64,000 nucleotides of DNA from Arthrobacter sp. B1805 (GTDB taxonomy: Bacteria > Actinomycetota > Actinomycetes > Actinomycetales > Micrococcaceae): NCBI RefSeq assembly GCF_002929745.1, contig NZ_PJIQ01000002.1, positions 124,001-188,000 on the forward strand, read 5' to 3'. This document shows positions 1 through 64,000 of the stretch, piece by piece (position 1 is the stretch's first letter; the number at the start of each line of letters is the position of its first letter). The translations under genes and the position numbers were made by a program. Under the pieces are notes generated by a model. The model had not been told where the DNA came from and did not search any database. It was given only the letters and a program-made list of their open reading frames with translations.

Positions 1-531
1 CTCGAGGGCGGGGAAGGACGCCTCCCGGACCTCGTCATCCCAGAGCAGCGTCTGCAGCATGAGGACGTCCCCGCGGACCCGCAGCGCGGCCAGGCGGCTC
101 TTCTGGCGGAGTGAGAACTGCACGATCGCGGTGCGCTCCGTGTCCTCGAGGGTCCGCCGAAGCAGGACGTAGGCCTTCGTGGAGGTGCTGTCGGGCTCGA
201 GGTAGTAGGCGCGGTCGTACATGATCGGATCGATCTGCTCGCTCGGGACGAACTCCACCACCTCGATCTCCCGGCTCTTCTCGACCGGAAGGGAGGCGAG
301 ATCCTCGTCCGTGAGGACGACGGTGTGCTCGCCGTCGTCGTAGGCCTTGTCGATGTGCTTGAAGTCCACGATCTCGCTGCAGATCTCGCAGCGCCGCTGG
401 TAGCGGATGCGGCCGCCGTCCTTGTCGTGCACCTGGTGCAGGGAGATGTCGTGGTCCTCCGTGGCGCTGTAGACCTTGACCGGCACATTGACCAGCCCGA
501 ATGCAACCGCACCCTTCCAGATGGCTCTCAT
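1..531 (-). CDS. ku: Ku domain protein, bacterial NHEJ (3' end outside window)
   Basis: Bacterial Ku binds DNA double-strand ends as a homodimer and recruits LigD. The visible 177 residues run without a stop to the left edge, so the C-terminus is missing. The start is the ATG read from 531 down, giving MRAIWKGAVAFGLVNVPVK, the typical opening of bacterial Ku. Further in are the Ku-like stretch IRYQRRCEIC and an acidic PSEQIDPIMYDRAYYLEP-type segment. No clear Shine-Dalgarno precedes the ATG; a TTGACT hexamer ends six bases upstream, so the mRNA may be leaderless. LigD lies 650 bases away on the opposite strand, which fits a two-protein end-joining system. Confidence 0.95.
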   Translation of the reverse strand, partial: MRAIWKGAVAFGLVNVPVKVYSATEDHDISLHQVHDKDGGRIRYQRRCEICSEIVDFKHIDKAYDDGEHTVVLTDEDLASLPVEKSREIEVVEFVPSEQIDPIMYDRAYYLEPDSTSTKAYVLLRRTLEDTERTAIVQFSLRQKSRLAALRVRGDVLMLQTLLWDDEVREASFPALE

Positions 532-588
532 GGGTCAAGTCAACACCAAGCAGGCTTAGTGGGCCAGAGGATGCCCTCGGTCCACCCC

Positions 589-594
589 TAGACT
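589..594 (+). promoter_or_regulatory. -10-like hexamer, probable leaderless start of 601 gene
   Basis: TAGACT ends six bases before the GTG at 601, so transcription would begin at or next to the start codon. No convincing -35 is seen. The same spacing recurs before other genes in the window. Confidence 0.45.
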
Positions 595-600
595 TGAGGG

Positions 601-1095
601 GTGACTTCCGAGACCGTAGAGCCCATCGTCAGCAAGACAACCAGCGACGACGGCGCCACCGTGCTGCGCCTGGAGTTCCAGTTCGCGTTCCCGCCGACCG
701 TCCTGTGGAAGCACCTGACCGAGGCGGACAAGCTGAAGTACTGGTTCCCCTGCGAGATGGAGTTCGAACCGCGGAAGGACGAGGAGATCCTCTTCCGGTA
801 CGCGGACCAGAAGCCACTGCGCGGGGTGGTCCTCGAGGCGGAGCGCCCACGCCTCCTCGCTTATACCTGGGAGACGGACAGCTTGCGCTGGGAGCTCGCG
901 CGGACGGGCGACAACGGTACGCAACTCGTGCTCCACCTGACGCCGGGCAGCCCCCGGCACTCGCCGACGATGGCCGCTGGCTGGCACCTCACTATCGCCG
1001 GCCTGGACGACTTCCTCAACAAGCGGAACCTCGGCCAGGATCCGGCACTCTGGGACATCTACGTCGATCGCTACCGCGCGCAGTTCGCCGACTAG
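601..1095 (+). CDS. SRPBCC (AHSA1/START-like) domain protein
   Basis: This 164-residue protein looks like the AHSA1-type SRPBCC fold, a helix-grip domain that encloses a hydrophobic ligand pocket. Family signs are the opening phrase FPPTVLWKHLTEADKLKYWF, the central LLAYTW strand, LVLHLTPGSP, and a C-terminal long helix around AAGWHLTIAGLDDFL. The ligand cannot be told from sequence. The start is GTG, preceded by a -10-like element at a leaderless distance. It sits between ku (divergent) and ligD (same strand, 82 bases on), but nothing in the protein ties it to DNA repair. Confidence 0.8.
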   Translation: MTSETVEPIVSKTTSDDGATVLRLEFQFAFPPTVLWKHLTEADKLKYWFPCEMEFEPRKDEEILFRYADQKPLRGVVLEAERPRLLAYTWETDSLRWELARTGDNGTQLVLHLTPGSPRHSPTMAAGWHLTIAGLDDFLNKRNLGQDPALWDIYVDRYRAQFAD

Positions 1096-1177
1096 GACAC
1101 GCGGCGCCGCCTCTGCACCCGTCACCGGCGGCTGATTGCCACTGGCATCGCGCGCGTATCCGGTCAAGACTGGGTGA

Positions 1178-3790
1178 ATGGCCCCTCCGAGCTCCGCCCG
1201 GCAACAGACCGTCACCGTGGACGGGCGCACGCTCCGGCTGTCCAATCTGGACAAGGTGCTGTACCCGGCGACGGGAACGACCAAGGCCGATGTCCTGGCC
1301 TACTACGCAGCAGTGGCTCCCCACCTGATCCGGCACGCGGGCCATCGTCCCGTCACGCGGAAGCGCTGGGTGCACGGTGTGGGCACACCGGACGAGCCGG
1401 GCCAGGTGTTCTTCCAGAAGAACATCGACGACAACGCGCCCTCCTGGGTGCCGCGCAACGCCATTCAGCACAAGGACCACGTCAACGTCTACCCCATGGT
1501 CAACGACCTCGCGACGCTGACCTGGCTGGGCCAGATCGCGGCGATCGAGATCCACGTGCCGCAGTGGCGATTCGGGGCCGACGGTGCGAAGGGCAATCCC
1601 GACCGCCTCGTGCTGGACCTTGACCCGGGGGACGGAGCAGGGATTGCGGAGTGCGCAGAGGTGGCACGGCTTGCGCGGCCGATCCTGCAGGACATGGGAC
1701 TCGAGCCCTACCCTGTCACCAGCGGATCGAAGGGCATCCACCTCTACTGCGCCCTCGACGGAGGGCAGACATCCGAGCAGGTCTCCGCCGTCGCGCACGA
1801 ACTGGCCCGCGCCCTCGAGGCGGACCACCCGGACCTGGCCGTCAGCGACATGAAGAAGGCGCTGCGATCGGGCAGGGTGCTCGTGGACTGGAGCCAGAAC
1901 AACGCCAACAAGACGACGGTCAGTCCCTACTCGCTGCGCGGACGGTTCCAGCCGACCGTCGCCGCGCCGCGCACGTGGGAGGAACTCGATGATGAGGACC
2001 TGGGCCACCTCGACTACCACGAGGTGATGCAGCGGGTGGAGTCCCTGGGTGACGTGCTCGCCCCGGCAACGGCGTCCGTTGACGCCGGTGGGGACGACGA
2101 CGCCGGTGGAAACGCTGCGCCGTCGGACAGGTTGTCCACGTACCGGGCGATGCGGGATGCCACGAAGACACCCGAACCGGTCCCTGACACGGTGGGGCCG
2201 CCGGGGGGCAACAGCTTCGTCATCCAGGAACACCACGCCCGACGGCTCCACTACGATTTTCGCCTGGAGCGCGACGGCGTGCTCGTGTCATGGGCCATTC
2301 CGAAAGGTCCGCCCCTGACGCCGAGCAAGAACCACCTGGCAGTGCAGACGGAGGACCACCCACTCGACTACGGCTCCTTCGAAGGAACCATTCCCAAAGG
2401 GGAATACGGTGGGGGCGACGTCTCCATCTGGGATGCCGGAACGTACGAAGTGGAGAAGTGGCGGGACGGCAAGGAAGTCATCTGCACCCTCCACGGCAAA
2501 CCGGACGGCGGTCTGGCCCGGGGTGGCACCGCTATCCGCCGTTATGCCCTGATCAACACCGGCGGGGGAGCGAACGGCAAGAGCAACTGGCTCATCCACC
2601 TCATGAAGGACCAGCCCGCCGAGGCGCAGCAGGGCTCCCAGGCAAGTCCCACCGGGGACGAGGAGGGGGGCGGCGGCCAGGAGGAAGGCTCGGGTACCGG
2701 CTCGAGGTCGGCCCCGGAGACCGCCGGCCCGGTGGCCAGGGATGCCGGGAGCGCACGCACCTCGGACAGCCCGTCCCGGCACGCCGAGGCCGCGCGTTCG
2801 TCCGCGGGCGTCCGGGCTTCCGGGGCCGGCGTCATCCGCCCGATGCTGGCCACACTCGGCTCCGAGAACGGAATCGCCGACCCGGACGAGTGGGCGTATG
2901 AGATGAAGTGGGACGGCGTGCGATGTATCGCGACCGTCAGGGACGGACGGGTCACCCTCGCGAGCCGGAACGGCATCGACACCACGGTGACCTACCCGGA
3001 GATCGGTGATCTCGGGGAGTATCTCAGCGCGGACAGTGCGGTGCTGGACGGCGAGATCGTCGCGCTGAACGGGAAGGGGCGTCCGGACTTCAGTCTGCTG
3101 CAGACGCGCATGAAGCTCACGCACACAGCGGAGATAGCGGCGGCCCGCAGGACGACGCCGGTCAGTCTCATGCTGTTCGACCTGCTGGAGCTCGATGGCA
3201 ACGATCTCACCGGACTGGAGTACTGCCAGCGCCGCGAACTGCTCGAGAAAGCGGTCGACGAGGCGGAGGACGGTCACATCCAAGTTCCACCGGCGCTCGA
3301 TGCGACGCTGGAGGAGGCCGTCGAGGCCAGCCGGCAACTCGGCCTCGAAGGCATCATGGCCAAGCGCCTCTCGAGTGACTACCAGCCCGGCGCGCGGTCG
3401 TCGTCCTGGGTGAAGATCAAGCACGTCCACACCCAGGAAGTGGTGGTAGTCGGGTGGCGCCCCGGCAAGGGCAGCCGTACCGCGAAGGTCGGATCGCTGC
3501 TCGTAGCAGTGCCCGACGGCGTCGATCTGCGATACGTGGGCCGCGTGGGATCCGGACTGACGGAACGGGATCTCGCCGAGGTGGGCGCCCGCCTCCGGAA
3601 GCTGGCACGCAAGACGGCCCCGCTCGACGACGTGCCGAGCGCCGACGCGTCGGACGCGCACTGGGTCCGGCCCGCGCTGGTGGGGGAAGTCCAGTACAGC
3701 GAGCACACGGGAAGCGGGCGGCTCCGCCACCCGGTGTGGCGGGGCTGGCGCCCCGACAAGACGCCGTCGGACGTCGTCGTCGAGCTCTGA
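1178..3790 (+). CDS. ligD: Multidomain ATP-dependent DNA ligase LigD
   Basis: LigD processes and seals DNA ends in Ku-dependent NHEJ. The 870 residues carry three modules in the order polymerase, phosphoesterase, ligase, as in mycobacteria and opposite to the Pseudomonas order. The primase-polymerase domain covers about residues 8-300, with LDLDPGDG near 147 supplying metal-binding Asp residues. The 3'-phosphoesterase follows near 345-465 with HHARRLHYDFRLE and IPKGEYGGGDV. A low-complexity linker (about 480-550) leads to the ligase domain with EMKWDGVR, whose Lys near residue 576 would be adenylated, then the OB domain ending near 860. The ATG has no Shine-Dalgarno and AAGACT ends six bases upstream. 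Confidence 0.97.
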   Translation: MAPPSSARQQTVTVDGRTLRLSNLDKVLYPATGTTKADVLAYYAAVAPHLIRHAGHRPVTRKRWVHGVGTPDEPGQVFFQKNIDDNAPSWVPRNAIQHKDHVNVYPMVNDLATLTWLGQIAAIEIHVPQWRFGADGAKGNPDRLVLDLDPGDGAGIAECAEVARLARPILQDMGLEPYPVTSGSKGIHLYCALDGGQTSEQVSAVAHELARALEADHPDLAVSDMKKALRSGRVLVDWSQNNANKTTVSPYSLRGRFQPTVAAPRTWEELDDEDLGHLDYHEVMQRVESLGDVLAPATASVDAGGDDDAGGNAAPSDRLSTYRAMRDATKTPEPVPDTVGPPGGNSFVIQEHHARRLHYDFRLERDGVLVSWAIPKGPPLTPSKNHLAVQTEDHPLDYGSFEGTIPKGEYGGGDVSIWDAGTYEVEKWRDGKEVICTLHGKPDGGLARGGTAIRRYALINTGGGANGKSNWLIHLMKDQPAEAQQGSQASPTGDEEGGGGQEEGSGTGSRSAPETAGPVARDAGSARTSDSPSRHAEAARSSAGVRASGAGVIRPMLATLGSENGIADPDEWAYEMKWDGVRCIATVRDGRVTLASRNGIDTTVTYPEIGDLGEYLSADSAVLDGEIVALNGKGRPDFSLLQTRMKLTHTAEIAAARRTTPVSLMLFDLLELDGNDLTGLEYCQRRELLEKAVDEAEDGHIQVPPALDATLEEAVEASRQLGLEGIMAKRLSSDYQPGARSSSWVKIKHVHTQEVVVVGWRPGKGSRTAKVGSLLVAVPDGVDLRYVGRVGSGLTERDLAEVGARLRKLARKTAPLDDVPSADASDAHWVRPALVGEVQYSEHTGSGRLRHPVWRGWRPDKTPSDVVVEL

Positions 3791-3839
3791 CCCCGCCGCC
3801 GAGGCGGAACCACCATAACGTATAACCAAGGAGGCATAC

Positions 3840-6224
3840 ATGACCGGTCTTGATATCGCAGGCATGGACGCGTGGTGGCGGGCGGCGAACTACATCTCTG
3901 TGGGGCAGATCTACCTGCGTGACAACGCGTTGCTGACGCGTCCGCTCGCGAGTGAGGACGTCAAGGCACGCCTGCTCGGCCACTGGGGAACCACCCCCGG
4001 GCTCAATTTCGTCTATGCGCACCTCAACCGGGTCATCTCCGAGCGGAAGCAGGAGATGCTGTTCGTCACCGGCCCCGGCCACGGCGGCCCGGCCAACGTG
4101 GCCAACGCCTGGCTCGAGGGGACGTACTCCGAGGTCTACAGCACCATCGGCAAGGATGGCGCTGGGCTCAATGCCCTGTTCAGGCAGTTCAGCTACCCCG
4201 GCGGGATCCCGTCCCACGCCGCTCCCGAGACACCCGGATCCATCCACGAGGGCGGGGAGCTCGGCTACACCCTCGCCCACGCCTACGGCGCCGTCTTCGA
4301 CAACCCGACGCTGATCGCCGCAGCGGTCGTGGGTGACGGCGAAGCCGAGACAGGGCCACTCGCCACGAGCTGGCACTCGAACAGTTTCGTCGACCCCGCC
4401 GTCGACGGCGCCGTGCTCCCGATCCTGCACCTCAACGGGTACAAGATCGCCAACCCGACGGTGCTGGCCCGCATGCCGGAGGAACAGTTGCGGCAACTGA
4501 TGTACGGCTACGGCTACGACCCGCACTTCGTGACGGTCTCGGATCCGTCGGCCACGCAGGACGCCCACCGCGACTTCGCGGCTGTCCTGGACGCCTGCAT
4601 CGATGACATCCTCGCGATCCAGGACCAGGCGCGCACCTCTCCGGCGGGTGCGGACGCTGCCGCCGCCCGGTGGCCGATGATCGTTCTGCGCTCACCGAAG
4701 GGCTGGACCGGCCCGGCCGAGGTGGACGGCAAGCCCGTCGAAGGGACCTGGCGCGCCCACCAGGTGCCGCTCTCCGGGATCCACGACAACGAGGAGCACC
4801 TGCACCAGCTCGAGGAGTGGATGCGGTCCTACGACCCGGCGACGCTGTTCACGGAGGCGGGGGAACTCAGGCCGGAGATCTCTGAGCTGGCGCCTCCCGG
4901 CGACCTGCGGATGAGTGCGACCCCCTACGCGAACGGTGGCTGGCTCCTCCGCGACCTCGTATTGCCCCGCTACGCGGATCACGCCGTCGAGGTGACGCGC
5001 CCGGGAACGGAGAAGGTGAGCCCGATGACGACCGTCGGGGGGTACCTGCGGGACATCATGCAGAGCAACCCGCACAACTTCAGGCTGTTCGGGCCGGACG
5101 AGACGGCGTCGAACCGCCTGTCCGCTGTCTACGAGGTGACGGACAAGGTCTGGCAGCCGCGCATTGAGGACGTCGACGAGCACCTCGCGCGCTCCGGCCG
5201 CGTGATGGAGGTGCTCAGCGAGCACCTCTGCCAGGGGTGGCTCGAGGGCTACCTGCTCACCGGCCGGCACGGTGTCTTCAACTGCTACGAGGCGTTCGTG
5301 CACATCGTCGACTCGATGTTCAACCAGTTCGCGAAGTGGCTCAAGGTGCACCGTACGCTGTCCTGGCGCCGGCCCATCGCTTCCTTCAACTACATGCTGT
5401 CGAGCCACGTCTGGCAGCAGGACCACAACGGCTTCTCCCATCAGGACCCGGGGTTCATCGACCATGTGGTCAACAAGAAGGCGGACATCATCCGGGTCTA
5501 CCTGCCCCCGGATGCCAACACGATGCTCGCCGTGACCGAGCACTGCATGCAGACTCGCGACACCGTCAACGTGATCGTGACGGGCAAGCAGCCGACCCCT
5601 ACGTGGTTCGGCCCGGACGAAGCGCACCTGCACGTCAAGCGCGGCATCGGCATCCTCGGCTTCGCAGGCTCTGAGGAAGGGGGCGTGGAGCCCGACGTCG
5701 TCCTCGCCTGTGCGGGCGACGTGCCGACGCTCGAGACAGTGGCCGCAGCGGGCCTGCTCAAGGCGGGCGTGCCGGGACTGAAGATCCGCGTGGTCAATGT
5801 CGTGGACCTCATGCGGCTGCAGGACAGCTCCGAGCACCCGCACGGGCTGTCAGCGCGGGACTTCGACACCCTGTTCACCACCTCGAAGCCCGTGGTCTTC
5901 GCCTACCACGGCTACCCGTGGCTCATTCATCGGTTGACCTATCGGCGCACCAACCACGAGAACCTGCATGTCCGTGGCTACAAGGAGGAGGGCACCACGA
6001 CGACGCCCTTCGACATGGCGATGCTCAACCAGATCGACAGGTTCCAGCTGGCGATGGACGTCATCGACCGCGTGCCGGCACTGGGTGCGTCCGAGGCCCG
6101 CTTCCGACAGGACCTGCAGGACCAGCGTCAACGAGCGTGGCAGTACACGCGCGACGCCGGCAAGGACCTGGAATCCATCACCGGCTGGACACTGGACGAG
6201 TCCTCACCGGACGACGCGACGTAG
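3840..6224 (+). CDS. xfp: Phosphoketolase (xylulose-5-P / fructose-6-P)
   Basis: This thiamine-diphosphate enzyme splits xylulose 5-phosphate, and often fructose 6-phosphate, into acetyl phosphate and a shorter sugar phosphate. At 794 residues it is full length. Diagnostic segments are [39 protein letters not shown] and [17 protein letters not shown] (diphosphate and Mg binding), with [12 protein letters not shown] in the second half. A strong AAGGAGG at 3828-3834 lies five bases before the ATG, which fixes the start. No acetate kinase or phosphotransacetylase gene is in the window, so how the acetyl phosphate is used is unknown. The gene appears to be its own unit, 49 bases after ligD. Confidence 0.97.
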
Positions 6225-6241
6225 TCGGGCGGGGGTAGCCG

Positions 6242-6607
6242 TCAGAGGAACTCGTCGTTGCTGATGTGATTGTCCCCGACGGTCGAGATGCCGTCGTCAT
6301 ATCCCTCGGGAAGTGTGAGCTGCGGGAGATGGTCGACGTACGCCGCGAAGGGCGCCGCGTCGTCGTCGCTGTAGTGTGCGCCTGCGACGGCGGAGTCGGC
6401 ACAGTCCAGCAGTTCGTTGACCGCCTGGGTCAGCAGGTCGCGTTCCCTCACCGGCAGCATCCTCAGGCCGTCGAGGTATTCCTGCACGTCGAGGTGGGCG
6501 GCGCAGCCGGACAGGTCGATGTAGGCGGTGAGGATGTCGTCGAGGCCCAGGCCCGACTCCCTCACGGCCTGGACGACACTCCACTGCTGGAGGTGTGCGC
6601 TCAGCAC
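6242..6607 (-). CDS. Hypothetical acidic protein, 121 aa
   Basis: I do not recognise this family. The protein is acidic and largely helical by eye, with HLDVQEYLDGLRMLPVRERDLLTQAVNELLD in the middle and no membrane segment. I start it at GTG 6607 because AAGGAG lies five bases upstream. A longer version could begin at ATG 6646. The GTG overlaps the stop codon of a 26-codon reading frame (GTGCTGA), so translation is probably coupled to it. The gene is convergent with phosphoketolase, their ends 17 bases apart. Confidence 0.6.
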   Translation of the reverse strand: MLSAHLQQWSVVQAVRESGLGLDDILTAYIDLSGCAAHLDVQEYLDGLRMLPVRERDLLTQAVNELLDCADSAVAGAHYSDDDAAPFAAYVDHLPQLTLPEGYDDGISTVGDNHISNDEFL

Positions 6608-6681
6608 GATCGCTCCTTCGTCGCCGTGCGGTTCCGCCCTGCACATCGCGCCATGACGTGGCCGTCGTCTGTTGTCTGCAT
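6601..6681 (-). CDS. Possible 26-aa leader peptide, coupled to downstream gene
   Basis: An ATG at 6681, preceded by a GGGGAA ribosome site, opens a short frame (MQTTDDGHVMARCAGRNRTA and six more residues) that ends in TGA at 6601-6603. That stop overlaps the GTG of the next gene in the pattern GTGCTGA. It may be a real small protein or a translational feeder; no function can be given. Confidence 0.35.
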   Translation of the reverse strand: MQTTDDGHVMARCAGRNRTATKERSC

Positions 6682-6778
6682 GTTCCCCTTTTCCGCCACT
6701 TCATCCTGAGACTCCGTCAACGTTCCCATGGGGCCGATTCCCGGACAAAGCCCGCCTCCGCATTTTGTTGTCCGGTCT

Positions 6779-6790
6779 TGCAAAATTGCA
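6779..6790. promoter_or_regulatory. Short inverted repeat in divergent intergenic region
   Basis: TGCAAAATTGCA has two perfect five-base arms around AA. It lies in the AT-richest part of the 270-base gap between the small minus-strand frame (6681) and the plus-strand esterase (6951), so it is a plausible operator. Nothing else in the gap is recognised except a possible TAGCAT -10 at 6913-6918 for the esterase. Confidence 0.3.
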
Positions 6791-6950
6791 GCACCCGTGG
6801 AACGGGCCATGCGCTGTTGGGCGCCGGCACGACGTGTCGCTCACCGGCAGGCGCGGGTCGGTCTGGAGGTGAGCAGAGTTGCCCACCTGTTCTCCGCCGA
6901 ACGCAAAGGTCCTAGCATTGCTCGGAGAAACAAATGGGGGAGAGCTTGCT

Positions 6951-8078
6951 ATGCAATCACGGGAATCAGGGCAGTCACGGGAATCGGCGGAAACCGGTGC
7001 GAGGGTGATGCCGCCCGACGGCGCGTCACCCGGGGCGGAGCAGGTGCTGCGATCCGGTGCGAGACCGATGCGTCCCACGAGGCGGTTCTCCCGACGACGG
7101 AAGATCGGTCTGGTCATCGTTCTGGCGATGATCATTGTCATCGTGGTGTCCGCTACGCCGTGGCCGTCCGCCCTGGTGATCCGGAGTGTCTTCGAGCGGG
7201 GCGGCAAGGCCCTCGTCGAAGAGATGACCCCGTACGTCCCCGACACGCCGCTCCGGACGCGAACCGGCGTGTCCTATAAGCCCGGTGCCGTCTTCGATGC
7301 CTTCAGCCCGGAAGGAACAACGGGACCGCTCCCGACCGTGGTGTGGATCCATGGCGGCGCGTGGATCTCCGGCGCGCAGAGCGACGTGGACCCGTACCTC
7401 CGGATTCTCGCCGCGGAGGGTTACACGACGATCGGGGTGGGCTATCCGATCGCCCCGGAGGCCACGTACCCCACGGCAGTGCGGGACATCAACGACGCGC
7501 TGGCCTACATCAAGGCACACGCCGATGAGTTGCACGTCGACACCAGCCGCATCGTCCTGGCCGGCGACTCCGCCGGCGCCCAGCTCGCGAGCCAGATGGC
7601 AACCCTGACAGTGAACCCCGACTACGCCAACCTCATGGGGATAGAACCCGCCCTCCGGAAGGAGGAACTGGCTGCCACCATCCTGCATTGCGGTGTCTAC
7701 GATCTCCGCGCGATGGCGGACCTCAGCGGCATCCCCGCGTGGGGGTTCAAGACCGCACTCTGGGCCTACACGGGCACCCGCGACTGGTCCTCGACGTACG
7801 CCGGTAGCACCATGTCCACCATCGACTTCGTCACCGGCGACCTCCCGCCGACGTTCATCAGCGGCGGGAACGGTGACGGACTCACGTGGATCCAATCCGT
7901 CCCGTACAGCAACCGCCTGAAAGGTGCCGGCGTCCCGGTCACCGAACTCTTCTGGCCCGCCAACCACGAACCCGAGCTCCCCCACGAGTACCAGTTCCAT
8001 CTGGATCATGCCGAGGCACGCGAGGCCAGGGACAGGACCCTCGACTTCCTGTCCACGCACGTCGCCGACAGGCCCTGA
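6951..8078 (+). CDS. Membrane-anchored alpha/beta hydrolase (HSL-type esterase)
   Basis: The protein has 375 residues. After a basic cytoplasmic N-terminus of about 50 residues comes one hydrophobic helix (IGLVIVLAMIIVIVVSATPW), then an extracytoplasmic esterase domain. HGGAW supplies the oxyanion hole of the hormone-sensitive-lipase group, GDSAG holds the nucleophilic Ser, and NHEPELPHEYQF near the C-terminus holds the likely catalytic His. Substrate unknown. I chose ATG 6951 because a purine-rich GGGGGAGAG lies six bases upstream; the frame stays open back to 6879 but without a ribosome site. The next gene is convergent and starts 63 bases on. Confidence 0.85.
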   Translation: MQSRESGQSRESAETGARVMPPDGASPGAEQVLRSGARPMRPTRRFSRRRKIGLVIVLAMIIVIVVSATPWPSALVIRSVFERGGKALVEEMTPYVPDTPLRTRTGVSYKPGAVFDAFSPEGTTGPLPTVVWIHGGAWISGAQSDVDPYLRILAAEGYTTIGVGYPIAPEATYPTAVRDINDALAYIKAHADELHVDTSRIVLAGDSAGAQLASQMATLTVNPDYANLMGIEPALRKEELAATILHCGVYDLRAMADLSGIPAWGFKTALWAYTGTRDWSSTYAGSTMSTIDFVTGDLPPTFISGGNGDGLTWIQSVPYSNRLKGAGVPVTELFWPANHEPELPHEYQFHLDHAEAREARDRTLDFLSTHVADRP

Positions 8079-8140
8079 ACGGGACAGGCCGGCGCGCCAC
8101 CTGGTGAAGCAACCCTGCGATGCGCAGCAGGCGTGAGGCA

Positions 8141-9250
8141 TCAGGCGCCGGGGTGCTGCGTCCGGTAGATCTCCATCTGCCGGCGCCTGCGCTGGAGGCT
8201 GTCGCGGCGAGGGGTGCTGTCGGCGTCGGGCGCTTCGGCCGTCAGGTCGATGTGGCGCTCGCCGTAGTGCCACAACAGCATGTCGTCCAGGAGGCGGTCC
8301 GGACCGGGCGAGTACCTGTGGTCCAGGGCCTTGCGGACCGTCGTGATGGTATCGGCCTGCAGCAGGGAGACGAGTTCGAGAGTGGTGGTCAGGCCGTGGG
8401 CGGCCAGCAGTTCGGCGGCCCAGCCCCAGTTGTCGTCCGATTTCCGGTCGACGTGCGGCAGGAGCGTCTGCCACACGTCGCGTATCCGGTTCGGCGTGAG
8501 GGGAGCGCTGCCCTCTCCATCCTCGTCCCAGAAACCCGTGACCGTCTCGTACCGCTCGTGCAGTTCGGCGAACGCGGACTCCACGGTCTCGAGCATGGCG
8601 GCGGTGCCGGTGAACTGCCGATCGAAGTAGGGGCTCCACGCCTTCGGGTTGGACGCCTTGAAACGAATGTCGTGCTCGATCTCCGACCAGGCGTGGGCGA
8701 GGACCGTGCGCACCTGGACCTCGAACAGGTAGCTTCCGGCCGCTTTCGTCTCAGGGTCCACGGCCTGCTGGAAGGACCGGACGACGTCGTTGTGGATGGT
8801 GCGCATGATGAGGTGACGGCTCGAATAGCCGTATGTGCCGGACTCGATGGAGCCGATGTCCTTCTCGCGGTCACCGCGGCAGTCGAATTCGTTGCGTTGG
8901 CGCTTCAGCAGGTTCGCTGCGAGGTCGACCTCGTGCGGAAGGGTGGTGATGATCCGGACGCCGACCAGGTCGGTGAGGTTGCGGAGCGGATCCGGGAACA
9001 CGAGGGTGGGAGGGGCGCCGGGATCCGTCGAGGGCAGGGTGCGGGACGCCTTGTCGCGGAAGGACTCCACCGTCTTGGTGCGGGCCGTCACGAACAGGGG
9101 CTTGAGGTCGCTTCCGTCGAAGATGGCAGCGATGCTGTCCCGCATGGCGACGGTGACGCGATCGAGGGCCGGCCGTACGCGCTCGTACTCGCGCGTAGTT
9201 GCTTCGACGACAGGGCGCAGCCGCTCGTCGAGTTCATCCCACGCGCCCAT
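8141..9250 (-). CDS. RelA/SpoT-domain protein, putative (p)ppGpp synthetase
   Basis: This 369-residue protein has the nucleotidyl-transferase fold of RelA/SpoT enzymes, which move pyrophosphate from ATP to GTP/GDP or, in toxic relatives, to other acceptors. Visible motifs are TDLVGVRIIT, TYGYSSRHLIM (guanosine-binding loop) and FEVQVRTVLAHAWSEIEHD. There is no HD hydrolase domain before it and no TGS or ACT domain after it, so it is not the main Rel protein. It is longer than typical small alarmone synthetases because of a helical C-terminal extension of about 150 residues ending in a basic stretch. AGGAAGG nine bases upstream supports the ATG. It diverges from a lipoprotein gene. Confidence 0.85.
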   Translation of the reverse strand: MGAWDELDERLRPVVEATTREYERVRPALDRVTVAMRDSIAAIFDGSDLKPLFVTARTKTVESFRDKASRTLPSTDPGAPPTLVFPDPLRNLTDLVGVRIITTLPHEVDLAANLLKRQRNEFDCRGDREKDIGSIESGTYGYSSRHLIMRTIHNDVVRSFQQAVDPETKAAGSYLFEVQVRTVLAHAWSEIEHDIRFKASNPKAWSPYFDRQFTGTAAMLETVESAFAELHERYETVTGFWDEDGEGSAPLTPNRIRDVWQTLLPHVDRKSDDNWGWAAELLAAHGLTTTLELVSLLQADTITTVRKALDHRYSPGPDRLLDDMLLWHYGERHIDLTAEAPDADSTPRRDSLQRRRRQMEIYRTQHPGA

Positions 9251-9303
9251 GTACCGTGCCTTCCTGGAGGAGAGACTTCATCGTAGCCAACCCCGGGGAC
9301 GGT

Positions 9304-9309
9304 TACGCT
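9304..9309 (+). promoter_or_regulatory. -10-like hexamer of 9316 gene (leaderless)
   Basis: TACGCT ends six bases before ATG 9316 and no Shine-Dalgarno is present, so the mRNA probably starts at the initiation codon. Confidence 0.5.
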
Positions 9310-9315
9310 TCCCTC

Positions 9316-10200
9316 ATGAATCCTGTGGGCCGGCGCTTCGTTCTCGCCCTGGTGGCCGCCGTCGGGGCGGCCCTGCTCGCGGCCTGTGGCGTCAAGGCCT
9401 CCACCAGGAGCCTCCCCGCGCCGCAGCGGTACCGCTACGGCGATGATCCCAGCCAGTTCGCCGACCTCTACCTGCCGCCCGAGGACAGGCGCGTGCGCGA
9501 CGCCGTCGTCATCATCCACGGGGGGTACTGGCGGTCGACCTACGGTGCGGAGCTCGGCGAGCCGCTTGCACTGGACCTGGTGCACCGCGGCTACGCCTGC
9601 TGGAACCTCGAATACCGGCGCGCAGGCGACGGCGGCGGCTGGCCCGCCACGTTCGACGACATCTCCGCGGGCATCGATCATCTGGCTGTGGCTGCCAGGG
9701 AGCACGGACTGGACTTCACATCGATAACGGCGCTGGGGCATTCCGCCGGCGGCCACCTGGCCGTGTGGGCTGCCGGGCGGTCAGGCCTGCCGGCAGGCAC
9801 GCCCGGCAGTGGGCCGCCCACGGTGCCCCTGACCGCCGTCATCAGCCAGGCCGGTGTGCTGAACCTTCGGGAAGCCCGGGAACTCGGACTCGGCGACCAG
9901 GCCGTGGAAAACCTGCTCGGAACACCCGGGGACACCGATCGGTATGCCCTCGCCGACCCGATGACGGCGATACCCCTGGACGTCCCCGTCTACGCGGTGC
10001 ACGGCGAGGAGGATGCAACGGTTCCTCCGAGCCAGTCGGAGAGCTACGTCGAGGCCGCGACGGCGGCGGGGGCGACAGCGCAATTCGTGCGAGTCCCGGG
10101 CGACCACTTCGACGTCATCACTCCCGGTTCCAGCGCCTGGGAGCGCATCGTGGAACTGATCGACAGGGCGGCGCTCGCACCGAATCCCGGCAGGCTGTGA
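9316..10200 (+). CDS. Alpha/beta hydrolase lipoprotein
   Basis: The 294-residue product starts MNPVGRRFVLALVAAVGAAL and continues to the lipobox LAAC with the Cys at about residue 23, so it should be lipidated and face outward. The mature part has HGGYW near 65 (oxyanion hole), LGHSAGGHLA (nucleophile elbow) and GDHFDVI near the C-terminus (catalytic His), with VYAVHGEEDATVP before it. It resembles the BD-FAE/kynurenine-formamidase-like hydrolases, but the substrate cannot be named. Longer in-frame starts upstream would put residues before a complete signal peptide, so I reject them. Confidence 0.85.
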   Translation: MNPVGRRFVLALVAAVGAALLAACGVKASTRSLPAPQRYRYGDDPSQFADLYLPPEDRRVRDAVVIIHGGYWRSTYGAELGEPLALDLVHRGYACWNLEYRRAGDGGGWPATFDDISAGIDHLAVAAREHGLDFTSITALGHSAGGHLAVWAAGRSGLPAGTPGSGPPTVPLTAVISQAGVLNLREARELGLGDQAVENLLGTPGDTDRYALADPMTAIPLDVPVYAVHGEEDATVPPSQSESYVEAATAAGATAQFVRVPGDHFDVITPGSSAWERIVELIDRAALAPNPGRL

Positions 10201-10229
10201 CAACCTGACCGGGACCCGGACCGTTCGTC

Positions 10230-11033
10230 CTAGTTCAGGGGAAGCGTACCTTCGGGCAGGGCGCCGCCTGAGAGGAGTTCCCGTGCCGAGGTGGCCAGGG
10301 CGGTCAGAGCGACTCGCTGGGTCCACGGCCCGTAGGAGATCCGGGCGACGCCGAGCTCCTGCAGGCGGGCCGGCGCGAGACTTCCGGGAACGTTGATGAC
10401 GCTGAGGCGCTGCGGGCCGAAAGCGCTGACGAGAGTGGTGACTGCGTGCTCGTCGAGGAGACCGGGAACGAAGACGTTCGTGGCGCCCACTGCCAGGTAG
10501 GCCTTGCCGCGCTCGACGGCGTCGGCAAGGACATCGTCCGGGTCGCGGTCCCCGGCCTTCACGAAGGCGTCGGTGCGCGCGTTGAGCACGAAGTCGATGC
10601 CTTCTGACCGGCCGGCCCTCAGCACCGCTTCCATTTGGGCGACGGCATCGGCCAGCGGGCGCATCTGGTCCTCGATGTTGGCTCCGACGATGCCGACGCC
10701 GATTGCACGGCGGACCGTTTCCTCGGGGTTCCCATAGCCGGACTCGAGGTCGGCGGTGACGGGCAGGGTGGTCGCGGCGGCGATGCGGCCGACTGCTGTG
10801 ATCATCTCCTCGACCGGGATGTTCTCGCCGTCCTCATATCCGAGCGATGCGGCGATCGAGTGGCTCGCGGTCGCGAGGGCCTTCGTTCCGGGGATATCAG
10901 CGATGGTCTTCGCGCTGATGACGTCCCAGACGTTGACGACCTGAAGGATCTCCGGAGCGGCATGCAGTCCGGCGAGTGTGGTTGCCTTCGCGGCGATGTC
11001 GCTGCGATCGGTGCTGGTGGGTGCTTCAGTCAT
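10230..11033 (-). CDS. Isocitrate lyase/PEP mutase superfamily enzyme
   Basis: This TIM-barrel protein of 267 residues belongs to the ICL/PEP-mutase superfamily, which makes or breaks C-C or P-C bonds in small 2-oxo acids with Mg. Support comes from VVNVWDVISAKTIA at the N-terminus, LPVTADLESGYG (metal-binding Asp and Glu), GANIEDQ, and FVLNARTDAF. No phosphonopyruvate decarboxylase or prpB-type neighbour is present, so a phosphonate role is not supported. It is the third gene of a minus-strand operon; its ATG overlaps the TGA of the upstream hydrolase by eight bases (ATGACTGA), implying coupled translation. Confidence 0.85.
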   Translation of the reverse strand: MTEAPTSTDRSDIAAKATTLAGLHAAPEILQVVNVWDVISAKTIADIPGTKALATASHSIAASLGYEDGENIPVEEMITAVGRIAAATTLPVTADLESGYGNPEETVRRAIGVGIVGANIEDQMRPLADAVAQMEAVLRAGRSEGIDFVLNARTDAFVKAGDRDPDDVLADAVERGKAYLAVGATNVFVPGLLDEHAVTTLVSAFGPQRLSVINVPGSLAPARLQELGVARISYGPWTQRVALTALATSARELLSGGALPEGTLPLN

Positions 11034-11667
11034 CGCGAACCTTCTTCGTGTGGGAGGTGATCCAAGCGGCTGCGCCGGCTACCTCGGTGGGGTGGATTCC
11101 GTGGCCGCCCTCTCGGACGTTCCGGTCTACTTCGGCGCCGCGGCTCTCGAGGATCGAACCGACACGGATGGCGCTGTCGATCGGCGCCATGGCGTCGGAG
11201 GTTCCGTTGAACAGGGCGACCGCCGTCCCGGAGAGGTCCGCGTCGATCGTCCTCCCCTCGAGTGGGTACATGCCGGAGAACGCGATGGTCCTCGGTGCGA
11301 CTTGCGGGTGGAGCAACGCCATGGCAAGCGCGATATTCGCGCCGTTCGAGAAGCCCACGGCCACGAGCTGGCGGTCTCCGAAGCCGTAGTGGTTGCGCGC
11401 CCACTCGACGAAGCCGGCGAGCTTACCGGCGCGGCGGACGACGTCGTCGACGTCGAACACTCCCTCGCCGAAGCGACGGAACCATCGGTTCATGCCGTGC
11501 TCCTGTACGGGTCCGCGCGGTGCGAGGTAGCCGGCGCCCGGGGCAAGCCGGTCGACGAGCGGGAGGAGGTCGTGTTCGTCGCCGCCCGTGCCGTGCAGGA
11601 GCAGCAGCACCGGAGAGCCTGCTGTCCCTGCCTCGAACACGTGCGGCCAGGTCTGGGGGGTGGTCAT
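11026..11667 (-). CDS. Phospholipase/carboxylesterase family hydrolase (MhqD-like)
   Basis: A compact 213-residue cytosolic alpha/beta hydrolase with LLLLHGTGGDEHDLLPL at the front, VGFSNGANIALAM as the nucleophile elbow, GTSDAMAPI carrying the likely Asp and GGHGIHP the His. The closest named relative I know is MhqD of Bacillus subtilis, which works with the dioxygenase MhqO against quinones. Here an MhqO-like gene lies just seven bases upstream on the same strand, so the pair probably acts together. The specific substrate is not known. Confidence 0.85.
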   Translation of the reverse strand: MTTPQTWPHVFEAGTAGSPVLLLLHGTGGDEHDLLPLVDRLAPGAGYLAPRGPVQEHGMNRWFRRFGEGVFDVDDVVRRAGKLAGFVEWARNHYGFGDRQLVAVGFSNGANIALAMALLHPQVAPRTIAFSGMYPLEGRTIDADLSGTAVALFNGTSDAMAPIDSAIRVGSILESRGAEVDRNVREGGHGIHPTEVAGAAAWITSHTKKVRDD

Positions 11668-11674
11668 GCACGCC

Positions 11675-12652
11675 CTACTTGAGGAAGGCCTGGATGGCGG
11701 GGTTGTTCTCCCGGGGCAGTTCGATCTTCGCGACTGCGTGGGAGATGGCCTCGCGGTCCGGCTCGAGCCACGGTGGCAGCTTCAGGGAACGGCCGAGTTC
11801 CAGCAGCGGTTCGTCGATGTCGAAACCGGGGGTGTCGGTCGCGATTTCCAGCAAGGTCCCACCGGGCTCGCGGAAGTAGATCGAGGTGAAGTACTGGCGG
11901 TCGAGGATCGCCGTCACGGCGTAGCCCCGTTCGGCGAGTTCCTGGCGCCACACGTCCTGCGTCTGCTGGTCCGGCACGCGGAAGGCCACGTGGTGGACGG
12001 TGCCGCCCGCGACCAGTCCGCGCTCGCCGCGCGCATCGGTGACGACGTCGACGATGCTGCCCGGCTCGCCGCCATGCGTGCTGAGACGAAAACGGCCGCC
12101 CTTCTCCGCCAGCACCGTCATCCCGAGGTCCCGCGTGAAGGTCTCGAGGGTCCTGGTGGGGTCCTGGACCGTCAGGACGGAGGAGTGCTGACCGCGAATG
12201 GCGTATTCCGCCGGAACGGAGGCGGAGTCCCAGGGGTTGCGCGGATCCGACACGGACGACGCGACGAGGTCGATCTGCAGCCCGTCCGGGTCGCGGAGCG
12301 AGAGCCGATCCTCCTCCGAGGAGGCGCTCGTGATCGTGGACTCGACGCCGATGGCCCTGAAGTGCTCCTGCCACCAGCCGAGGGTGCCCTGCGGGACGGA
12401 GAACGCAGTGGTGGTCGATTGCCCGTTTCCCACGCGTCCGCTGCGGACGCCCTGCCACGGGAAGAAGGTCAGGAGTGAGCCGGGACGGCCGGACTCGTCG
12501 CCGTAGTACAGGTGATAAGTACCCGGATCGTCGAAGTTCACCGTCTTCTTGACGAGGCGCAGCCCCAGCCCCTTGATGTAGAAGTCGATGTTCCGCTGTG
12601 GGTCACCAGCGATCGCGGTGACGTGGTGAAGACCTTCGGTTCGCGCTGTCAC
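11675..12652 (-). CDS. Ring-cleaving dioxygenase, VOC superfamily (MhqO/MhqA-like)
   Basis: The 325-residue protein has two tandem vicinal-oxygen-chelate (glyoxalase-fold) domains. The first begins GLHHVTAIAGDPQRNIDFY and includes TYHLYYGDESGRPGSLLTFF; the second contains TVHHVAFRVPD and PGGTLLEIATDTPGF. Paired His and Glu residues in these motifs would hold a metal that opens hydroquinone-type rings. The start is GTG with AGGAGG five bases upstream. It is the first gene of the operon with the MhqD-like hydrolase and PEP-mutase-like enzyme. An inverted repeat 40 bases upstream may be the operator of a quinone- or redox-sensing repressor, though no regulator gene is adjacent. Confidence 0.88.
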   Translation of the reverse strand: MTARTEGLHHVTAIAGDPQRNIDFYIKGLGLRLVKKTVNFDDPGTYHLYYGDESGRPGSLLTFFPWQGVRSGRVGNGQSTTTAFSVPQGTLGWWQEHFRAIGVESTITSASSEEDRLSLRDPDGLQIDLVASSVSDPRNPWDSASVPAEYAIRGQHSSVLTVQDPTRTLETFTRDLGMTVLAEKGGRFRLSTHGGEPGSIVDVVTDARGERGLVAGGTVHHVAFRVPDQQTQDVWRQELAERGYAVTAILDRQYFTSIYFREPGGTLLEIATDTPGFDIDEPLLELGRSLKLPPWLEPDREAISHAVAKIELPRENNPAIQAFLK

Positions 12653-12691
12653 GCTGTCCTCCTCGTTGGACTGGCCCGTGTAATCCCGGAT

Positions 12692-12711
12692 GTGTATGCA
12701 AACGCATGCAC
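12692..12711. promoter_or_regulatory. Imperfect palindrome, candidate operator of the mhq-like operon
   Basis: The 20-base element GTGTATGCAAACGCATGCAC has eight-base arms matching at seven positions around AAAC. It lies 40 bases upstream of the ring-cleaving dioxygenase and 88 bases before the divergent gene at 12799, so one regulator could serve both. The regulator family is not evident. Confidence 0.4.
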
Positions 12712-12798
12712 TACTGGTTCTGTTCCCGCTACCCGGCGTACTGACCGGCAGTCTGCTGACCGTCGTAAGTGTCCAGCTACCTATGTCATCCTGTGTGC

Positions 12799-13281
12799 AT
12801 GGCAGCGAAAGAGCGGGTTCGGGGCTGGATCCGCCGGACGGGCATCGAGGTGCTCGGGTGGACCCTCGTCATCCTGGGCGCAGCTGCCCTCGTGCTGCCG
12901 GGTCCCGGACTCCTGATGTTGGCCGCCGGGCTCGCCGTCCTGTCGCAGCAGTACCACTGGGCACGCCGATATCTGACACCCCTGAAGGCGAATGCCTACC
13001 ATGCCGCGGCGCTCGGGGTGAAGACCATCCCCCGGATCGCGGTGAGTTGCCTGAGTGCCCTGACGATCATGGGGCTCGGCGTCGTGTGGATACTGCAGCC
13101 CGGCGTTCCTTCGTGGTGGTTCCTCGATTCCAGGTGGTGGTTGTTCGGAGGGCCGGGCACGGGCATCAGCCTGATCGCGTCATCGCTGATCGCCATCGTC
13201 CTGATCGTGTACAGCGTGCGGCGGTTCCGTGGTCGGCCTATTCCGCCGCGGCCGTCCGCCGCGCGAACGGACATCCGTTAG
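12799..13281 (+). CDS. Small membrane protein, PGPGW family
   Basis: The protein has 160 residues and three or four membrane segments. The first pair is separated by LVLPGPGLLMLAAGLAVL, the signature of the PGPGW (TIGR02611-type) family. Basic tails (RVRGWIRR and RRFRGRPIPPRP) suggest cytoplasmic ends. Function is unknown for the whole family. I start at ATG 12799; a frame from 12769 exists but adds a stretch without ribosome site. CATCCT ends six bases before the ATG. The stop overlaps that of the convergent MFS gene (TTAG shared by both stops). Confidence 0.75.
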   Translation: MAAKERVRGWIRRTGIEVLGWTLVILGAAALVLPGPGLLMLAAGLAVLSQQYHWARRYLTPLKANAYHAAALGVKTIPRIAVSCLSALTIMGLGVVWILQPGVPSWWFLDSRWWLFGGPGTGISLIASSLIAIVLIVYSVRRFRGRPIPPRPSAARTDIR

Positions 13282-14486
13282 GGCAGCCGATCGGAGGACC
13301 GTGCCGTCGACGTCAGCGAGCGGGCAGGACGCAGAAACCCGATCGCGCCGATCAGCGAGGTCGCCGCCGCGACAGCGAAGGCGGGAACGAAGCCCGCTGC
13401 GTCGATCAGCAAGCCGGTCAGGGTCGATCCGGCGGCCTGACCCAGCACGAGGCTGGTGAAGAGCACCGAGGTTCCGGCGGCGCTGCTCGTCGCAGTATGC
13501 GTCGCCCAGATGATCAGCACGGAGGTAGCCGCGGTATACGCCAGGCCGAAGAGGGCGGCTGCGGCGAAGCTGAAGGCGGTGCTGCCGGGAAGGGCAGCGA
13601 TCGCTCCGGTTGCACCGGCGGTGGCACACACCGTGATCGTCCAGGTCGTCCTGACGGAGTGCCGTGCCAGCCACGGGGCAGTCAGGACGGCTGCAGCGCC
13701 GCCGGCGCCCAGGGCGATCCACACCACCGCGGACGACGTCGTCGTCATGCCTCCCTGCTGTTCGAGGAGGGTGCGACCGTGGATCCAGAGCGCGGCACAC
13801 CCGGTGCCGTAGGCGAAGGCCGCAAGGACAGGGTGGGTCAAGGGGCGCAGGTCCGACCAGCGGGTCCTTCGCGCTCGGACGCCGTGGTGCTGCCGCCCCG
13901 GTGCGGTCCGTGCGCCCGAGGAGTCCGTCATCAGGACCCCGATCATCGAAACCAGGGTCACGACGGCAATGAGAGCCCAGGCGAGCCGCCATGAGGTGCT
14001 GAGCGCCAGGGCGAGCACGCCGGCCGCCACGACGCCGAAGCCGGTGCCGGAATTCACCACCGACTGCAGCCTGTCCTGTCGGCTCTCGGTGACGTTGCGG
14101 CGTACGAGTTCCACCAGTGACGGAGACGCGAAGCCTGCTCCCATGCCCGCCAGCAGGACCGACGCGGCGAAAGCGGGCGTCACCGTGGAGGCAGCGATGC
14201 CCGCGCTGCCGAGGGACGCCGAGCTGCCGGCGAGGATGGTCACCGCGCGCGGGTGGTGCGGCGCATAGCGGAACCCGACGGCTGCGGCCAGGCAGTACAC
14301 GATGGACGCGCCGGAGGACAGCAGGCCGCCGATCGTGGGCGTGAGTGCGAACGAGCCGGAGAACTGCGGAAGGAAGAGGCCATAACCGAACCTCGCCAGT
14401 CCGTAGGTGGCCGCGATCAGTGCGACCGCCGTCATGGCGAAGAGGGGACCGGCGGTACCGGAGGTTGCCTGGAACGAGCGTTTCAT
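13278..14486 (-). CDS. YbfB/YjiJ-type MFS transporter
   Basis: A 402-residue membrane protein with about twelve hydrophobic segments. The first segment, ALIAATYGLARFGYGLFLP, is the hallmark of the YbfB/YjiJ branch of the major facilitator superfamily; substrate is unknown. GAGFASPSLVELVRR and a basic loop in the middle (RARRTRW) mark the cytoplasmic central loop. I begin at ATG 14486. TATTGT ends eight bases upstream, so this is likely a leaderless or near-leaderless gene; the longer frame to 14636 would put about 50 unlike residues before the first membrane segment. Confidence 0.85.
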   Translation of the reverse strand: MKRSFQATSGTAGPLFAMTAVALIAATYGLARFGYGLFLPQFSGSFALTPTIGGLLSSGASIVYCLAAAVGFRYAPHHPRAVTILAGSSASLGSAGIAASTVTPAFAASVLLAGMGAGFASPSLVELVRRNVTESRQDRLQSVVNSGTGFGVVAAGVLALALSTSWRLAWALIAVVTLVSMIGVLMTDSSGARTAPGRQHHGVRARRTRWSDLRPLTHPVLAAFAYGTGCAALWIHGRTLLEQQGGMTTTSSAVVWIALGAGGAAAVLTAPWLARHSVRTTWTITVCATAGATGAIAALPGSTAFSFAAAALFGLAYTAATSVLIIWATHTATSSAAGTSVLFTSLVLGQAAGSTLTGLLIDAAGFVPAFAVAAATSLIGAIGFLRPARSLTSTARSSDRLP

Positions 14487-14656
14487 CGGAACGAACAATA
14501 CGCACAACGGCCGACGCTCGCCGGGGGCTGGTGCCGATCGCATAGCAGGTCCGCGTGGTGTCTGGAAGTTCCGCGATGGCCTTGTCCGTCGGGCCTCTCC
14601 CACCGAAGCTGGAGATGCCCGCCAGCAGATACCCACTTCCGAACGAGGTACGCGCC

Positions 14657-15622
14657 GTGACAGTGCTCGGTCTCCACTGCTCCCACGAACAACTGAGTCC
14701 GCGCACCCTGCTCACCGTGGTGAAGGACGCGGAGGACGCCGGATTCGCCGCAGCGATGTGTTCGGACCACCTCAGCCCGTGGAGCGAGCGTCAGGGCCAG
14801 TCGGGGTTCGCCTGGTCCTGGCTGGGCTCCGCGCTCGAGTCCACGGACCTCTCCCTGGGAGTGGTCACCGCGCCGGGGCAGCGGTACCACCCCGTCATCA
14901 CCGCCCAGGCGATCGCAACGCTGGAGGAGATGTACCCGGGCAGGTTCTGGGCCGCGCTCGGGAGCGGTGAAGCCATGAACGAGCACATCACCGGCGACAG
15001 ATGGCCGTCGAAGCCTGAGCGGAAGGCACGGCTCAGGGAGTGCGTGGAGGTCATCCGGGCCCTGCTCGCAGGTGAGGAAGTGAGCCATCGAGGCCTGGTC
15101 ACGGTGGATCGGGCACGCCTCTGGTCCCTGCCGGAATCGCCGCCGCCGCTGATCGGAGCCGCAGTCACGCGGGACACTGCCGAGTGGGTCGCGTCATGGG
15201 CCGACGGACTGGTCACGATACTGCAGCCCATGGCCGACCTCGCGGACGTCATCGGCGCCTACCGCAACGCCGGGGGGCGCGGCGACGTCGTCGTCCAGAC
15301 GCAGGTGAGTGTGGCGCCGACGCATGAGCAAGCCCTCCGTACTGCGCACGACCAGTGGCGGACGAACGTCTTCCCGCCGCCTCTGTGCTGGGATCTCGAA
15401 ACCGTCGAGCACTACGATCAGGCAGCCGAGCATGTCACCCCGGAGGCCGTGGCCGAATCCGTCTTCGTCACGGCTGACCCGGGCGAGCTCAGCGGCCTGA
15501 TCGACAGGATCTCGGGTCAGGGCGTCGACCGTATCTACCTGCACAACGTCGACAAGAACCAGGACTTCTTCCTCGACACGATGGCCCAGCACGTCCTGCC
15601 GCAGTTCATGGCCGGTCAGTAG
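14657..15622 (+). CDS. LLM-class flavin-dependent oxidoreductase (non-F420 type)
   Basis: This 321-residue TIM-barrel enzyme resembles the luciferase-like monooxygenases, specifically the branch annotated as non-F420 flavinoid oxidoreductase. Signs are LGLHCSHEQLSPRTLL at the N-terminus, CSDHLSPWSERQGQSGFAWS, SLGVVTAPGQRYHPVITAQA, and FWAALGSGEAMNEHITG. The substrate and flavin cannot be assigned with certainty. The GTG at 14657 has GAGG nine bases upstream (14645-14648), which decides the start; the frame is open back to 14555. It diverges from the MFS gene, so the two may share control. Confidence 0.85.
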   Translation: MTVLGLHCSHEQLSPRTLLTVVKDAEDAGFAAAMCSDHLSPWSERQGQSGFAWSWLGSALESTDLSLGVVTAPGQRYHPVITAQAIATLEEMYPGRFWAALGSGEAMNEHITGDRWPSKPERKARLRECVEVIRALLAGEEVSHRGLVTVDRARLWSLPESPPPLIGAAVTRDTAEWVASWADGLVTILQPMADLADVIGAYRNAGGRGDVVVQTQVSVAPTHEQALRTAHDQWRTNVFPPPLCWDLETVEHYDQAAEHVTPEAVAESVFVTADPGELSGLIDRISGQGVDRIYLHNVDKNQDFFLDTMAQHVLPQFMAGQ

Positions 15623-15690
15623 CCCCCCCAGCCCCCGGCCATCGCATCGCGGCGCCGGGCGGGGTGGCCACCGGAAGCGACCGCGCAGGA

Positions 15691-16914
15691 TCAGGCAGGT
15701 GCATCGGGTGACGACACCTCACGCTCGGTAGCCCTCGAGCAGGAGATGAGGACCCCGACGGCGGCAAGGACTGCGACCATCGAGGACCCGCCGTAGGAGA
15801 TGAAGGGCAGGGGCACGCCGATCACAGGGATCATGCCGGTCACGACGGCGATGTTCAGGATGGCCTGTCCGATGATCCACACGAGGATCGCTCCACTGAC
15901 GTAGGTGACGTAGAGATCCCCGGACCGCTTCGAGATCCGGTAGATGGAGTACGCGAGCACTGCGAAGAGCAGGATCACGAGCAGGGCTCCGACGAGTCCG
16001 AGTTCCTCCCCGAGGATGGCGAACACGAAGTCGTTGTGTGCTTCGGGTATCCAGTTCACCTTCTGTCGGCTCTGGCCGATGCCGACGCCGAAGACACCTC
16101 CACCAGCGAGGCCGTACAGGGCCTGAGCGCTCTGGTAACCCAGTCCCTCGGCCGTTCCCTCGGCTGCCGGGTCCAGCCACGCGCTGATGCGCAGCATGCG
16201 GTTGGGACTGGAGGTCACCGCCAGGAGGATCCCGATGGTACCGAGGACGAGACCGCCGACGAACAGTTTGGGGCTTGCACCGGCGAAGAAGAACAGTCCG
16301 ACGACGATGAGTGCCAGCACCATCGCGGTTCCGAGGTCCTTTCCCGCGATCACGATCCCGATCGCGATCATCGCCGCCGGGACGACGGGAATCGCCATGT
16401 GCTTCCAGTTTCCGAGCAGCTTGGCCTTCCGCGCCAGGATCGCGGAGCCCCAGATGATGATGCTGAGCTTGAGGAACTCCGACGGCTGGGCGGTCAGGGG
16501 ACCGATCCCGATCCAGTTCCGGTTGCCCTGGACCTCGACGCCGAGCGGGCTGAACACCAGCAGGGAGAAGGCGAGGGAACCGAGGAGGATCAGCCACGAC
16601 AGCTTCTTGTACGTCGCCAGGGGGATGAACGCGCAGACCACCAGCGCGGCACTGCCGATGCCTGCCCACATGAGCTGCTTGGTGAAGGTGTCGAAAGGCG
16701 ATTCGCCGGCCGCGACCAACTCGACCGACGACGCCGACAGCACCATCATCAGACCGATCGTCACCAGGGCGAAGGTCGTTGTGATCAGCAGGTTCCGGGA
16801 GTTCCTGTTCGAGTACGGTCGCGGCGCCCCGACGATCGTCCGGAGGCGGACCTGGCGGGAAGGTGCCCGAGCACCGGAGGGATTCGAGCGTGCGGCGGTA
16901 GGGGCGGGTGTCAT
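15691..16914 (-). CDS. ftsW: FtsW/RodA/SpoVE (SEDS) family glycosyltransferase
   Basis: SEDS proteins polymerise lipid II into glycan strands together with a class B penicillin-binding protein. The 407-residue product has about ten membrane segments. MMVLSASSVE, GNRNWIGIGPLTAQPSEFLK, GKDLGTAMVL, the large loop with HNDFVFAILGEELGLVG, and GVPLPFISYGGSS are family motifs; the Glu-Leu-Gly loop favours FtsW over RodA. It stands alone among metabolic genes rather than in a division cluster, so it is probably an extra paralogue. Start: ATG 16914 has AGGA nine bases upstream; a TTG at 16986 is possible but lacks a ribosome site. Confidence 0.9.
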   Translation of the reverse strand: MTPAPTAARSNPSGARAPSRQVRLRTIVGAPRPYSNRNSRNLLITTTFALVTIGLMMVLSASSVELVAAGESPFDTFTKQLMWAGIGSAALVVCAFIPLATYKKLSWLILLGSLAFSLLVFSPLGVEVQGNRNWIGIGPLTAQPSEFLKLSIIIWGSAILARKAKLLGNWKHMAIPVVPAAMIAIGIVIAGKDLGTAMVLALIVVGLFFFAGASPKLFVGGLVLGTIGILLAVTSSPNRMLRISAWLDPAAEGTAEGLGYQSAQALYGLAGGGVFGVGIGQSRQKVNWIPEAHNDFVFAILGEELGLVGALLVILLFAVLAYSIYRISKRSGDLYVTYVSGAILVWIIGQAILNIAVVTGMIPVIGVPLPFISYGGSSMVAVLAAVGVLISCSRATEREVSSPDAPA

Positions 16915-17177
16915 CGGCGTCCTGGGGACATGACCGGCACCAGGTGCACAGGTCCGGGCGGAGGGGAAGGAATACAAGTGTGCCAAGGATGACCTTCCGC
17001 CTCGTGGAGGCGCATCGGCGATTCCGCGAGAGCGGCGACGGGAACGGCGGCGAGGACGGCGGCGAGGACCGCCTCGGCGACGCGCTTCCCTGTACTGCGG
17101 CGCGCGGCAGGCAGGATAGTCCCAGGGACCCCTCGGGCAGAATCCAACGCTCCGGGTCGGCGCCCTGCCGGGGCTGG

Positions 17178-17183
17178 TACGTT
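17178..17183 (+). promoter_or_regulatory. -10-like hexamer of 17190 gene (leaderless)
   Basis: TACGTT ends six bases before the GTG at 17190, with no ribosome site between. Confidence 0.5.
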
Positions 17184-17189
17184 GAATGA

Positions 17190-18110
17190 GTGCTCACCGT
17201 AATCGGGGAAACCCTCATCGACGAAGTCGTCAGCGACACTGCCTCAATGCGCGCGCACGTGGGCGGTAGCCCCATGAACGTCGCCGTGGGGCTCGCACGC
17301 CTGGGCCATCCGGCGCAGTTCGTCGGACGGTACGGCGACGACGACTACGGCCGGATGATCCGGAAGCACCTCCGCGACAACTCAGTGCCCTTTCCCGTCG
17401 AGCCGGACGGCGCTCCCACGAGTGTCGCGACGGCGCGCCTCGACCCGGCCGGGGGAGCCTCCTACGACTTCCGGCTCGTTTGGGAGCTCCCCGACCTGCC
17501 CGAGCGCAAGGACAGTCTCCTCGATGGGACGACCCTCCTGCACACCGGTTCCATCGCCACGATGCTCAGCCCGGGGGCCGACGACGTCCTGGCCCTCGTC
17601 ACTGCGGCCCACCCCCTCGTCACCGTCACCTATGACCCCAACTGCAGGCCGACGATCATCCGCGATCCGGCGTTCGCCCGGGAGCAGGCCGAGAGGTTCG
17701 TGGTGCTCGCCGACGTCGTGAAGGCCTCCGACGAGGACCTTGCCTGGCTCTATCCCGACCGCACCCCGGAGCAGTCGGCGCGGGCCTGGCTGGACGCCGG
17801 GGCCGCCGTCGTCGTCGTCACCCGCGGGTCGAAAGGACCGTGGGGTGTCTGCCGGGCGGGCGAGGTATCCGTTCCTGCGCCCTCGACGAGCGTCGTGGAC
17901 ACCGTGGGGGCGGGGGACTCGTTCATGGCGGCCCTGCTCGGGTCCCTCGTGGACCTCGAACTCGACGGCGCCCATCGGCGGGACGAGCTGCGCCGAATCA
18001 ACCTCGGGCAGTTGACCGGCATGCTGCAGTACGCGGCGCGGGCAGCAGCCATCACGGTCTCGCGTGCCGGGGCCAATCCGCCCACGCGCGAAGAGATGAT
18101 CCACAGCTGA
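17190..18110 (+). CDS. PfkB-family carbohydrate kinase (fructokinase-like)
   Basis: A 306-residue ribokinase-fold enzyme that should phosphorylate a sugar with ATP. It opens [13 protein letters not shown], has the substrate-side motif [17 protein letters not shown] near residue 28 (PfkB signature 1), YDPNCRPTI in the middle and DTVGAGDSF near 235, whose Asp is the catalytic base and whose GAGD forms the anion hole. NPNxRP-type motifs are common in fructokinases, so fructose is the best guess. The gene is probably leaderless and is followed 34 bases later by a PEBP gene on the same strand. Confidence 0.88.
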
Positions 18111-18144
18111 GCCACACTTCGCCACGACCCCCAGGAGCACAGCG

Positions 18145-18672
18145 ATGACCCGCGATCCGTACGCAGACCTTCCGCAGGTACCCGAGTTCGAGCTCACCAG
18201 TGAGAGCATCACCCACAACGCACCCCTCGACGCCGCACAGGCGTCGGGGCTGATGGGAGCGGGTGGCAGGGACGAGTCCCCGCAGCTCAGCTGGAGTGGG
18301 TTCCCCGACGGCACGAAGAGCTTCGTCGTGACCGTCTACGACCCGGACGCGCCTACGGCCAGCGGCTTTTGGCACTGGGCGGTCCTGAATCTGCCCGTCA
18401 CGACCACGTCCCTGCCGGCGGGTGCCGGGACGCCGGGCTCCGGCCTGTTGCCGGAGGGGGCGGTGCAGCTCCGGAACGACGGCGGCTTTGCCGGGTTCGT
18501 AGGAGCCGCACCTCCCGCAGGACACGGTCCGCACCATTACCACGTGGTCGTCCACGCGGTCGACGTCGAGACCCTCGATGTACCGGCCGAAGCTACGCCC
18601 GCCTATCTGGGCTTCACGCTGTTCTCGCACGGCATCGGGCGCGCGCGGATCATCGGCACGTTCGAGCAGTAG
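18145..18672 (+). CDS. YbhB/YbcL (PEBP) family protein
   Basis: The 175-residue protein belongs to the bacterial phosphatidylethanolamine-binding/Raf-kinase-inhibitor-like family. Ligand-pocket motifs are visible: [37 protein letters not shown] (split across residues 45-82) and [11 protein letters not shown] near 130. Bacterial members have no settled role. There is no signal peptide. AGGAG at 18133-18137 precedes the ATG by seven bases. It follows the PfkB kinase closely and precedes a HAD phosphatase, but the three do not form an obvious pathway. Confidence 0.88.
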
Positions 18673-18743
18673 GTGACGGCCCCGCAACCCGCGACAGGAC
18701 GCGCGCCGGTACGCTGGAAGCCCAGAACACAAAGGAGTCAGCA

Positions 18744-19553
18744 ATGCGCCTCGTGGCGAGCGACATGGACGGGACCGTCGTCGGTCATGACGGCAAGATG
18801 AGCGAACGCACCATCCGTGCGTTCCGGGCGTGTGCCGAGGCCGGGGTGGACGTCGTCTTCGTCACCGGCCGTCCACCCCGCTGGCTGCAGCCCCTCCGCG
18901 ACCAGCTCGGCCACACCGGGACGGTGATCTGTTCCAACGGCGCCCTCACCTACGACCTGGCGTCCGAGCACGTCCTCGATGCGAAACTCCTGGATCCCGA
19001 GGATGTCTACGCCGCGCGCGACATCATCCGCGGCCTCTTTCCCGCAGCTACCTTCGCCGCGGAGACGGTGTCGGGGTTCAAGGTCGAATCGGGGTTCGCC
19101 GACGCCGCGACCTCCGAACTCCTCGGCGGCCTCACGGCGGAGCCCTTCGAAAAATCGCTACCCGGCGAGGACATCGTGAAGTTCCTCGCGCGGGAGAAGG
19201 ACATTTCGCCCGACGAATTCCTCGCCGCGGTCCGGCCGGCCGTCGCGCACCTCGTGTCGACGACGCACTCCGCGCCGACCATCGCCCTGCTCGAGATGGC
19301 CGTACCGGACATCAACAAGTCCGTCACGCTGGCGCAGTATGCAGCCGAGCGAGGCATCGAGGCAGGGGACGTCGTCGCCTTCGGCGACATGCCGAACGAC
19401 GTGCAGATGCTGGGCTGGGCGGGGCAGGGCTACGCGATGGCTTCGGGACACCCCGACGCCCTTGCCGCGGCCAACCTCGTGGCACCGCCGTTCGACGAGG
19501 ACGGCGTGGCACAGGTGCTGGAGGAACGGCTTGCGGCGCTCCGGACGGCCTGA
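18744..19553 (+). CDS. HAD-superfamily (Cof type) phosphatase
   Basis: A 269-residue HAD hydrolase with a C2-type cap, likely acting on sugar phosphates or similar metabolites. Motif I is ASDMDGTVV (nucleophile Asp in DMDGT), motif II VFVTGR, the conserved Lys lies in NKSVTLAQ, and motif IV is FGDMPNDVQML. AAAGGAG at 18731-18737 lies six bases before the ATG and fixes the start. The 3' end overlaps a glycerophosphodiester phosphodiesterase gene; a phosphatase next to such an enzyme could mean shared work on glycerol-phosphate compounds, which is inference. Confidence 0.88.
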   Translation: MRLVASDMDGTVVGHDGKMSERTIRAFRACAEAGVDVVFVTGRPPRWLQPLRDQLGHTGTVICSNGALTYDLASEHVLDAKLLDPEDVYAARDIIRGLFPAATFAAETVSGFKVESGFADAATSELLGGLTAEPFEKSLPGEDIVKFLAREKDISPDEFLAAVRPAVAHLVSTTHSAPTIALLEMAVPDINKSVTLAQYAAERGIEAGDVVAFGDMPNDVQMLGWAGQGYAMASGHPDALAAANLVAPPFDEDGVAQVLEERLAALRTA

Positions 19554-20361
19554 CCAGGGCGCCTACCCCTACCTGCACAATGCGGCAGGGACTCCTCCGA
19601 GTCCCCGCCCGATCGCCCTGGCGCACCGGGGCTTCGCGCCGGACGGAGGCGAGAACACCATGGCCGCTTTCGAGCGTGCCGTGGAGCTCGGCTTCCGGTA
19701 CCTCGAGATCGACGTCCGCGCCTCGAGCGACGGCGTCGTGATGGTCTTCCACGACGAGGACCTCGACCGCGTGACCGACGCCCATGGTCCCATGGCGGCT
19801 CGCACCGCGTGGGAGCTCGGAGAGTTGTCCGTCGGCGGCGGCGGCGGCATCCCGACGCTCGAGGCCGTGCTGCTGCGGTGGCCCGGCCTGCGCCTGAACA
19901 TCGACGTCAAGAGTGGTGCCTGCGTGCGGCCGTTCGCGGACCTCATCAACCGCCGGGCTGCACATGACCGCGTGCTCGTCGCGTCGTTCTCGGATCGCCG
20001 CCGCCGCAAGGTGCTGCGGCTGCTGGACGGACCGACGGCGTCCTCGGCGGGGATGGCGGTCACCACGCTCCTGAAGCTCCTTGCGCCGCTCGGCCTGGCC
20101 GGAGCGGTCAGCAGAGTCTCAGCAGTCCAGGCGCTCCAGGTGCCTGAGACCTACCGCGGCATGCGCGTCGTGACGGGTCGTTTCGTCGACGCGTGCCATG
20201 CGGCCGGGCTGCAGGTCCATGTGTGGACGATCAACGACCGGGCCGACATGGGCCGCTTGCTGGACCTGGGTGTCGACGGACTCGTGTCCGACGCCGCGGA
20301 CGTCCTCGCCGAGTGCATGGCGGCGAGGTCCGCCTGGCCGCAGGGTGACGTACGCGCCTAG
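19531..20361 (+). CDS. Glycerophosphodiester phosphodiesterase
   Basis: GDPD enzymes cut glycerophosphodiesters to glycerol 3-phosphate and an alcohol. The TIM-barrel motifs are ALAHRGFAPDGGENTMAAF (catalytic His and Glu), GFRYLEIDVRASSDGVVMVFHDEDL (metal-binding Glu-Asp and second His) and VHVWTINDRADMGRLLDLGVDGLVSD at the end. I start it at TTG 19531, with GGAGG six bases upstream, giving 276 residues and a 23-base overlap with the HAD gene. No ATG or GTG is available in frame before the first catalytic motif, so the TTG is the best choice but not certain. No signal peptide. Confidence 0.88.
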   Translation: MRRSGRPDQGAYPYLHNAAGTPPSPRPIALAHRGFAPDGGENTMAAFERAVELGFRYLEIDVRASSDGVVMVFHDEDLDRVTDAHGPMAARTAWELGELSVGGGGGIPTLEAVLLRWPGLRLNIDVKSGACVRPFADLINRRAAHDRVLVASFSDRRRRKVLRLLDGPTASSAGMAVTTLLKLLAPLGLAGAVSRVSAVQALQVPETYRGMRVVTGRFVDACHAAGLQVHVWTINDRADMGRLLDLGVDGLVSDAADVLAECMAARSAWPQGDVRA

Positions 20362-20397
20362 CCTCTATCGGCAGGCACCGCCACCGCCCGTACATGC

Positions 20398-20435
20398 GGG
20401 AGCCCGGTTGCGGCCACTCCCGCAACCGGGCTCCC
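20398..20435 (+). terminator. Strong hairpin after GDPD gene
   Basis: Two perfect 16-base arms (20398-20413 and 20420-20435) flank a six-base loop, 36 bases after the GDPD stop. There is no U-tract, as is common in actinobacteria. Confidence 0.7.
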
Positions 20436-20490
20436 TCGGTATCGATGGATCAACGGGGTATCGCGCCCACCGCTGACCCATCGAGTCTAG

Positions 20491-20521
20491 GATCGGGCGT
20501 CCGCGCTGCGGACGCCCGATC
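20491..20521 (-). terminator. Hairpin after GH43 gene
   Basis: Perfect 14-base arms (20491-20504 and 20508-20521) around GCT lie directly after the stop codon of the minus-strand GH43 gene. With the hairpin at 20398-20435 it separates two convergent genes. Confidence 0.75.
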
Positions 20522-20523
20522 GG

Positions 20524-21987
20524 CTACTTGCGGCCCTTGCCGGGCTTCGGTTCGACGGTCAGCTCCACGGGATCCGTGGTCACCGCACCGTGTGGGTTCG
20601 AGAACGTCGCGCGGAACAGCCGGCCGTCGTCGGCGGGCTGCGCCTTCTTGACCTCGGCGACCGACGTGTAGGTGCCGTCGTCGCTGCGCTCCGCACGCTG
20701 GGTGACGTCCGCGACCTGCCAGGTGGCGCCGTCATCGTCGGAACTCTCCCAGACCGCTACGGGCTCCGGTGTTCCGGTCGCACTCGCCACGAAGCGTGCC
20801 TTGTGCCCGTCCCGCACAGTCACCGATTGCGGTGCCGAGGCGAGTTCGGGCAGCTCCACGGTCTGGTCGACGGTGGGCCAGCCGTCCTCCCAACCCATCT
20901 TCTGCAGTCCGAGCGTCGGGATGTAAGGGGCCGCTGTGTTGTTGCGGTCGTAGTAGTGGAACGCGAGGTAGTCGCCGAATACGGACTGTCCGCCGAGGCC
21001 GTTCATGGCGCCGTGCGATTCCATGAGGATGGTTCCTCCGCCGCCAACCATGTCGCGTCCCTGCTTGTCGAGGTACGGGCCCGTGATGGATTCCGAGCGG
21101 GCCACGGCGATCTTGTACGTGGAGTCCGCGCCGCGGCAGCAGAAGTCGAATGACGTGAACAGGTAGTAGTAGCCGTCGCGCTGCATGATGTACGGCGCCT
21201 CGATGGGGTTGCCCGGGATGAAGCGGTCCGCGATGTTCACTGTCTGCGACTGCCAGTTCTCCACCGGCTTGCCACTGGGCCACTCCAAGGGCACGAGGAA
21301 GATCCCGTACCAGAAGGACCCGATCGACATGTAGGGCCTGCCGTCCGCGTCCTCGACGATACCGGCGTCGATGGCGTTGAAGGTCTTGCCGGGATTGTTC
21401 GGGTCGAGTCCGGTGACGGGGGAGTCGACGACGAGCCCCTGGTCCACCCACCTGTAGTCGGGGTCATCGGGATTGAGCGTGGTGTTCGTCGCCAGAGCCG
21501 TGAGGGAGTTGTTTCCGCCGAACTGGGACGCCGAGTAGTAGAGGTAGTAAATGCCGTCGTTCTCGTAGATCTCCGGAGCCCAGAGGTTCTCCGGAAGGAC
21601 ACCGCCGGCATAGCGCTCGTCGATCCACGCCGGGATCTCGTCCCAGACGGTGCCCCGGTATTCCCACGTGGTTCCCTCGTCCTTCGAGGACCAGGTCTGG
21701 ATGGTGCCGCCGTTCTCCCGGGCAAGGAGGCCCGTGGAGTAGACGTACCAGGTGCCGTCGTCGTCGATGATCAGGGCCGGATCATGGATGGGCGTCGTTT
21801 CGCCGACGACCGACTTGCCTCCGACGAGGTCGTCGATGCTCCGGGCTGCGGATTGCTGGGTGAGGGCGCCGGTTTGGGCGGGGACTTTCGGCTCTGCCGT
21901 CGCCGGCAGCGCTGCACTTGTGAGGGCGAGTGCCAGGACGGCTGCGATACTCGCGGATCGCGACCAAAGCTTCGTACGTGACGTCAT
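20524..21987 (-). CDS. Secreted GH43 arabinan endo-1,5-alpha-L-arabinosidase-like
   Basis: The 487-residue product begins with a Sec signal (MTSRTKLWSRSASIAAVLAL to a likely ALPATA|EP cut near residue 34). The five-bladed propeller of family 43 follows, with its three acids in PIHDPALIIDDDGTWYVYST (base), NAIDAGIVED (pKa modulator) and NPIEAPYIMQRDGYYYLF (acid). The HDPA and FNAIDAG contexts are those of endo-arabinanases. About 95 C-terminal residues look like an Ig-like domain (SVTVRDGHKARFVASATG, WESSDDDGATWQ). It should release arabino-oligosaccharides from plant pectin. ATG 21987 has AAAGGA upstream; a longer start would bury the signal peptide. Confidence 0.88.
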   Translation of the reverse strand: MTSRTKLWSRSASIAAVLALALTSAALPATAEPKVPAQTGALTQQSAARSIDDLVGGKSVVGETTPIHDPALIIDDDGTWYVYSTGLLARENGGTIQTWSSKDEGTTWEYRGTVWDEIPAWIDERYAGGVLPENLWAPEIYENDGIYYLYYSASQFGGNNSLTALATNTTLNPDDPDYRWVDQGLVVDSPVTGLDPNNPGKTFNAIDAGIVEDADGRPYMSIGSFWYGIFLVPLEWPSGKPVENWQSQTVNIADRFIPGNPIEAPYIMQRDGYYYLFTSFDFCCRGADSTYKIAVARSESITGPYLDKQGRDMVGGGGTILMESHGAMNGLGGQSVFGDYLAFHYYDRNNTAAPYIPTLGLQKMGWEDGWPTVDQTVELPELASAPQSVTVRDGHKARFVASATGTPEPVAVWESSDDDGATWQVADVTQRAERSDDGTYTSVAEVKKAQPADDGRLFRATFSNPHGAVTTDPVELTVEPKPGKGRK

Positions 21988-22044
21988 TATCACGTGGTCC
22001 TTTCGATGGTGAGAGGGCGGGCGGGCGACAGTGCACGCTCGATT

Positions 22045-22068
22045 TACATCGTTGTCTACATCGTTGTA
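22045..22068. promoter_or_regulatory. Tandem 12-base operator-like repeats upstream of GH43
   Basis: TACATCGTTGTC and TACATCGTTGTA stand head to tail with no gap, about 58 bases before the GH43 start. Each has TACA...TGT ends, like the operators of LacI-family sugar regulators. On the minus strand TTTACA (22066-22071) and TGTAAA (22044-22049) flank them with 16 bases between, so the repeats may sit inside the promoter. Repression relieved by arabinose or an oligosaccharide is a reasonable inference. Confidence 0.5.
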
Positions 22069-22191
22069 AAACAGTGCCACGCGGCCACCCGGTCCGTCAA
22101 GGGAGGGTCAGAACCGGAGTCCCAGAGCTGCTCATATTCTGCGCGGGATTGCGCGCGGGAATGCGGCCCTGAATGGCGGACGACGAGTGAA

Positions 22192-22848
22192 CTAGAGGGT
22201 AGCGACGCCGGCCCTCACTGCGAGCACCGCGAGCTGCACTCGTCCGGCCACATTGAGCTTCGCCATGATCTTCGTGATCTGGGCCTTCACGGTTGCCTCG
22301 CTGACATGCAACGCGCCTGCGATCTGGCCGTTCGTCCGACCCTCGGTCAGCGCGGACAGGATTGCGCGGTCACGGGCCGGCAGTCGCTTGATCAGCTGAA
22401 GCTCGGACGATTCAGCCGGTACCGCCGGCAGCGGAAACCGCTCGAGGTCGGGCGGCATGGAGAAGATGGCCTCACCACGATGGATCATCCGAATGGCCGC
22501 TCCCAGGTCGGACGAAACCGAATACTTGGAGAGGTAGCTGGCGGCGCCGGCCCGGTAGGCGTCGCACATGATGCCAAAATCGGTCGCGGAGGAGAGCATT
22601 GCAACCTTCACCTGCGGTGCGCGAGCTGAGATCTCCTGTACTGCCCGGACGCCATCGACGTTCCGCACCGTTGTCTCCATCAGGACGACGTCGGGTTTGA
22701 GGGCAAGCGCCTCCTTGATCGCGGCATCCCCGCTCGACGTGACAGATTCGAGCTCAATGTGCTCCAGGCCTTCAAATAGCCGTTCCACACCGAGGCGCAC
22801 CAGGTAGTCGTCGTCGACCAGATGTACCCGAAGAGTTTGTTGAGCCAA
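22192..22848 (-). CDS. NarL/LuxR-type response regulator with Glu at phosphoacceptor
   Basis: The 218-residue protein has an N-terminal receiver (RVHLVDDDYLVRLGVERLF) and a C-terminal LuxR helix-turn-helix (LPARDRAILSALTEGRTNGQIAGALHVSEATVKAQITKIM). The acidic pair (Asp12-14), Ser86-87 and Lys108 are in place, but where the phosphoacceptor Asp is expected (KPDVVLME) there is Glu58. It may thus act without phosphorylation. I start at TTG 22848, with GGAAGG about nine bases upstream; a frame from 22902 is less likely. No histidine kinase is nearby. It diverges from the large surface-protein gene and is the obvious candidate to control it. Confidence 0.85.
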   Translation of the reverse strand: MAQQTLRVHLVDDDYLVRLGVERLFEGLEHIELESVTSSGDAAIKEALALKPDVVLMETTVRNVDGVRAVQEISARAPQVKVAMLSSATDFGIMCDAYRAGAASYLSKYSVSSDLGAAIRMIHRGEAIFSMPPDLERFPLPAVPAESSELQLIKRLPARDRAILSALTEGRTNGQIAGALHVSEATVKAQITKIMAKLNVAGRVQLAVLAVRAGVATL

Positions 22849-23196
22849 AGTTGTAGCCTTCCCCCTGAACCGATGGCCCCCGCCATCGGCATAACAGATC
22901 AACCGCTTACTGCGGCTTCTCCGCCACGTGAGGGTTGTCCGAATAAGACGGGCACCCCAGCACCCGCCATAGCCTATCTGACTGGGAGATTGGACGATTG
23001 TCCATCAGTGCCCTGTGTTTCGCCGTCGCATTCCGCTGTGTAGTACGACGAGCACATACCCGGGTAGGTGAAAAGAATGACTGCTTCTCTAGATCAATTT
23101 ACCCGGTCGATTATCTCTGCCTGTCGTATTGCGTAGATAGCGTTCTGAGCGCCGCGTCCTGTCTTGGGCGCGCTTCTTCTTGATCAAGGAGCAGTT
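22849..23196. promoter_or_regulatory. 348-base divergent control region with inverted repeats
   Basis: This gap between the response regulator and the surface-protein gene is richer in A and T than its surroundings and has no gene. It holds three inverted repeats: CCGATGGC/GCCATCGG around four C at 22870-22889, TGGAC/GTCCA around GATT at 22991-23004, and the palindrome TACCCGGGTA at 23057-23066. The first could form a hairpin in the regulator's own leader. No clear -35/-10 pair was found for either gene. Confidence 0.45.
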
Positions 23197-26100
23197 TTGA
23201 CGTTACTTATAGGGGGGCCGCCTAAACGGCGGCATAGAAATACGATGAGGTTCTTGGCAGGAGGAGTTGTAGCGGGCCTTGCCCTGGCTCCGCTGCAGGG
23301 AGCGGTTGCCGCTCCTCTTCCCACTGATGAGAGTGCCGCGCGCGCCGAGGTCCTCAGCGGCTCGTTGTTCACCGGAATCGACCTGATCGGCCTTGGCCTT
23401 GCCGAGAGCGCATCCCCGAGCGATCCCGGACCAGATACATCTTCGCTCAATGCAAACGTGCTGAACGCAGTGCAGGTCGATCTCGGCACTGTCCGAGTTC
23501 CACTGCTGAACCCGGCTGGCGGAACGGGCGGCCTGCTATCGTTCGGCGAAGCCGGAGTGCTCAACAGTTTCGCGTCCTCACCATCGGCGACAACGTCGGT
23601 TGCTGCGGCTGGTGCTATCACCGCCGATGGTGCAATCGCTGTCTCTCCCGCCTCACAGGGGGACTCCGCATCCGTCAACCTCACACCCCTGCTGAGCCAG
23701 GTTGCCGGTGGTAGCGTTGTGGATCAGCTTTCGCTGGATCTCGGTGTGCTCGCGTCGCGGGCTGAGCAGAACGGAGCCGAGACGCCGACATCGGAGTACG
23801 TTGTTGCGGACGCGCAACTCCTCCTGCGCAGTCCCCTGGTCGGAACCCTGACCACGGACGTGTCCAGGACCGTCGACGGCCTGGCAGCAGCGCTCGGTAA
23901 CGCAGGCGCCGGCATCGAGCTGGATCTCTCGCTTCTCGGTCTCGCGAACGCGTCCGTCGGACCGGTCACCGTGACCGTGGACGGTGCAGGGGCAGCGCTG
24001 GACGCTGTCGTTGATCCGATTTTGGACACACCTCGAGTCAGCCCCGATGGACTCGTCACCGTCAACCTGCGGACTGGCGAGATCGCAGTCGACCTTGATG
24101 CTCTTGGTCTCAACGGTCGTCCGGCCAACACTCAGGTGCTGACAGCAGCGGACATCAACCGGATCACGGCCGCCGTGACCCAGGTGCTGACCGACGCGGT
24201 CGCCGAGATCAATACGGGAATCACCCGAGTCGTTCCCACACTGGGAGTCACGGTCACTGCAGGCGTAGAGGTCGACTCTTTGCTTCCCCTGGTCCCCAGC
24301 CTCACAGGTTCGGCAACCCTCACGGGAACGCTCGGAGGATTCACCGGCACCCCCGGTGCAGTTGCGCCGACTGTCGCGGTGAACATCGCGGGCCTGGACG
24401 CAAACCTGACCACGGCTCTCTCCGGCCTCCTGACCACGAACCTGGTCTCGGCGATCGGTACAGCCCTGAACAGCACCCTGACCAACACAACCGCCGGCCT
24501 CACGACTTTCGTGAACCAGACGGTAGGCGCGCTGTCGCCGGGTCTTGCGACGGTACTCTCCGAGGTCGTCCGACTGGTGGTCAACGAGCAGCCCACGCCG
24601 GGAATCCTCGGTGAGGATTCCTTCACCGTGAGCGCACTCGCTGTGACGCTGCTGCCTCGACTGGACGCGGTCTCGCTTCGCTTAGCTACCTCCAGCGTCC
24701 TCGCTTCGGCGGTCGACAACCCCGGTGACAACCCGGGCGACAACACCGGAGTCAACACTGCCGACAACACGACTGTGAACACGGCGGATAACACCGCTGT
24801 CCTGGGTGACGTCAACGGTGCGGACAACACTTCGGTGCTCGGTGCGATCAATGGCGCTGACAACACTGCTGTGGCTGGTGCGATCAATGGCGCTGACAAC
24901 ACTGCTGTGGCTGGTGCCATCAACGGTGCCGACAACACGACTGTGAACACGGCTGACAACACTGCAGTTCTGGGTGACGTGAACGGTGCGGACAACACTT
25001 CGGTGCTCGGTGCGATCAATGGCGCTGACAACACTGCTGTGGCTGGTGCCATCAACACTGCCGACAACACGACTGTGAACACGGCTGATAACACCGCTGT
25101 CCTGGGTGAAGTCAACGGTGCGGACAACACTTCGGTGCTCGGCGCGATCAACGGCGCTGACAACACTGCTGTGGCTGGTGCCATCAACACTGCCGACAAC
25201 ACGACAGTGAACACGGCTGATAACACCGCTGTCCTGGGTGAAGTCAACGGTGCGGACAACACTTCGGTGCTCGGCGCGATCAACGGTGCCGACAACACTG
25301 CTGTGGCTGGTGCCATCAATGGCGCCGACAACACGACAGTGAACACGGCGGATAACACCGCTGTCCTGGGTGACGTCAACGGTGCGGACAACACTGCAGT
25401 TCTGGGTGACGTGAACGGCGCGGACAACACTTCGGTGCTCGGTGCGATCAATGGCGCTGACAACACTGCTGTGGCTGGTGCCATCAACGGTGCCGACAAC
25501 ACGACTGTGAACACGGCTGACAACACTGCAGTCCTGGGTGACGTGAACGGCGCGGACAACACTTCGGTGCTCGGTGCGATCAACGGTGCCGACAACACTG
25601 CTGTGGCTGGTGCCATCAACGGTGCCGACAACACGACTGTGAACACGGCTGACAACACTGCAGTCCTGGGTGACGTGAACGGCGCGGACAACACTTCGGT
25701 GCTCGGTGCGATCAACGGTGCCGACAACACTGCTGTGGCTGGTGCCATCAACGGTGCCGACAACACGACTGTGAACACGGCTGACAACACTGCAGTCCTG
25801 GGTGACGTGAACGGCGCGGACAACACTTCGGTGCTCGGTGCGATCAACGGTGCCGAGAACACTGCTGTGGCTGGTGCTATCAACGGCGCTGACAACACTG
25901 CTGTGGCTGGTGCTATCAACGGTGCCGACAACACTGCAGTGCTGGGTGCTATCAACGGCGCTGACAACACTGCTGTGGCTGGTGCTATCAACGGTGCCGA
26001 CAACACTGCAGTGCTGGGTGCTATCAACGGCGCTGACAACACGGCTGTAGCTGGCGGCGTCAACGGTGGGGACAATCCTGCTGAGAATCCTGCGGTCAAC

Positions 26101-26487
26101 CCTGCTGAGAACCCTTCGGTCAACCCGGCGGACAACCCTGCTGAGAACCCGGCCGACAACGGTGCTGACAACACGGCTGACAACACGGCTGACAACACGG
26201 CTGACAACACGGCTGACAACACGCTCGATAACACAGCTGACAACACGGCTGTGACCGGTGCCGATAACGCAGCGGTGAACCCCGCAACGAACGGCGCTAC
26301 CAACACCGCCACGACGCCGTCCCTGAATGGCGTCACGGACACCAAGCGGGGTGCCCTCACCGGCGCCCAGCTCGTCCACACAGGCGCTGAAGGAGTCCTT
26401 CCCCTCGTGGGCTTCGGCATCCTGCTCCTCCTGGCCGGCATCGCCGGATTGGTCCTGAGCAAGCGTCGCAACCAGGCACGCGCCTAA
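23197..26487 (+). CDS. Repeat-rich secreted surface protein with LVHTG anchor (choice-of-anchor G-like)
   Basis: The 1096-residue product starts at TTG 23197, which has AAGGAG five bases upstream. A basic n-region (PPKRRHRNT) and a hydrophobic stretch ending QGAVA|AP form a signal peptide. Residues about 40-505 are a Gly/Ala/Thr/Val-rich, beta-rich domain (for example LFTGIDLIGLGLAE and EYVVADAQLLLRSPLVG) resembling the choice-of-anchor G proteins. Residues 528-955 are DNT repeats, followed by Asn-Pro and ADNT stretches. The end has LVHTG at 1059, a membrane helix and KRRNQARA, a sortase-type sorting signal. No sortase gene is in the window. It is the first gene of a likely unit with the two membrane-protein genes that follow. 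Confidence 0.85.
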   Translation: MTLLIGGPPKRRHRNTMRFLAGGVVAGLALAPLQGAVAAPLPTDESAARAEVLSGSLFTGIDLIGLGLAESASPSDPGPDTSSLNANVLNAVQVDLGTVRVPLLNPAGGTGGLLSFGEAGVLNSFASSPSATTSVAAAGAITADGAIAVSPASQGDSASVNLTPLLSQVAGGSVVDQLSLDLGVLASRAEQNGAETPTSEYVVADAQLLLRSPLVGTLTTDVSRTVDGLAAALGNAGAGIELDLSLLGLANASVGPVTVTVDGAGAALDAVVDPILDTPRVSPDGLVTVNLRTGEIAVDLDALGLNGRPANTQVLTAADINRITAAVTQVLTDAVAEINTGITRVVPTLGVTVTAGVEVDSLLPLVPSLTGSATLTGTLGGFTGTPGAVAPTVAVNIAGLDANLTTALSGLLTTNLVSAIGTALNSTLTNTTAGLTTFVNQTVGALSPGLATVLSEVVRLVVNEQPTPGILGEDSFTVSALAVTLLPRLDAVSLRLATSSVLASAVDNPGDNPGDNTGVNTADNTTVNTADNTAVLGDVNGADNTSVLGAINGADNTAVAGAINGADNTAVAGAINGADNTTVNTADNTAVLGDVNGADNTSVLGAINGADNTAVAGAINTADNTTVNTADNTAVLGEVNGADNTSVLGAINGADNTAVAGAINTADNTTVNTADNTAVLGEVNGADNTSVLGAINGADNTAVAGAINGADNTTVNTADNTAVLGDVNGADNTAVLGDVNGADNTSVLGAINGADNTAVAGAINGADNTTVNTADNTAVLGDVNGADNTSVLGAINGADNTAVAGAINGADNTTVNTADNTAVLGDVNGADNTSVLGAINGADNTAVAGAINGADNTTVNTADNTAVLGDVNGADNTSVLGAINGAENTAVAGAINGADNTAVAGAINGADNTAVLGAINGADNTAVAGAINGADNTAVLGAINGADNTAVAGGVNGGDNPAENPAVNPAENPSVNPADNPAENPADNGADNTADNTADNTADNTADNTLDNTADNTAVTGADNAAVNPATNGATNTATTPSLNGVTDTKRGALTGAQLVHTGAEGVLPLVGFGILLLLAGIAGLVLSKRRNQARA
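24778..26061 (+). repeat. In-frame tandem repeats: 31 units of 36 bp and 7 of 24 bp
   Basis: The 1284 bases divide exactly into 31 twelve-codon units (consensus N-G/T-A-D-N-T-x-V-x-G-x-I/V) and 7 eight-codon units (N-G/T-A-D-N-T-T-V). A higher-order unit of 132 bases (12+12+8+12 codons) recurs with copies starting at 25417, 25549, 25681 and 25813 that are almost identical, so the array has expanded recently. It encodes residues 528-955 of the surface protein. Confidence 0.95.
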
Positions 26488-26513
26488 CCAGGAACGCGTC
26501 CAGCTGGAACAAA

Positions 26514-26547
26514 CCATGGCGGCAGGGGACAACCCTTGCCGCCATGG
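26514..26547 (+). terminator. Hairpin between surface-protein gene and next gene
   Basis: CCATGGCGGCA and TGCCGCCATGG form a perfect 11-base stem that extends by GGG/CCC after one mismatch, around ACAA, and is followed by CTTTGT. It lies 27 bases after the surface-protein stop. As the next gene starts 62 bases later on the same strand, it may be a partial terminator that lowers downstream expression. Confidence 0.65.
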
Positions 26548-26608
26548 CTTTGTCTCGGCCCCCCCTCACACACGCCCCTTCCCTTTCCCATCTCCAGAGA
26601 GCAAAGCA

Positions 26609-27361
26609 GTGAGCTCACCACGCATCCGAAAGATCCCCGCCATCGTCCTCCTCGTTGGAGTCCTGATCGGCGGCGGCCACATGGCGGCAACTCTCGCCTT
26701 CACCGGACCGCAGACTCCCTTGAAGCAGTCCCTGCAGCCGGGCCTCAACCGGTATTTCCTGGGTCCGCTGGACCAGGGCTGGAACCTGTTCGCGCCGGGC
26801 GTCTACTCACAGGACGAGTACATGCTCGTTCGGGCGTGCATCAGCCCGGCAGAGGTCTGCGCGGGCGGCGACGCGGCCGGCGCCGAGTTCACCGAGTGGC
26901 GGAACGTCAGCGAGGAGGAAGCCCCTCCTGCGGCTCTTCGGACAATCGCCAACCGTGAGCACCGGCAATCCAAAGTCATCAACAGCCGTTTCTGGCCTAC
27001 GGCTTCTGCCCTGTCGCCGGACTACCGTCAGATGGCCGAAGCGAACCACCTCGACCAGGAACCCGTCTTCGGCGTGGACCTCGATTCCGAGGAAGCAGCC
27101 GACACCATCGCGGCCGACCAGCTTAACAAGCTGCGGACCTACCAGCGCATGGAGGACGTCGCCGTAGGCTTCGCCTCGCTGTATGCGCTACACACCTGGG
27201 GCGAGGAAGCATCGCTTGTCGAGGTGCGTATGCGCCGGGATGCCGTCGTTCCCTTCGAGCAGCGTCACGACGCCTCAGCCGAACCCACCCAGAGCTTCAT
27301 GAACATCGGCTGGCGCAGCGTCATGCCCTTCAGCGAGGAGACCCGAAACGCATGGCTGTAA
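26609..27361 (+). CDS. Single-pass membrane protein, DUF5819-like (SdpA-like)
   Basis: The 250-residue protein has one N-terminal membrane helix (IPAIVLLVGVLIGGGHMAAT) and a soluble, probably outward-facing domain containing LGPLDQGWNLFAPGVYSQDEYMLVRA, a phrase typical of DUF5819. The function is not established. Its partner, the HTTM gene, overlaps it by ten bases, so the two are translationally coupled; DUF5819 and HTTM genes commonly pair, and the pairing recalls SdpA and SdpB in Bacillus. I start at GTG 26609; an upstream in-frame ATG at 26516 falls inside the preceding hairpin. The ribosome site is weak (AGAGAG). Confidence 0.7.
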   Translation: MSSPRIRKIPAIVLLVGVLIGGGHMAATLAFTGPQTPLKQSLQPGLNRYFLGPLDQGWNLFAPGVYSQDEYMLVRACISPAEVCAGGDAAGAEFTEWRNVSEEEAPPAALRTIANREHRQSKVINSRFWPTASALSPDYRQMAEANHLDQEPVFGVDLDSEEAADTIAADQLNKLRTYQRMEDVAVGFASLYALHTWGEEASLVEVRMRRDAVVPFEQRHDASAEPTQSFMNIGWRSVMPFSEETRNAWL

Positions 27362-28473
27362 CATCCCCTCCTCGATCGGCGGCGGCCGCCGAAGACCGCC
27401 CCATCCGATCCTGGGTGCGCGCGCACCGGAACAAACCGTCCGAATGGCTGCTCGGGCTATCCTCCTGGTTCGTGGCCGACCGCCACGGTTCCTACGGCCT
27501 GGCCGTGATGAGAATCGTTTCCGGCAGCCTCGTACTCGCATGGCTCCTGGTGAACCTTCCGGTAGCAGAGCGCATCTGGGGCCCCGGCTCGGCCTATTGG
27601 GAGCCCCACCGCAACGTCATCGGCTACATGTGGCCGCTCGATCTGCTGCGGAACGCCGGCAGCGGCGCCTTCTGGGCCTGGTACGTCATCACGATCGCGC
27701 TGGTCATCGCATTCATCCTCGGGTGGCGCACACGCTTCATCACGCCCCTGCTGTTCGTGTTCTATGCAGGCATCAACGCACAAAACACCGTGATTGCCGA
27801 CGGCGGCAACTATTTCATCCGCATCATGCTCATCTACCTGGTCTTCGCGGACATCTCAAGGAGATGGTCGCTGGATGCCAGGCGGCGAGCCCGGGAGTCC
27901 TCGCCGGAGACCCAGACTGGCTCAGTGCTGCACAACCTCGCGCTCTGCATGGTCATCGCTCAACTCTGCCTCGTCTACTTCGAGGCCGGCATGTACAAGG
28001 TGCAGGGCACCGCCTGGCAGAACGGCACCGCGGTCTACTACCCACTCGCGTCCGAAACGTACGGAGCGCTTCCCTGGCTCTCGGGAGCTCTGACGTTCTT
28101 CACCTGGGCAACGGTCCTGGCGACCTACTTCACGGTGATCATCCAGATCGCCTTCCCGTTCCTGCTGTTCAATAAGGTGACCCGGCGCATCACGCTGCTC
28201 GGGATCCTGGCGATGCACCTCGGAATCGCGATCGCGATGGGCCTGCCGTTCTTCTCGGGAATCATGGCCTCGGCCGATGCAGTCCTGGTCGGCAGCGCCA
28301 CCTGGCTTGCGATTCAGCGCTGGGGCGCTGGTGCGCTGCAGAAGCGGACTGCCAAGCTGGGCATCCGACGAGGAGTACCAGCAACCGTACCGTCTGCATC
28401 AGTGCCGGCGCTCGACACCGATGTGGTTGCTAACCCGCGCACCGAGGATCGCGCTTTGGTAAGCAGGCGCTGA
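27352..28473 (+). CDS. HTTM-domain membrane protein (SdpB / VKGC-like)
   Basis: This 373-residue integral membrane protein has several hydrophobic helices. Family features are the first helix (YGLAVMRIVSGSLVLAWLLV), WGPGSAYWEP, GWRTRFITPLLFVFYAGINAQN, and MVIAQLCLVYFEAGMYKVQGTAWQNGTAVYYPL, a conserved HTTM block (split here by eye at residues 200-235). HTTM includes the membrane part of vitamin K-dependent carboxylase and Bacillus SdpB, needed to mature the SdpC toxin. Here the likely client is the surface protein encoded two genes upstream; that is inference. Its ATG overlaps the preceding stop. Confidence 0.82.
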   Translation: MAVTSPPRSAAAAEDRPIRSWVRAHRNKPSEWLLGLSSWFVADRHGSYGLAVMRIVSGSLVLAWLLVNLPVAERIWGPGSAYWEPHRNVIGYMWPLDLLRNAGSGAFWAWYVITIALVIAFILGWRTRFITPLLFVFYAGINAQNTVIADGGNYFIRIMLIYLVFADISRRWSLDARRRARESSPETQTGSVLHNLALCMVIAQLCLVYFEAGMYKVQGTAWQNGTAVYYPLASETYGALPWLSGALTFFTWATVLATYFTVIIQIAFPFLLFNKVTRRITLLGILAMHLGIAIAMGLPFFSGIMASADAVLVGSATWLAIQRWGAGALQKRTAKLGIRRGVPATVPSASVPALDTDVVANPRTEDRALVSRR

Positions 28474-28513
28474 GGCGGACTGCCATGCCGCACGTCGTCG
28501 TCCGATCGATGCG

Positions 28514-29515
28514 TTACCCCTCGAGGACCGGATTCCCGAGTGTCCGCAGATAGTGAAGCGCTGCTGGAGCGTAGGTGCGCATCGACTCGTCGTCGGCGTA
28601 TACCAGCAGGCGCAACCACGAGCCGTACCGGTGCACCCCCGCCAGCTTCAGTGCCGGCTCGACGGCGGCCCTGAGGTCCTCGGATGGCGCATATGTTGTC
28701 CATCGGTCGAGATAGGCGGTGACCACCGACTGTATGCGTGGGTCCTCCGCCGTCGTGTTCCACTGCTCGCGCATCTGCGTGATCGGGACGAGCAGCGCGC
28801 TGAACGGGTGCGCCCAGTAGGAGTCCGCGAAATCGAAGAAACGCAACGAATCGTCGGGGCTCCCCGGCAGGAAGCAGTTCCGGGCGTGCAGGTCGTTGTG
28901 GTCGAGCGACAGAGGCACGGACACACCACGCAGGACGTCGACGGCCTCGTTGATGACCGGAAGCCGTCGTACGACGTCGTCCGCGTCCTCGGCCGACAGG
29001 TACAGCGGGTGCCCATCGGGAAGCCCGGTGTGCAGGAGCAACTGGTTCTCGACGAAGTTCGCTGCCACCTCGGGATTCATGATGACCAACCCGGCTTGCG
29101 AGAGCCGTTCTCCGTGCGGCGCGGCGAGCTGCTGCAGGTCGGCGAAGTCGGTTGCCACACGCGACCAGACGGAGGCCTCGTCCGATCCCAGCCTGTCGAG
29201 GGTGGCTCCATGATCCGCAGTGAGCATCCAGCCGCGCGAGGGCTCGATCGCCAGGGGAGCGGCGACATGATCCGGGGCGATTTCGCCCAGCAGCGACATG
29301 ATGGATGCTTCCGCGAGCTGTCCGAGGTTGTTCTCCTTGAACCACAGCGTCCCGTGATCCGTGGGCACCGTCAGCTGCGTGGACCAGAATCGGATGCGGG
29401 GCTGTTCGGAAGGACCGGTCCGGGACACTCCGAACGTCTCAAGCACGAGGTCGATCCACTGCTCCGCCTGCTGTCGCCACTCGGGGGAGGCCCAGGTCTG
29501 GCGGGGGTTGTTCAT
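28514..29515 (-). CDS. Aminoglycoside-phosphotransferase-fold kinase
   Basis: The 333-residue protein has the APH kinase fold. The catalytic loop is PLSLDHNDLHARNCFLPG (Asp and Asn of HxDxxxxN) and the metal-binding Asp lies in LRFFDFADSYWAHPF. A lysine for ATP is likely in LWFKENN. The family phosphorylates antibiotics, choline, thiamine or homoserine among others; nothing here shows which, and resistance should not be assumed. It is convergent with the HTTM gene, 40 bases apart, and 55 bases from a permease gene on the same strand. No strong ribosome site precedes the ATG. Confidence 0.85.
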   Translation of the reverse strand: MNNPRQTWASPEWRQQAEQWIDLVLETFGVSRTGPSEQPRIRFWSTQLTVPTDHGTLWFKENNLGQLAEASIMSLLGEIAPDHVAAPLAIEPSRGWMLTADHGATLDRLGSDEASVWSRVATDFADLQQLAAPHGERLSQAGLVIMNPEVAANFVENQLLLHTGLPDGHPLYLSAEDADDVVRRLPVINEAVDVLRGVSVPLSLDHNDLHARNCFLPGSPDDSLRFFDFADSYWAHPFSALLVPITQMREQWNTTAEDPRIQSVVTAYLDRWTTYAPSEDLRAAVEPALKLAGVHRYGSWLRLLVYADDESMRTYAPAALHYLRTLGNPVLEG

Positions 29516-29569
29516 CGGGGACCGGGGCAGGGGGAGGGCGACATGCTGATCATTCTTCCACTGGCTGAC

Positions 29570-30898
29570 TCAGCCCAGTTTCGAAGGCCTGCTGCCGTGG
29601 TCCCTTGATTCGAGCTCATCCGGCCCTGCGACATGCTCGCTTCCGCGGACCCGCGCTATCGCCGTCATCCCGTGGAAGATCAGGAGCGCCGCGGCCGTCC
29701 CGAGGGCGATGCCGGCGAAGGTGAGATCACCGATGGTCCAGGTGAAGTCGGCGATGCCGATCACCAGGGCCACCCCGGCCGTCGACAGGTTGATGGGGTT
29801 GGAGAAGTTCACCTGGTTCTGCACCCAGATCCGGACGCCGAGGATCCCGATCATGCCGTAGAGGACAACCCCGGCGCCGCCGAGCACTCCCTGCGGCACG
29901 GTGGCGATCAGGGCACCGAACTTCGGGAACAGGCTCAGCAGGATCGCCACGATGCCGGCCACCCAGTAGGCCGCGGTCGAGTAAACGCGCGATGCCGCCA
30001 TGACACCGATGTTCTCCGCGTAGGTGGTGGTGCCGGATCCGCCGCCGGCCCCGGCGACCATCGTCGCGATGCCGTCCGCCATGAGCGCGCGGCCGGTCAG
30101 CGGATCGAGGTCGCGATGTGTCATCGCGGCCACCGACTTCACGTGCCCGATGTTCTCCGCGACGAGGACCAGGACGACGGGTACGAAGAGGCCGACGACG
30201 GACAGGTGGAACGCGGGCGCGGAGAACTCCGGCAGTCCGATCCAGGCGGCGTCGTTGATCGCGGCGAAGTCCACTTCGCCACGGAACATGGCGACGACGT
30301 ACCCGGCGAGGACACCGACCAGGATGGACAGGCGCCCGAGGATTCCCTTGAACAGCACCGTGACGAGCAGGATCGCGATGACGGTCACCAGGGCCGTGAG
30401 GGGTGCCTGCTCGAAGTTCGTCTTCGCGGTGGGCGCCAGGTTCAGGCCGATCAGGGCGACGATGGCGCCCGTGACGATGGGTGGCATGGCCAGCTGGATC
30501 CAGCGCGCCCCGGCGGTGTGGACGATCAGGCCGATGACGGCGAGTGCCGCGCCCGCCATGATGATGCCACCGAGGGCTCCGGCTGCGCCGTGCTGTGACT
30601 GCGCAGCGGCGATCGGCGCGATGAAGGCGAAACTCGACCCGAGGTAGCTCGGCACCTTCCCTGCGGTGATGATCAGGAACAGGATGGTGCCGATGCCGGA
30701 GAACAGGAGGGTGGTCGACGGCGGAAAGCCCGTGATGAGAGGTACGAGGAACGTCGCTCCGAACATGGCCACGACGTGCTGGGCTCCGACGCCGATGGTC
30801 CTGGGCCAGCTGAGGCGTTCCTCGGGAGCGACGAAACCGCCCGGAAGGACATTCCTGCCGTCCCCATGGAGAGTCCAGCTGATTCCTCGTGTGCTCAT
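29570..30898 (-). CDS. uraA: Uracil/xanthine permease (nucleobase:cation symporter-2)
   Basis: A 442-residue transporter with 12-14 membrane segments of the NCS2/UraA family that imports uracil, xanthine or uric acid with protons. Recognisable pieces are VGAQHVVAMFGATFLVPL near the N-terminus, VAENIGHVKSV (the conserved QxExxG-like segment), GAGGGSGTTTYAENIGVMA and the late helix LGGAGVVLYGMIG. The TTTYAENIG motif is typical of uracil permeases. ATG 30898 has GGAAGG seven bases upstream; an in-frame GTG at 30913 overlaps that site. A terminator of the upstream pgm gene lies just before it. Confidence 0.9.
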   Translation of the reverse strand: MSTRGISWTLHGDGRNVLPGGFVAPEERLSWPRTIGVGAQHVVAMFGATFLVPLITGFPPSTTLLFSGIGTILFLIITAGKVPSYLGSSFAFIAPIAAAQSQHGAAGALGGIIMAGAALAVIGLIVHTAGARWIQLAMPPIVTGAIVALIGLNLAPTAKTNFEQAPLTALVTVIAILLVTVLFKGILGRLSILVGVLAGYVVAMFRGEVDFAAINDAAWIGLPEFSAPAFHLSVVGLFVPVVLVLVAENIGHVKSVAAMTHRDLDPLTGRALMADGIATMVAGAGGGSGTTTYAENIGVMAASRVYSTAAYWVAGIVAILLSLFPKFGALIATVPQGVLGGAGVVLYGMIGILGVRIWVQNQVNFSNPINLSTAGVALVIGIADFTWTIGDLTFAGIALGTAAALLIFHGMTAIARVRGSEHVAGPDELESRDHGSRPSKLG

Positions 30899-30955
30899 GG
30901 GCGTGCCTTCCACAGGTGGTCGCGGGGGTTCCGGAGAATCCTATCCGCAGCACGT

Positions 30956-30990
30956 GACAGGGGTGTTACGGCGTGCGCGACACCCCTGTC
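30956..30990 (-). terminator. Hairpin after pgm
   Basis: GACAGGGGTGT (30956-30966) and ACACCCCTGTC (30980-30990) form a perfect 11-base stem with a 13-base loop, 40 bases beyond the pgm stop and ahead of uraA. Confidence 0.65.
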
Positions 30991-31030
30991 GGCGAGCCCT
31001 GCGGATCCGCGCCAGGGCTTCCTCCCGTGG

Positions 31031-32662
31031 TCAGCTGATGACGCCGTCCACCAGGGCCTTGGCCTCGGCCTGCACCTGCTTCAGGTGCTCCTCGCCCTTG
31101 AAGGATTCAGCGTAGATCTTGTAGACGTCCTCCGTGCCCGAGGGCCTCGCGGCGAACCATGCGTTCTCCGTCGTGACCTTCAGGCCGCCCACCGGGGCGC
31201 CGTTGCCCGGAGCCTCCGTCAGGCGTGCCGTGATCTCCTCACCGGCGAGTGTCGTGGCGGTGACGTCGGACGGCGAGAGCTTGCCCAGCGCCGCTTTCTG
31301 CTCGCGGGTGGCAGCGGCGTCGATGCGCGCGTACACGGGAGCGCCGAAGCGCTCCGTGAGTCCTGCATAGTGCTGGGAGGGGGTCTTTCCGGTGACAGCG
31401 GTGATCTCCGAGGCGAGGAGGGCCAGCAGGATGCCGTCCTTGTCGGTGCTCCAGGGCGTGCCGTCATGGCGCAGGAAGGAAGCACCCGCGGACTCCTCGC
31501 CGCCGAAGGCGAGGTCGCCGGTGAGGAGTCCCGGTACGAACCACTTGAAGCCCACGGGAACCTCCTGCAGCACCCGTCCGAGATCGAGGGCCACGCGGTC
31601 GATGATCGACGACGACACGAGGGTCTTGCCGATGACGGCGTCCGCTCGCCAGTTGGGGCGGTTCGCGTAGAGGTACTGGATCGCGACGGCGAGGTAGTGG
31701 TTCGGGTTCATCAGACCCCCGTCCGGGGTGACGATCCCGTGCCTGTCGGCGTCGGCGTCGTTCCCCGTCGAGATGTCGAACTCCGATGCCCGGCCGATGA
31801 GCGACGCCATGGCGTACGGCGAGGAGCAGTCCATCCGGATCTTCTCGTCCCAGTCGAGGGTCATGAACGCCCACTGGGGGTCGACCGTCGGGTTGACCAC
31901 CGTCAGGTTCAGGTTGTGCCGCTCACCGATCGCTCCCCAGTAGTCCACCGAGGCGCCCCCCATCGGGTCGGCGCCGATGTGGACGTTCGCCGACCGGATG
32001 GCGTCGAGGTTAAGGACGGAGGGGAGGTCGTCGATGTACTGCCGCAGGAAGTCGTAGCTGCCGATTCCTTCGGCGGTGCGGGCCTGCGAGATCGGCATGC
32101 GCCTGACGTCCCGCAGTCCGCCCTCGAGGAGGTCGTTCGCGCGGTTCGCGATCCAGGTCGTGGCATCAGAATCGGCAGGGCCACCGTGCGGCGGGTTGTA
32201 CTTGAAACCGCCATCGGCCGGTGGATTGTGCGACGGCGTGATGACGATCCCGTCGGCCTGCTCGACCTTCGCCGCGTTGTAGGTGAGGATCGCGTGGGAC
32301 ACCGCGGGGGTCGGGGTGTAGGCGCCCCGCGCGTCGATCAGGACTGTCACTCCGTTGGCCGCCAGGACCTCGAGCGCGGTGTTCTGCGCCGGCTCGGAGA
32401 GCGCGTGGGTGTCCTTGCCCATGAAGAGCGGCCCCGTGATTCCCTGCGCGGCACGGTACTCGACGATCGCCTGCGTGATCGCAGCGATGTGCCCCTCGTT
32501 GAAGGATGACCTCAGGGACGAGCCGCGGTGGCCCGACGTCCCGAAGGCCACGCGCTGCGCGGGGTCCCCGAGATCGGGCTCGACGTCGAAATACGCGTCG
32601 AGCAGCTTGGTCACATCTACGAGGTCGCTGGGAAGGGCTACGGTGCCCGCTCGGTTAGCCAT
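31031..32662 (-). CDS. pgm: Phosphoglucomutase, alpha-D-glucose specific
   Basis: This enzyme interconverts glucose 1-phosphate and glucose 6-phosphate, linking glycogen/trehalose and cell-wall sugar synthesis with glycolysis. The 543 residues carry [12 protein letters not shown] near residue 40, the phosphoserine loop [17 protein letters not shown], the Mg site [14 protein letters not shown], the sugar loop [11 protein letters not shown] and the phosphate-binding [14 protein letters not shown]. The start is ATG; CATGCT ends six bases upstream and no Shine-Dalgarno is visible, suggesting a leaderless mRNA. It is followed by a hairpin and then uraA on the same strand. Confidence 0.96.
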
Positions 32663-32743
32663 GGCCCCAGCATGTCAAAGAACGCCCCCGATTACATCCG
32701 CTGATCGTTCGTGACGACCGGGCGCAGGGGAAACGTGATCCGG

Positions 32744-32771
32744 TTGCCCGCTCGACGATCATCAGTAAGCT
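32744..32771 (+). promoter_or_regulatory. Candidate promoter of 32820 gene
   Basis: TTGCCC (32744-32749) and TAAGCT (32766-32771) are 16 bases apart, which places transcription about 40 bases before the ATG. Confidence 0.4.
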
Positions 32772-32819
32772 GAGTATCAGCACCCAATCAGGGGCAGACG
32801 CATCACGGAAGGTACCACC

Positions 32820-32987
32820 ATGAGCGAGAATTCCAGCGACACCCCCACCGGCGATCCCGAGGAGCAGGGCGCGGAGGAGGCCGGCAAGCTCGAGGAGCAG
32901 GCAGCCGGCGGCTACGGCGGACCCGGCACCGAGGACGAGATCGCCCCCGATTTCGAGGCGGACAACGACGGCGGCTCCGACGACTGA
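32820..32987 (+). CDS. Small acidic hydrophilic protein, 55 aa
   Basis: ATG 32820, with GGAAGG seven bases upstream, opens a 55-codon frame: MSENSSDTPTGDPEEQGAEE at the start, a Gly-rich GGYGGPGTEDE, and an acidic end (DNDGGSDD). It has about 20 acidic residues and one basic one, no membrane helix and no Cys, and is probably disordered. It resembles the product of the 39830 gene in composition and in its Gly-Tyr motif. The function is unknown; such small soluble acidic proteins are often stress-induced, which is only a guess here. Confidence 0.75.
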   Translation: MSENSSDTPTGDPEEQGAEEAGKLEEQAAGGYGGPGTEDEIAPDFEADNDGGSDD

Positions 32988-33027
32988 CGCATACCGGCCG
33001 GTTCTCGGACGGGGCAGGACCCACCGC

Positions 33028-33033
33028 TAGGGT
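33028..33033 (+). promoter_or_regulatory. -10-like hexamer of glycerate kinase gene (leaderless)
   Basis: TAGGGT ends six bases before ATG 33040, with no ribosome site between. Confidence 0.5.
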
Positions 33034-33039
33034 GGTTGG

Positions 33040-34275
33040 ATGACCACGCACGCGCACCGGCGTCCGCTCAGGATCGTTCTCGCACCGGATTCCCTCAAGG
33101 GCAGCCTCCCCGCAGCGGAGGCTGCCCTTGCCATGTCCGCAGGGGTCCACGCTGCGGCCTCGCGCCTCGGCCACCCCGAGCCGGCTGTCGTCCTGGCCCC
33201 GCTAGCGGACGGCGGGGAGGGAACCCTCGATGCGCTGCTCGCGGCCTGGGAGGTCGAGCCGCGGACCACGGAGTGCCACGACGCGGCCGGCCGTGCCCGC
33301 AGGGCGCGGTACGCCATCTCGCGGGTCCCCGCCACGGACCAGGAGGCGGCACCCGTGTCGGACCAGGGGCGCCAGGAGCGGCTGCCGGTACGTGGGGTGC
33401 TCGAAGCCGCGGAAGCCAACGGCCTGCCCCTGGTCGCGGACATTCCTCTCGACGCGCTCACGGCTACCAGTTACGGCGTCGGCGAGATCGCGGCACAACT
33501 CCTCGACGACGGCGCCGAGGAAATCCTGCTGTGTGTCGGCGGCTCGGCGTCCACGGATGGCGGGACCGGGCTGCTGTCCGCGCTCGGTGCCCGGTTCCTC
33601 GATGCGGACGGTGACGCCCTGCTGCCTGGTGGCGGAAGCCTCACTGCGCTGGCCTCGATCGACACCTCGAACCTGCACCCGCGAGCCCTCGACGTACGCT
33701 GGCGTATCGCCGTGGACGTCGACAATCCCCTGTGCGGACCGCGCGGTGCCGCTGCGGTCTTCGGGCCGCAGAAGGGCGCCACGCCGAACGACGTCGTCGT
33801 GCTCGATCACGCACTGTCCCACCTTTCCCGCGTCGTCGAGGAGCTGACCGGCGTCGCGATGGTGGACGTGCCCGGTGCCGGTGCCGCCGGCGGCCTGCCC
33901 GCGGTCCTCGTGCCGTTCCTCGGTGCGGAGATCGTGCCGGGCTCCGCTCTCGTGGCGGACGCCGTCGGGCTCGCGGGCGCGCTGGCCGAGGCCGACCTCG
34001 TGCTGACCGGTGAGGGCTCCTTCGACTCGCAGTCCCTGGGTGGCAAGGTGGTGCAGGCCGTCGTGGCGACCGCGCCCGACACCTGCGCCGTCGTCGTGAT
34101 CGCCGGGCGCGTCCAGCTCTCGGCCGCACAGGTGCAGGACGCCGGGCTGGCGGGGGCGTTCTCCCTCGCAACGGGGCCCATGGCACTCGAGGAGCTCCTC
34201 CAGGGCGCCGCGTCACTGATGGAGGACGCCGCCGCACATGTCTACGGGGTGTTCGGTGCGACCGTTCCTCGTTAG
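33040..34275 (+). CDS. Glycerate kinase (GarK/GlxK family)
   Basis: The enzyme phosphorylates glycerate with ATP so that it can enter glycolysis after glyoxylate or glucarate breakdown. The 411 residues include the family's opening RIVLAPDSLKGSLPAAEAA, PLADGGEGTLDALL, the central LCVGGSASTDGGTG, and a C-terminal LVLTGEGSFDSQSLGGKV. An insertion near 90-120 (VSDQGRQERLPVRG) is longer than in enterobacterial GarK. The gene is probably leaderless. Its codons 20-30 contain a perfect 14-base inverted repeat, listed separately. No glyoxylate-pathway neighbours are present. Confidence 0.92.
   Translation: MTTHAHRRPLRIVLAPDSLKGSLPAAEAALAMSAGVHAAASRLGHPEPAVVLAPLADGGEGTLDALLAAWEVEPRTTECHDAAGRARRARYAISRVPATDQEAAPVSDQGRQERLPVRGVLEAAEANGLPLVADIPLDALTATSYGVGEIAAQLLDDGAEEILLCVGGSASTDGGTGLLSALGARFLDADGDALLPGGGSLTALASIDTSNLHPRALDVRWRIAVDVDNPLCGPRGAAAVFGPQKGATPNDVVVLDHALSHLSRVVEELTGVAMVDVPGAGAAGGLPAVLVPFLGAEIVPGSALVADAVGLAGALAEADLVLTGEGSFDSQSLGGKVVQAVVATAPDTCAVVVIAGRVQLSAAQVQDAGLAGAFSLATGPMALEELLQGAASLMEDAAAHVYGVFGATVPR
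33096..33130 (+). other. Perfect 14-base hairpin inside the 5' end of glycerate kinase gene
   Basis: CAAGGGCAGCCTCC (33096-33109) and GGAGGCTGCCCTTG (33117-33130) are exact complements around a seven-base loop. It lies 56 bases into the coding region of a gene that seems to lack a 5' leader. Confidence 0.6.
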
Positions 34276-34364
34276 ACCGTGATCTCGCGCTTCAGAATAG
34301 AAGTCCGGGCGACGGCGCCGTTCGCGCAACAGGCCGACCCGCGGTATCGAGCGGCTGCACGGGG

Positions 34365-35828
<1,464 letters not shown>

Positions 35829-37268
35829 TTACTCCATGGTGCCGCTCGGGCCGGCGGAGGCAAAATCGCTGCCGCCCGCCCGGAGGGCCTCGATCTGGGC
35901 GGTCGCGGCGAGGAGGTGCGCTTCCTCCCCGGGGCGTCCGATGAGCTGCACGCTCATCGACAGTCCGTCCGGGAGGTGCAGCGTGGGGACGGCCACCGCG
36001 GGAAGACCGCACACATTGACCATGGACGTGTAGGGCGAGTACTGGCATTGCCGCAGGTAGTCGGTGTCGCCGTCGGCGTCGGTGTACCACCCGATGGGGC
36101 GGGGGGTCATGGCCACCGCGGGGGTGAGCACCATGTCGTAGCGCGAGTACTGCTCGATCGTGCTCTGCTCGAACTGGCGCAGTACGTCGACGGCGCCCGC
36201 CAGTTGCGCCGCCGTGCGTCCCAGGGCCCTGCGGCGCAGCACGCGGGTGATGTCCGTCAGCCGGTCCTCCCGGTCCGCCGGTATCGGAGCGGTCGCAAGG
36301 CCTGCGGTCCAGACGAGCTGAAACGCGTCGTGGTAGCGCTCGTCGTACAGCAGGTCGGCGTCGACGACGTCGTGACCCGCGCCCTGCAGCAGCTGGATCC
36401 CCGCGTGGAGGGCGTCGGTCGCAGCGCTGTCCAGGCTGATGTCCATCGCGGACGAGAAGGGCGACACAGTACTGACCCCGATGCGGAAACGGCCTTCAGC
36501 GCGCAGAGCGGCGTCGGTGAAGGACCCCGGGTACCGTGAGGCGGCGCTCGTGGGCCGGTAGTTCGGTTCGGCCACGAGGGCGTCGAGGAGGAGTCCGGCG
36601 TCCACGGCGGAATGGGCGAGCGGTCCGGCGACGACGAACTGCCCGAGGTCGGCCTGCCCGGAGCCGGAGGGCACGCGCCCGCGGTTCGGCTTCAGGCCCA
36701 CCAGGCCGGTCGCTGCTGCCGGGATGCGGATCGAACCTCCACCGTCGGTGCCCGGAGCGAACGGAACCATGCGGGCAGCCACCGCTGCTGCACTCCCGCC
36801 GGAGGACCCGGCAGGGCTGAGCCGGTGGTCGAGCGGGTTGCGGGCAGGTGGGGCGATGCGGTTCTCGCTGTAGCAGCTCAGCCCGAACTCGGGCACCTGG
36901 GTCTTGCCCAGGTTGATGGCGCCGGCGCGACGCAGGACGGCGGCGAGCGGCGCGTCCTCCGCGGCCACCGCGTGATCGAGCGCCGCCGTGCCGAGCGTGG
37001 TCCTGACTCCGGCGACATCGGTGAGGTCCTTGTGGGCAAGGGGAACCCCGTGCAGGGGACCGAGGGCCACCCCCGTGGAGCGCAGCCCGTCCGCGTGGTC
37101 CGCGGCACGCAGGGCGTCGTCGTGCGTCACCGTGAGGAACGAGCCGAGGCCCGGGTTGAGCGCGTCCACGCGCCGGAGGAAGTGCTCGGTGACCTCGCGC
37201 GCACTGACGGCACCTCGGGCCAGGGCGTCCCGGAGGGTGAGTGCGGAGAGTTCGTGCAGTTCGCTCAA
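35829..37268 (-). CDS. Amidase-signature-family hydrolase
   Basis: A 479-residue amidase of the Ser-cisSer-Lys type. The Lys is in VPLAHKDLTDVAG near residue 75, the cis-Ser in SPAGSSGGSAAAVAA near 150, and the nucleophile in APGTDGGGSIRIPAAATG near 174. The family hydrolyses amides including aryl amides and glutamine in GatA; a GatC or GatB is not nearby, and the C-terminal part (YTDADGDTDYLRQCQYSPYT) differs from GatA, so a catabolic amidase is more likely. I chose TTG 37268, with GGAAG four bases upstream; the frame is open to 37340. Coupled to the POT transporter gene. Confidence 0.85.
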   Translation of the reverse strand: MSELHELSALTLRDALARGAVSAREVTEHFLRRVDALNPGLGSFLTVTHDDALRAADHADGLRSTGVALGPLHGVPLAHKDLTDVAGVRTTLGTAALDHAVAAEDAPLAAVLRRAGAINLGKTQVPEFGLSCYSENRIAPPARNPLDHRLSPAGSSGGSAAAVAARMVPFAPGTDGGGSIRIPAAATGLVGLKPNRGRVPSGSGQADLGQFVVAGPLAHSAVDAGLLLDALVAEPNYRPTSAASRYPGSFTDAALRAEGRFRIGVSTVSPFSSAMDISLDSAATDALHAGIQLLQGAGHDVVDADLLYDERYHDAFQLVWTAGLATAPIPADREDRLTDITRVLRRRALGRTAAQLAGAVDVLRQFEQSTIEQYSRYDMVLTPAVAMTPRPIGWYTDADGDTDYLRQCQYSPYTSMVNVCGLPAVAVPTLHLPDGLSMSVQLIGRPGEEAHLLAATAQIEALRAGGSDFASAGPSGTME

Positions 37269-37427
37269 GGGGCTTCCAGTCGCTGGGCGGGCAGGTCCGG
37301 GACCCGCCACGCCGTGGGCCCCCGACAACAACAAACACAACTATAGGAGCCGCTTCGAGGGGCCACCGGCAGCCGCGACCGTACGTAGCAATAGCGGGCC
37401 CGCGCCGGGGCGTGAAAAGCTAGGCGC

Positions 37428-37754
37428 ATGAGTGAACCCCAGAACGTGCCGGTGACGGCTGTGCCCAGCGACGCGCGGATCCTCGACGTCCGCGAGGACT
37501 ACGAGTGGGAGGCGGGCCACGTCGAGGGCGCGCTGCACATCCCGCTCGACCAGCTTCCGGCACGGCTCGCCGAGCTGGATCCCGACGAGGACCTGCACGT
37601 GGTCTGCCGCAGTGGCGGCCGGTCGCAGCGCGCAGCCGAGTGGCTCGAGGGCAACGGCTACACGGCCGTCAACGTGAGCGGCGGCATGGGCGCCTGGCTG
37701 GAGGCCGGCAAGCCGATGGTGTCCGAGACGGGCAGCGAGCCCACCGTCCTGTGA
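37428..37754 (+). CDS. Single-domain rhodanese-like protein
   Basis: The 108-residue protein is a single rhodanese domain: ILDVREDYEWEAGHVEGALHIPL at the front and the active-site loop HVVCRSGGRSQRAAEWL, with the catalytic Cys near residue 61. Such proteins move sulfane sulfur or bind it. Its TGA overlaps the GTG of pheA by three bases, so the two are translated together, though no metabolic link to phenylalanine synthesis is known. There is little ribosome-site signal before the ATG; AAAGCT ends six bases upstream. Confidence 0.9.
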   Translation: MSEPQNVPVTAVPSDARILDVREDYEWEAGHVEGALHIPLDQLPARLAELDPDEDLHVVCRSGGRSQRAAEWLEGNGYTAVNVSGGMGAWLEAGKPMVSETGSEPTVL

Positions 37755-38689
37755 CGCGTCCGGACACCTCCTCCTACGCCTATCTCGGGCCGGAGGGAAC
37801 CTTCACGGAGGCCGCGCTGCTCCAGGTGCCCGGTGCCGATGCTGCCCGCCGGGTGCCGGCATCGACGGTCGGTGCGGCGCTGCACGCCGTCCGTTCGGGC
37901 GCAGTGGATGCTGCCATGGTGCCCATCGAGAACTCGGTGGAGGGCGGCGTCAGCGCAACGCTGGACGCCATCGCCGTCGGAGAGCCGTTGCGCATCCTCC
38001 GCGAGGAACTCGTGCCGATCACCTTCGTCCTCGCCGGTCGGCAGGGTTCGGCGCTCGGCGCCGTCCGACGTATCGCGACGCACGGCCATGCCTGGGCGCA
38101 GTGCCGCAACTGGGTCGACGCCCACGTCGCCGGAGTCGAGTACATCCCGGCGTCGTCGACCGCTGCCGCGGCCTTCGGGCTCGTCGACGGGGAGGACTCA
38201 TATGAGGCCGCGATCTGCTCACCCCTGGTGGCCCGGCGGCTCGGGCTCGCCGTGCTGGCGTCGGACATCGGGGACGTCAGCGACGCCGTCACGCGGTTCA
38301 TCCTCGTCGGCCGGCCGGATGCCCTGCCGCCGCGCACCGGAGCCGACAAGACGACCCTCGTGATCCCCCTGCCCGAGGACCACCCGGGCGCCCTGATGCA
38401 GATCCTCGATCAGTTCGCGGCCCGCGGCGTGAACCTCAGCCGCATCGAGTCCAGGCCCACGGGCCAATTCCTCGGCGACTACTTCTTCAGCGTGGACGCG
38501 GACGGCCACGTCGAGGACGCCCGTGTGGCCGATGCGCTCAAGGGACTTCACCGCATCAGCCCCGGGATCCGCTTCCTCGGGTCCTATGCACGCGCCGACC
38601 GCCGCACGCCCGCTGTCGAGCGTCACACATCGGACCACGCCTTCGGTTTGGCCGATGCGTGGCTCGGGCAGATCCTCGGGGGCCGCTGA
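37751..38689 (+). CDS. pheA: Prephenate dehydratase
   Basis: This enzyme converts prephenate to phenylpyruvate in phenylalanine synthesis. The 312 residues comprise the catalytic domain (AYLGPEGTFTEAAL, MVPIENSVEGGVSATLDAI, and SDAVTRFILVG with the catalytic Thr-Arg-Phe) and a C-terminal ACT domain (DHPGALMQILDQFAARGVNL and SRIESRPTGQFLGDYFF), whose GALM and ESRP motifs bind phenylalanine for feedback inhibition. It is a monofunctional protein without chorismate mutase. The GTG start overlaps the rhodanese stop (GTGA). Confidence 0.96.
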   Translation: MTRPDTSSYAYLGPEGTFTEAALLQVPGADAARRVPASTVGAALHAVRSGAVDAAMVPIENSVEGGVSATLDAIAVGEPLRILREELVPITFVLAGRQGSALGAVRRIATHGHAWAQCRNWVDAHVAGVEYIPASSTAAAAFGLVDGEDSYEAAICSPLVARRLGLAVLASDIGDVSDAVTRFILVGRPDALPPRTGADKTTLVIPLPEDHPGALMQILDQFAARGVNLSRIESRPTGQFLGDYFFSVDADGHVEDARVADALKGLHRISPGIRFLGSYARADRRTPAVERHTSDHAFGLADAWLGQILGGR

Positions 38690-38768
38690 ACCGACGGTGC
38701 AGGGAGCGCTGAAAGCACAGTAGGCTTACTATCGAAGGTCCTCCTCCCATTCGAAGGCTGGTTCCACG

Positions 38769-39743
38769 ATGGCTCGATTGCGCCGCAGCAACACGCGCAG
38801 GCCCGGTATCACGCGTCGGCGCCACGGTAAGGGCTTCAGCTACCGCGCTCCGAACGGCGAACTGCTGCGGGACCGCGACGAGCTGGAACGCATCAAGGAC
38901 CTCGTCATCCCGCCGGCGTGGAAGGACGTCTGGATAGCGCCCTACCCCAACGGCCACGTCCAGGCCATCGGCACGGACGACGCCGGCAGGCGCCAGTACA
39001 TGTACCACCCGGCATGGCGCGAGCAGAAGGACCGCGAGAAGTTCGACCGTGCCCTCGACTTCGGCGCCAAGCTGCCGAGTGCCCGCCGCGCCATCACCCA
39101 GCACCTCCGCAGCGACGGCCTGACGAGGGAACGCGCCTTCGCAGCCGCCCTCCGGATCGTCGACGCCGGAGCCCTCCGCATCGGTTCCACCCAGTACGCG
39201 GAAGCGAACGGCTCGTTCGGCGTGACCACTCTCCTCGTGGAGCACTGCATCGTCGAGGGGAACGTCATCACGTTCGACTTCCCTGGGAAGAGCGGCCAGC
39301 AGTGGGACACCCGGCTGGAGGACGAGGACCTCGCCAACGCGCTGCGGCCCATGATGGAGCGCGAGGACGCCGACACTGTCCTCGCCTACCTGACGGACGA
39401 CGGCAAGTGGCACCACGTGGACGGCTCGCTGCTCAACGAATTCCTGCGACAGGTCACCGGCGGACCGTTCACGGCGAAGGACTTCCGGACGTGGCAGGCC
39501 ACCGTCGTCGCGGCCATGGCGCTCGCCAAGGAGGATCTCAAGGCGACGAGCCGCACGGCGCGCCAGAAGGCCGTCAGTGCCACGATGAAGGCCGTCGCCG
39601 ACCACCTCGGGAACACCCCGACGGTCGCCCGCAGCTCCTACGTGGACCCCCGGCTCGTCGACCGGTTCATGAGTGGCGAGGTCATCCCGATCACGACCTA
39701 TTCGGCGTCGGAGAAGGCCGTGCAGGAACTCCTGCGCGACTGA
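38769..39743 (+). CDS. DNA topoisomerase IB (poxvirus-like)
   Basis: Bacterial type IB topoisomerases relax supercoils through a 3'-phosphotyrosine. The 324-residue protein has the N-terminal clamp (FSYRAPNGELLRDRDELERI) and the catalytic domain with LRIGSTQYAEANGSFGVTTL (first catalytic Arg region), KWHHVDGSLLNEFL, FTAKDFRTWQATV (second Arg), and GNTPTVARSSYVDPRLVDRF, whose Tyr near residue 292 is the nucleophile. Size and motifs match the viral-like family found in some actinobacteria. ATG has a weak AAGG about 11 bases upstream. It is preceded by AT-richer sequence with TACTAT that may be a promoter. Confidence 0.93.
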   Translation: MARLRRSNTRRPGITRRRHGKGFSYRAPNGELLRDRDELERIKDLVIPPAWKDVWIAPYPNGHVQAIGTDDAGRRQYMYHPAWREQKDREKFDRALDFGAKLPSARRAITQHLRSDGLTRERAFAAALRIVDAGALRIGSTQYAEANGSFGVTTLLVEHCIVEGNVITFDFPGKSGQQWDTRLEDEDLANALRPMMEREDADTVLAYLTDDGKWHHVDGSLLNEFLRQVTGGPFTAKDFRTWQATVVAAMALAKEDLKATSRTARQKAVSATMKAVADHLGNTPTVARSSYVDPRLVDRFMSGEVIPITTYSASEKAVQELLRD

Positions 39744-39751
39744 GGCGCACA

Positions 39752-39780
39752 TTTCAAACCATCCCGTTGGTCAGTACGCT
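39752..39780 (+). promoter_or_regulatory. Candidate promoter of 39830 gene
   Basis: TTTCAA (39752-39757) and TACGCT (39775-39780) are 17 bases apart, giving a start about 45 bases before the ATG. Confidence 0.35.
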
Positions 39781-39829
39781 GGCAGCGGGCGCCCAACGAG
39801 GAGCGCATCCTTCGACGAAAGGAAGCATC

Positions 39830-40174
39830 ATGACCGAGAACGCTCATGGAGGACACATCGTGAACCCCAACGAGGGTGACGGCTCGACGTCGGATCCCAA
39901 CTGGCAGGGTGACATCGGCGACCAGGGCAACGACATCCGTTTCGCCGAGGAGCAGGCCCTCATCAACCAGCAGGCCGGCCGGGCCGACCACGACGCGTCG
40001 GAGGTCGTCGACGACGGCGGGGAGGGGAACTACACCAGCAGCGAACCCTCCGGAGGCTCCGGCGGGTACACCTCCGCGCAGAGCCCGGCGGAAGAGGGCG
40101 AGTACACGGACAAGGACAAGCCGCTCGTCGACACGCCCGACGGCGAGGGCGACTACACGGACCGCGACCGCTAG
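39830..40174 (+). CDS. Small acidic protein with four G-x-Y-T motifs
   Basis: The 114-residue protein is very hydrophilic and acidic, lacks membrane segments and is probably unfolded. It opens MTENAHGGHIVNPNEGDG and has GNYTSS, GGYTSA, GEYTDK and GDYTDR in its second half, spaced 13 to 19 residues apart. I know no function. GAAAGGAAG upstream and a weak promoter support expression, and the 32820 gene encodes a shorter relative in style. Its TAG overlaps the stop of the convergent lipid-kinase gene within the palindrome CTAG. Confidence 0.75.
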   Translation: MTENAHGGHIVNPNEGDGSTSDPNWQGDIGDQGNDIRFAEEQALINQQAGRADHDASEVVDDGGEGNYTSSEPSGGSGGYTSAQSPAEEGEYTDKDKPLVDTPDGEGDYTDRDR

Positions 40175-41307
40175 GAGCGGCGCAGGAACCGCCGCCACCT
40201 GCCCTGGAGGTCCGACAGCGGCAGCACCGCGGTGGACCCCGATGGTCCGGGAGCCGACACCGGCACCCGGACCATCAGTGCGTCCGGGTCCACCCGGGCG
40301 GTCAGCGAGGTGATGGCTCCGGAAGGGTCTCCGTCGAGCTGCGTGGCGATCGGGTCAGCGGACCAGACCGTGACCTCCCGCGCACGGTAGTAGCTGATGA
40401 CCGGTATCCCGCCGCGGTGGCGCAGGAGGATCTTCGCGGCCATCCAGGTCCAGCCGAGCAGGCTGCGGGGGCTGAGGACCACCACGTCCAGGTAGCCGTC
40501 GTCGATCACGGCGTCGGGCACGAAATCGACGCCCGCCGGGAGTTTCCCGCAGTTGGCCACCAGCAGGCTGCGGACCTTGCGGCTCTGGGGAGGCTGTCCG
40601 TCCAGGCTGATGGAGATGCGGCGTCGCCTGCCCGGCAGGTGGCGGACGCCGGCCTCGCTGTAGGCGAGCCAGCCGAATTTCTCCTTCAGGTCCTGCTTCG
40701 CGTCGGCCACGACGCTCGCGTCGAATCCGACGCCGCCCATGACCAGGAAGGGATAGTCCGAGATGACGTGGGTGCGGTCGTTGCGGAGGGTGATGCGCGC
40801 CATGTCGATGCGCCGCTCGTCGCCGTGCAGGGCGGACCGGAGGCATCCCGCGACGTCGTGGTAGGGCAGGCCGAGGTTGCGTACCAGCAGGTTTCCGGTG
40901 CCGAGTGGCAGCAGCCCGAGCGCGGCCGGCTTGTGCGCGAGGGCCTGCGCGACGGCGCGCACCGTTCCATCGCCTCCGGCCGCGATGACGACGTCGGCCC
41001 CGGCCGCCAGGGCCCGTTCCGCCTGGCCCGTCCCCGGATCCTCGATGGTGGTCTCGAGGACGAGGGGAGGCTCCCAGCCGGCGTCGGAGCAGGCCTGCTC
41101 GACGAGGGCGCGCGCACTGGCGGCCTGCAGCTTCGACGGGTTGAGGATGAGCGCCACACGCTGCGGCCCCTCGGCCACGGGTACCGGCTTGTGGAACGAC
41201 GCCGTGGGCGTGCGCGTCTGCTGCAGCCGACGGACGGCCCAGTAACTCTGGATGGACGCGACGGCGGCGGACGCCGCAGCGGTCCCGGCGAGGAGTTTGC
41301 GGCGCAT
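40171..41307 (-). CDS. Diacylglycerol/lipid kinase family protein (DagK/YegS-like)
   Basis: The 378-residue protein has the DAGK catalytic domain: [36 protein letters not shown] with the nucleotide-binding GGDGT near residue 110, [16 protein letters not shown] and [14 protein letters not shown]. An N-terminal hydrophobic stretch ([19 protein letters not shown]) may hold it at the membrane. It should phosphorylate diacylglycerol or a related lipid. I start at ATG 41307, eight bases after TATTGT, suggesting a leaderless mRNA; TTG 41319 is possible. It diverges from serS, 68 bases apart. Confidence 0.88.
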
Positions 41308-41362
41308 GGTCACCCACAATAGCTGGACCGTTCCCCCGCGCGGTCGTGTCCGCGGGTTTGGG

Positions 41363-41368
41363 TAGTCT
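41363..41368 (+). promoter_or_regulatory. -10-like hexamer of serS (leaderless)
   Basis: TAGTCT ends seven bases before the GTG at 41376, with no Shine-Dalgarno, which favours this start over the in-frame GTG at 41346. Confidence 0.5.
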
Positions 41369-41375
41369 TGTCGGT

Positions 41376-42656
41376 GTGATCGACGTCAACGACCTCCGCC
41401 TGAATCCCGAGCAGTTCCGAGCATCGCAGCGCGCACGCAGGGCGGACGAGTCGCTGGTGGACGCCGTCCTCGCGGCTGATGCCCGTCGGCGCGAGGCCGT
41501 GACCGCGTACGAAACGCTGCGCGCCGAACAGAACGCCTTCGGCAAGAAGGTGGCACAGGCCAAGGGCGAGGAGAAGCAGGCGCTCCTTGCGGACGTGAAG
41601 GAACTGGCGTCGTCCGTCAAGGCTGCGGCAGCGGCCTCCGAGGAGGCCAAGACGGAGCAGGAAGCGCTGCTGCGCAAACTCCCGAACCTCGTGCAGGAGG
41701 GTGTGCCAGAGGGCGGCGAGGACGACTACGTCGTGCTGCGGAAGGTCGGTACCCCGCGCGACTTCGCCGCGGAGGGATTTGAGCCCCGGGACCACCTCGA
41801 GATTGGCGAGCTCATCGGCGCGATCGACATGGAGCGCGGGGCGAAGGTCTCGGGCTCACGCTTCTACTTCCTGAAAGGCGTCGGTGCGCGCCTCGAGATC
41901 GCGCTGCTGCAGATGGCGCTGGACCAGGCGATCAAGGCGGACTTCATCCCGATGATCACGCCGACTCTCGTGCGACCCGAGACCATGCAGGGAACCGGCT
42001 TCGACATCGCGCACGACGCCGAGATCTACCGCCTGGAGGAGGACAACCTGTACCTGGTGGGCACCTCCGAGGTCGCTCTCGCCGGTTACCACTCGGACGA
42101 GATCATCGACCTCGGCAAGGGGCCCGTACGGTACGCGGGCTGGTCCTCCTGCTACCGCCGGGAGGCCGGCTCGCACGGCAAGGACACCCGTGGCATCATC
42201 CGGGTGCACCAGTTCAACAAGGTCGAGATGTTCACCTACACGACCGTCGAGGACGCGGCCGCGGAGCACGAGCGCATGCTCGCCTGGGAAGAGGAGATGC
42301 TCGCCAAGGTCGAGCTGCCGTACCGCGTCATCGACACGGCGGCAGGGGATCTCGGCATGTCCGCCGCACGGAAGTTCGACTGCGAGGCGTGGGTTCCGAC
42401 GCAGGGCGACTACCGTGAGCTGACGTCGACGTCGAACTGCACCACCTTCCAGGCCCGGCGCCTGAACATCCGCGAACGCCAGGAGGGGGAGGGACAGAAG
42501 GGCACGCGGGCCGTCGCGACCCTCAACGGGACCCTCGCCACCACGCGCTGGATCGTCGCGATCCTCGAGCACCACCAGAATGCGGACGGCTCCGTCACGG
42601 TGCCGGTGGCGCTGCGGCCGTATCTTAACGGACTGGAAACCCTTCCGGTACTGTGA
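41376..42656 (+). CDS. serS: Seryl-tRNA synthetase
   Basis: This class II synthetase charges tRNA-Ser. The 426 residues begin (V)[20 protein letters not shown], followed by the long antiparallel coiled coil to about residue 105 that grips the variable arm. The catalytic core has [29 protein letters not shown], motif 2 [20 protein letters not shown] and [15 protein letters not shown], and motif 3 [18 protein letters not shown] reject the ten-residue longer start because a -10-like hexamer would lie inside it. A HAD phosphatase gene follows 44 bases later. Confidence 0.97.
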
Positions 42657-42700
42657 GCGCCGCCCTACCGGGGCGTCGGTGAGGTCTGGTTCACTGAGTC

Positions 42701-43537
42701 ATGAGTACTTTGATCAATGCTGGCATCGATGACCAGCAGGACAACCGGAAACGCCATCTCATCGCCCTCGACGTCGACGGCACCCTCGTGGATCACGAGG
42801 GGAACATGACGGAGGAGGTACGCGACGCCGCGCGGGCCGTCATCGAAGCCGGGCACGACGTCATCATCGCCACGGGCAGGTCCCTCGGAGCGACGCTCCC
42901 CGTGATCGACCTGCTGGGCATCAGGCGCGGGTATGCCGTCTGCTCGAACGGCGGCGTCACCTTGAGGATCGACAGTTCGATGCCCGAGGGCTTCGAGGTC
43001 GTCGAGCGCGTCACCTTCGATCCGAAGCCCGCCCTCACCGCCCTGAGGGAGCGGTTGCCGGCGGCGAAGTACGCGCTCGAGGACGATCGTGGCAGGTTCC
43101 TGTGCACCGAGAGCTTCCAGGACGCGAGCTTCGGCTCCGAGGCGCAGAGCGTCGACTTCGAGGAGATGCTCGAGAGCCACGCCGTACGGGTCGTCGTCTT
43201 CAGCACGGACAGCTCCGCCGAGGAGTTCGGCGCCGCCGTGGCCTCCATCGGGCTGCACGGGGTCACCTACTCCGTCGGCTGGACCGCGTGGCTGGACATC
43301 GCGGCGCAGGGCGTCACGAAGGCCAGCGCCCTGGAGTCCCTGCGCACGAGGCTCGGAACGGACCGTGCCCTGACCGTCGCCGTCGGTGACGGCCGGAACG
43401 ACATCGAGATGCTTCAGTGGGCCGGCCGCGGCGTGGCCATGGGGCAGGCGCCGGACGAAGTGCGGTCAGCCGCATCGGAGGTCACCGGAAGCGTGTACGA
43501 CGACGGCGCCGCGAAGGTATTGCGGTCCCTCGTCTGA
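42701..43537 (+). CDS. HAD-superfamily (Cof type) phosphatase
   Basis: A 278-residue HAD phosphatase with motif I ALDVDGTLVDHEG, motif II IATGRSLGAT, a conserved Lys in GVTKASALESL and motif IV VGDGRNDIEMLQWAG. The cap is the C2 type typical of sugar-phosphate and flavin-phosphate phosphatases. The substrate is unknown. It is a distant paralogue of the HAD protein encoded at 18744. The N-terminal 18 residues (STLINAGIDDQQDNRKR) are extra compared with the family core. It follows serS and ends ahead of a weak hairpin. Confidence 0.88.
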   Translation: MSTLINAGIDDQQDNRKRHLIALDVDGTLVDHEGNMTEEVRDAARAVIEAGHDVIIATGRSLGATLPVIDLLGIRRGYAVCSNGGVTLRIDSSMPEGFEVVERVTFDPKPALTALRERLPAAKYALEDDRGRFLCTESFQDASFGSEAQSVDFEEMLESHAVRVVVFSTDSSAEEFGAAVASIGLHGVTYSVGWTAWLDIAAQGVTKASALESLRTRLGTDRALTVAVGDGRNDIEMLQWAGRGVAMGQAPDEVRSAASEVTGSVYDDGAAKVLRSLV

Positions 43538-43793
43538 CGTCGTTCCGTCAGGCCAGGGGGGGCGGCCTGGCGTTGTCTCGCCGTTCATTCCCTTGCAATG
43601 CCCTGCTCACGCGCTGCCGTGGTTGTTCGGCTCCGACTGGCTCGATGACGGCGCGACCAACAGCTGGAACGGCTGCATCGGCGGGACCCGCGTGGTCCAG
43701 CACCCGCTCGATGCCTCAAGGGGCTGACCGCGCGCGCCGATCTGGAGGAGTTCGCGGTGTCCTCTCGGCGTCCGACCTGCGTGCCGGTATCTC
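43538..43793. other. 256-base intergenic region with weak hairpin
   Basis: GCCAGG (43552-43557) and CCTGGC (43566-43571) can pair around a G-rich loop 15 bases after the HAD gene and may end its transcript. The remaining 220 bases hold short open frames on both strands, such as one encoding WLFGSDWLDDGATNSWNG, but none with a ribosome site or a family I recognise. It could be a decayed gene. Confidence 0.35.
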
Positions 43794-44423
43794 TCAGTAG
43801 GCCAGGCTGGCTTCGGGGAGGGAGGCGGGCCCGTACGCGAGATCCAGCAGGCGGGCCGCCGCGGGACGCGTCGCCCACTCCTCCATCCAGTGTGAGCGGA
43901 CGGCGGCGCGGCTCACCGCCTGCGCGGTGATGCCCAGTTCCTGTGCGATGTATTTCTGCTGTCCGCGGGCACCGGGGGTCATCAGGTCGAGGACGTTCCA
44001 TTCGGCGTCGGTGCGCGTGTAGACGATCTGTCCGAGCAGTCGGAGGACGGCCTCGGCCTCAGCGGCGATCTCGCTGTCGGGCCCTTCGACCGCGAGGGGA
44101 ATGCGCTCGCCGGTCTTCTGGGCCCGGTTCACGGCTCTTCGCGCGTACACGAGGCCGTAGCCCTCCGCGTCGACGAGCCGCTCCGGCACCGGGGGGGTCA
44201 GCCCGCCGACGCCGATGCCCACGTGCCAGCGGCGGTAGCGGATGGCTCGCAGGGCGGCGTCCACCGCCGTCGACGCGGAGTCGACGACGCCCTGGACCTC
44301 GTCACCGACCGATCGCTGGAACGGCACCACGGTCGGCAGGTAGCGCAGGGCCTTGAGCAGATCGCCCACGAGGTCCCCGACCTCGCGCGAGTCGCGCTGG
44401 TTGATCGTCAGGACATAGTGCAT
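43794..44423 (-). CDS. SatD-family-like protein with C-terminal HTH
   Basis: The 209-residue protein opens HYVLTINQRDSREVGDLV and has FQRSVGDEVQGVVDSAS, which recall the start and the GDExQG motif of SatD-family proteins. The C-terminal part, RGQQKYIAQELGITAQAVSRAAVRS, is a convincing helix-turn-helix. It may be a DNA-binding sensor, but its target is unknown. CATACT ends six bases before the ATG with no ribosome site, so the gene is probably leaderless. It lies downstream of ppa on the same strand but is separated by a terminator. Confidence 0.65.
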   Translation of the reverse strand: MHYVLTINQRDSREVGDLVGDLLKALRYLPTVVPFQRSVGDEVQGVVDSASTAVDAALRAIRYRRWHVGIGVGGLTPPVPERLVDAEGYGLVYARRAVNRAQKTGERIPLAVEGPDSEIAAEAEAVLRLLGQIVYTRTDAEWNVLDLMTPGARGQQKYIAQELGITAQAVSRAAVRSHWMEEWATRPAAARLLDLAYGPASLPEASLAY

Positions 44424-44429
44424 GGCATC

Positions 44430-44435
44430 AGTATG
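44430..44435 (-). promoter_or_regulatory. -10-like hexamer of SatD-like gene (leaderless)
   Basis: On the minus strand CATACT ends six bases before the ATG at 44423. The same hexamer is the -10 of the lsr2 promoter. Confidence 0.5.
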
Positions 44436-44506
44436 GAGGCCCGAGGGCTCGAATCAACCGAAGTGCGTTGATTTCCACGCGCGTCCCTGCCTGCTCGGAG
44501 AGCGCT

Positions 44507-44550
44507 GGAGCTCCCGTCACCCCCTCGACGGACGGGACGACGGGAGCTCC
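44507..44550 (-). terminator. Hairpin after ppa
   Basis: GGAGCTCCCGTC (44507-44518) and GACGGGAGCTCC (44539-44550) are perfect 12-base arms around a 20-base loop, 16 bases beyond the ppa stop. Confidence 0.7.
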
Positions 44551-44566
44551 TGTCGTGCTGGGGCTG

Positions 44567-45133
44567 CTAGCGGCCCTCGGGGGTTTCCGTGGCGTTCTTC
44601 GCGTCGACGTCGACGTCGCGGCCCTGCGGCTCGTCGTGGGCGCTGCCCTCGCCGATCTCCTTGAAGCGCTTGAGGGACGCCTCGATCTCGGCTTCGGCTT
44701 CCTCCCGACCTGCCCAGTCCGCGGCCTCGACCCACTTGCCCGGCTCGAGGTCCTTGTACTTGGTGAAGAAGTGCTTGATCTCGTCGAGCAGGTAATCCGA
44801 GACGTCGGACAGTTCCTGGATGTGATCGAAGCGGGGATCGACCGGCACGCAGAGGACCTTGGCGTCCCCGCCGCCGTCGTCGGTCATGTTGAAGACGCCG
44901 ATGGGGCGCGACTCGACGAGGACCCCCGGGATGAGGTCGAAGTCCTGCAGCAGGACCAGTGCGTCCAGCGGGTCGCCGTCCTCGCCGAGTGTGTTCTCGA
45001 AGTAGCCGTAATGGGTGGGGTACTGCATCGCCGTGAACAGGACGCGGTCGAGGCGCAACCGGTGGGTCTCGTGGTCGATCTCGTACTTGACGCGCGATCC
45101 CTTCGGGATCTCGATGGTGACGTCGAGCTTCAT
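44567..45133 (-). CDS. ppa: Inorganic pyrophosphatase (family I)
   Basis: It hydrolyses pyrophosphate to phosphate and so pulls biosynthetic reactions forward. The 188 residues contain the signature [12 protein letters not shown] with the metal-binding Asp residues, plus [22 protein letters not shown] and [13 protein letters not shown]. The last 25 residues or so are an acidic, probably disordered tail ([20 protein letters not shown]) longer than in most family I enzymes. AGGAG lies six bases before the ATG. It diverges from dacB; the 178-base gap should hold both promoters. Confidence 0.96.
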
Positions 45134-45311
45134 GGCAACTCCTATGGGTAGGTCGATGGTCCGGTCGGCAGCCGGCGGCCGCGCCCTCCTGGGAGGGGGC
45201 GGCCGGCCGGTCTACTGTTAATCGTCAGCCCTAACATATCGGTCGGTCGCCGGTACAAGGGCATTCCCCGTGGTTTGAGTGCTGCTCGGCGATAGCTTGC
45301 GAAAGGACACC

Positions 45312-46751
45312 ATGAAGCGCCCGCTCCGCCTGCTGACCGGTCTCCTGCTCGTCCTGGTCATGGCCGCGATCGCTGTACCCCTGGCCTCCCACCTCGCGCC
45401 GGCAGTCCTGGCAGCCGTCGACCCGGCGCCGCCGGCGCCTCCACCGGTCACGCCTGCGCCGCAGATTCCCCCGACGGCCGTCGCGGTGCCCGACGTCGTC
45501 ACACCACTCTCGGCCTCGGCCCCGACACCGGACCCTGCGGTGCTGGGGGCGCAACTGGATGCGGTGCTGCAGATCCCCGGTCCGGGCACCTTCGCCGGGA
45601 CGGTCATCGATTCGACCGACGGGAGCGTGCTCTACGCGAGGGAGGCCACCCGCCTGCAGCCTCCGGCGTCGAACATCAAACTGTTCACGGCCGTGGCGTC
45701 CATGACCTTCGGGCAGCCGGAGGAGACGCTGACGACGTCGGTGCTCGCCTCGGGGACCGATGCGCACGCCCTGTACCTGCGCGGCGGCGGTGATGTCCTC
45801 CTCGGTTCAGGTCTGTCGGACCCGGACGCCGTCGTGGGGCATGCGGGTCTCGGCACCCTCGCCGCGGAGACGGCCGCTGCCCTACCGGACGGTTCCGGCC
45901 CGTACACCGTGTACCTCGACGACACCCTCTTCGCCGGCGCAACCCTCAACCCGACGTGGGCCGAGGGTGATGTCGAAGCGGGCGAGATCGCGCCGCTGCA
46001 CTCACTCGCCATCAATTCGGCCTGGATCGACGAGGGCCGGGCCGGAGGCCCCCGTTCCCAGGACGCAGGCCTCGACGCCGGCCGTACCTTTGCGGCTGCC
46101 CTGGTCACAGCCGCTGCCGAGCGTGGCATCGTCGTCCAGCCGGACGTGCGGCGCCAGGCGGCACCGGAAGGCACCGAACCCGTGGCAGCCGTCGAGTCGG
46201 CGCCGCTGCAGCACCAGGTGCGCCGGATGCTCGAGATCTCGGACAACTACCTGGCCGAGGCCCTCGCCCGCATCGCCGCCCTCGACAGCGGACGCCCGGC
46301 ATCCTTCGGAGGAGCGACAGAAGCCCTGACCATCGCCGCCACGCGGCTCGGCGTGCCCGAGGAAGGGCTGATCGTGGGCGATGCCGCCGGTCTGTCCGTC
46401 CGCAACGCCGTCTCGCCCCATCAGCTCGCAGCGCTGCTGCGCGGCACGACCACATCGACCGACCCGGGGCTCGCCGCCGTCGCGCAATCGCTGCCCATCG
46501 CGGGGCTGACGGGCACGCTGGAGGAGCGCTTCACGCCCGACGCCGGGCCTGCGGCCGCCGGGGCGGGAACAGTGCGGGCGAAGACCGGGACGCTCAATGC
46601 CGTCACCGGACTCTCCGGGCACGTGGTCACGGCCGATGGCCGCCTGCTCGTGTTCTCGTTCCTCGCAGCGGGCCTCGAGGGCTCCACGATCGAGGCCAGG
46701 GCCGCTGCCGACGCTGCTGCGGCAGTCCTGGCACGGTGCGGCTGCCGCTAG
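45312..46751 (+). CDS. dacB: D-alanyl-D-alanine carboxypeptidase/endopeptidase, peptidase S13 (PBP4-like)
   Basis: Secreted penicillin-binding protein that trims or cuts peptidoglycan cross-links. The 479 residues start with a signal anchor (MKRPLRLLTGLLLVLVMAAI), then a Pro/Ala-rich linker. The catalytic SxxK is in QPPASNIKLFTAV near residue 120, SxN in LEISDNYLAEALAR, and KTG in VRAKTGTLNAVTG. The S13 insert lies between SxxK and SxN. Two Cys occur at the very C-terminus (ARCGCR). GAAAGGA stands close before ATG 45312; a frame open from 45279 adds residues ahead of the signal. It heads a plus-strand run with the DUF2342 and tilS genes. Confidence 0.93.
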   Translation: MKRPLRLLTGLLLVLVMAAIAVPLASHLAPAVLAAVDPAPPAPPPVTPAPQIPPTAVAVPDVVTPLSASAPTPDPAVLGAQLDAVLQIPGPGTFAGTVIDSTDGSVLYAREATRLQPPASNIKLFTAVASMTFGQPEETLTTSVLASGTDAHALYLRGGGDVLLGSGLSDPDAVVGHAGLGTLAAETAAALPDGSGPYTVYLDDTLFAGATLNPTWAEGDVEAGEIAPLHSLAINSAWIDEGRAGGPRSQDAGLDAGRTFAAALVTAAAERGIVVQPDVRRQAAPEGTEPVAAVESAPLQHQVRRMLEISDNYLAEALARIAALDSGRPASFGGATEALTIAATRLGVPEEGLIVGDAAGLSVRNAVSPHQLAALLRGTTTSTDPGLAAVAQSLPIAGLTGTLEERFTPDAGPAAAGAGTVRAKTGTLNAVTGLSGHVVTADGRLLVFSFLAAGLEGSTIEARAAADAAAAVLARCGCR

Positions 46752-46852
46752 CACCGTCACTGGCCTGTAAGCGCCGCCGGTCCAATCCGATCCGACCCGA
46801 TCCTTTGCGAACCGTGGGAGCCGCCGTCAGCGGGATGTGATCGAATAGGCGC

Positions 46853-47989
46853 ATGTCCAGGAACGAGCCCGCACCCCGCCCGCAGTTGGTCAACTGGGAT
46901 ATCGCGGCCTCCACCGCGGCGTCGTTGACGCCCGCCGGACCGACGATGAAACCCGCGGACATCGCCCGAGCAGTGCAGAACATGCGCGAACTGGCCGATG
47001 CCTCCGTGGGCCACGTCCACGCCATCTCCCGGCTCGACGCCGCGCGTGACCTGCGTGACTCGGAACTGCTGATCGTCGATCGCGCCTCGTGGTCCAGGGC
47101 GAACTCCCAGAGCTTCCGCACCCTTATGGAACCCGCACTGGACCAGCTCGCGGCGTCCAGGCCGGACGTCCTGAAATCCGCATCCCTGGCCCTCGGTGGA
47201 ACCGTCACGGGTGCCCAGCTCGGAGCGATCCTCGCATTCCTCTCGAGCAAGGTACTCGGACAGTACGATCCGTTCGTTCCGTCGCGGAACGGGCAGGGCG
47301 GGAGGCTCATGCTCGTGGCACCCAATATCATCTCGGTCGAGCGGGAGCTCAACGTCGACCCGTCCGATTTCCGCCTGTGGGTGTGCCTCCACGAGCAGAC
47401 GCACCGCGTCCAGTTCGCGGCCGCGCCGTGGTTGAAGGACCACATGACCGATCACATCGGGCAGCTGACGTCGGGGCTGATGGACAAGGCGGACTCCCTT
47501 TCGGAGCGGCTCGGAGCAGCGGTGCGGAACATCACGGCAGCGAAGGCGCGATCACGCGGGGAGAGCACGGCGGGAGGCGACCCGGAACCGCAGAACGTCG
47601 GCGTGCTGTCGATCCTGCAGGACCCGGAGGACAAGGCCCGCCTCTCGCACCTCACCGCCGTGATGAGCCTGCTCGAGGGCCACGCCAACGTGGTCATGGA
47701 CGGCGTGGACGGCAGTATCGTCCCGTCGGTCAAGACCATCCGGCGCCGCTTCAATGCGCGCGGCAAGTCCAGGGGCCCGCTCGAGAAGGTCATCCGCCAG
47801 CTCATGGGCCTGGACGCCAAGATGCGGCAGTACAGCGACGGCTCGAAGTTCGTGCGCCGCGTGGTCAGCCAGACCGGCATGGACGGCTTCAACGCCGTCT
47901 GGGAATCGCCGTCGCACCTGCCCACCGAGCGTGAGATCCACGCGGCTGACGAGTGGATCGACAGGATGAGCCTGCGCCGCCATGGCTAG
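46853..47989 (+). CDS. Zinc-dependent metalloprotease-like protein (DUF2342)
   Basis: The 378-residue protein belongs to the DUF2342/zincin_2 family, conserved in actinobacteria and often next to tilS and hpt as here. CLHEQTHRVQF holds the HExxH zinc site near residue 182, and LLEGHANVVMDG later supplies a likely third ligand region. No signal peptide is seen, so it acts in the cytosol if active. Substrates are unknown; a link to coenzyme F420 is sometimes given in annotations but nothing here supports it. The tilS ATG overlaps its 3' end by eight bases. Confidence 0.88.
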   Translation: MSRNEPAPRPQLVNWDIAASTAASLTPAGPTMKPADIARAVQNMRELADASVGHVHAISRLDAARDLRDSELLIVDRASWSRANSQSFRTLMEPALDQLAASRPDVLKSASLALGGTVTGAQLGAILAFLSSKVLGQYDPFVPSRNGQGGRLMLVAPNIISVERELNVDPSDFRLWVCLHEQTHRVQFAAAPWLKDHMTDHIGQLTSGLMDKADSLSERLGAAVRNITAAKARSRGESTAGGDPEPQNVGVLSILQDPEDKARLSHLTAVMSLLEGHANVVMDGVDGSIVPSVKTIRRRFNARGKSRGPLEKVIRQLMGLDAKMRQYSDGSKFVRRVVSQTGMDGFNAVWESPSHLPTEREIHAADEWIDRMSLRRHG

Positions 47990-49085
47990 GCGCCCGCGGC
48001 TGCTCCCCGCTGTCGGCACTGCCCGCAACCTGCTTGCCGCGAGCCTCGACGGCCTATTGGTTGACCCCGCAGCCGCCCCGCCGCACCTGCCCCTTGTACT
48101 CGTGGCCTGCAGCGGCGGTCCGGACTCACTGGCCCTCGCTGCCGTGGCGGTCCACCTGGCGCGCACCGGGCGTTGCCGGGTCGGCGTCGTCGTCGTCGAT
48201 CACGGTCTGCAGCCGGGTAGCGCATCGGCAGCGGAGCAGGCTGCGGACGCGGCGCGGGAGCTCGGACTCGCACCCGTCGAAGTGCACCGCGTCTCCGTCG
48301 ATCGCGAGGGCATGGGCCCCGAAGCCGCCGCTCGCAGCGCCCGTTACGCCGCGCTCGACGAAGCGGCCGCGCGGCTCGGGGCTGTGGCCGTCCTGCTGGG
48401 TCACACGCTCGACGACCAGGCGGAGCAGGTGCTTCTCGGGCTCGCGCGTGGCTCCGGTACCCGCTCCCTCGCAGGGATGCCGGCCCGCCGGGGACTGTAC
48501 ATCCGCCCGTTTCTCGAACTGCGCCGCGCCGAGACCGAGGCCATCTGCGCGTTCTACGGCCTCGACCCGTGGCACGACCCGACGAACCTCGATCCCGCCT
48601 TCGCGCGCTCGCGCGTGCGCGTCGAGGTCCTGCCGTTCCTGGAAGAGCAGCTCGGCCCGGGCATCGCCCAGGCGCTGGCCCGCACGGCGGCCATCCTTGG
48701 ACAGGATGCGGACCTCCTGGAGCAGTTGAGCGCCGAGGCCTACGCATCGCTGAGACGGGCGGACGGCGACGGCGCGGTGCTGCTTCCCGAGGACGGTCTC
48801 AGGGGACTGCCCGCCGCGCTGAGGCAGCGCGTCCTGGCCCTCGCTGCACTCGAACTCGGTGCGTTCCAGCCGAGTTTCGAGCGCCTCCGCGCAGCCGAGT
48901 CGCTGCTCGAGCGGAAAGGCTCCGCCGGACCCGTGCAGCTGGGCGGCAAGGTGAGCGTGTACCGCCAGGTCCGGGGACGGGCAGTTCTTCGGGGGGAACC
49001 AAGCTATGGCAACCTTGTCCTAAGTACCAATGGCACAAACAACGGCCCCGGCGTGAAGCAGTTGCGCCGGCCAACCCAGGAGTAA
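47982..49085 (+). CDS. tilS: tRNA(Ile)-lysidine synthetase
   Basis: TilS changes C34 of the CAU-anticodon tRNA-Ile to lysidine so that it reads AUA. The 367-residue protein has the PP-loop LVACSGGPDSLALAAVA near residue 45, GVVVVDHGLQPGS, ALDEAAARLGAVAVLLGHTLDDQAEQ (split by eye) and PFLELRRAETEAICAFYGL. The length fits the actinobacterial type without the full C-terminal domain. The ATG overlaps the DUF2342 gene by eight bases and hpt starts three bases after its stop, so the three are one transcription unit. Confidence 0.94.
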   Translation: MARRPRLLPAVGTARNLLAASLDGLLVDPAAAPPHLPLVLVACSGGPDSLALAAVAVHLARTGRCRVGVVVVDHGLQPGSASAAEQAADAARELGLAPVEVHRVSVDREGMGPEAAARSARYAALDEAAARLGAVAVLLGHTLDDQAEQVLLGLARGSGTRSLAGMPARRGLYIRPFLELRRAETEAICAFYGLDPWHDPTNLDPAFARSRVRVEVLPFLEEQLGPGIAQALARTAAILGQDADLLEQLSAEAYASLRRADGDGAVLLPEDGLRGLPAALRQRVLALAALELGAFQPSFERLRAAESLLERKGSAGPVQLGGKVSVYRQVRGRAVLRGEPSYGNLVLSTNGTNNGPGVKQLRRPTQE

Positions 49086-49088
49086 TCG

Positions 49089-49640
49089 GTGGATTCCAAC
49101 GACGTCCAGTCAGATCTCAAGCATGTCCTCTACACCAGGGAAGAGATCCAGCAGCGCATCAACGAACTCGCGCAGCAGATCGATGCCGACTACCAGGGCC
49201 GGGACATCCTGCTCGTGGGCGTGCTCAAGGGTGCGGTGATGGTCATGGCGGACCTTGCGCGCGCACTGCACTCCCATATCACCATGGACTGGATGGCAGT
49301 CTCGTCCTACGGCAGCGGGACGCAGTCCTCCGGCGTGGTGCGCATCCTCAAGGACCTCGAGACCGACCTGATGGGCAAGCACGTCCTGATCGCCGAGGAC
49401 ATCATCGATTCGGGTCTGACGCTGTCGTGGCTCAAGGCGAACCTGCTCTCCCGCGGCCCGGCCTCGGTCGAGATCTGCACGCTCCTGCGCAAGCCGGACG
49501 CCGCGAAGGTGGATATCGACGTCAAATACGTGGGCTACGACATCCCGAACGAATTCGTAGTGGGCTACGGCCTCGACTTCGCGGAGAAATACCGCAACCT
49601 CGACTTCATCGGGACCCTCGCCCCCCACGTCTACGAATAG
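49089..49640 (+). CDS. hpt: Hypoxanthine phosphoribosyltransferase
   Basis: The enzyme salvages hypoxanthine and guanine to IMP and GMP with PRPP. The 183 residues have the PRPP-binding loop [17 protein letters not shown] near residue 100, the early [14 protein letters not shown], the flexible loop with [11 protein letters not shown], and [21 protein letters not shown] near the C-terminus. The start is GTG, with AGGAG about seven bases upstream inside the end of tilS. The hpt-ftsH arrangement is widespread in Gram-positive bacteria. Confidence 0.96.
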
Positions 49641-49776
49641 TTCCCCGCCCCAGCGGTACGCCCAGAGGGAACTATCGGCATAATCCGCGCGTGGTCAATG
49701 TCGAAGAGGGTATATGTTGAGGTGCTTCACGGGCACCCGCATGGCAGTGCGCCCGCACATTTTTACTTGCATCAGC

Positions 49777-49801
49777 AGGAGGGACAGGGCTTGCTGCCCT
49801 G
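49777..49801 (+). promoter_or_regulatory. Shine-Dalgarno plus spacer hairpin before ftsH
   Basis: AGGAGGG (49777-49783) lies 24 bases before the ftsH ATG, too far for normal use. Between them CAGGGC (49785-49790) and GCCCTG (49796-49801) form a perfect stem around TTGCT. Folding it leaves seven bases between the ribosome site and the ATG. Confidence 0.5.
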
Positions 49802-49807
49802 AAACGT

Positions 49808-51865
49808 ATGAAATCCAAGAACATCTTCAAGGGTCCGGTCTTCTGGATCGTCCTGGCGGTCGTTGCACTCCTCCTGGTGCTTCCCAGCGTCTTCGGCGGG
49901 GGAGGCTCCCGCGTCGACACCAACATCGGGCTCCAGCTCCTCGAAGATGACAAGGTCGCGCAGGCCAAGATCTACGACGGCGAGCAGCGCGTGGATCTGA
50001 CGCTCCGCGAGGATTACGAGGACATGGGCAAGAGTGTCCAGTTCTTCTACAGCACCGCGCGCGCCGAGAGTGTCGTCGATGCCATCAATACCTCGGATAC
50101 GGATGGGTTCACCGACCAGCCCGCCGAGAGCAACTGGCTGCTCAGCCTCGCGGGTCTGATCTTCCCCATCCTGATCCTCGGCGCCATCTTCTGGTTCCTG
50201 CTCAGCCGGATGCAGGGCGGCGGCTCGAAGGTCATGCAGTTCGGCAAGTCCAAGGCGAAGCTCATCTCGAAGGACATGCCACAGGTGACGTTCAACGACG
50301 TCGCGGGCGCCGACGAGGCGGTCGAGGAGCTCCTCGAAATCAAGGAGTTCCTGCAGGAACCCGCCAAGTTCCAGGCCCTCGGAGCCAAGATCCCGAAGGG
50401 TGTCCTCCTGTACGGTCCTCCCGGGACCGGCAAGACCCTCCTCGCGCGTGCGGTGGCCGGCGAGGCCGGCGTCCCGTTCTACTCCATCTCCGGCTCCGAC
50501 TTCGTCGAGATGTTCGTCGGCGTCGGTGCGTCCCGCGTCCGCGACCTGTTCGAGCAGGCCAAGAACAACTCACCGGCCATCATCTTCGTGGACGAGATCG
50601 ACGCCGTCGGGCGCCACCGAGGCGCGGGTGTCGGTGGCGGCAACGACGAACGCGAGCAGACACTCAACCAGCTTCTGGTCGAGATGGACGGGTTCGACGC
50701 CACCACCAACGTCATCCTCATCGCCGCGACGAACCGCCCCGACGTTCTCGATCCGGCACTGTTGCGCCCCGGGCGGTTCGACCGCCAGATCGGTGTCGAA
50801 GCCCCTGACATGAGGGGCCGCGAGCACATCCTGACGGTGCATGCGAAAGGCAAGCCCATGGCGCCCGGCGTGGACCTCAGGGGCGTTGCGAAGAAAACGC
50901 CGGGCTTCACCGGTGCGGACCTCGCCAACGTGCTCAACGAGGCGGCACTGCTGACAGCCCGATCGAATGCGCAGCTGATCGATGACCGCGCCCTCGACGA
51001 GGCGATCGACCGCGTCATCGCCGGGCCGCAGAAGCGCAGCCGCGTGATGAAGGAACTCGAGCGGAAGATTACCGCCTACCACGAGGGTGGGCATGCACTG
51101 GTGGCAGCAGCCCTGCGCAACACGGACCCGGTGACCAAGGTGACCATCCTGCCGCGTGGTCGCGCCCTCGGATACACCATGGTCATGCCGAGCGATGACA
51201 AGTACTCCGTCAGCCGGAACGAACTCCTCGACCAGCTGGCCTACGCCATGGGTGGACGCGTGGCGGAGGAGATCGTCTTCCACGATCCGTCCACGGGTGC
51301 GTCGAACGATATCGAGAAGGCCACGGGAACCGCCCGCAAGATGGTCACCCAGTACGGCATGAGCGAGCGCATCGGCGCCGTCAAGCTAGGACAGGGGGCG
51401 GGGGAGCCCTTCCTCGGGCGTGACATGGGCAGTGACCGTGACTACTCGGACCAGATAGCGCTCGTGGTCGACGAGGAGGTCCGCCGCCTGATCGACAACG
51501 CGCATGACGAGGCCTACCAGATCCTCACCGAGAACCGCGATGTCCTCGACCGTCTCGCCCTCGAGTTGCTCGAGCGCGAGACGCTTAACCAGGCCGAGAT
51601 CGCCGAGGTGTTCTCCAATGTCCGGAAGCGGGACCTGCGCGAGGTGTGGCTGTCGAAGCAGACCCGGCCGGTCCACTCGCTGCCCCCGGTGACGTCCCGG
51701 AAGGAACGCGCGGAAGCGCTCGAGAGCGGTCAACCCGCACCCGAGTCCGTCGCTCCCCAGGACCAGATCGCAGACGCGAACATCCCCAGTGATTTCGATG
51801 TCCAGGGCTCGGAGCTTCCCTCGCCCGAATCGGGCGGAAGCCCGAAGGATGGCAGGGACAGCTAG
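49808..51865 (+). CDS. ftsH: ATP-dependent zinc metalloprotease FtsH
   Basis: FtsH is a hexameric membrane protease that degrades misassembled membrane proteins and short-lived regulators. The 685 residues include two N-terminal membrane helices ([19 protein letters not shown] and [20 protein letters not shown]), an AAA module with GPPGTGKT near 200, [17 protein letters not shown] (Walker B) and the [22 protein letters not shown], and a zinc protease domain with [10 protein letters not shown] near 423. The last 60 residues are a disordered Pro/Ser-rich tail. No alternative ATG, GTG or TTG in frame suits a nearer ribosome site. Confidence 0.97.
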
Positions 51866-51931
51866 TCCCGCAGCGATACGCCGGTAGCCAGGGGGCTGCC
51901 GTTGGGTAGTGCCGACAAGGGGGAACAACCC

Positions 51932-52549
51932 ATGACAGATTTTGACGACGAAGTGGTGGACGCCGCCCTGGTCGCGACCGGATCGCCCGTGGACCAGCCG
52001 CGCATCCAGCGGGCCGTGCGGGAGATCCTGGCCGCCATCGGCGAGGACCCCGACCGCGACGGACTGCTCGAGACTCCCAAGCGTGTCGCAAGGGCCTACG
52101 CCGAGATGTTCGCCGGCCTGCACCAGGATGCGGGCGAGGTGCTCTCGACGTCCTTCGACATCAACCACCAGGAACTCGTGCTGGTGAAGGACATTCCCTT
52201 CTACTCGACGTGCGAGCACCACCTGGTGCCGTTCCACGGGTCTGCGCATGTCGGCTACATCCCGTCGGCGGACGGGCGAGTCACCGGCCTCAGTAAGCTC
52301 GCGCGGCTCGTCGAGGTCTACGCCCGACGCCCCCAGGTGCAGGAGCGGCTGACCACGCAGATCGTCGATGCGATGATGGAGTACCTGAAGCCCAAGGGGG
52401 CGATCGTCGTCATCGAGTGCGAGCACATGTGCATGTCGATGCGTGGGGTACGGAAGCCCGGGGCGAAGACCGTCACCTCGGCCGTGCGCGGTCAGATCCG
52501 CGAGACGGCGACGCGCGCAGAGGCCATGAGCCTCATACTCGGAAGGTAG
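51932..52549 (+). CDS. folE: GTP cyclohydrolase I
   Basis: First step of tetrahydrofolate synthesis, GTP to 7,8-dihydroneopterin triphosphate. The 205 residues have [21 protein letters not shown] with zinc-binding Cys and His, [20 protein letters not shown], and [14 protein letters not shown] with the second zinc Cys. ATG 51932 has GGGGGA about seven bases upstream; TTG 51902 is an in-frame alternative. It opens the fol block; folP follows after ten bases. Confidence 0.96.
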
Positions 52550-52559
52550 GACCGCTCTC

Positions 52560-53471
52560 GTGGACTCTCTCGCTGCAGCGCCCGGAACAGGGCCGGCAAC
52601 CTCGCCGCTGCCGGTGATCCGGCCCGTCCGCGTCGCCCGGACGTTCGACGATCTGCCGGCCGACCGAACGGTCGTCCTGGGAATCCTGAATGTCACACCG
52701 GACTCCTTCAGCGACGGAGGCAAGTACGCGACGACCGACGACGCCATCAGCCACGGCCTGCGGATGCACTACGGCGGCGCGGACATCATCGACGTCGGCG
52801 GGGAGTCGACGCGTCCCAACGCCCGCCAGGTACCGGTCGAGGAGGAGTTGGCGCGCGTGCTCCCCGTCGTGAGGGCACTCGTCACGGCCGGCGCCCTGGT
52901 GAGCATCGACACGATGCACGCGGAGACGGCACGGCAGGCGCTGGACGCCGGCGCAGGGATCGTCAACGACATCTCGGGGGCTGACTACGATCCCGCGATG
53001 CCGGCCCTGGTCGCGGAGCGCGGCGTCCCCTATGTCCTGACGCATCGCAGGGGAACCGCGACGACCATGGACAGCATGGCGGACTACCGCGACGTGGTCT
53101 CCGAGGTCGCGGCGGAACTCGCCGACCTGCGGAACCGCTTCGTCGCCGCGGGAGTCGCCGCGGAGAAGATCATCCTCGATCCGGGCCTCGGTTTCGCCAA
53201 GAGGGACGACCACAACTGGGCGATCCTCCGGAACCTCGATGTGTTCACGGGGCTGGGTCACCGGGTGCTCGTCGGTGCCTCCCGCAAACGCTTCCTCGGA
53301 ACCCTGCTCACCTCGGCGGGCAAGGCAGCCGCACCCGCCGAGCGCGACCACGCCTCGCTCGCCGTCGCGACCCTGGCCGCTGCTTCCGGCATCTGGGGAG
53401 TGCGCGTGCACACCCCCGGACCGACACTCGACGCCGTCAAGGTTGCAGCTGCGGCTGGTCCACGGCGGTGA
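52560..53471 (+). CDS. folP: Dihydropteroate synthase
   Basis: Joins p-aminobenzoate to the pterin pyrophosphate; it is the sulfonamide target. The 303 residues have the two signatures VLGILNVTPDSFSDGGKY near residue 40 and DIIDVGGESTRPNA near 78, then VSIDTMHAETARQAL, IVNDISG, ILDPGLGFAKRDDHNW and VLVGASRKRFLG. The first 25 residues (AAAPGTGPATSPLPVIRPV) are a variable extension. The GTG start has only a distant GGAAGG. Its TGA overlaps the folB GTG (GTGA). Confidence 0.96.
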   Translation: MDSLAAAPGTGPATSPLPVIRPVRVARTFDDLPADRTVVLGILNVTPDSFSDGGKYATTDDAISHGLRMHYGGADIIDVGGESTRPNARQVPVEEELARVLPVVRALVTAGALVSIDTMHAETARQALDAGAGIVNDISGADYDPAMPALVAERGVPYVLTHRRGTATTMDSMADYRDVVSEVAAELADLRNRFVAAGVAAEKIILDPGLGFAKRDDHNWAILRNLDVFTGLGHRVLVGASRKRFLGTLLTSAGKAAAPAERDHASLAVATLAAASGIWGVRVHTPGPTLDAVKVAAAAGPRR

Positions 53472-53875
53472 ACGGACAGTCCGTCCCGGTCCGCACCGGT
53501 TCGCCCTCGGGGCACCTCGACACAGTGGTGCTCAGGGGCATCACGGCAAAGGGCTACCACGGCGTCTTCGACCACGAGCGGCGCGACGGGCAGCCCTTCG
53601 TCGTGGACATCGTGCTCCATCTTGATCTGCAACCGGCGGGCACGAGCGACGACCTGGCGCGGACGGCGCACTATGGCGAACTCGCCGAACTGGTGCACGG
53701 CATCATCGGCGGGGAGCCGTTCGATCTCATCGAGGCCCTTGCAGAGACCATCGCCACGGCGGTCCTGGCTACCTTCCCCGTTGCAGCCGTGGATGTGACC
53801 GTCCACAAGCCGAAGGCACCGATCGACGTGCCTTTCGGCGATGTCGCCGTCACCCTGCGCCGGAGCCGCGCGTGA
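53468..53875 (+). CDS. folB: Dihydroneopterin aldolase
   Basis: Cleaves 7,8-dihydroneopterin to 6-hydroxymethyl-dihydropterin. The 135 residues carry VVLRGITAKGYHGVFDHERRDGQPF (residues 19-43; conserved Tyr and Glu) and DLIEALAETIATAVLATFPVAAVDVTVHKPKAPI with the conserved Lys. The first 17 residues are a variable lead. GTG start overlaps the folP stop, and its own TGA overlaps the folK GTG, so folP, folB and folK are translated in a chain. Confidence 0.94.
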   Translation: MNGQSVPVRTGSPSGHLDTVVLRGITAKGYHGVFDHERRDGQPFVVDIVLHLDLQPAGTSDDLARTAHYGELAELVHGIIGGEPFDLIEALAETIATAVLATFPVAAVDVTVHKPKAPIDVPFGDVAVTLRRSRA

Positions 53876-54363
53876 GCAGCGTCCGGTCGGTCCTCGCGCT
53901 CGGCAGCAACCTCGGTGCCAGCAACGACACGTTGGTGCTCGCCGTCGCCGATCTCGTGGAGCCGGATAACGTCCGGCTGCACGCGGTCTCGCCCGTCGTG
54001 CGGACCAGGCCCGTCGGCGGACCGGAGCAGCCCGACTACCTGAACATGGTGATCGAGGTGGAGACCAGCCTCGGCCCGTACGAGCTCCTCGCCCATTGCC
54101 AGTCGGTGGAGGACAAGCACCACCGCAAGCGGACCGTGCGGTGGGGTCCCCGTACGCTCGATGTCGACATCATCACCTACGGATCCTGGACGTCCGACGA
54201 CGACGTCCTGACCGTCCCGCACCCCCGTGCGGCGTCCCGAGCCTTCGTCCTGCAGCCGTGGGCGTGGATGGACGCCGGTGCCGAGCTGGAGGGCCGTCCG
54301 GTCGCGGAACTGGCCGCGGAAGCTGCGGACATCAGCGGACTGATCCCCTTCGAGGGAGTCTAG
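53872..54363 (+). CDS. folK: 6-hydroxymethyl-7,8-dihydropterin pyrophosphokinase
   Basis: Adds pyrophosphate from ATP to the pterin alcohol, giving the folP substrate. The 163 residues have SVLALGSNLGASNDTLVLA at the start, PVGGPEQPDYLNMVIEVET, and the ATP/Mg motif KRTVRWGPRTLDVDIITYG near residue 85, then VPHPRAASRAFVLQPWAWM. The length is normal. It is the last pathway enzyme of the block before three membrane-protein genes. Confidence 0.95.
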   Translation: MSSVRSVLALGSNLGASNDTLVLAVADLVEPDNVRLHAVSPVVRTRPVGGPEQPDYLNMVIEVETSLGPYELLAHCQSVEDKHHRKRTVRWGPRTLDVDIITYGSWTSDDDVLTVPHPRAASRAFVLQPWAWMDAGAELEGRPVAELAAEAADISGLIPFEGV

Positions 54364-54369
54364 GTCGCG

Positions 54370-54855
54370 ATGACGCCTCTTCGGTTCCGCTGGCTGGCCC
54401 TCGTCGGTCTGGTGGCCGGGCTCGCCGCCTGGCTGGTGAACTGGCTGGCCACTCGCAACGGGTACGGCACGCCGACCCTGCCCCTGACGTCGCTCGTGAC
54501 GACGGCTGCGATCCTCTGCATCACGCTGGTGTTCGGCCGCCGCGTGCTCCAGTGGCGCAACGGCAAACGCGACCGTCCCCTGAATCCCCTCCTCGCCACG
54601 CGCACGCTCATCCTCGCGCAGGCGTGTGCCTACGCGGGCGCGCTCAGCCTGGGGTGGCACGCAGGCATCTTCGTCGATCAGTTGACCCTCCTGTCGGTCC
54701 GATCGACGATGGCTCCCCTGTGGGGGTCCGTGGCACTGATGGTGGGCGGGATCCTCATGATTATGGTGGGATTGGTTGTCGAGAACTTCTGCCGGCTCCC
54801 GCCGGACGACGACGGCACGGGCGCTCCGGGCAACACCGAGGGGGAGTATGCGTAG
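54370..54855 (+). CDS. DUF3180 family membrane protein
   Basis: A 161-residue protein with four hydrophobic segments, matching the DUF3180 family that sits after folK in many actinobacteria. The segments are LALVGLVAGLAAWLVNWLA, LTSLVTTAAILCITLVFG, LILAQACAYAGALSLGWHAG and WGSVALMVGGILMIMVGLVV; a basic loop (RRVLQWRNGKRDR) lies between the second and third. The function is unknown. Its 3' end overlaps the next PH-domain gene by eight bases. Confidence 0.85.
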   Translation: MTPLRFRWLALVGLVAGLAAWLVNWLATRNGYGTPTLPLTSLVTTAAILCITLVFGRRVLQWRNGKRDRPLNPLLATRTLILAQACAYAGALSLGWHAGIFVDQLTLLSVRSTMAPLWGSVALMVGGILMIMVGLVVENFCRLPPDDDGTGAPGNTEGEYA

Positions 54856-55363
54856 GGAACCGATCGATCCGTCCGGGCTCGAATGGTCCAGGGTCTCACC
54901 GAAGTACCTGCGCGTCAGGCTGCTGGGCTGGCTCATCGGTTCGCTGGTCTGGCTCGTGATCGCCGGCGTTCCGTTGGTGCTCCGCCTCACGGGCGTCTGG
55001 GACTCCTTCCCGCCTCTCTGGATCGCCTGGGGGCTACCCGGTCTCGTCCTGGTCATCTCCATCTGGCGCGGAGTGTTGCTGCCCCGCCAGGTCGCGGCCA
55101 TCGGCTACGCCGAACGCGATGACGACCTCCTCGTCCGTCAGGGAGTGTTTTTCCAGCGCACGATGGTGGTGCCCTACGGTCGCATGCAGTACGTCGACGT
55201 CGCTGTCGGTCCCCTCGAGCGCGCCTTCGGGATCTGCACCCTCAAACTCCACACCGCATCCCCCGCGACGAATGCGTTCATCCCCGGTCTGCCGACGGAC
55301 GAAGGCACGAGGCTCCGTGAGCAACTGTCCGCGCGGGGAGAAGCCAGGCTGGCCGGGCTGTGA
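54848..55363 (+). CDS. PH-domain (bPH2) membrane protein, YdbS-like
   Basis: The 171-residue protein has two membrane helices near residues 24-70 (LGWLIGSLVWLVIAGVPLVL and ALWIAWGLPGLVLVISIW-type) and a bPH2 domain: IGYAERDDDLLVRQGVFFQRTMVVPYGRMQYVDV (residues 84-117) and LERAFGICTLKLHTAS. It resembles YdbS of Bacillus. The start ATG has GGGGAG just upstream and overlaps the DUF3180 stop. Its TGA overlaps the GTG of the larger partner gene, as YdbS and YdbT pair in other genomes. Confidence 0.88.
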   Translation: MRREPIDPSGLEWSRVSPKYLRVRLLGWLIGSLVWLVIAGVPLVLRLTGVWDSFPPLWIAWGLPGLVLVISIWRGVLLPRQVAAIGYAERDDDLLVRQGVFFQRTMVVPYGRMQYVDVAVGPLERAFGICTLKLHTASPATNAFIPGLPTDEGTRLREQLSARGEARLAGL

Positions 55364-57105
55364 CGACGGCCCCCGAGCCTCCCGGCGACGTTCCGCTGCC
55401 GACGGGTTCGACGAGCCCGGATGTCGGCGGCGCCACCGACGTCTGGCACCGCGTCCATTTCATCTCACCGCTCGTGCGGGGCTGGATCGCTCTTGTCGCC
55501 ATCCTCTACTTCGTCGGCAGGGACTGGTTCGAGGGGCTCTTCGCCACGGAGACGAGGGGGCGGAACCCGCTACCCGAGGGTGTGGGTCTCCTGGTGGCGG
55601 TCGGGATCCTGGTGGGAGTGGTGGTGGTCATCGCCGCCATCTTCCTCGTCTCCTGGTACTTCACGCGCTACCAGGTGACGGCGGAGCACGTGCGGGTGCA
55701 TTCGGGTGTCGTCTTCCGGCAGCAGCGGCAGGCGAGGCTCGACCGCGTCCAGGCCATCGACATCGTGCAGCCGTTCCTCGCACGGATCTTCGGCCTCGCC
55801 GAGCTCAAGTTCGAGGTGGCGGATGCGGGCGAGTCCGCGGTCCGGCTCGCCTTCCTCAAGCTCGACGACGCGAGGAAGCTGCGTGCGACGATCCTGGCCC
55901 GGGCAGCCGGTGTGGTCCCCGATCCGGAGCATCCCGAGGAGATCGTCGAGGCGCCCGAGCGTGAGGTGGTGGCGATTCCGCCGGCGCGGGTCATCGGGGC
56001 AGCGGTCCTGTCCGGAACCACCATCGCGCTGGTCGTGGCCGTCGTCGTCGTCATCACGCTCGGCATCGTGTTCGAAACGCCCATCATCGCGACATCGTTC
56101 ATCCCCATCCTCATCGGCGTGGTCGGCGCCTACTGGTCGGCGCTGAACACCGGCTACAACTTCCGTGCGGCTACATCCCCCGACGGGATCCGCGTGCGCT
56201 ACGGCCTGCTCGATACCCGAGCACAGACCGTCCCGCCGGGACGGGTGCAGGCGCTCAGCATCATCCAGTCCCCGCTGTGGCGGCTGAAGGGGTGGTACCG
56301 CGTCACGGTGAACGTCGCCGGGTACGGCCTGTCCGCCTCGACGGAGGGGCAGGCGCGGGCCACGCTGCTGCCCGTGGGCACGAGGGACGAGGTGCTGCAG
56401 ATCCTCGCCCTCGTCCTGCCCGACCCCGGGACGCCGCGCCCTGTCGAGGTGTTCACCGCGGGGATGACCGGCCGCGACGGCGTTGAGGGCTTCGTCACGA
56501 CGCCGCGCCGTGCCCGGTGGCTGGCGCCGCTCGCCTGGCGTCGCAACGGGTTCGCGGTGACGGGTACGGCCGTCCTCATGCGCTCGGGCGTCCTGTGGCG
56601 TCAGCTCGTCGTCGTTCCGCACGAGCGGACGCAGTCGCTGTCCATCGAGCAGGGCCCGGTGGACCGGCGTTTCCACGTGTCGAACCTGCAGTTCCAGACC
56701 ACGCCTGGTCCCGTGAACCCCCGCGTGCTGCTCGCCGATACCGCAACCGCGTGGGAGCTCTTCCACGGGCAGGCCGCGCGCGCGGCCGAGGCACGGCGAC
56801 ACGGGGGTCCGGAGCAGTGGATGAAGCCCGTTCCAAGGGGTTCCGCAGTCGCCGGAGCAACGTCCCGGAGCATCGGCGACGGTCCGGCGGACGGCGCTGC
56901 GTCCGCCTCCCCGCAGCACCTCACGGCGGAGGAGGACGAGTCCTCGAACGAGGTGCCCAGCGAGTTCGTGCACGAGGTCGATCCCACGGTCGTCCCCGGG
57001 CCCGGGGCCAGGCTCGAGGACGAGCTCGAGCCCGAGGTCATGCCCGACGTGCCGAGGTATGTTCCGGCGACCACGAGTGAGGATGCTGCCGATGGCCATC
57101 GCTGA
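55360..57105 (+). CDS. PH-domain (bPH2) membrane protein, YdbT-like
   Basis: A 581-residue membrane protein with several helices and repeated bPH2 modules: one at TRYQVTAEHVRVHSGVVFRQQRQARLDRVQAIDIVQPF (residues 100-138), another at RYGLLDTRAQTVPPGRVQALSIIQSPLWRL (280-310) and a third at RSGVLWRQLVVVPHERTQSLSIEQGPVDRRF (405-435). This three-domain plan is that of YdbT. The last 90 residues are an acidic disordered tail. The role is unknown, though YdbS/YdbT have been linked to resistance to certain bacteriocins in Bacillus. The next gene overlaps its 3' end by 14 bases. Confidence 0.88.
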   Translation: MTTAPEPPGDVPLPTGSTSPDVGGATDVWHRVHFISPLVRGWIALVAILYFVGRDWFEGLFATETRGRNPLPEGVGLLVAVGILVGVVVVIAAIFLVSWYFTRYQVTAEHVRVHSGVVFRQQRQARLDRVQAIDIVQPFLARIFGLAELKFEVADAGESAVRLAFLKLDDARKLRATILARAAGVVPDPEHPEEIVEAPEREVVAIPPARVIGAAVLSGTTIALVVAVVVVITLGIVFETPIIATSFIPILIGVVGAYWSALNTGYNFRAATSPDGIRVRYGLLDTRAQTVPPGRVQALSIIQSPLWRLKGWYRVTVNVAGYGLSASTEGQARATLLPVGTRDEVLQILALVLPDPGTPRPVEVFTAGMTGRDGVEGFVTTPRRARWLAPLAWRRNGFAVTGTAVLMRSGVLWRQLVVVPHERTQSLSIEQGPVDRRFHVSNLQFQTTPGPVNPRVLLADTATAWELFHGQAARAAEARRHGGPEQWMKPVPRGSAVAGATSRSIGDGPADGAASASPQHLTAEEDESSNEVPSEFVHEVDPTVVPGPGARLEDELEPEVMPDVPRYVPATTSEDAADGHR

Positions 57106-58057
57106 CGCAACCCGTCGGCCCGGGCGGCTCGGGGTCGGCATCGTCGGAGCCGGGAAGGTCGGCTCGGTCCTGGGTGCCGCACTGAGATCCGCCGGTCATG
57201 CCGTCGTCGGCGTCTCCGCCGTCTCGGAGGCGAGTCGTGAGCGCGCGGAGAACCTGCTGCCGGGAGTGCCCGTCCTCGAGGTGCCGGACATCATCGAGCG
57301 CGCCGAGCTGGTGCTGCTCACGGTGCCCGACGACGCCCTGCCGACGTTGGTGGAGGGTCTCGCTCAGCTGAAGGCCTGGCAGGCGGGACAGCTCGTGGTG
57401 CACACCTCCGGGCGTTACGGTACCTCCGTGCTCGCCCCTGCGCGTGCTGCCGGTGCCATCCCGCTCGCCATCCACCCGGCCATGACCTTCACGGGGCTCA
57501 GCCTCGACCTCGGCCGCCTGCCGGACAGCATGTTCGGGATCACGGCCCCGTCGGCGGTGCTTCCGATCGCCCAGGCCCTCGTCGTGGAGATGGGCGCCGA
57601 GCCCGTGGTCATCGATGAGGAGTCCCGGGCCCTGTACCACGCGGCCCTCGCCCACGCATCAAACCACCTGGTGACCATCGCGGCGCAGTCGGCCCAGGTG
57701 CTCGCTGATCTCGGTGTCCAGCATCCCGACCGCATGCTAGGCCCGCTGATGAAGGCTTCCCTCGAGAACGCCCTTTCCTCCGGTGAGAGTGCGCTGACAG
57801 GGCCCGTGGCACGCGGAGATGCCGGGACCGTCCGCGCCCACAGGGCGGCCCTGGACGGTCATGACGCCGCGGACACGCGGCAGGCGTACCTCGGCATGGC
57901 CCGCGCCACCGCTCTCCGCGCGCTCGAGCGCGGCGTGCTGTCGCCCGTACAGGGCGAGGCGATCCTCGCGGCGCTCGCCGACGTGCTTGGTACGGGAGGG
58001 CCGACCAGCACCACCCCGGGAGACCCGCCGGATGTGGCATCGGACCCACCCGCTTGA
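57092..58057 (+). CDS. Rossmann-like/DUF2520 oxidoreductase-type protein
   Basis: The 321-residue protein has an N-terminal dinucleotide-binding fold (LGVGIVGAGKVGSVLGAALRS) and a C-terminal helical DUF2520 domain (SRALYHAALAHASNHLVTIAAQ). AIPLAIHPAMTFTG in between is typical of the family. It resembles proteins with NADP-dependent oxidoreductase annotation; its substrate is unknown, but it sits directly before panC in many actinobacteria, suggesting a link to pantothenate. I prefer ATG 57092, which has GAGG about nine bases upstream, over ATG 57083. Confidence 0.85.
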   Translation: MAIADATRRPGRLGVGIVGAGKVGSVLGAALRSAGHAVVGVSAVSEASRERAENLLPGVPVLEVPDIIERAELVLLTVPDDALPTLVEGLAQLKAWQAGQLVVHTSGRYGTSVLAPARAAGAIPLAIHPAMTFTGLSLDLGRLPDSMFGITAPSAVLPIAQALVVEMGAEPVVIDEESRALYHAALAHASNHLVTIAAQSAQVLADLGVQHPDRMLGPLMKASLENALSSGESALTGPVARGDAGTVRAHRAALDGHDAADTRQAYLGMARATALRALERGVLSPVQGEAILAALADVLGTGGPTSTTPGDPPDVASDPPA

Positions 58058-58118
58058 CCCACCCGCCTGAACCGCAATGGCGCCCGTGCGCCCCGCTCCG
58101 TCTGCAAAGGACCACTCC

Positions 58119-59051
58119 GTGACCTCGACCGGCACCGACAGCCCGGCCACCCCTCTCCTCGTCTCCTCCGCTGCCAAGCTCCGTGCGGCGACGGCGGAGC
58201 TGCTGGAGCGTGCTCGGGACCGTCGGGGTTCCAGTGACGTCCCGCCGTCACTTGGTCTCGTACCGACCATGGGCGGGCTGCACGAGGGCCACGCGTCACT
58301 CGCGAGCACCGCTCGCCGCGCGAACGACGTCGTCGTCGTCTCGATCTTCGTGAATCCCCTGCAGTTCGGCGACCAGGCGGACCTGGACCGCTACCCCCGC
58401 ACGCTCGACGACGACCTTCGACTGCTGGCCGCGTGTGGCGTCGACGTCGTGTTCGCACCGGGCGTCGAGGAGATGTACCCGGGCGGCGAGCCGCTGGTCC
58501 GCGTGAGTGCCGGTCGCATGGGCGAGGTGCTCGAGGGAGCGTCGCGGCCCGGCCACTTCGACGGCATGCTGACGGTGGTCGCCAAGCTCCTCAACCTCGG
58601 GCTGCCGGGCACCACGGCGGACTATCGCGCGTACTTCGGCGAGAAGGACGCGCAGCAGCTCGCGCTCATCCGCCGCATGGTGCTGGACCTCGACGTCCCG
58701 GTCAGCATCCAGGGCGTACCGATCGTTCGTGATGCGGACGGCCTGGCGCTCTCCAGCCGGAACCGGTTCCTGGAGCATGACGAGCGGAGCGCGGCCCTGG
58801 TGCTGTCGAGGGTGCTGCGGGGCCTCCATGACCGGGCATCGCGGGGTGAACCTCTCGATCTGAACTCGGCCCGGGCCGATATCGCCGCCGAGGACCTCGT
58901 GGACCTCGACTACCTCGAGGTCGTCGATCCGTCGTCGTTCGCTGTGCCGGGGGACGACGGCGAGCGTGCGGGACAGCGGCTGGCCGTCGTCGCTGCGCGG
59001 GTCGGGGCCGTCCGGCTGATCGATAACACCCTCCTGCCGAACGCGGGCTGA
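58119..59051 (+). CDS. panC: Pantoate-beta-alanine ligase
   Basis: Condenses pantoate and beta-alanine with ATP to give pantothenate. The 310 residues have [19 protein letters not shown] near residue 42 (ATP-binding HxGH), [45 protein letters not shown], and [17 protein letters not shown] with the KMSKS-like region. GTG 58119 has AAAGGA seven bases upstream, so I reject the ATG at 58077. No panB or panD is in the window. Confidence 0.95.
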
Positions 59052-59110
59052 GCCCTGCCGGGGTGGACCGCACACCGCGCTCCCGGTAGTGAGCCGTAAA
59101 CTTGTCTTCC

Positions 59111-60613
59111 GTGACCCACGACGACACCCTCCCCGCGGACGACCTCAACGAACAGATGCGCTTCCGGCTGCAGAAGCGGGCAGCCCTGCTCGACGCCGGG
59201 ATGGAGCCCTACCCGGTCAAGCCGGCTCGGACGCATTCCCTCGCCGAAGTGCGGGAGCAGTTCGCCGACCTCGGAACAGGGGAGTCGAGCGGGCGGCAGG
59301 TCTCGGTCGTCGGGCGCGTCGTCTTCATCCGCAACTCGGGCAAGCTGTGCTTCGGGACCCTGCAGGAGGGGAACGGCACGAGGCTGCAGGTCATGCTGAG
59401 CCTGGCCGAGATCGGCGCGGACAGTCTTGCCGACTGGAAGTCCCTGGTCGACCTGGGCGACCACGTGCAGGTGCACGGCGAGGTCATCAGCTCCCGGCGC
59501 GGTGAGCTGTCCGTCATGGCAGACAGCTGGTCCATGGCGTCGAAGGCGTTGCGGCCGCTCCCGACCCTCCATGTCGGCGTCAACGAGGAGACCCGCGTAC
59601 GCCAGCGCTATGTCGACCTGATGGTCCGAGAGGAGGCCCGCCAGATGGTGCGGACGAGGGCCGCCATCACGCGCACCCTCCGCGAGACGCTCAACCAGCG
59701 CGACTACATCGAGGTGGAGACGCCCATCCTCCAGCTCGTCCACGGCGGGGCGACGGCCCGTCCGTTCGAGACACACCTCAACGCGTTCGACCAGAAGATG
59801 ACCCTCCGGATCGCCCTCGAGCTGTACCTGAAGCGCGCCGTCGTCGGCGGGATCGATCGCGTCTACGAGATCGGCCGGATCTTCCGCAACGAGGGAGTCG
59901 ACTCGACGCACAGCCCCGAATTCACGATGCTCGAGTGCTACGAGGCCTACGCGGACCAGTTCGTCATGGCGGACCGGATGAAGGAGATGATCCTGGCCTG
60001 CGCCGACATGCTCGGGTCGCGCACCATCGAGACCGCCAAGGGCACCATCGACCTCGACGGCGAATGGGCCTGGCTCGGCGTCTACCCCGGGCTCTCCGCT
60101 GCCGTAGGGCAGGACGTCACTCCGGACACCGCCCTCGAGGAACTGCAGTCCATCGCGGAGCGCCATGAGGTGTCGCTCCATCCGGAGTGGGGCGCCGAAA
60201 AGGTGGTGCTCGAACTCTTCTCGGAGATCGTGGAACCCACGCTGATCCAACCGACTTTCGTCTACGACTATCCGCCGTCGGCCCAGCCACTCGCACGTCC
60301 GCACCGCGAGGATCCCCGCCTGATCGAGGCATGGGACCTCATCATCGGAGGCATGGAACGCGGCACTGCTTTCTCCGAGCTCATCGATCCGGTCATCCAG
60401 CGCGAACGATTGACGGAGCAGTCTCGCCAGGCTGCCGCCGGAGACGACGAGGCAATGCAGTTGGACGAGGATTTCCTCAGGGCGCTCGAATACGGAGCAC
60501 CACCGATGGGTGGTATCGGGCTCGGAATCGACAGGCTCGTCATGCTTTTCACCAACGTCGGAATTCGCGAGTCGATCCTGTTCCCCATCCTCAAGCCCGA
60601 AACGGGTCAGTAG
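59111..60613 (+). CDS. lysS: Lysyl-tRNA synthetase, class II
   Basis: The 500-residue protein has an N-terminal OB-fold tRNA-binding domain (VSVVGRVVFIRNSGKLCFGTLQ and the QVHGEVISSRRGELSV strand) and a class II catalytic core with motif 1 near IEVETPILQL, motif 2 in YEIGRIFRNEGVDSTHSPEFTML (near residue 255) and motif 3 GGIGLGIDRLVMLFTN. I start at GTG 59111: TAAACT (59097-59102) ends eight bases upstream and would be the -10 of a leaderless mRNA; the TTG at 59102 lies inside it. A small membrane-protein gene follows directly. Confidence 0.96.
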   Translation: MTHDDTLPADDLNEQMRFRLQKRAALLDAGMEPYPVKPARTHSLAEVREQFADLGTGESSGRQVSVVGRVVFIRNSGKLCFGTLQEGNGTRLQVMLSLAEIGADSLADWKSLVDLGDHVQVHGEVISSRRGELSVMADSWSMASKALRPLPTLHVGVNEETRVRQRYVDLMVREEARQMVRTRAAITRTLRETLNQRDYIEVETPILQLVHGGATARPFETHLNAFDQKMTLRIALELYLKRAVVGGIDRVYEIGRIFRNEGVDSTHSPEFTMLECYEAYADQFVMADRMKEMILACADMLGSRTIETAKGTIDLDGEWAWLGVYPGLSAAVGQDVTPDTALEELQSIAERHEVSLHPEWGAEKVVLELFSEIVEPTLIQPTFVYDYPPSAQPLARPHREDPRLIEAWDLIIGGMERGTAFSELIDPVIQRERLTEQSRQAAAGDDEAMQLDEDFLRALEYGAPPMGGIGLGIDRLVMLFTNVGIRESILFPILKPETGQ

Positions 60614-60614
60614 C

Positions 60615-60812
60615 ATGGAATATGTAGCAGTCCTCCTACCCTCAGCCTGCTTGGCAGTCCTTTTCTACTTCGTGATCAGGGCCATATTCAACGCGGACCG
60701 TGCGGAGCGCGAAGCCATGGCCCGCGCCGAGGAGACGCGGGACGCCGAGGATGCACGCAACCAGCAATCGGGTCGGGAAAAGAATGGCGAACAGGATATC
60801 GATCCACGTTAG
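60615..60812 (+). CDS. Small single-pass membrane protein, 65 aa
   Basis: ATG 60615 comes one base after the lysS stop. The 65 residues start EYVAVLLPSACLAVLFYFVI, a single membrane helix, followed by RAIFNADRAEREAMARAEE and a charged tail that should be a cytoplasmic helix. There is no independent ribosome site, so translation probably depends on lysS. Function is unknown. Confidence 0.7.
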   Translation: MEYVAVLLPSACLAVLFYFVIRAIFNADRAEREAMARAEETRDAEDARNQQSGREKNGEQDIDPR

Positions 60813-60824
60813 GAATACGCGCTT

Positions 60825-60853
60825 TGACCTCCATTGAATAGTGCCGCATACTC
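60825..60853 (+). promoter_or_regulatory. Promoter of lsr2
   Basis: TTGACC (60825-60830) and CATACT (60848-60853) are exactly 17 bases apart, the best sigma-70-type promoter seen in the window. Transcription would begin near 60860, leaving a 35-base leader with AGGAGA before the GTG. Confidence 0.75.
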
Positions 60854-60895
60854 GATCAGGGGGCATTATTATCGCGGAACTAATAGGAGACCATT

Positions 60896-61225
60896 GTGGC
60901 GCAGACGGTAAAGATCATTTTGATTGACGACCTCGACGGCGAGGAAGCCGACGAAACCGTGCGTTTCGGTCTTGATGGCGTGCAATACGAGATCGACCTG
61001 TCGGAGGCGCACGCCTCGGAACTGCGCGAAGCCCTCGCACCCTACGTCGGAGCGGCCCGCCGGAGCAGCCAGCCGAAGCAGCAGCGTTCGAGCCAGCCGG
61101 CTCCCTCCCGCAACCAGGAAGCAGCACAGATCCGCGAGTGGGCCAAGGAGAACGGCTACAACGTCTCCTCCCGCGGCCGGGTCAACAGCGAGATAGTCGA
61201 GGCGTACCGCGCCGCCCAGCGCTGA
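60896..61225 (+). CDS. lsr2: Lsr2 nucleoid-associated protein
   Basis: Lsr2 bridges DNA, prefers AT-rich sequence and silences foreign genes in actinobacteria. The 109 residues have an N-terminal oligomerisation domain (VKIILIDDLDGEEADETVRF and YEIDLSEAHASELREAL) and a C-terminal DNA-binding domain (IREWAKENGYNVSSRGRVNSEIVEAY), whose RGR inserts into the minor groove. A basic linker joins them. GTG start with AGGAGA upstream. It has its own promoter and terminator, so it is expressed alone between lysS and clpC. Confidence 0.97.
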   Translation: MAQTVKIILIDDLDGEEADETVRFGLDGVQYEIDLSEAHASELREALAPYVGAARRSSQPKQQRSSQPAPSRNQEAAQIREWAKENGYNVSSRGRVNSEIVEAYRAAQR

Positions 61226-61237
61226 CACCCCCACCTG

Positions 61238-61263
61238 ACGCCTGAGGGGAAGCCCTCGGGCGT
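61238..61263 (+). terminator. Hairpin after lsr2
   Basis: ACGCCTGAGGG and CCCTCGGGCGT pair over 11 bases, with one G-T pair, around GAAG, followed by TATCT. It starts 13 bases after the lsr2 stop. Confidence 0.7.
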
Positions 61264-61347
61264 TATCTCGCCTGTGGCGAACACGCACCCAAAGCGAACC
61301 CCGTGCCCGTAGCATCGAAATACGCGTTAGCTAGGAGTGTGTGTCTG

Positions 61348-63855
61348 ATGTTTGAGAGATTTACAGATCGTGCCCGTCGAGTTGTCGTGTTGGCCCAGGA
61401 AGAGGCCCGCATGCTCAACCACAATTACATCGGCACCGAGCACATCCTGCTTGGCCTCATCCACGAGGGCGAGGGTGTTGCCGCCAAGGCTCTCGAGTCG
61501 CTCAGCATCTCGTTGGGTGCCGTGAGGGAGCAGGTCCAGGAGATCATCGGTCAGGGCCAGCAGGCTCCTTCCGGTCACATCCCCTTCACCCCCCGGGCCA
61601 AGAAGGTACTGGAGCTGTCCCTGCGGGAAGCCCTCCAGCTCGGCCACAACTACATCGGCACCGAGCACATCCTGCTCGGTCTCATCCGTGAGGGTGAGGG
61701 TGTCGCCGCACAGGTCCTGGTGAAGCTCGGCGCAGACCTCAACCGCGTGCGCCAGCAGGTCATTCAGCTGCTGTCCGGGTATCAGGGCAAGGAGCCGGCC
61801 ACCACAGGTGGCCAGCAGCAGGAGGGAACTCCCGCCGGCTCCGTCGTGCTGGACCAGTTCGGCCGCAACCTGACCCAGGCTGCACGTGAATCCAAGCTCG
61901 ACCCCGTGATCGGGCGCGAGTCGGAGATGGAACGCGTCATGCAGGTCCTCTCCCGCCGCACCAAGAACAATCCCGTCCTGATCGGCGAGCCCGGGGTCGG
62001 GAAGACCGCCGTCGTCGAGGGCCTCGCCCAGGCGATCGTGCGGGGCGACGTGCCGGAGACCATCAAGGACAAGCAGCTGTACACGCTGGACCTCGGGTCC
62101 CTCGTGGCCGGTTCGCGCTACCGCGGTGACTTCGAGGAGCGACTGAAGAAGGTGCTCAAGGAGATCCGCACCCGCGGCGACATCATCCTGTTCATCGACG
62201 AGATCCACACCCTCGTCGGCGCGGGTGCCGCCGAGGGTGCCATCGACGCCGCGTCGATCCTGAAGCCCATGCTCGCGCGTGGCGAGCTCCAGACCATCGG
62301 CGCCACGACGTTGGACGAGTACCGCAAGCACATCGAGAAGGACGCAGCGCTCGAGCGCCGCTTCCAGCCGATCCAGGTCGCGGAGCCGTCGGTGGCGCAC
62401 GCGATCGAGATCCTCAAGGGCCTGCGGGACCGCTACGAGGCCCACCACCGCGTCTCGATCACCGACGGCGCCCTGACGAGCGCCGCGACGCTGGCGGATC
62501 GCTACATCTCGGACCGTTTCCTGCCGGACAAGGCGATCGACCTCGTCGACGAAGCGGGAGCGCGACTGCGCATCCGCCGCATGACCGCTCCACCGGAGCT
62601 CAAGGAGATCGACGACCGGATCGCCGACGTCAAGCGCGAAAAGGAGTCGGCTATCGACTCCCAGGACTTCGAGGGTGCTGCTGCGCTGCGCGACAAGGAG
62701 CAGAAGCTCCACGACGAGCGCAGCGACAAGGAGCGCCGCTGGAAGTCGGGCGGGCTGGACGACATCGCCGAGGTGGATGAGGAACTCATCGCCGAGGTGC
62801 TCGCGAACTCCACCGGTATCCCCGTGTTCAAGCTGACCGAGGCCGAGTCCTCGCGACTGCTCAACATGGAGGCCGAGCTGCACAAGCGGGTCATCGGGCA
62901 GAACGAGGCGATCAAGGCCATCTCGCAGGCCATCCGCCGGACCCGTGCAGGCCTCAAGGACCCGAAGCGTCCCGGCGGCTCCTTCATTTTCGCCGGCCCC
63001 ACCGGTGTCGGTAAAACGGAGCTCGCCAAGGCGCTCGCGGAGTTCCTCTTCGGTGAAGAGGACGCCCTCATCACGCTGGACATGTCGGAGTACTCCGAGA
63101 AGCACACCGTCTCCCGGCTCTTCGGTGCCCCTCCGGGCTACGTGGGTTACGAGGAGGGTGGCCAGCTGACCGAAAAGGTCCGCCGCAAGCCGTTCTCGGT
63201 GGTGCTGTTCGACGAGGTGGAGAAGGCTCACGCCGATCTCTTCAACTCGCTGCTGCAGATCCTCGAGGACGGACGCCTCACTGACAGCCAGGGCCGCATG
63301 GTGGACTTCAAGAACACGGTGATCATCATGACCACCAACCTCGGTACGCGCGACATCTCGAAGGGTGTCATGACGGGCTTCCAGTCCGGCTCCGACACGA
63401 CGACGAGCTACAACCGGATGAAGGCGAAGGTCCAGGAGGAGCTCAAGCAGCACTTCCGGCCGGAGTTCCTCAACCGCGTCGACGACACCGTGGTGTTCCC
63501 GCAGCTCACCCAGGACGAGATCGTCCAGATCGTGGACCTGTTCCTCGAGCGCCTCAGCCGCCGCATGGCGGACAAGGGCATGACGATCGAGCTCACCCCG
63601 GCTGCGAAGGTCCTCCTCGCAACCCGCGGATACGATCCGGCGATGGGTGCCCGGCCTCTGCGCCGCACCATCCAGCGCGAGATCGAGGATCAGCTCTCCG
63701 AAAAGATCCTCTTCGGGGAGATCAAGTCGGGCGAGCGGATCGATATCGACGTAGAGGGTGAGGGCGTCGACGCACGCTTCACCTTCATCGGTCACGGTGC
63801 GCCCAAGGAGCTCGAAGACGCTCCGGCAGCGCTCGAGGCCACCGTCCCCGAGTAG
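61348..63855 (+). CDS. clpC: ATP-dependent Clp protease ATP-binding subunit ClpC
   Basis: ClpC unfolds proteins and feeds them to ClpP. The 835 residues have two Clp-N repeats ([20 protein letters not shown] and the matching [20 protein letters not shown]), AAA-1 with GEPGVGKT near 215, a UVR-type middle domain ([20 protein letters not shown]), AAA-2 with GPTGVGKT near 553 and the D2 small domain with [22 protein letters not shown] 61348 has AGGAG 11 bases upstream; [20 protein letters not shown] is the normal ClpC start, so the frame open from 61303 is rejected. Confidence 0.97.
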
Positions 63856-63881
63856 GACCGGCCGCCCGGTCCGACTGCTCC

Positions 63882-63920
63882 ACGGAGAACCCGCCCTGTT
63901 AGCCAGGGCGGGTTCTCCGT
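63882..63920 (+). terminator. Strong terminator after clpC
   Basis: Seventeen-base perfect arms (63882-63898 and 63904-63920) around a five-base loop are followed by TT, 26 bases after the clpC stop. The last 80 bases of the window hold nothing else recognised. Confidence 0.85.
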
Positions 63921-64000
63921 TTAACGAGTACTCGTGGTGCCGACAACCCGGTGCCTCCAGCAACCAATTCATCCCTGAGTGGAATGCCGTGACGCAAGCC

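Follow-up and report, generated by a model that had tools for sequence, protein, structure and literature searches.

A tetrapeptide-phased stalk in a predicted wall-anchored surface protein and the association of stalk type with the class of an HTTM membrane protein

Across many species, the kind of repeat that makes up the stalk of a predicted surface protein goes together with the class of the HTTM membrane protein. The case described here is a repeat array in a 64,000-nucleotide stretch of the Arthrobacter sp. B1805 genome (the window), located in a gene that is followed by genes for a DUF5819 protein and an HTTM protein. The correspondence between stalk type and HTTM class suggests that this pair processes or modifies the stalk. 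In our judgement, the array probably forms the stalk of a surface protein anchored by sortase, and the DUF5819-HTTM pair acts on it with specificity for the type of repeat; secretion, anchoring, and the action of the pair on the stalk are each steps that we infer. Taken alone, the array is one more low-complexity stalk, a variant of a known stalk kind. What merits further work is the stalk-HTTM match, which offers a testable substrate for bacterial HTTM proteins encoded beside surface proteins.

Read in the D-N-T phase, the array extends from 24787 to 26070 on the plus strand. The first-pass annotation had placed it at 24778-26061 (residues 528-955 counted from the TTG at 23197), which is the identical array shifted nine bases to the left, and its composition is confirmed: 31 units of 12 codons and 7 units of 8 codons, that is 31 units of 36 bases and 7 of 24, fill the 1284 bases exactly, with a remainder of 0 and an unbroken frame. 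The commonest unit types are DNTSVLGAINGA (8 copies), DNTAVAGAINGA (8), DNTAVLGDVNGA (7), and DNTTVNTA (7), besides which five rarer types occur. The 8-residue units lie 44, 44, 44, 56, 44, and 44 residues apart, and the 132-base superunit is made up of three 12-residue units and one 8-residue unit, with a single exception of 168 bases. At the array, Tandem Repeats Finder gives periods of 36, 132, 300, and 432. The entire tetrapeptide-phased stalk reaches beyond the array on both sides, from 24715 to approximately 26270 on the plus strand. Every Asn-Asn spacing in the stalk is a multiple of four, in a count of 101 spacings as in one of 98 over 525 residues, and the best of 1000 residue shuffles of the stalk reached 31%, which excludes chance. 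The quantum of the stalk is the tetrapeptide, and not the unit of twelve. Between 12-mers, pS is 0.48 and pN 0.11 (pooled over pairs that are non-independent), and the ratio of 0.23 indicates that the amino acids are held. Two long minus-strand open reading frames over the array (779 and 616 aa) are presumably mirror frames of the GC-rich repeat and were set aside.

The stalks of related loci were typed by composition, with thresholds set by us, as NT (the window's kind), DG (D-G-T-E), or one of two alanine-rich kinds. The Asn phase of four residues is kept at 90% or more in 12 of 14 NT relatives; it reaches 75% in L104, and L088 is too short. The relatives' stalks consist of mixed N-T-x-x tetrads, with four-residue steps in varying number. 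In the window, a middle tetrad, L-G-D-V, L-G-A-I, or A-G-A-I, turns the unit into one of 12 residues, and none of these tetrads occurs in the eight relatives' stalks viewed, which are plain mixed tetrads. As the stalk of L109 is also of this mixed kind, the window's 12-residue unit seems to have been elaborated locally from a stalk of tetrapeptides. A class-wide search for N-T tetrads matched 5 of 394 genomes besides the window's own (best E 1.6e-6), and the family-wide search also matched G003 and contig C13 of G099, both outside the loci analysed. In L085 and L072 the frame is broken within the N-T stalk and the tetrads resume in another frame, by sequencing error or slippage.

Repeat expansion is visible at the level of the superunits. 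Two identical ones stand in tandem at 25495..25758 (plus strand, 132 of 132 bases), and the superunit that follows at 25759 matches at 128 of 132. Four near-identical 132-base blocks had been proposed at 25417, 25549, 25681, and 25813; the first three hold (129, 129, and 132 of 132), whereas the fourth matches at only 101-104 of 132. The greater drift seen at the left end is real: when blocks are compared in the phase of the 8-residue units, those on the left (24931, 25063, and 25195) match those on the right at 117-125 of 132, and the right blocks match among themselves at 128-132. Identical neighbouring superunits, together with very unequal lengths in close relatives, support the in-frame expansion that had been suggested. 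Indeed, L089 and L090, both on 3.6-Mb contigs and with 85% identity in their N-terminal regions, have longest in-phase Asn chains of 136 vs. 61. Gain and loss of stalk length would come from recombination among in-frame units of 4n residues that are nearly identical. The copy number of the array in this 79-contig draft assembly is uncertain, since the longest exact internal repeat measures 266 bases and a short-read draft may misstate it. Such stalks assemble poorly, as 15 of 53 fetched loci remain open to the contig end inside the stalk gene.

The gene that contains the array encodes a choice-of-anchor G surface protein of 1096 aa (23197..26487, plus strand). Its reading frame is also listed from an earlier TTG; the TTG at 23197, behind a ribosome-binding sequence AAGGAG at 23186-23191, is likely the true start, and similarity to L109 begins at the first residues of the window protein so defined. 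A signal peptide region was recognized by eye at 23197..23313 (plus strand), with a basic start, a hydrophobic stretch, and AVAA. The choice-of-anchor G domain follows at 23326..24138 (plus strand, positions 1-283 of NF033766), and the match covers the full profile with E 7.4e-61 and 206.6 bits, above the membership cut-off of 45 bits. At the other end, a cell wall sorting signal is found at 26371..26484 (plus strand), made of LVHTG, a hydrophobic segment, and a basic tail; it matches our sorting-signal model A2, of whose 14 rows the window's tail is itself one, with E 5.2e-14. The pentapeptide LVHTG departs from the LAxTG of class E substrates, which is present in 15 of the 17 tails viewed; L077 has LVNTG. 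The 1096-aa protein contains no cysteine. A class E sortase (NF033747, E 1.8e-69) is encoded about 57 kb from the stalk gene, the class being that of the one gene scanned among six sortase-domain genes of the genome. According to the mechanism that we propose, the protein would be secreted, sorted via its C-terminal LVHTG, and joined to the cell wall, with this class E sortase as the most likely enzyme, and the stalk would carry the choice-of-anchor G domain outward. Of the 38 genomes of the genus, 4 (the window's own included) encode the choice-of-anchor G family, as do 64 of 295 genomes of the taxonomic family. L109, the closest relative found, shares 59% identity over 482 residues of the N-terminal region; a separate scan of genome contigs with the N-terminal domain gave no relative. 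Upstream of the stalk gene, on the minus strand at 22192-22902, lies what we label a LuxR-type regulator gene, relatives of which are present in 27 of the 53 fetched loci.

Two genes follow on the plus strand. The first, at 26516..27361, encodes a DUF5819 protein (PF19136, E 1.2e-13) with an SdpA-like N-terminal part; its true start is probably further in than 26516. The second, at 27352..28473, overlaps it and encodes an HTTM or SdpB-like membrane protein of 373 aa. The latter matches PF05090 (E 2.6e-11) and TIGR04033 (SdpB; E 3.1e-20), in this last case with 72.9 bits, below the cut-off of 178.4. An alignment of 14 HTTMs (A1), from which L099 was dropped for a stop in its stretch, was compared as a profile with the vitamin K-dependent gamma-carboxylase (GGCX; 758-residue chain 13ib_A), giving E 3.9e-10 over 213 positions. 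A Lys invariant in 14 of 14 HTTMs (216 in the window protein) aligns to Lys218 of 13ib_A. We take Lys218 and His160 of GGCX to be catalytic residues. For the DUF5819 protein, comparison with the SdpA of L179 revealed a common membrane segment and a Q-G-W-x-x-F motif (51 columns, P 6e-5, probability 65%), and the SdpA model matched none of the three DUF5819 proteins tested (maximum E 10). The main text of PMC5343777 contains no mention of Lys218, K218, or His160. What we label SdpC-like genes stand beside HTTM genes in L177, L179, and L180, so that SDP-like systems are present in the taxonomic family.

Between the stalk gene and the DUF5819 gene, a hairpin with a 15-pair stem lies at 26514..26547 (plus strand), a candidate attenuator or terminator. 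When the window's spacer was shuffled 300 times, 15 pairs were never reached, and a hairpin of 10-21 pairs is found at this place in 17 of 18 loci, the sequence differing and the position being kept. It may lower the expression of the pair relative to that of the surface protein. Rfam gave no match at 22000-29000, and no sigma-70-like promoter was found at 22700-28900.

The surroundings of the stalk gene were compared in 53 fetched loci, which correspond to 51 of 80 family-wide places (the window's own apart) plus G032 and G030. Genes for DUF5819 and HTTM lie downstream in all nine NT-stalk loci whose contig continues, and the same is true of 10 loci with another stalk type. Both genes are missing from 18 further loci, all non-NT, in which 1600 bases or more of sequence follow the frame. 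Thirty-five loci entered the comparison of trees, which leaves aside HTTM loci without a stalk, as well as L183 (no choice-of-anchor G domain), G254 (whose stalk fails the filter), and G131 (several paralogues). On the HTTM tree, the NT type requires 1 change and the three stalk types 2, the minimum possible, NT stalks being all on one side of a single branch with support 100; these trees were quick ones, and long branches in the HTTM tree triggered a program warning. On the tree of N-terminal domains, the same characters require 7 and 11 changes, NT being still clustered, as only 3 of 500 shuffles give so low a value. The nearest HTTM neighbour shares the stalk type in 29 of 35 loci, all six misses being between the two alanine-rich types, and the nearest N-terminal neighbour in 17 of 35. 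The partial rank correlation of stalk with HTTM given the N-terminus is 0.41 (0 of 2000 permutations), that of stalk with N-terminus given HTTM is 0.24 (1 of 2000), and that of HTTM with N-terminus given the stalk is 0.04. In 16 of the 35 loci, N-terminus and HTTM come from two places of one genome, and their joining is doubtful for G128, G145, G108, and G159. Restricting the comparison to the 19 loci in which one stretch carries all the genes, and which do not include these four, leaves the outcome unchanged: stalk type is shared with the nearest HTTM neighbour in 19 of 19 loci and with the nearest N-terminal neighbour in 11 of 19, and the changes required number 1 and 2 on the HTTM tree vs. 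3 and 5 on the N-terminal tree. Individual pairs of loci illustrate the point. G087 (NT) and G060, like G110 (NT) and L099, have N-termini 81% identical and unlike stalks; L072 (NT) and L073 (DG) have N-termini 59% identical. In each case, the HTTMs sort by stalk. Identity among the HTTMs of NT loci is 56% or more, and their identity to other HTTMs does not exceed 40%.

The same relationship is found in wider samples. Among 295 genomes, a full-length HTTM of the window's class is present in 15, and exactly these 15 were typed as NT, G254 being counted as NT on three tetrads only. G086 and G219 carry truncated HTTMs of this class, have no choice-of-anchor G match, and lack DUF5819 in the fetched stretch. 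A set of 80 named loci, the top 80 among 564 in order of similarity to the HTTM of the window, was typed with thresholds slightly lower than those of the 35 loci (L211 passes only the lower ones). Within these best 80 of 564, NT stalks are found in all eight loci of class A that include DUF5819, four repeating the first set and four being new, the latter all from Brachybacterium; none of the 40 other stalks is NT. Of the remaining loci in this set, 3 have a tail without an 80-residue stalk and 29 have no LxxTG reading frame upstream.

This pattern could also arise by linkage only, if stalk, DUF5819, and HTTM genes were exchanged as a block, with breakpoints at the border between N-terminal domain and stalk, and if the job of the pair lay elsewhere at the surface; we regard this as possible, yet rather unlikely. 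It accords with the contiguity of class A loci, with N-terminal domains that have clearly been swapped between stalk types, and with the occurrence of pairs without stalks. Moreover, linkage to the stalk holds for every intact NT-class pair recovered with its gene end, and exchange of contiguous blocks would thus yield the NT part of the pattern. However, there is not one mismatch of NT with another type among the 35 loci or the 48 stalk-bearing loci of the best 80 of 564, and the match persists where the genes are apart, these cases being limited to alanine-rich and DG stalks. In G295, an HTTM of the DG class and a DG-stalk protein, the sole sorting-signal hit of the genome at a threshold of E 0.01, are on separate contigs. 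For the alanine-rich stalks, 25 genomes without a stalk gene found upstream of the pair were considered, namely those of 24 of the 29 named loci lacking an upstream LxxTG reading frame and that of L230 (left out were L212, L237, L239, L266, and L273, of which L237 and L273 have an in-locus stalk protein). The choice-of-anchor G family is encoded in 20 of these 25, and in 15 of the 20 the portion of sequence examined shows the alanine-rich stalk expected from the HTTM class, in 13 cases not adjacent to the pair; in the other two, G699 and G700, the stalk gene seems adjacent after all. Separation on one chromosome is plain for G713 and G723, the other apart cases being drafts. L328 has an E-T-E-A-A stalk with an alanine-class HTTM in the genome, L323 and L327 show no alanine-rich stalk in the portion of sequence examined, and two more of the 20 are cut off. 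Finally, an alanine-class HTTM in L183 adjoins an alanine-rich stalk protein devoid of a choice-of-anchor G domain. Together, G295, the alanine-rich genomes with genes apart, and L183 argue against linkage as the full explanation.

A choice-of-anchor G protein was not found in 5 of the 25 genomes with the pair, and the pair of L174 is likewise without a stalk protein. L168-L172, five genomes of one genus, carry a DUF5819-HTTM pair and no low-complexity stalk protein that could be found; in four of the five, the pair stands beside an apparent ABC transporter, and another substrate is possible there. Conversely, L079, L100, L117, and L119 have a low-complexity stalk with no pair adjacent, HTTMs being encoded elsewhere in these genomes. 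The choice-of-anchor G gene beside the pair of L213 apparently ends otherwise than in LxxTG, with what look like cell-wall-binding repeats at the C-terminus. L092 and L182 lie on one contig about 0.36 Mb apart, the one with a choice-of-anchor G gene breaking off in an alanine-rich stalk and the other with a similar stalk end beside the pair; this split may reflect rearrangement within the repeats or misassembly.

Two further readings concern the stalk itself. Sortase substrates often carry disordered length spacers, and the array could be such a spacer, partnerless, under selection for length only, its composition arising by drift and slippage. The absence of a family match, the unequal array lengths in close relatives, and the low confidence of AlphaFold2 (run on 253 array residues as a single sequence, a weak test, with mean pLDDT 36.8 and no residue at 70 or more) are in line with this. 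Nevertheless, the pN/pS ratio between units, the four-residue phase kept in 12 of 14 NT relatives, and the correspondence between stalk type and HTTM class argue against it, and we consider it improbable. Still less credible to us is an ordered, ligand-binding stalk, the proposal of the first-pass annotation, in which the D-N-T tetrads would form a beta solenoid or bind calcium. The strict periodicity and the regular hydrophobic positions speak for order; on the other side stand the low pLDDT, with the same caveat of a weak test, the interruption of the 12-residue period by 8-residue units, the free mixing of tetrads in relatives, and sequence searches that gave no solved relative. A strict 12-residue rung fits neither the 8-residue units nor the variable four-residue steps of the relatives. 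For metal binding, glycosylation on Thr, and a beta solenoid, all three of which had been put forward, no support was obtained: the repeat's best Pfam match has E 0.044 and its best match to a PDB sequence E 0.64. AlphaFold2 on the DUF5819 protein, run without an alignment, gave pLDDT 35.0.

We therefore return to a pair acting on the stalk. DUF5819 (SdpA-like) and HTTM (like SdpB and vitamin K carboxylase) would form a membrane pair that processes, modifies, or folds the stalk during or after its secretion, with specificity for the repeat type. By analogy with SdpA and SdpB acting on SdpC, the pair would most likely act at the membrane, before or during anchoring. In view of the relationship between HTTM and GGCX, a quinone-linked modification of repeat residues is possible. 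A broader proposal, for now speculative and in our opinion doubtful, is that DUF5819-HTTM proteins are a family of membrane enzyme pairs, each class serving one kind of low-complexity surface stalk, whose repeats it would modify by quinone-dependent chemistry akin to vitamin K carboxylation. If true, Actinobacteria would possess a stalk repeat code read by a matching pair, and a substrate could be named for a branch of the HTTM superfamily that lacks an assigned role. These bacterial relatives of the vitamin K carboxylase are not known to have an assigned role. In the open-access literature searched, no paper contains the terms choice-of-anchor G or DUF5819, and none combines four of the terms SdpB, HTTM, sortase, surface protein, and maturation; as most subscription papers lie outside this literature, this is weak evidence of novelty.

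The window's protein and its neighbours can be compared with four known systems. Other choice-of-anchor G (NF033766) proteins have the same layout, with N-terminal domain, stalk, LxxTG, hydrophobic segment, and basic tail. In fibrillar adhesins and proteins with SD-repeat stalks, a repeat stalk likewise carries an N-terminal domain away from the wall; these are built of serine-aspartate repeats or folded domains, whereas the stalk of the window is built of the N-T-x-x tetrapeptide. With respect to GGCX, the HTTM match ends at residue 313 of 758, leaving the C-terminal part unmatched, and an invariant Gly of the HTTMs aligns to His160 of 13ib_A, so that the equivalent of this residue is lacking. 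In Bacillus subtilis, SdpA and SdpB are described as needed for the processing of SdpC (PMC6818787). The SdpABC gene order is found in L179, with a gene that we label SdpC-like, SdpA (SdpA model, E 1.5e-31), and HTTM. However, SdpC is a toxin precursor, whereas the supposed substrate here is a long wall-anchored protein.
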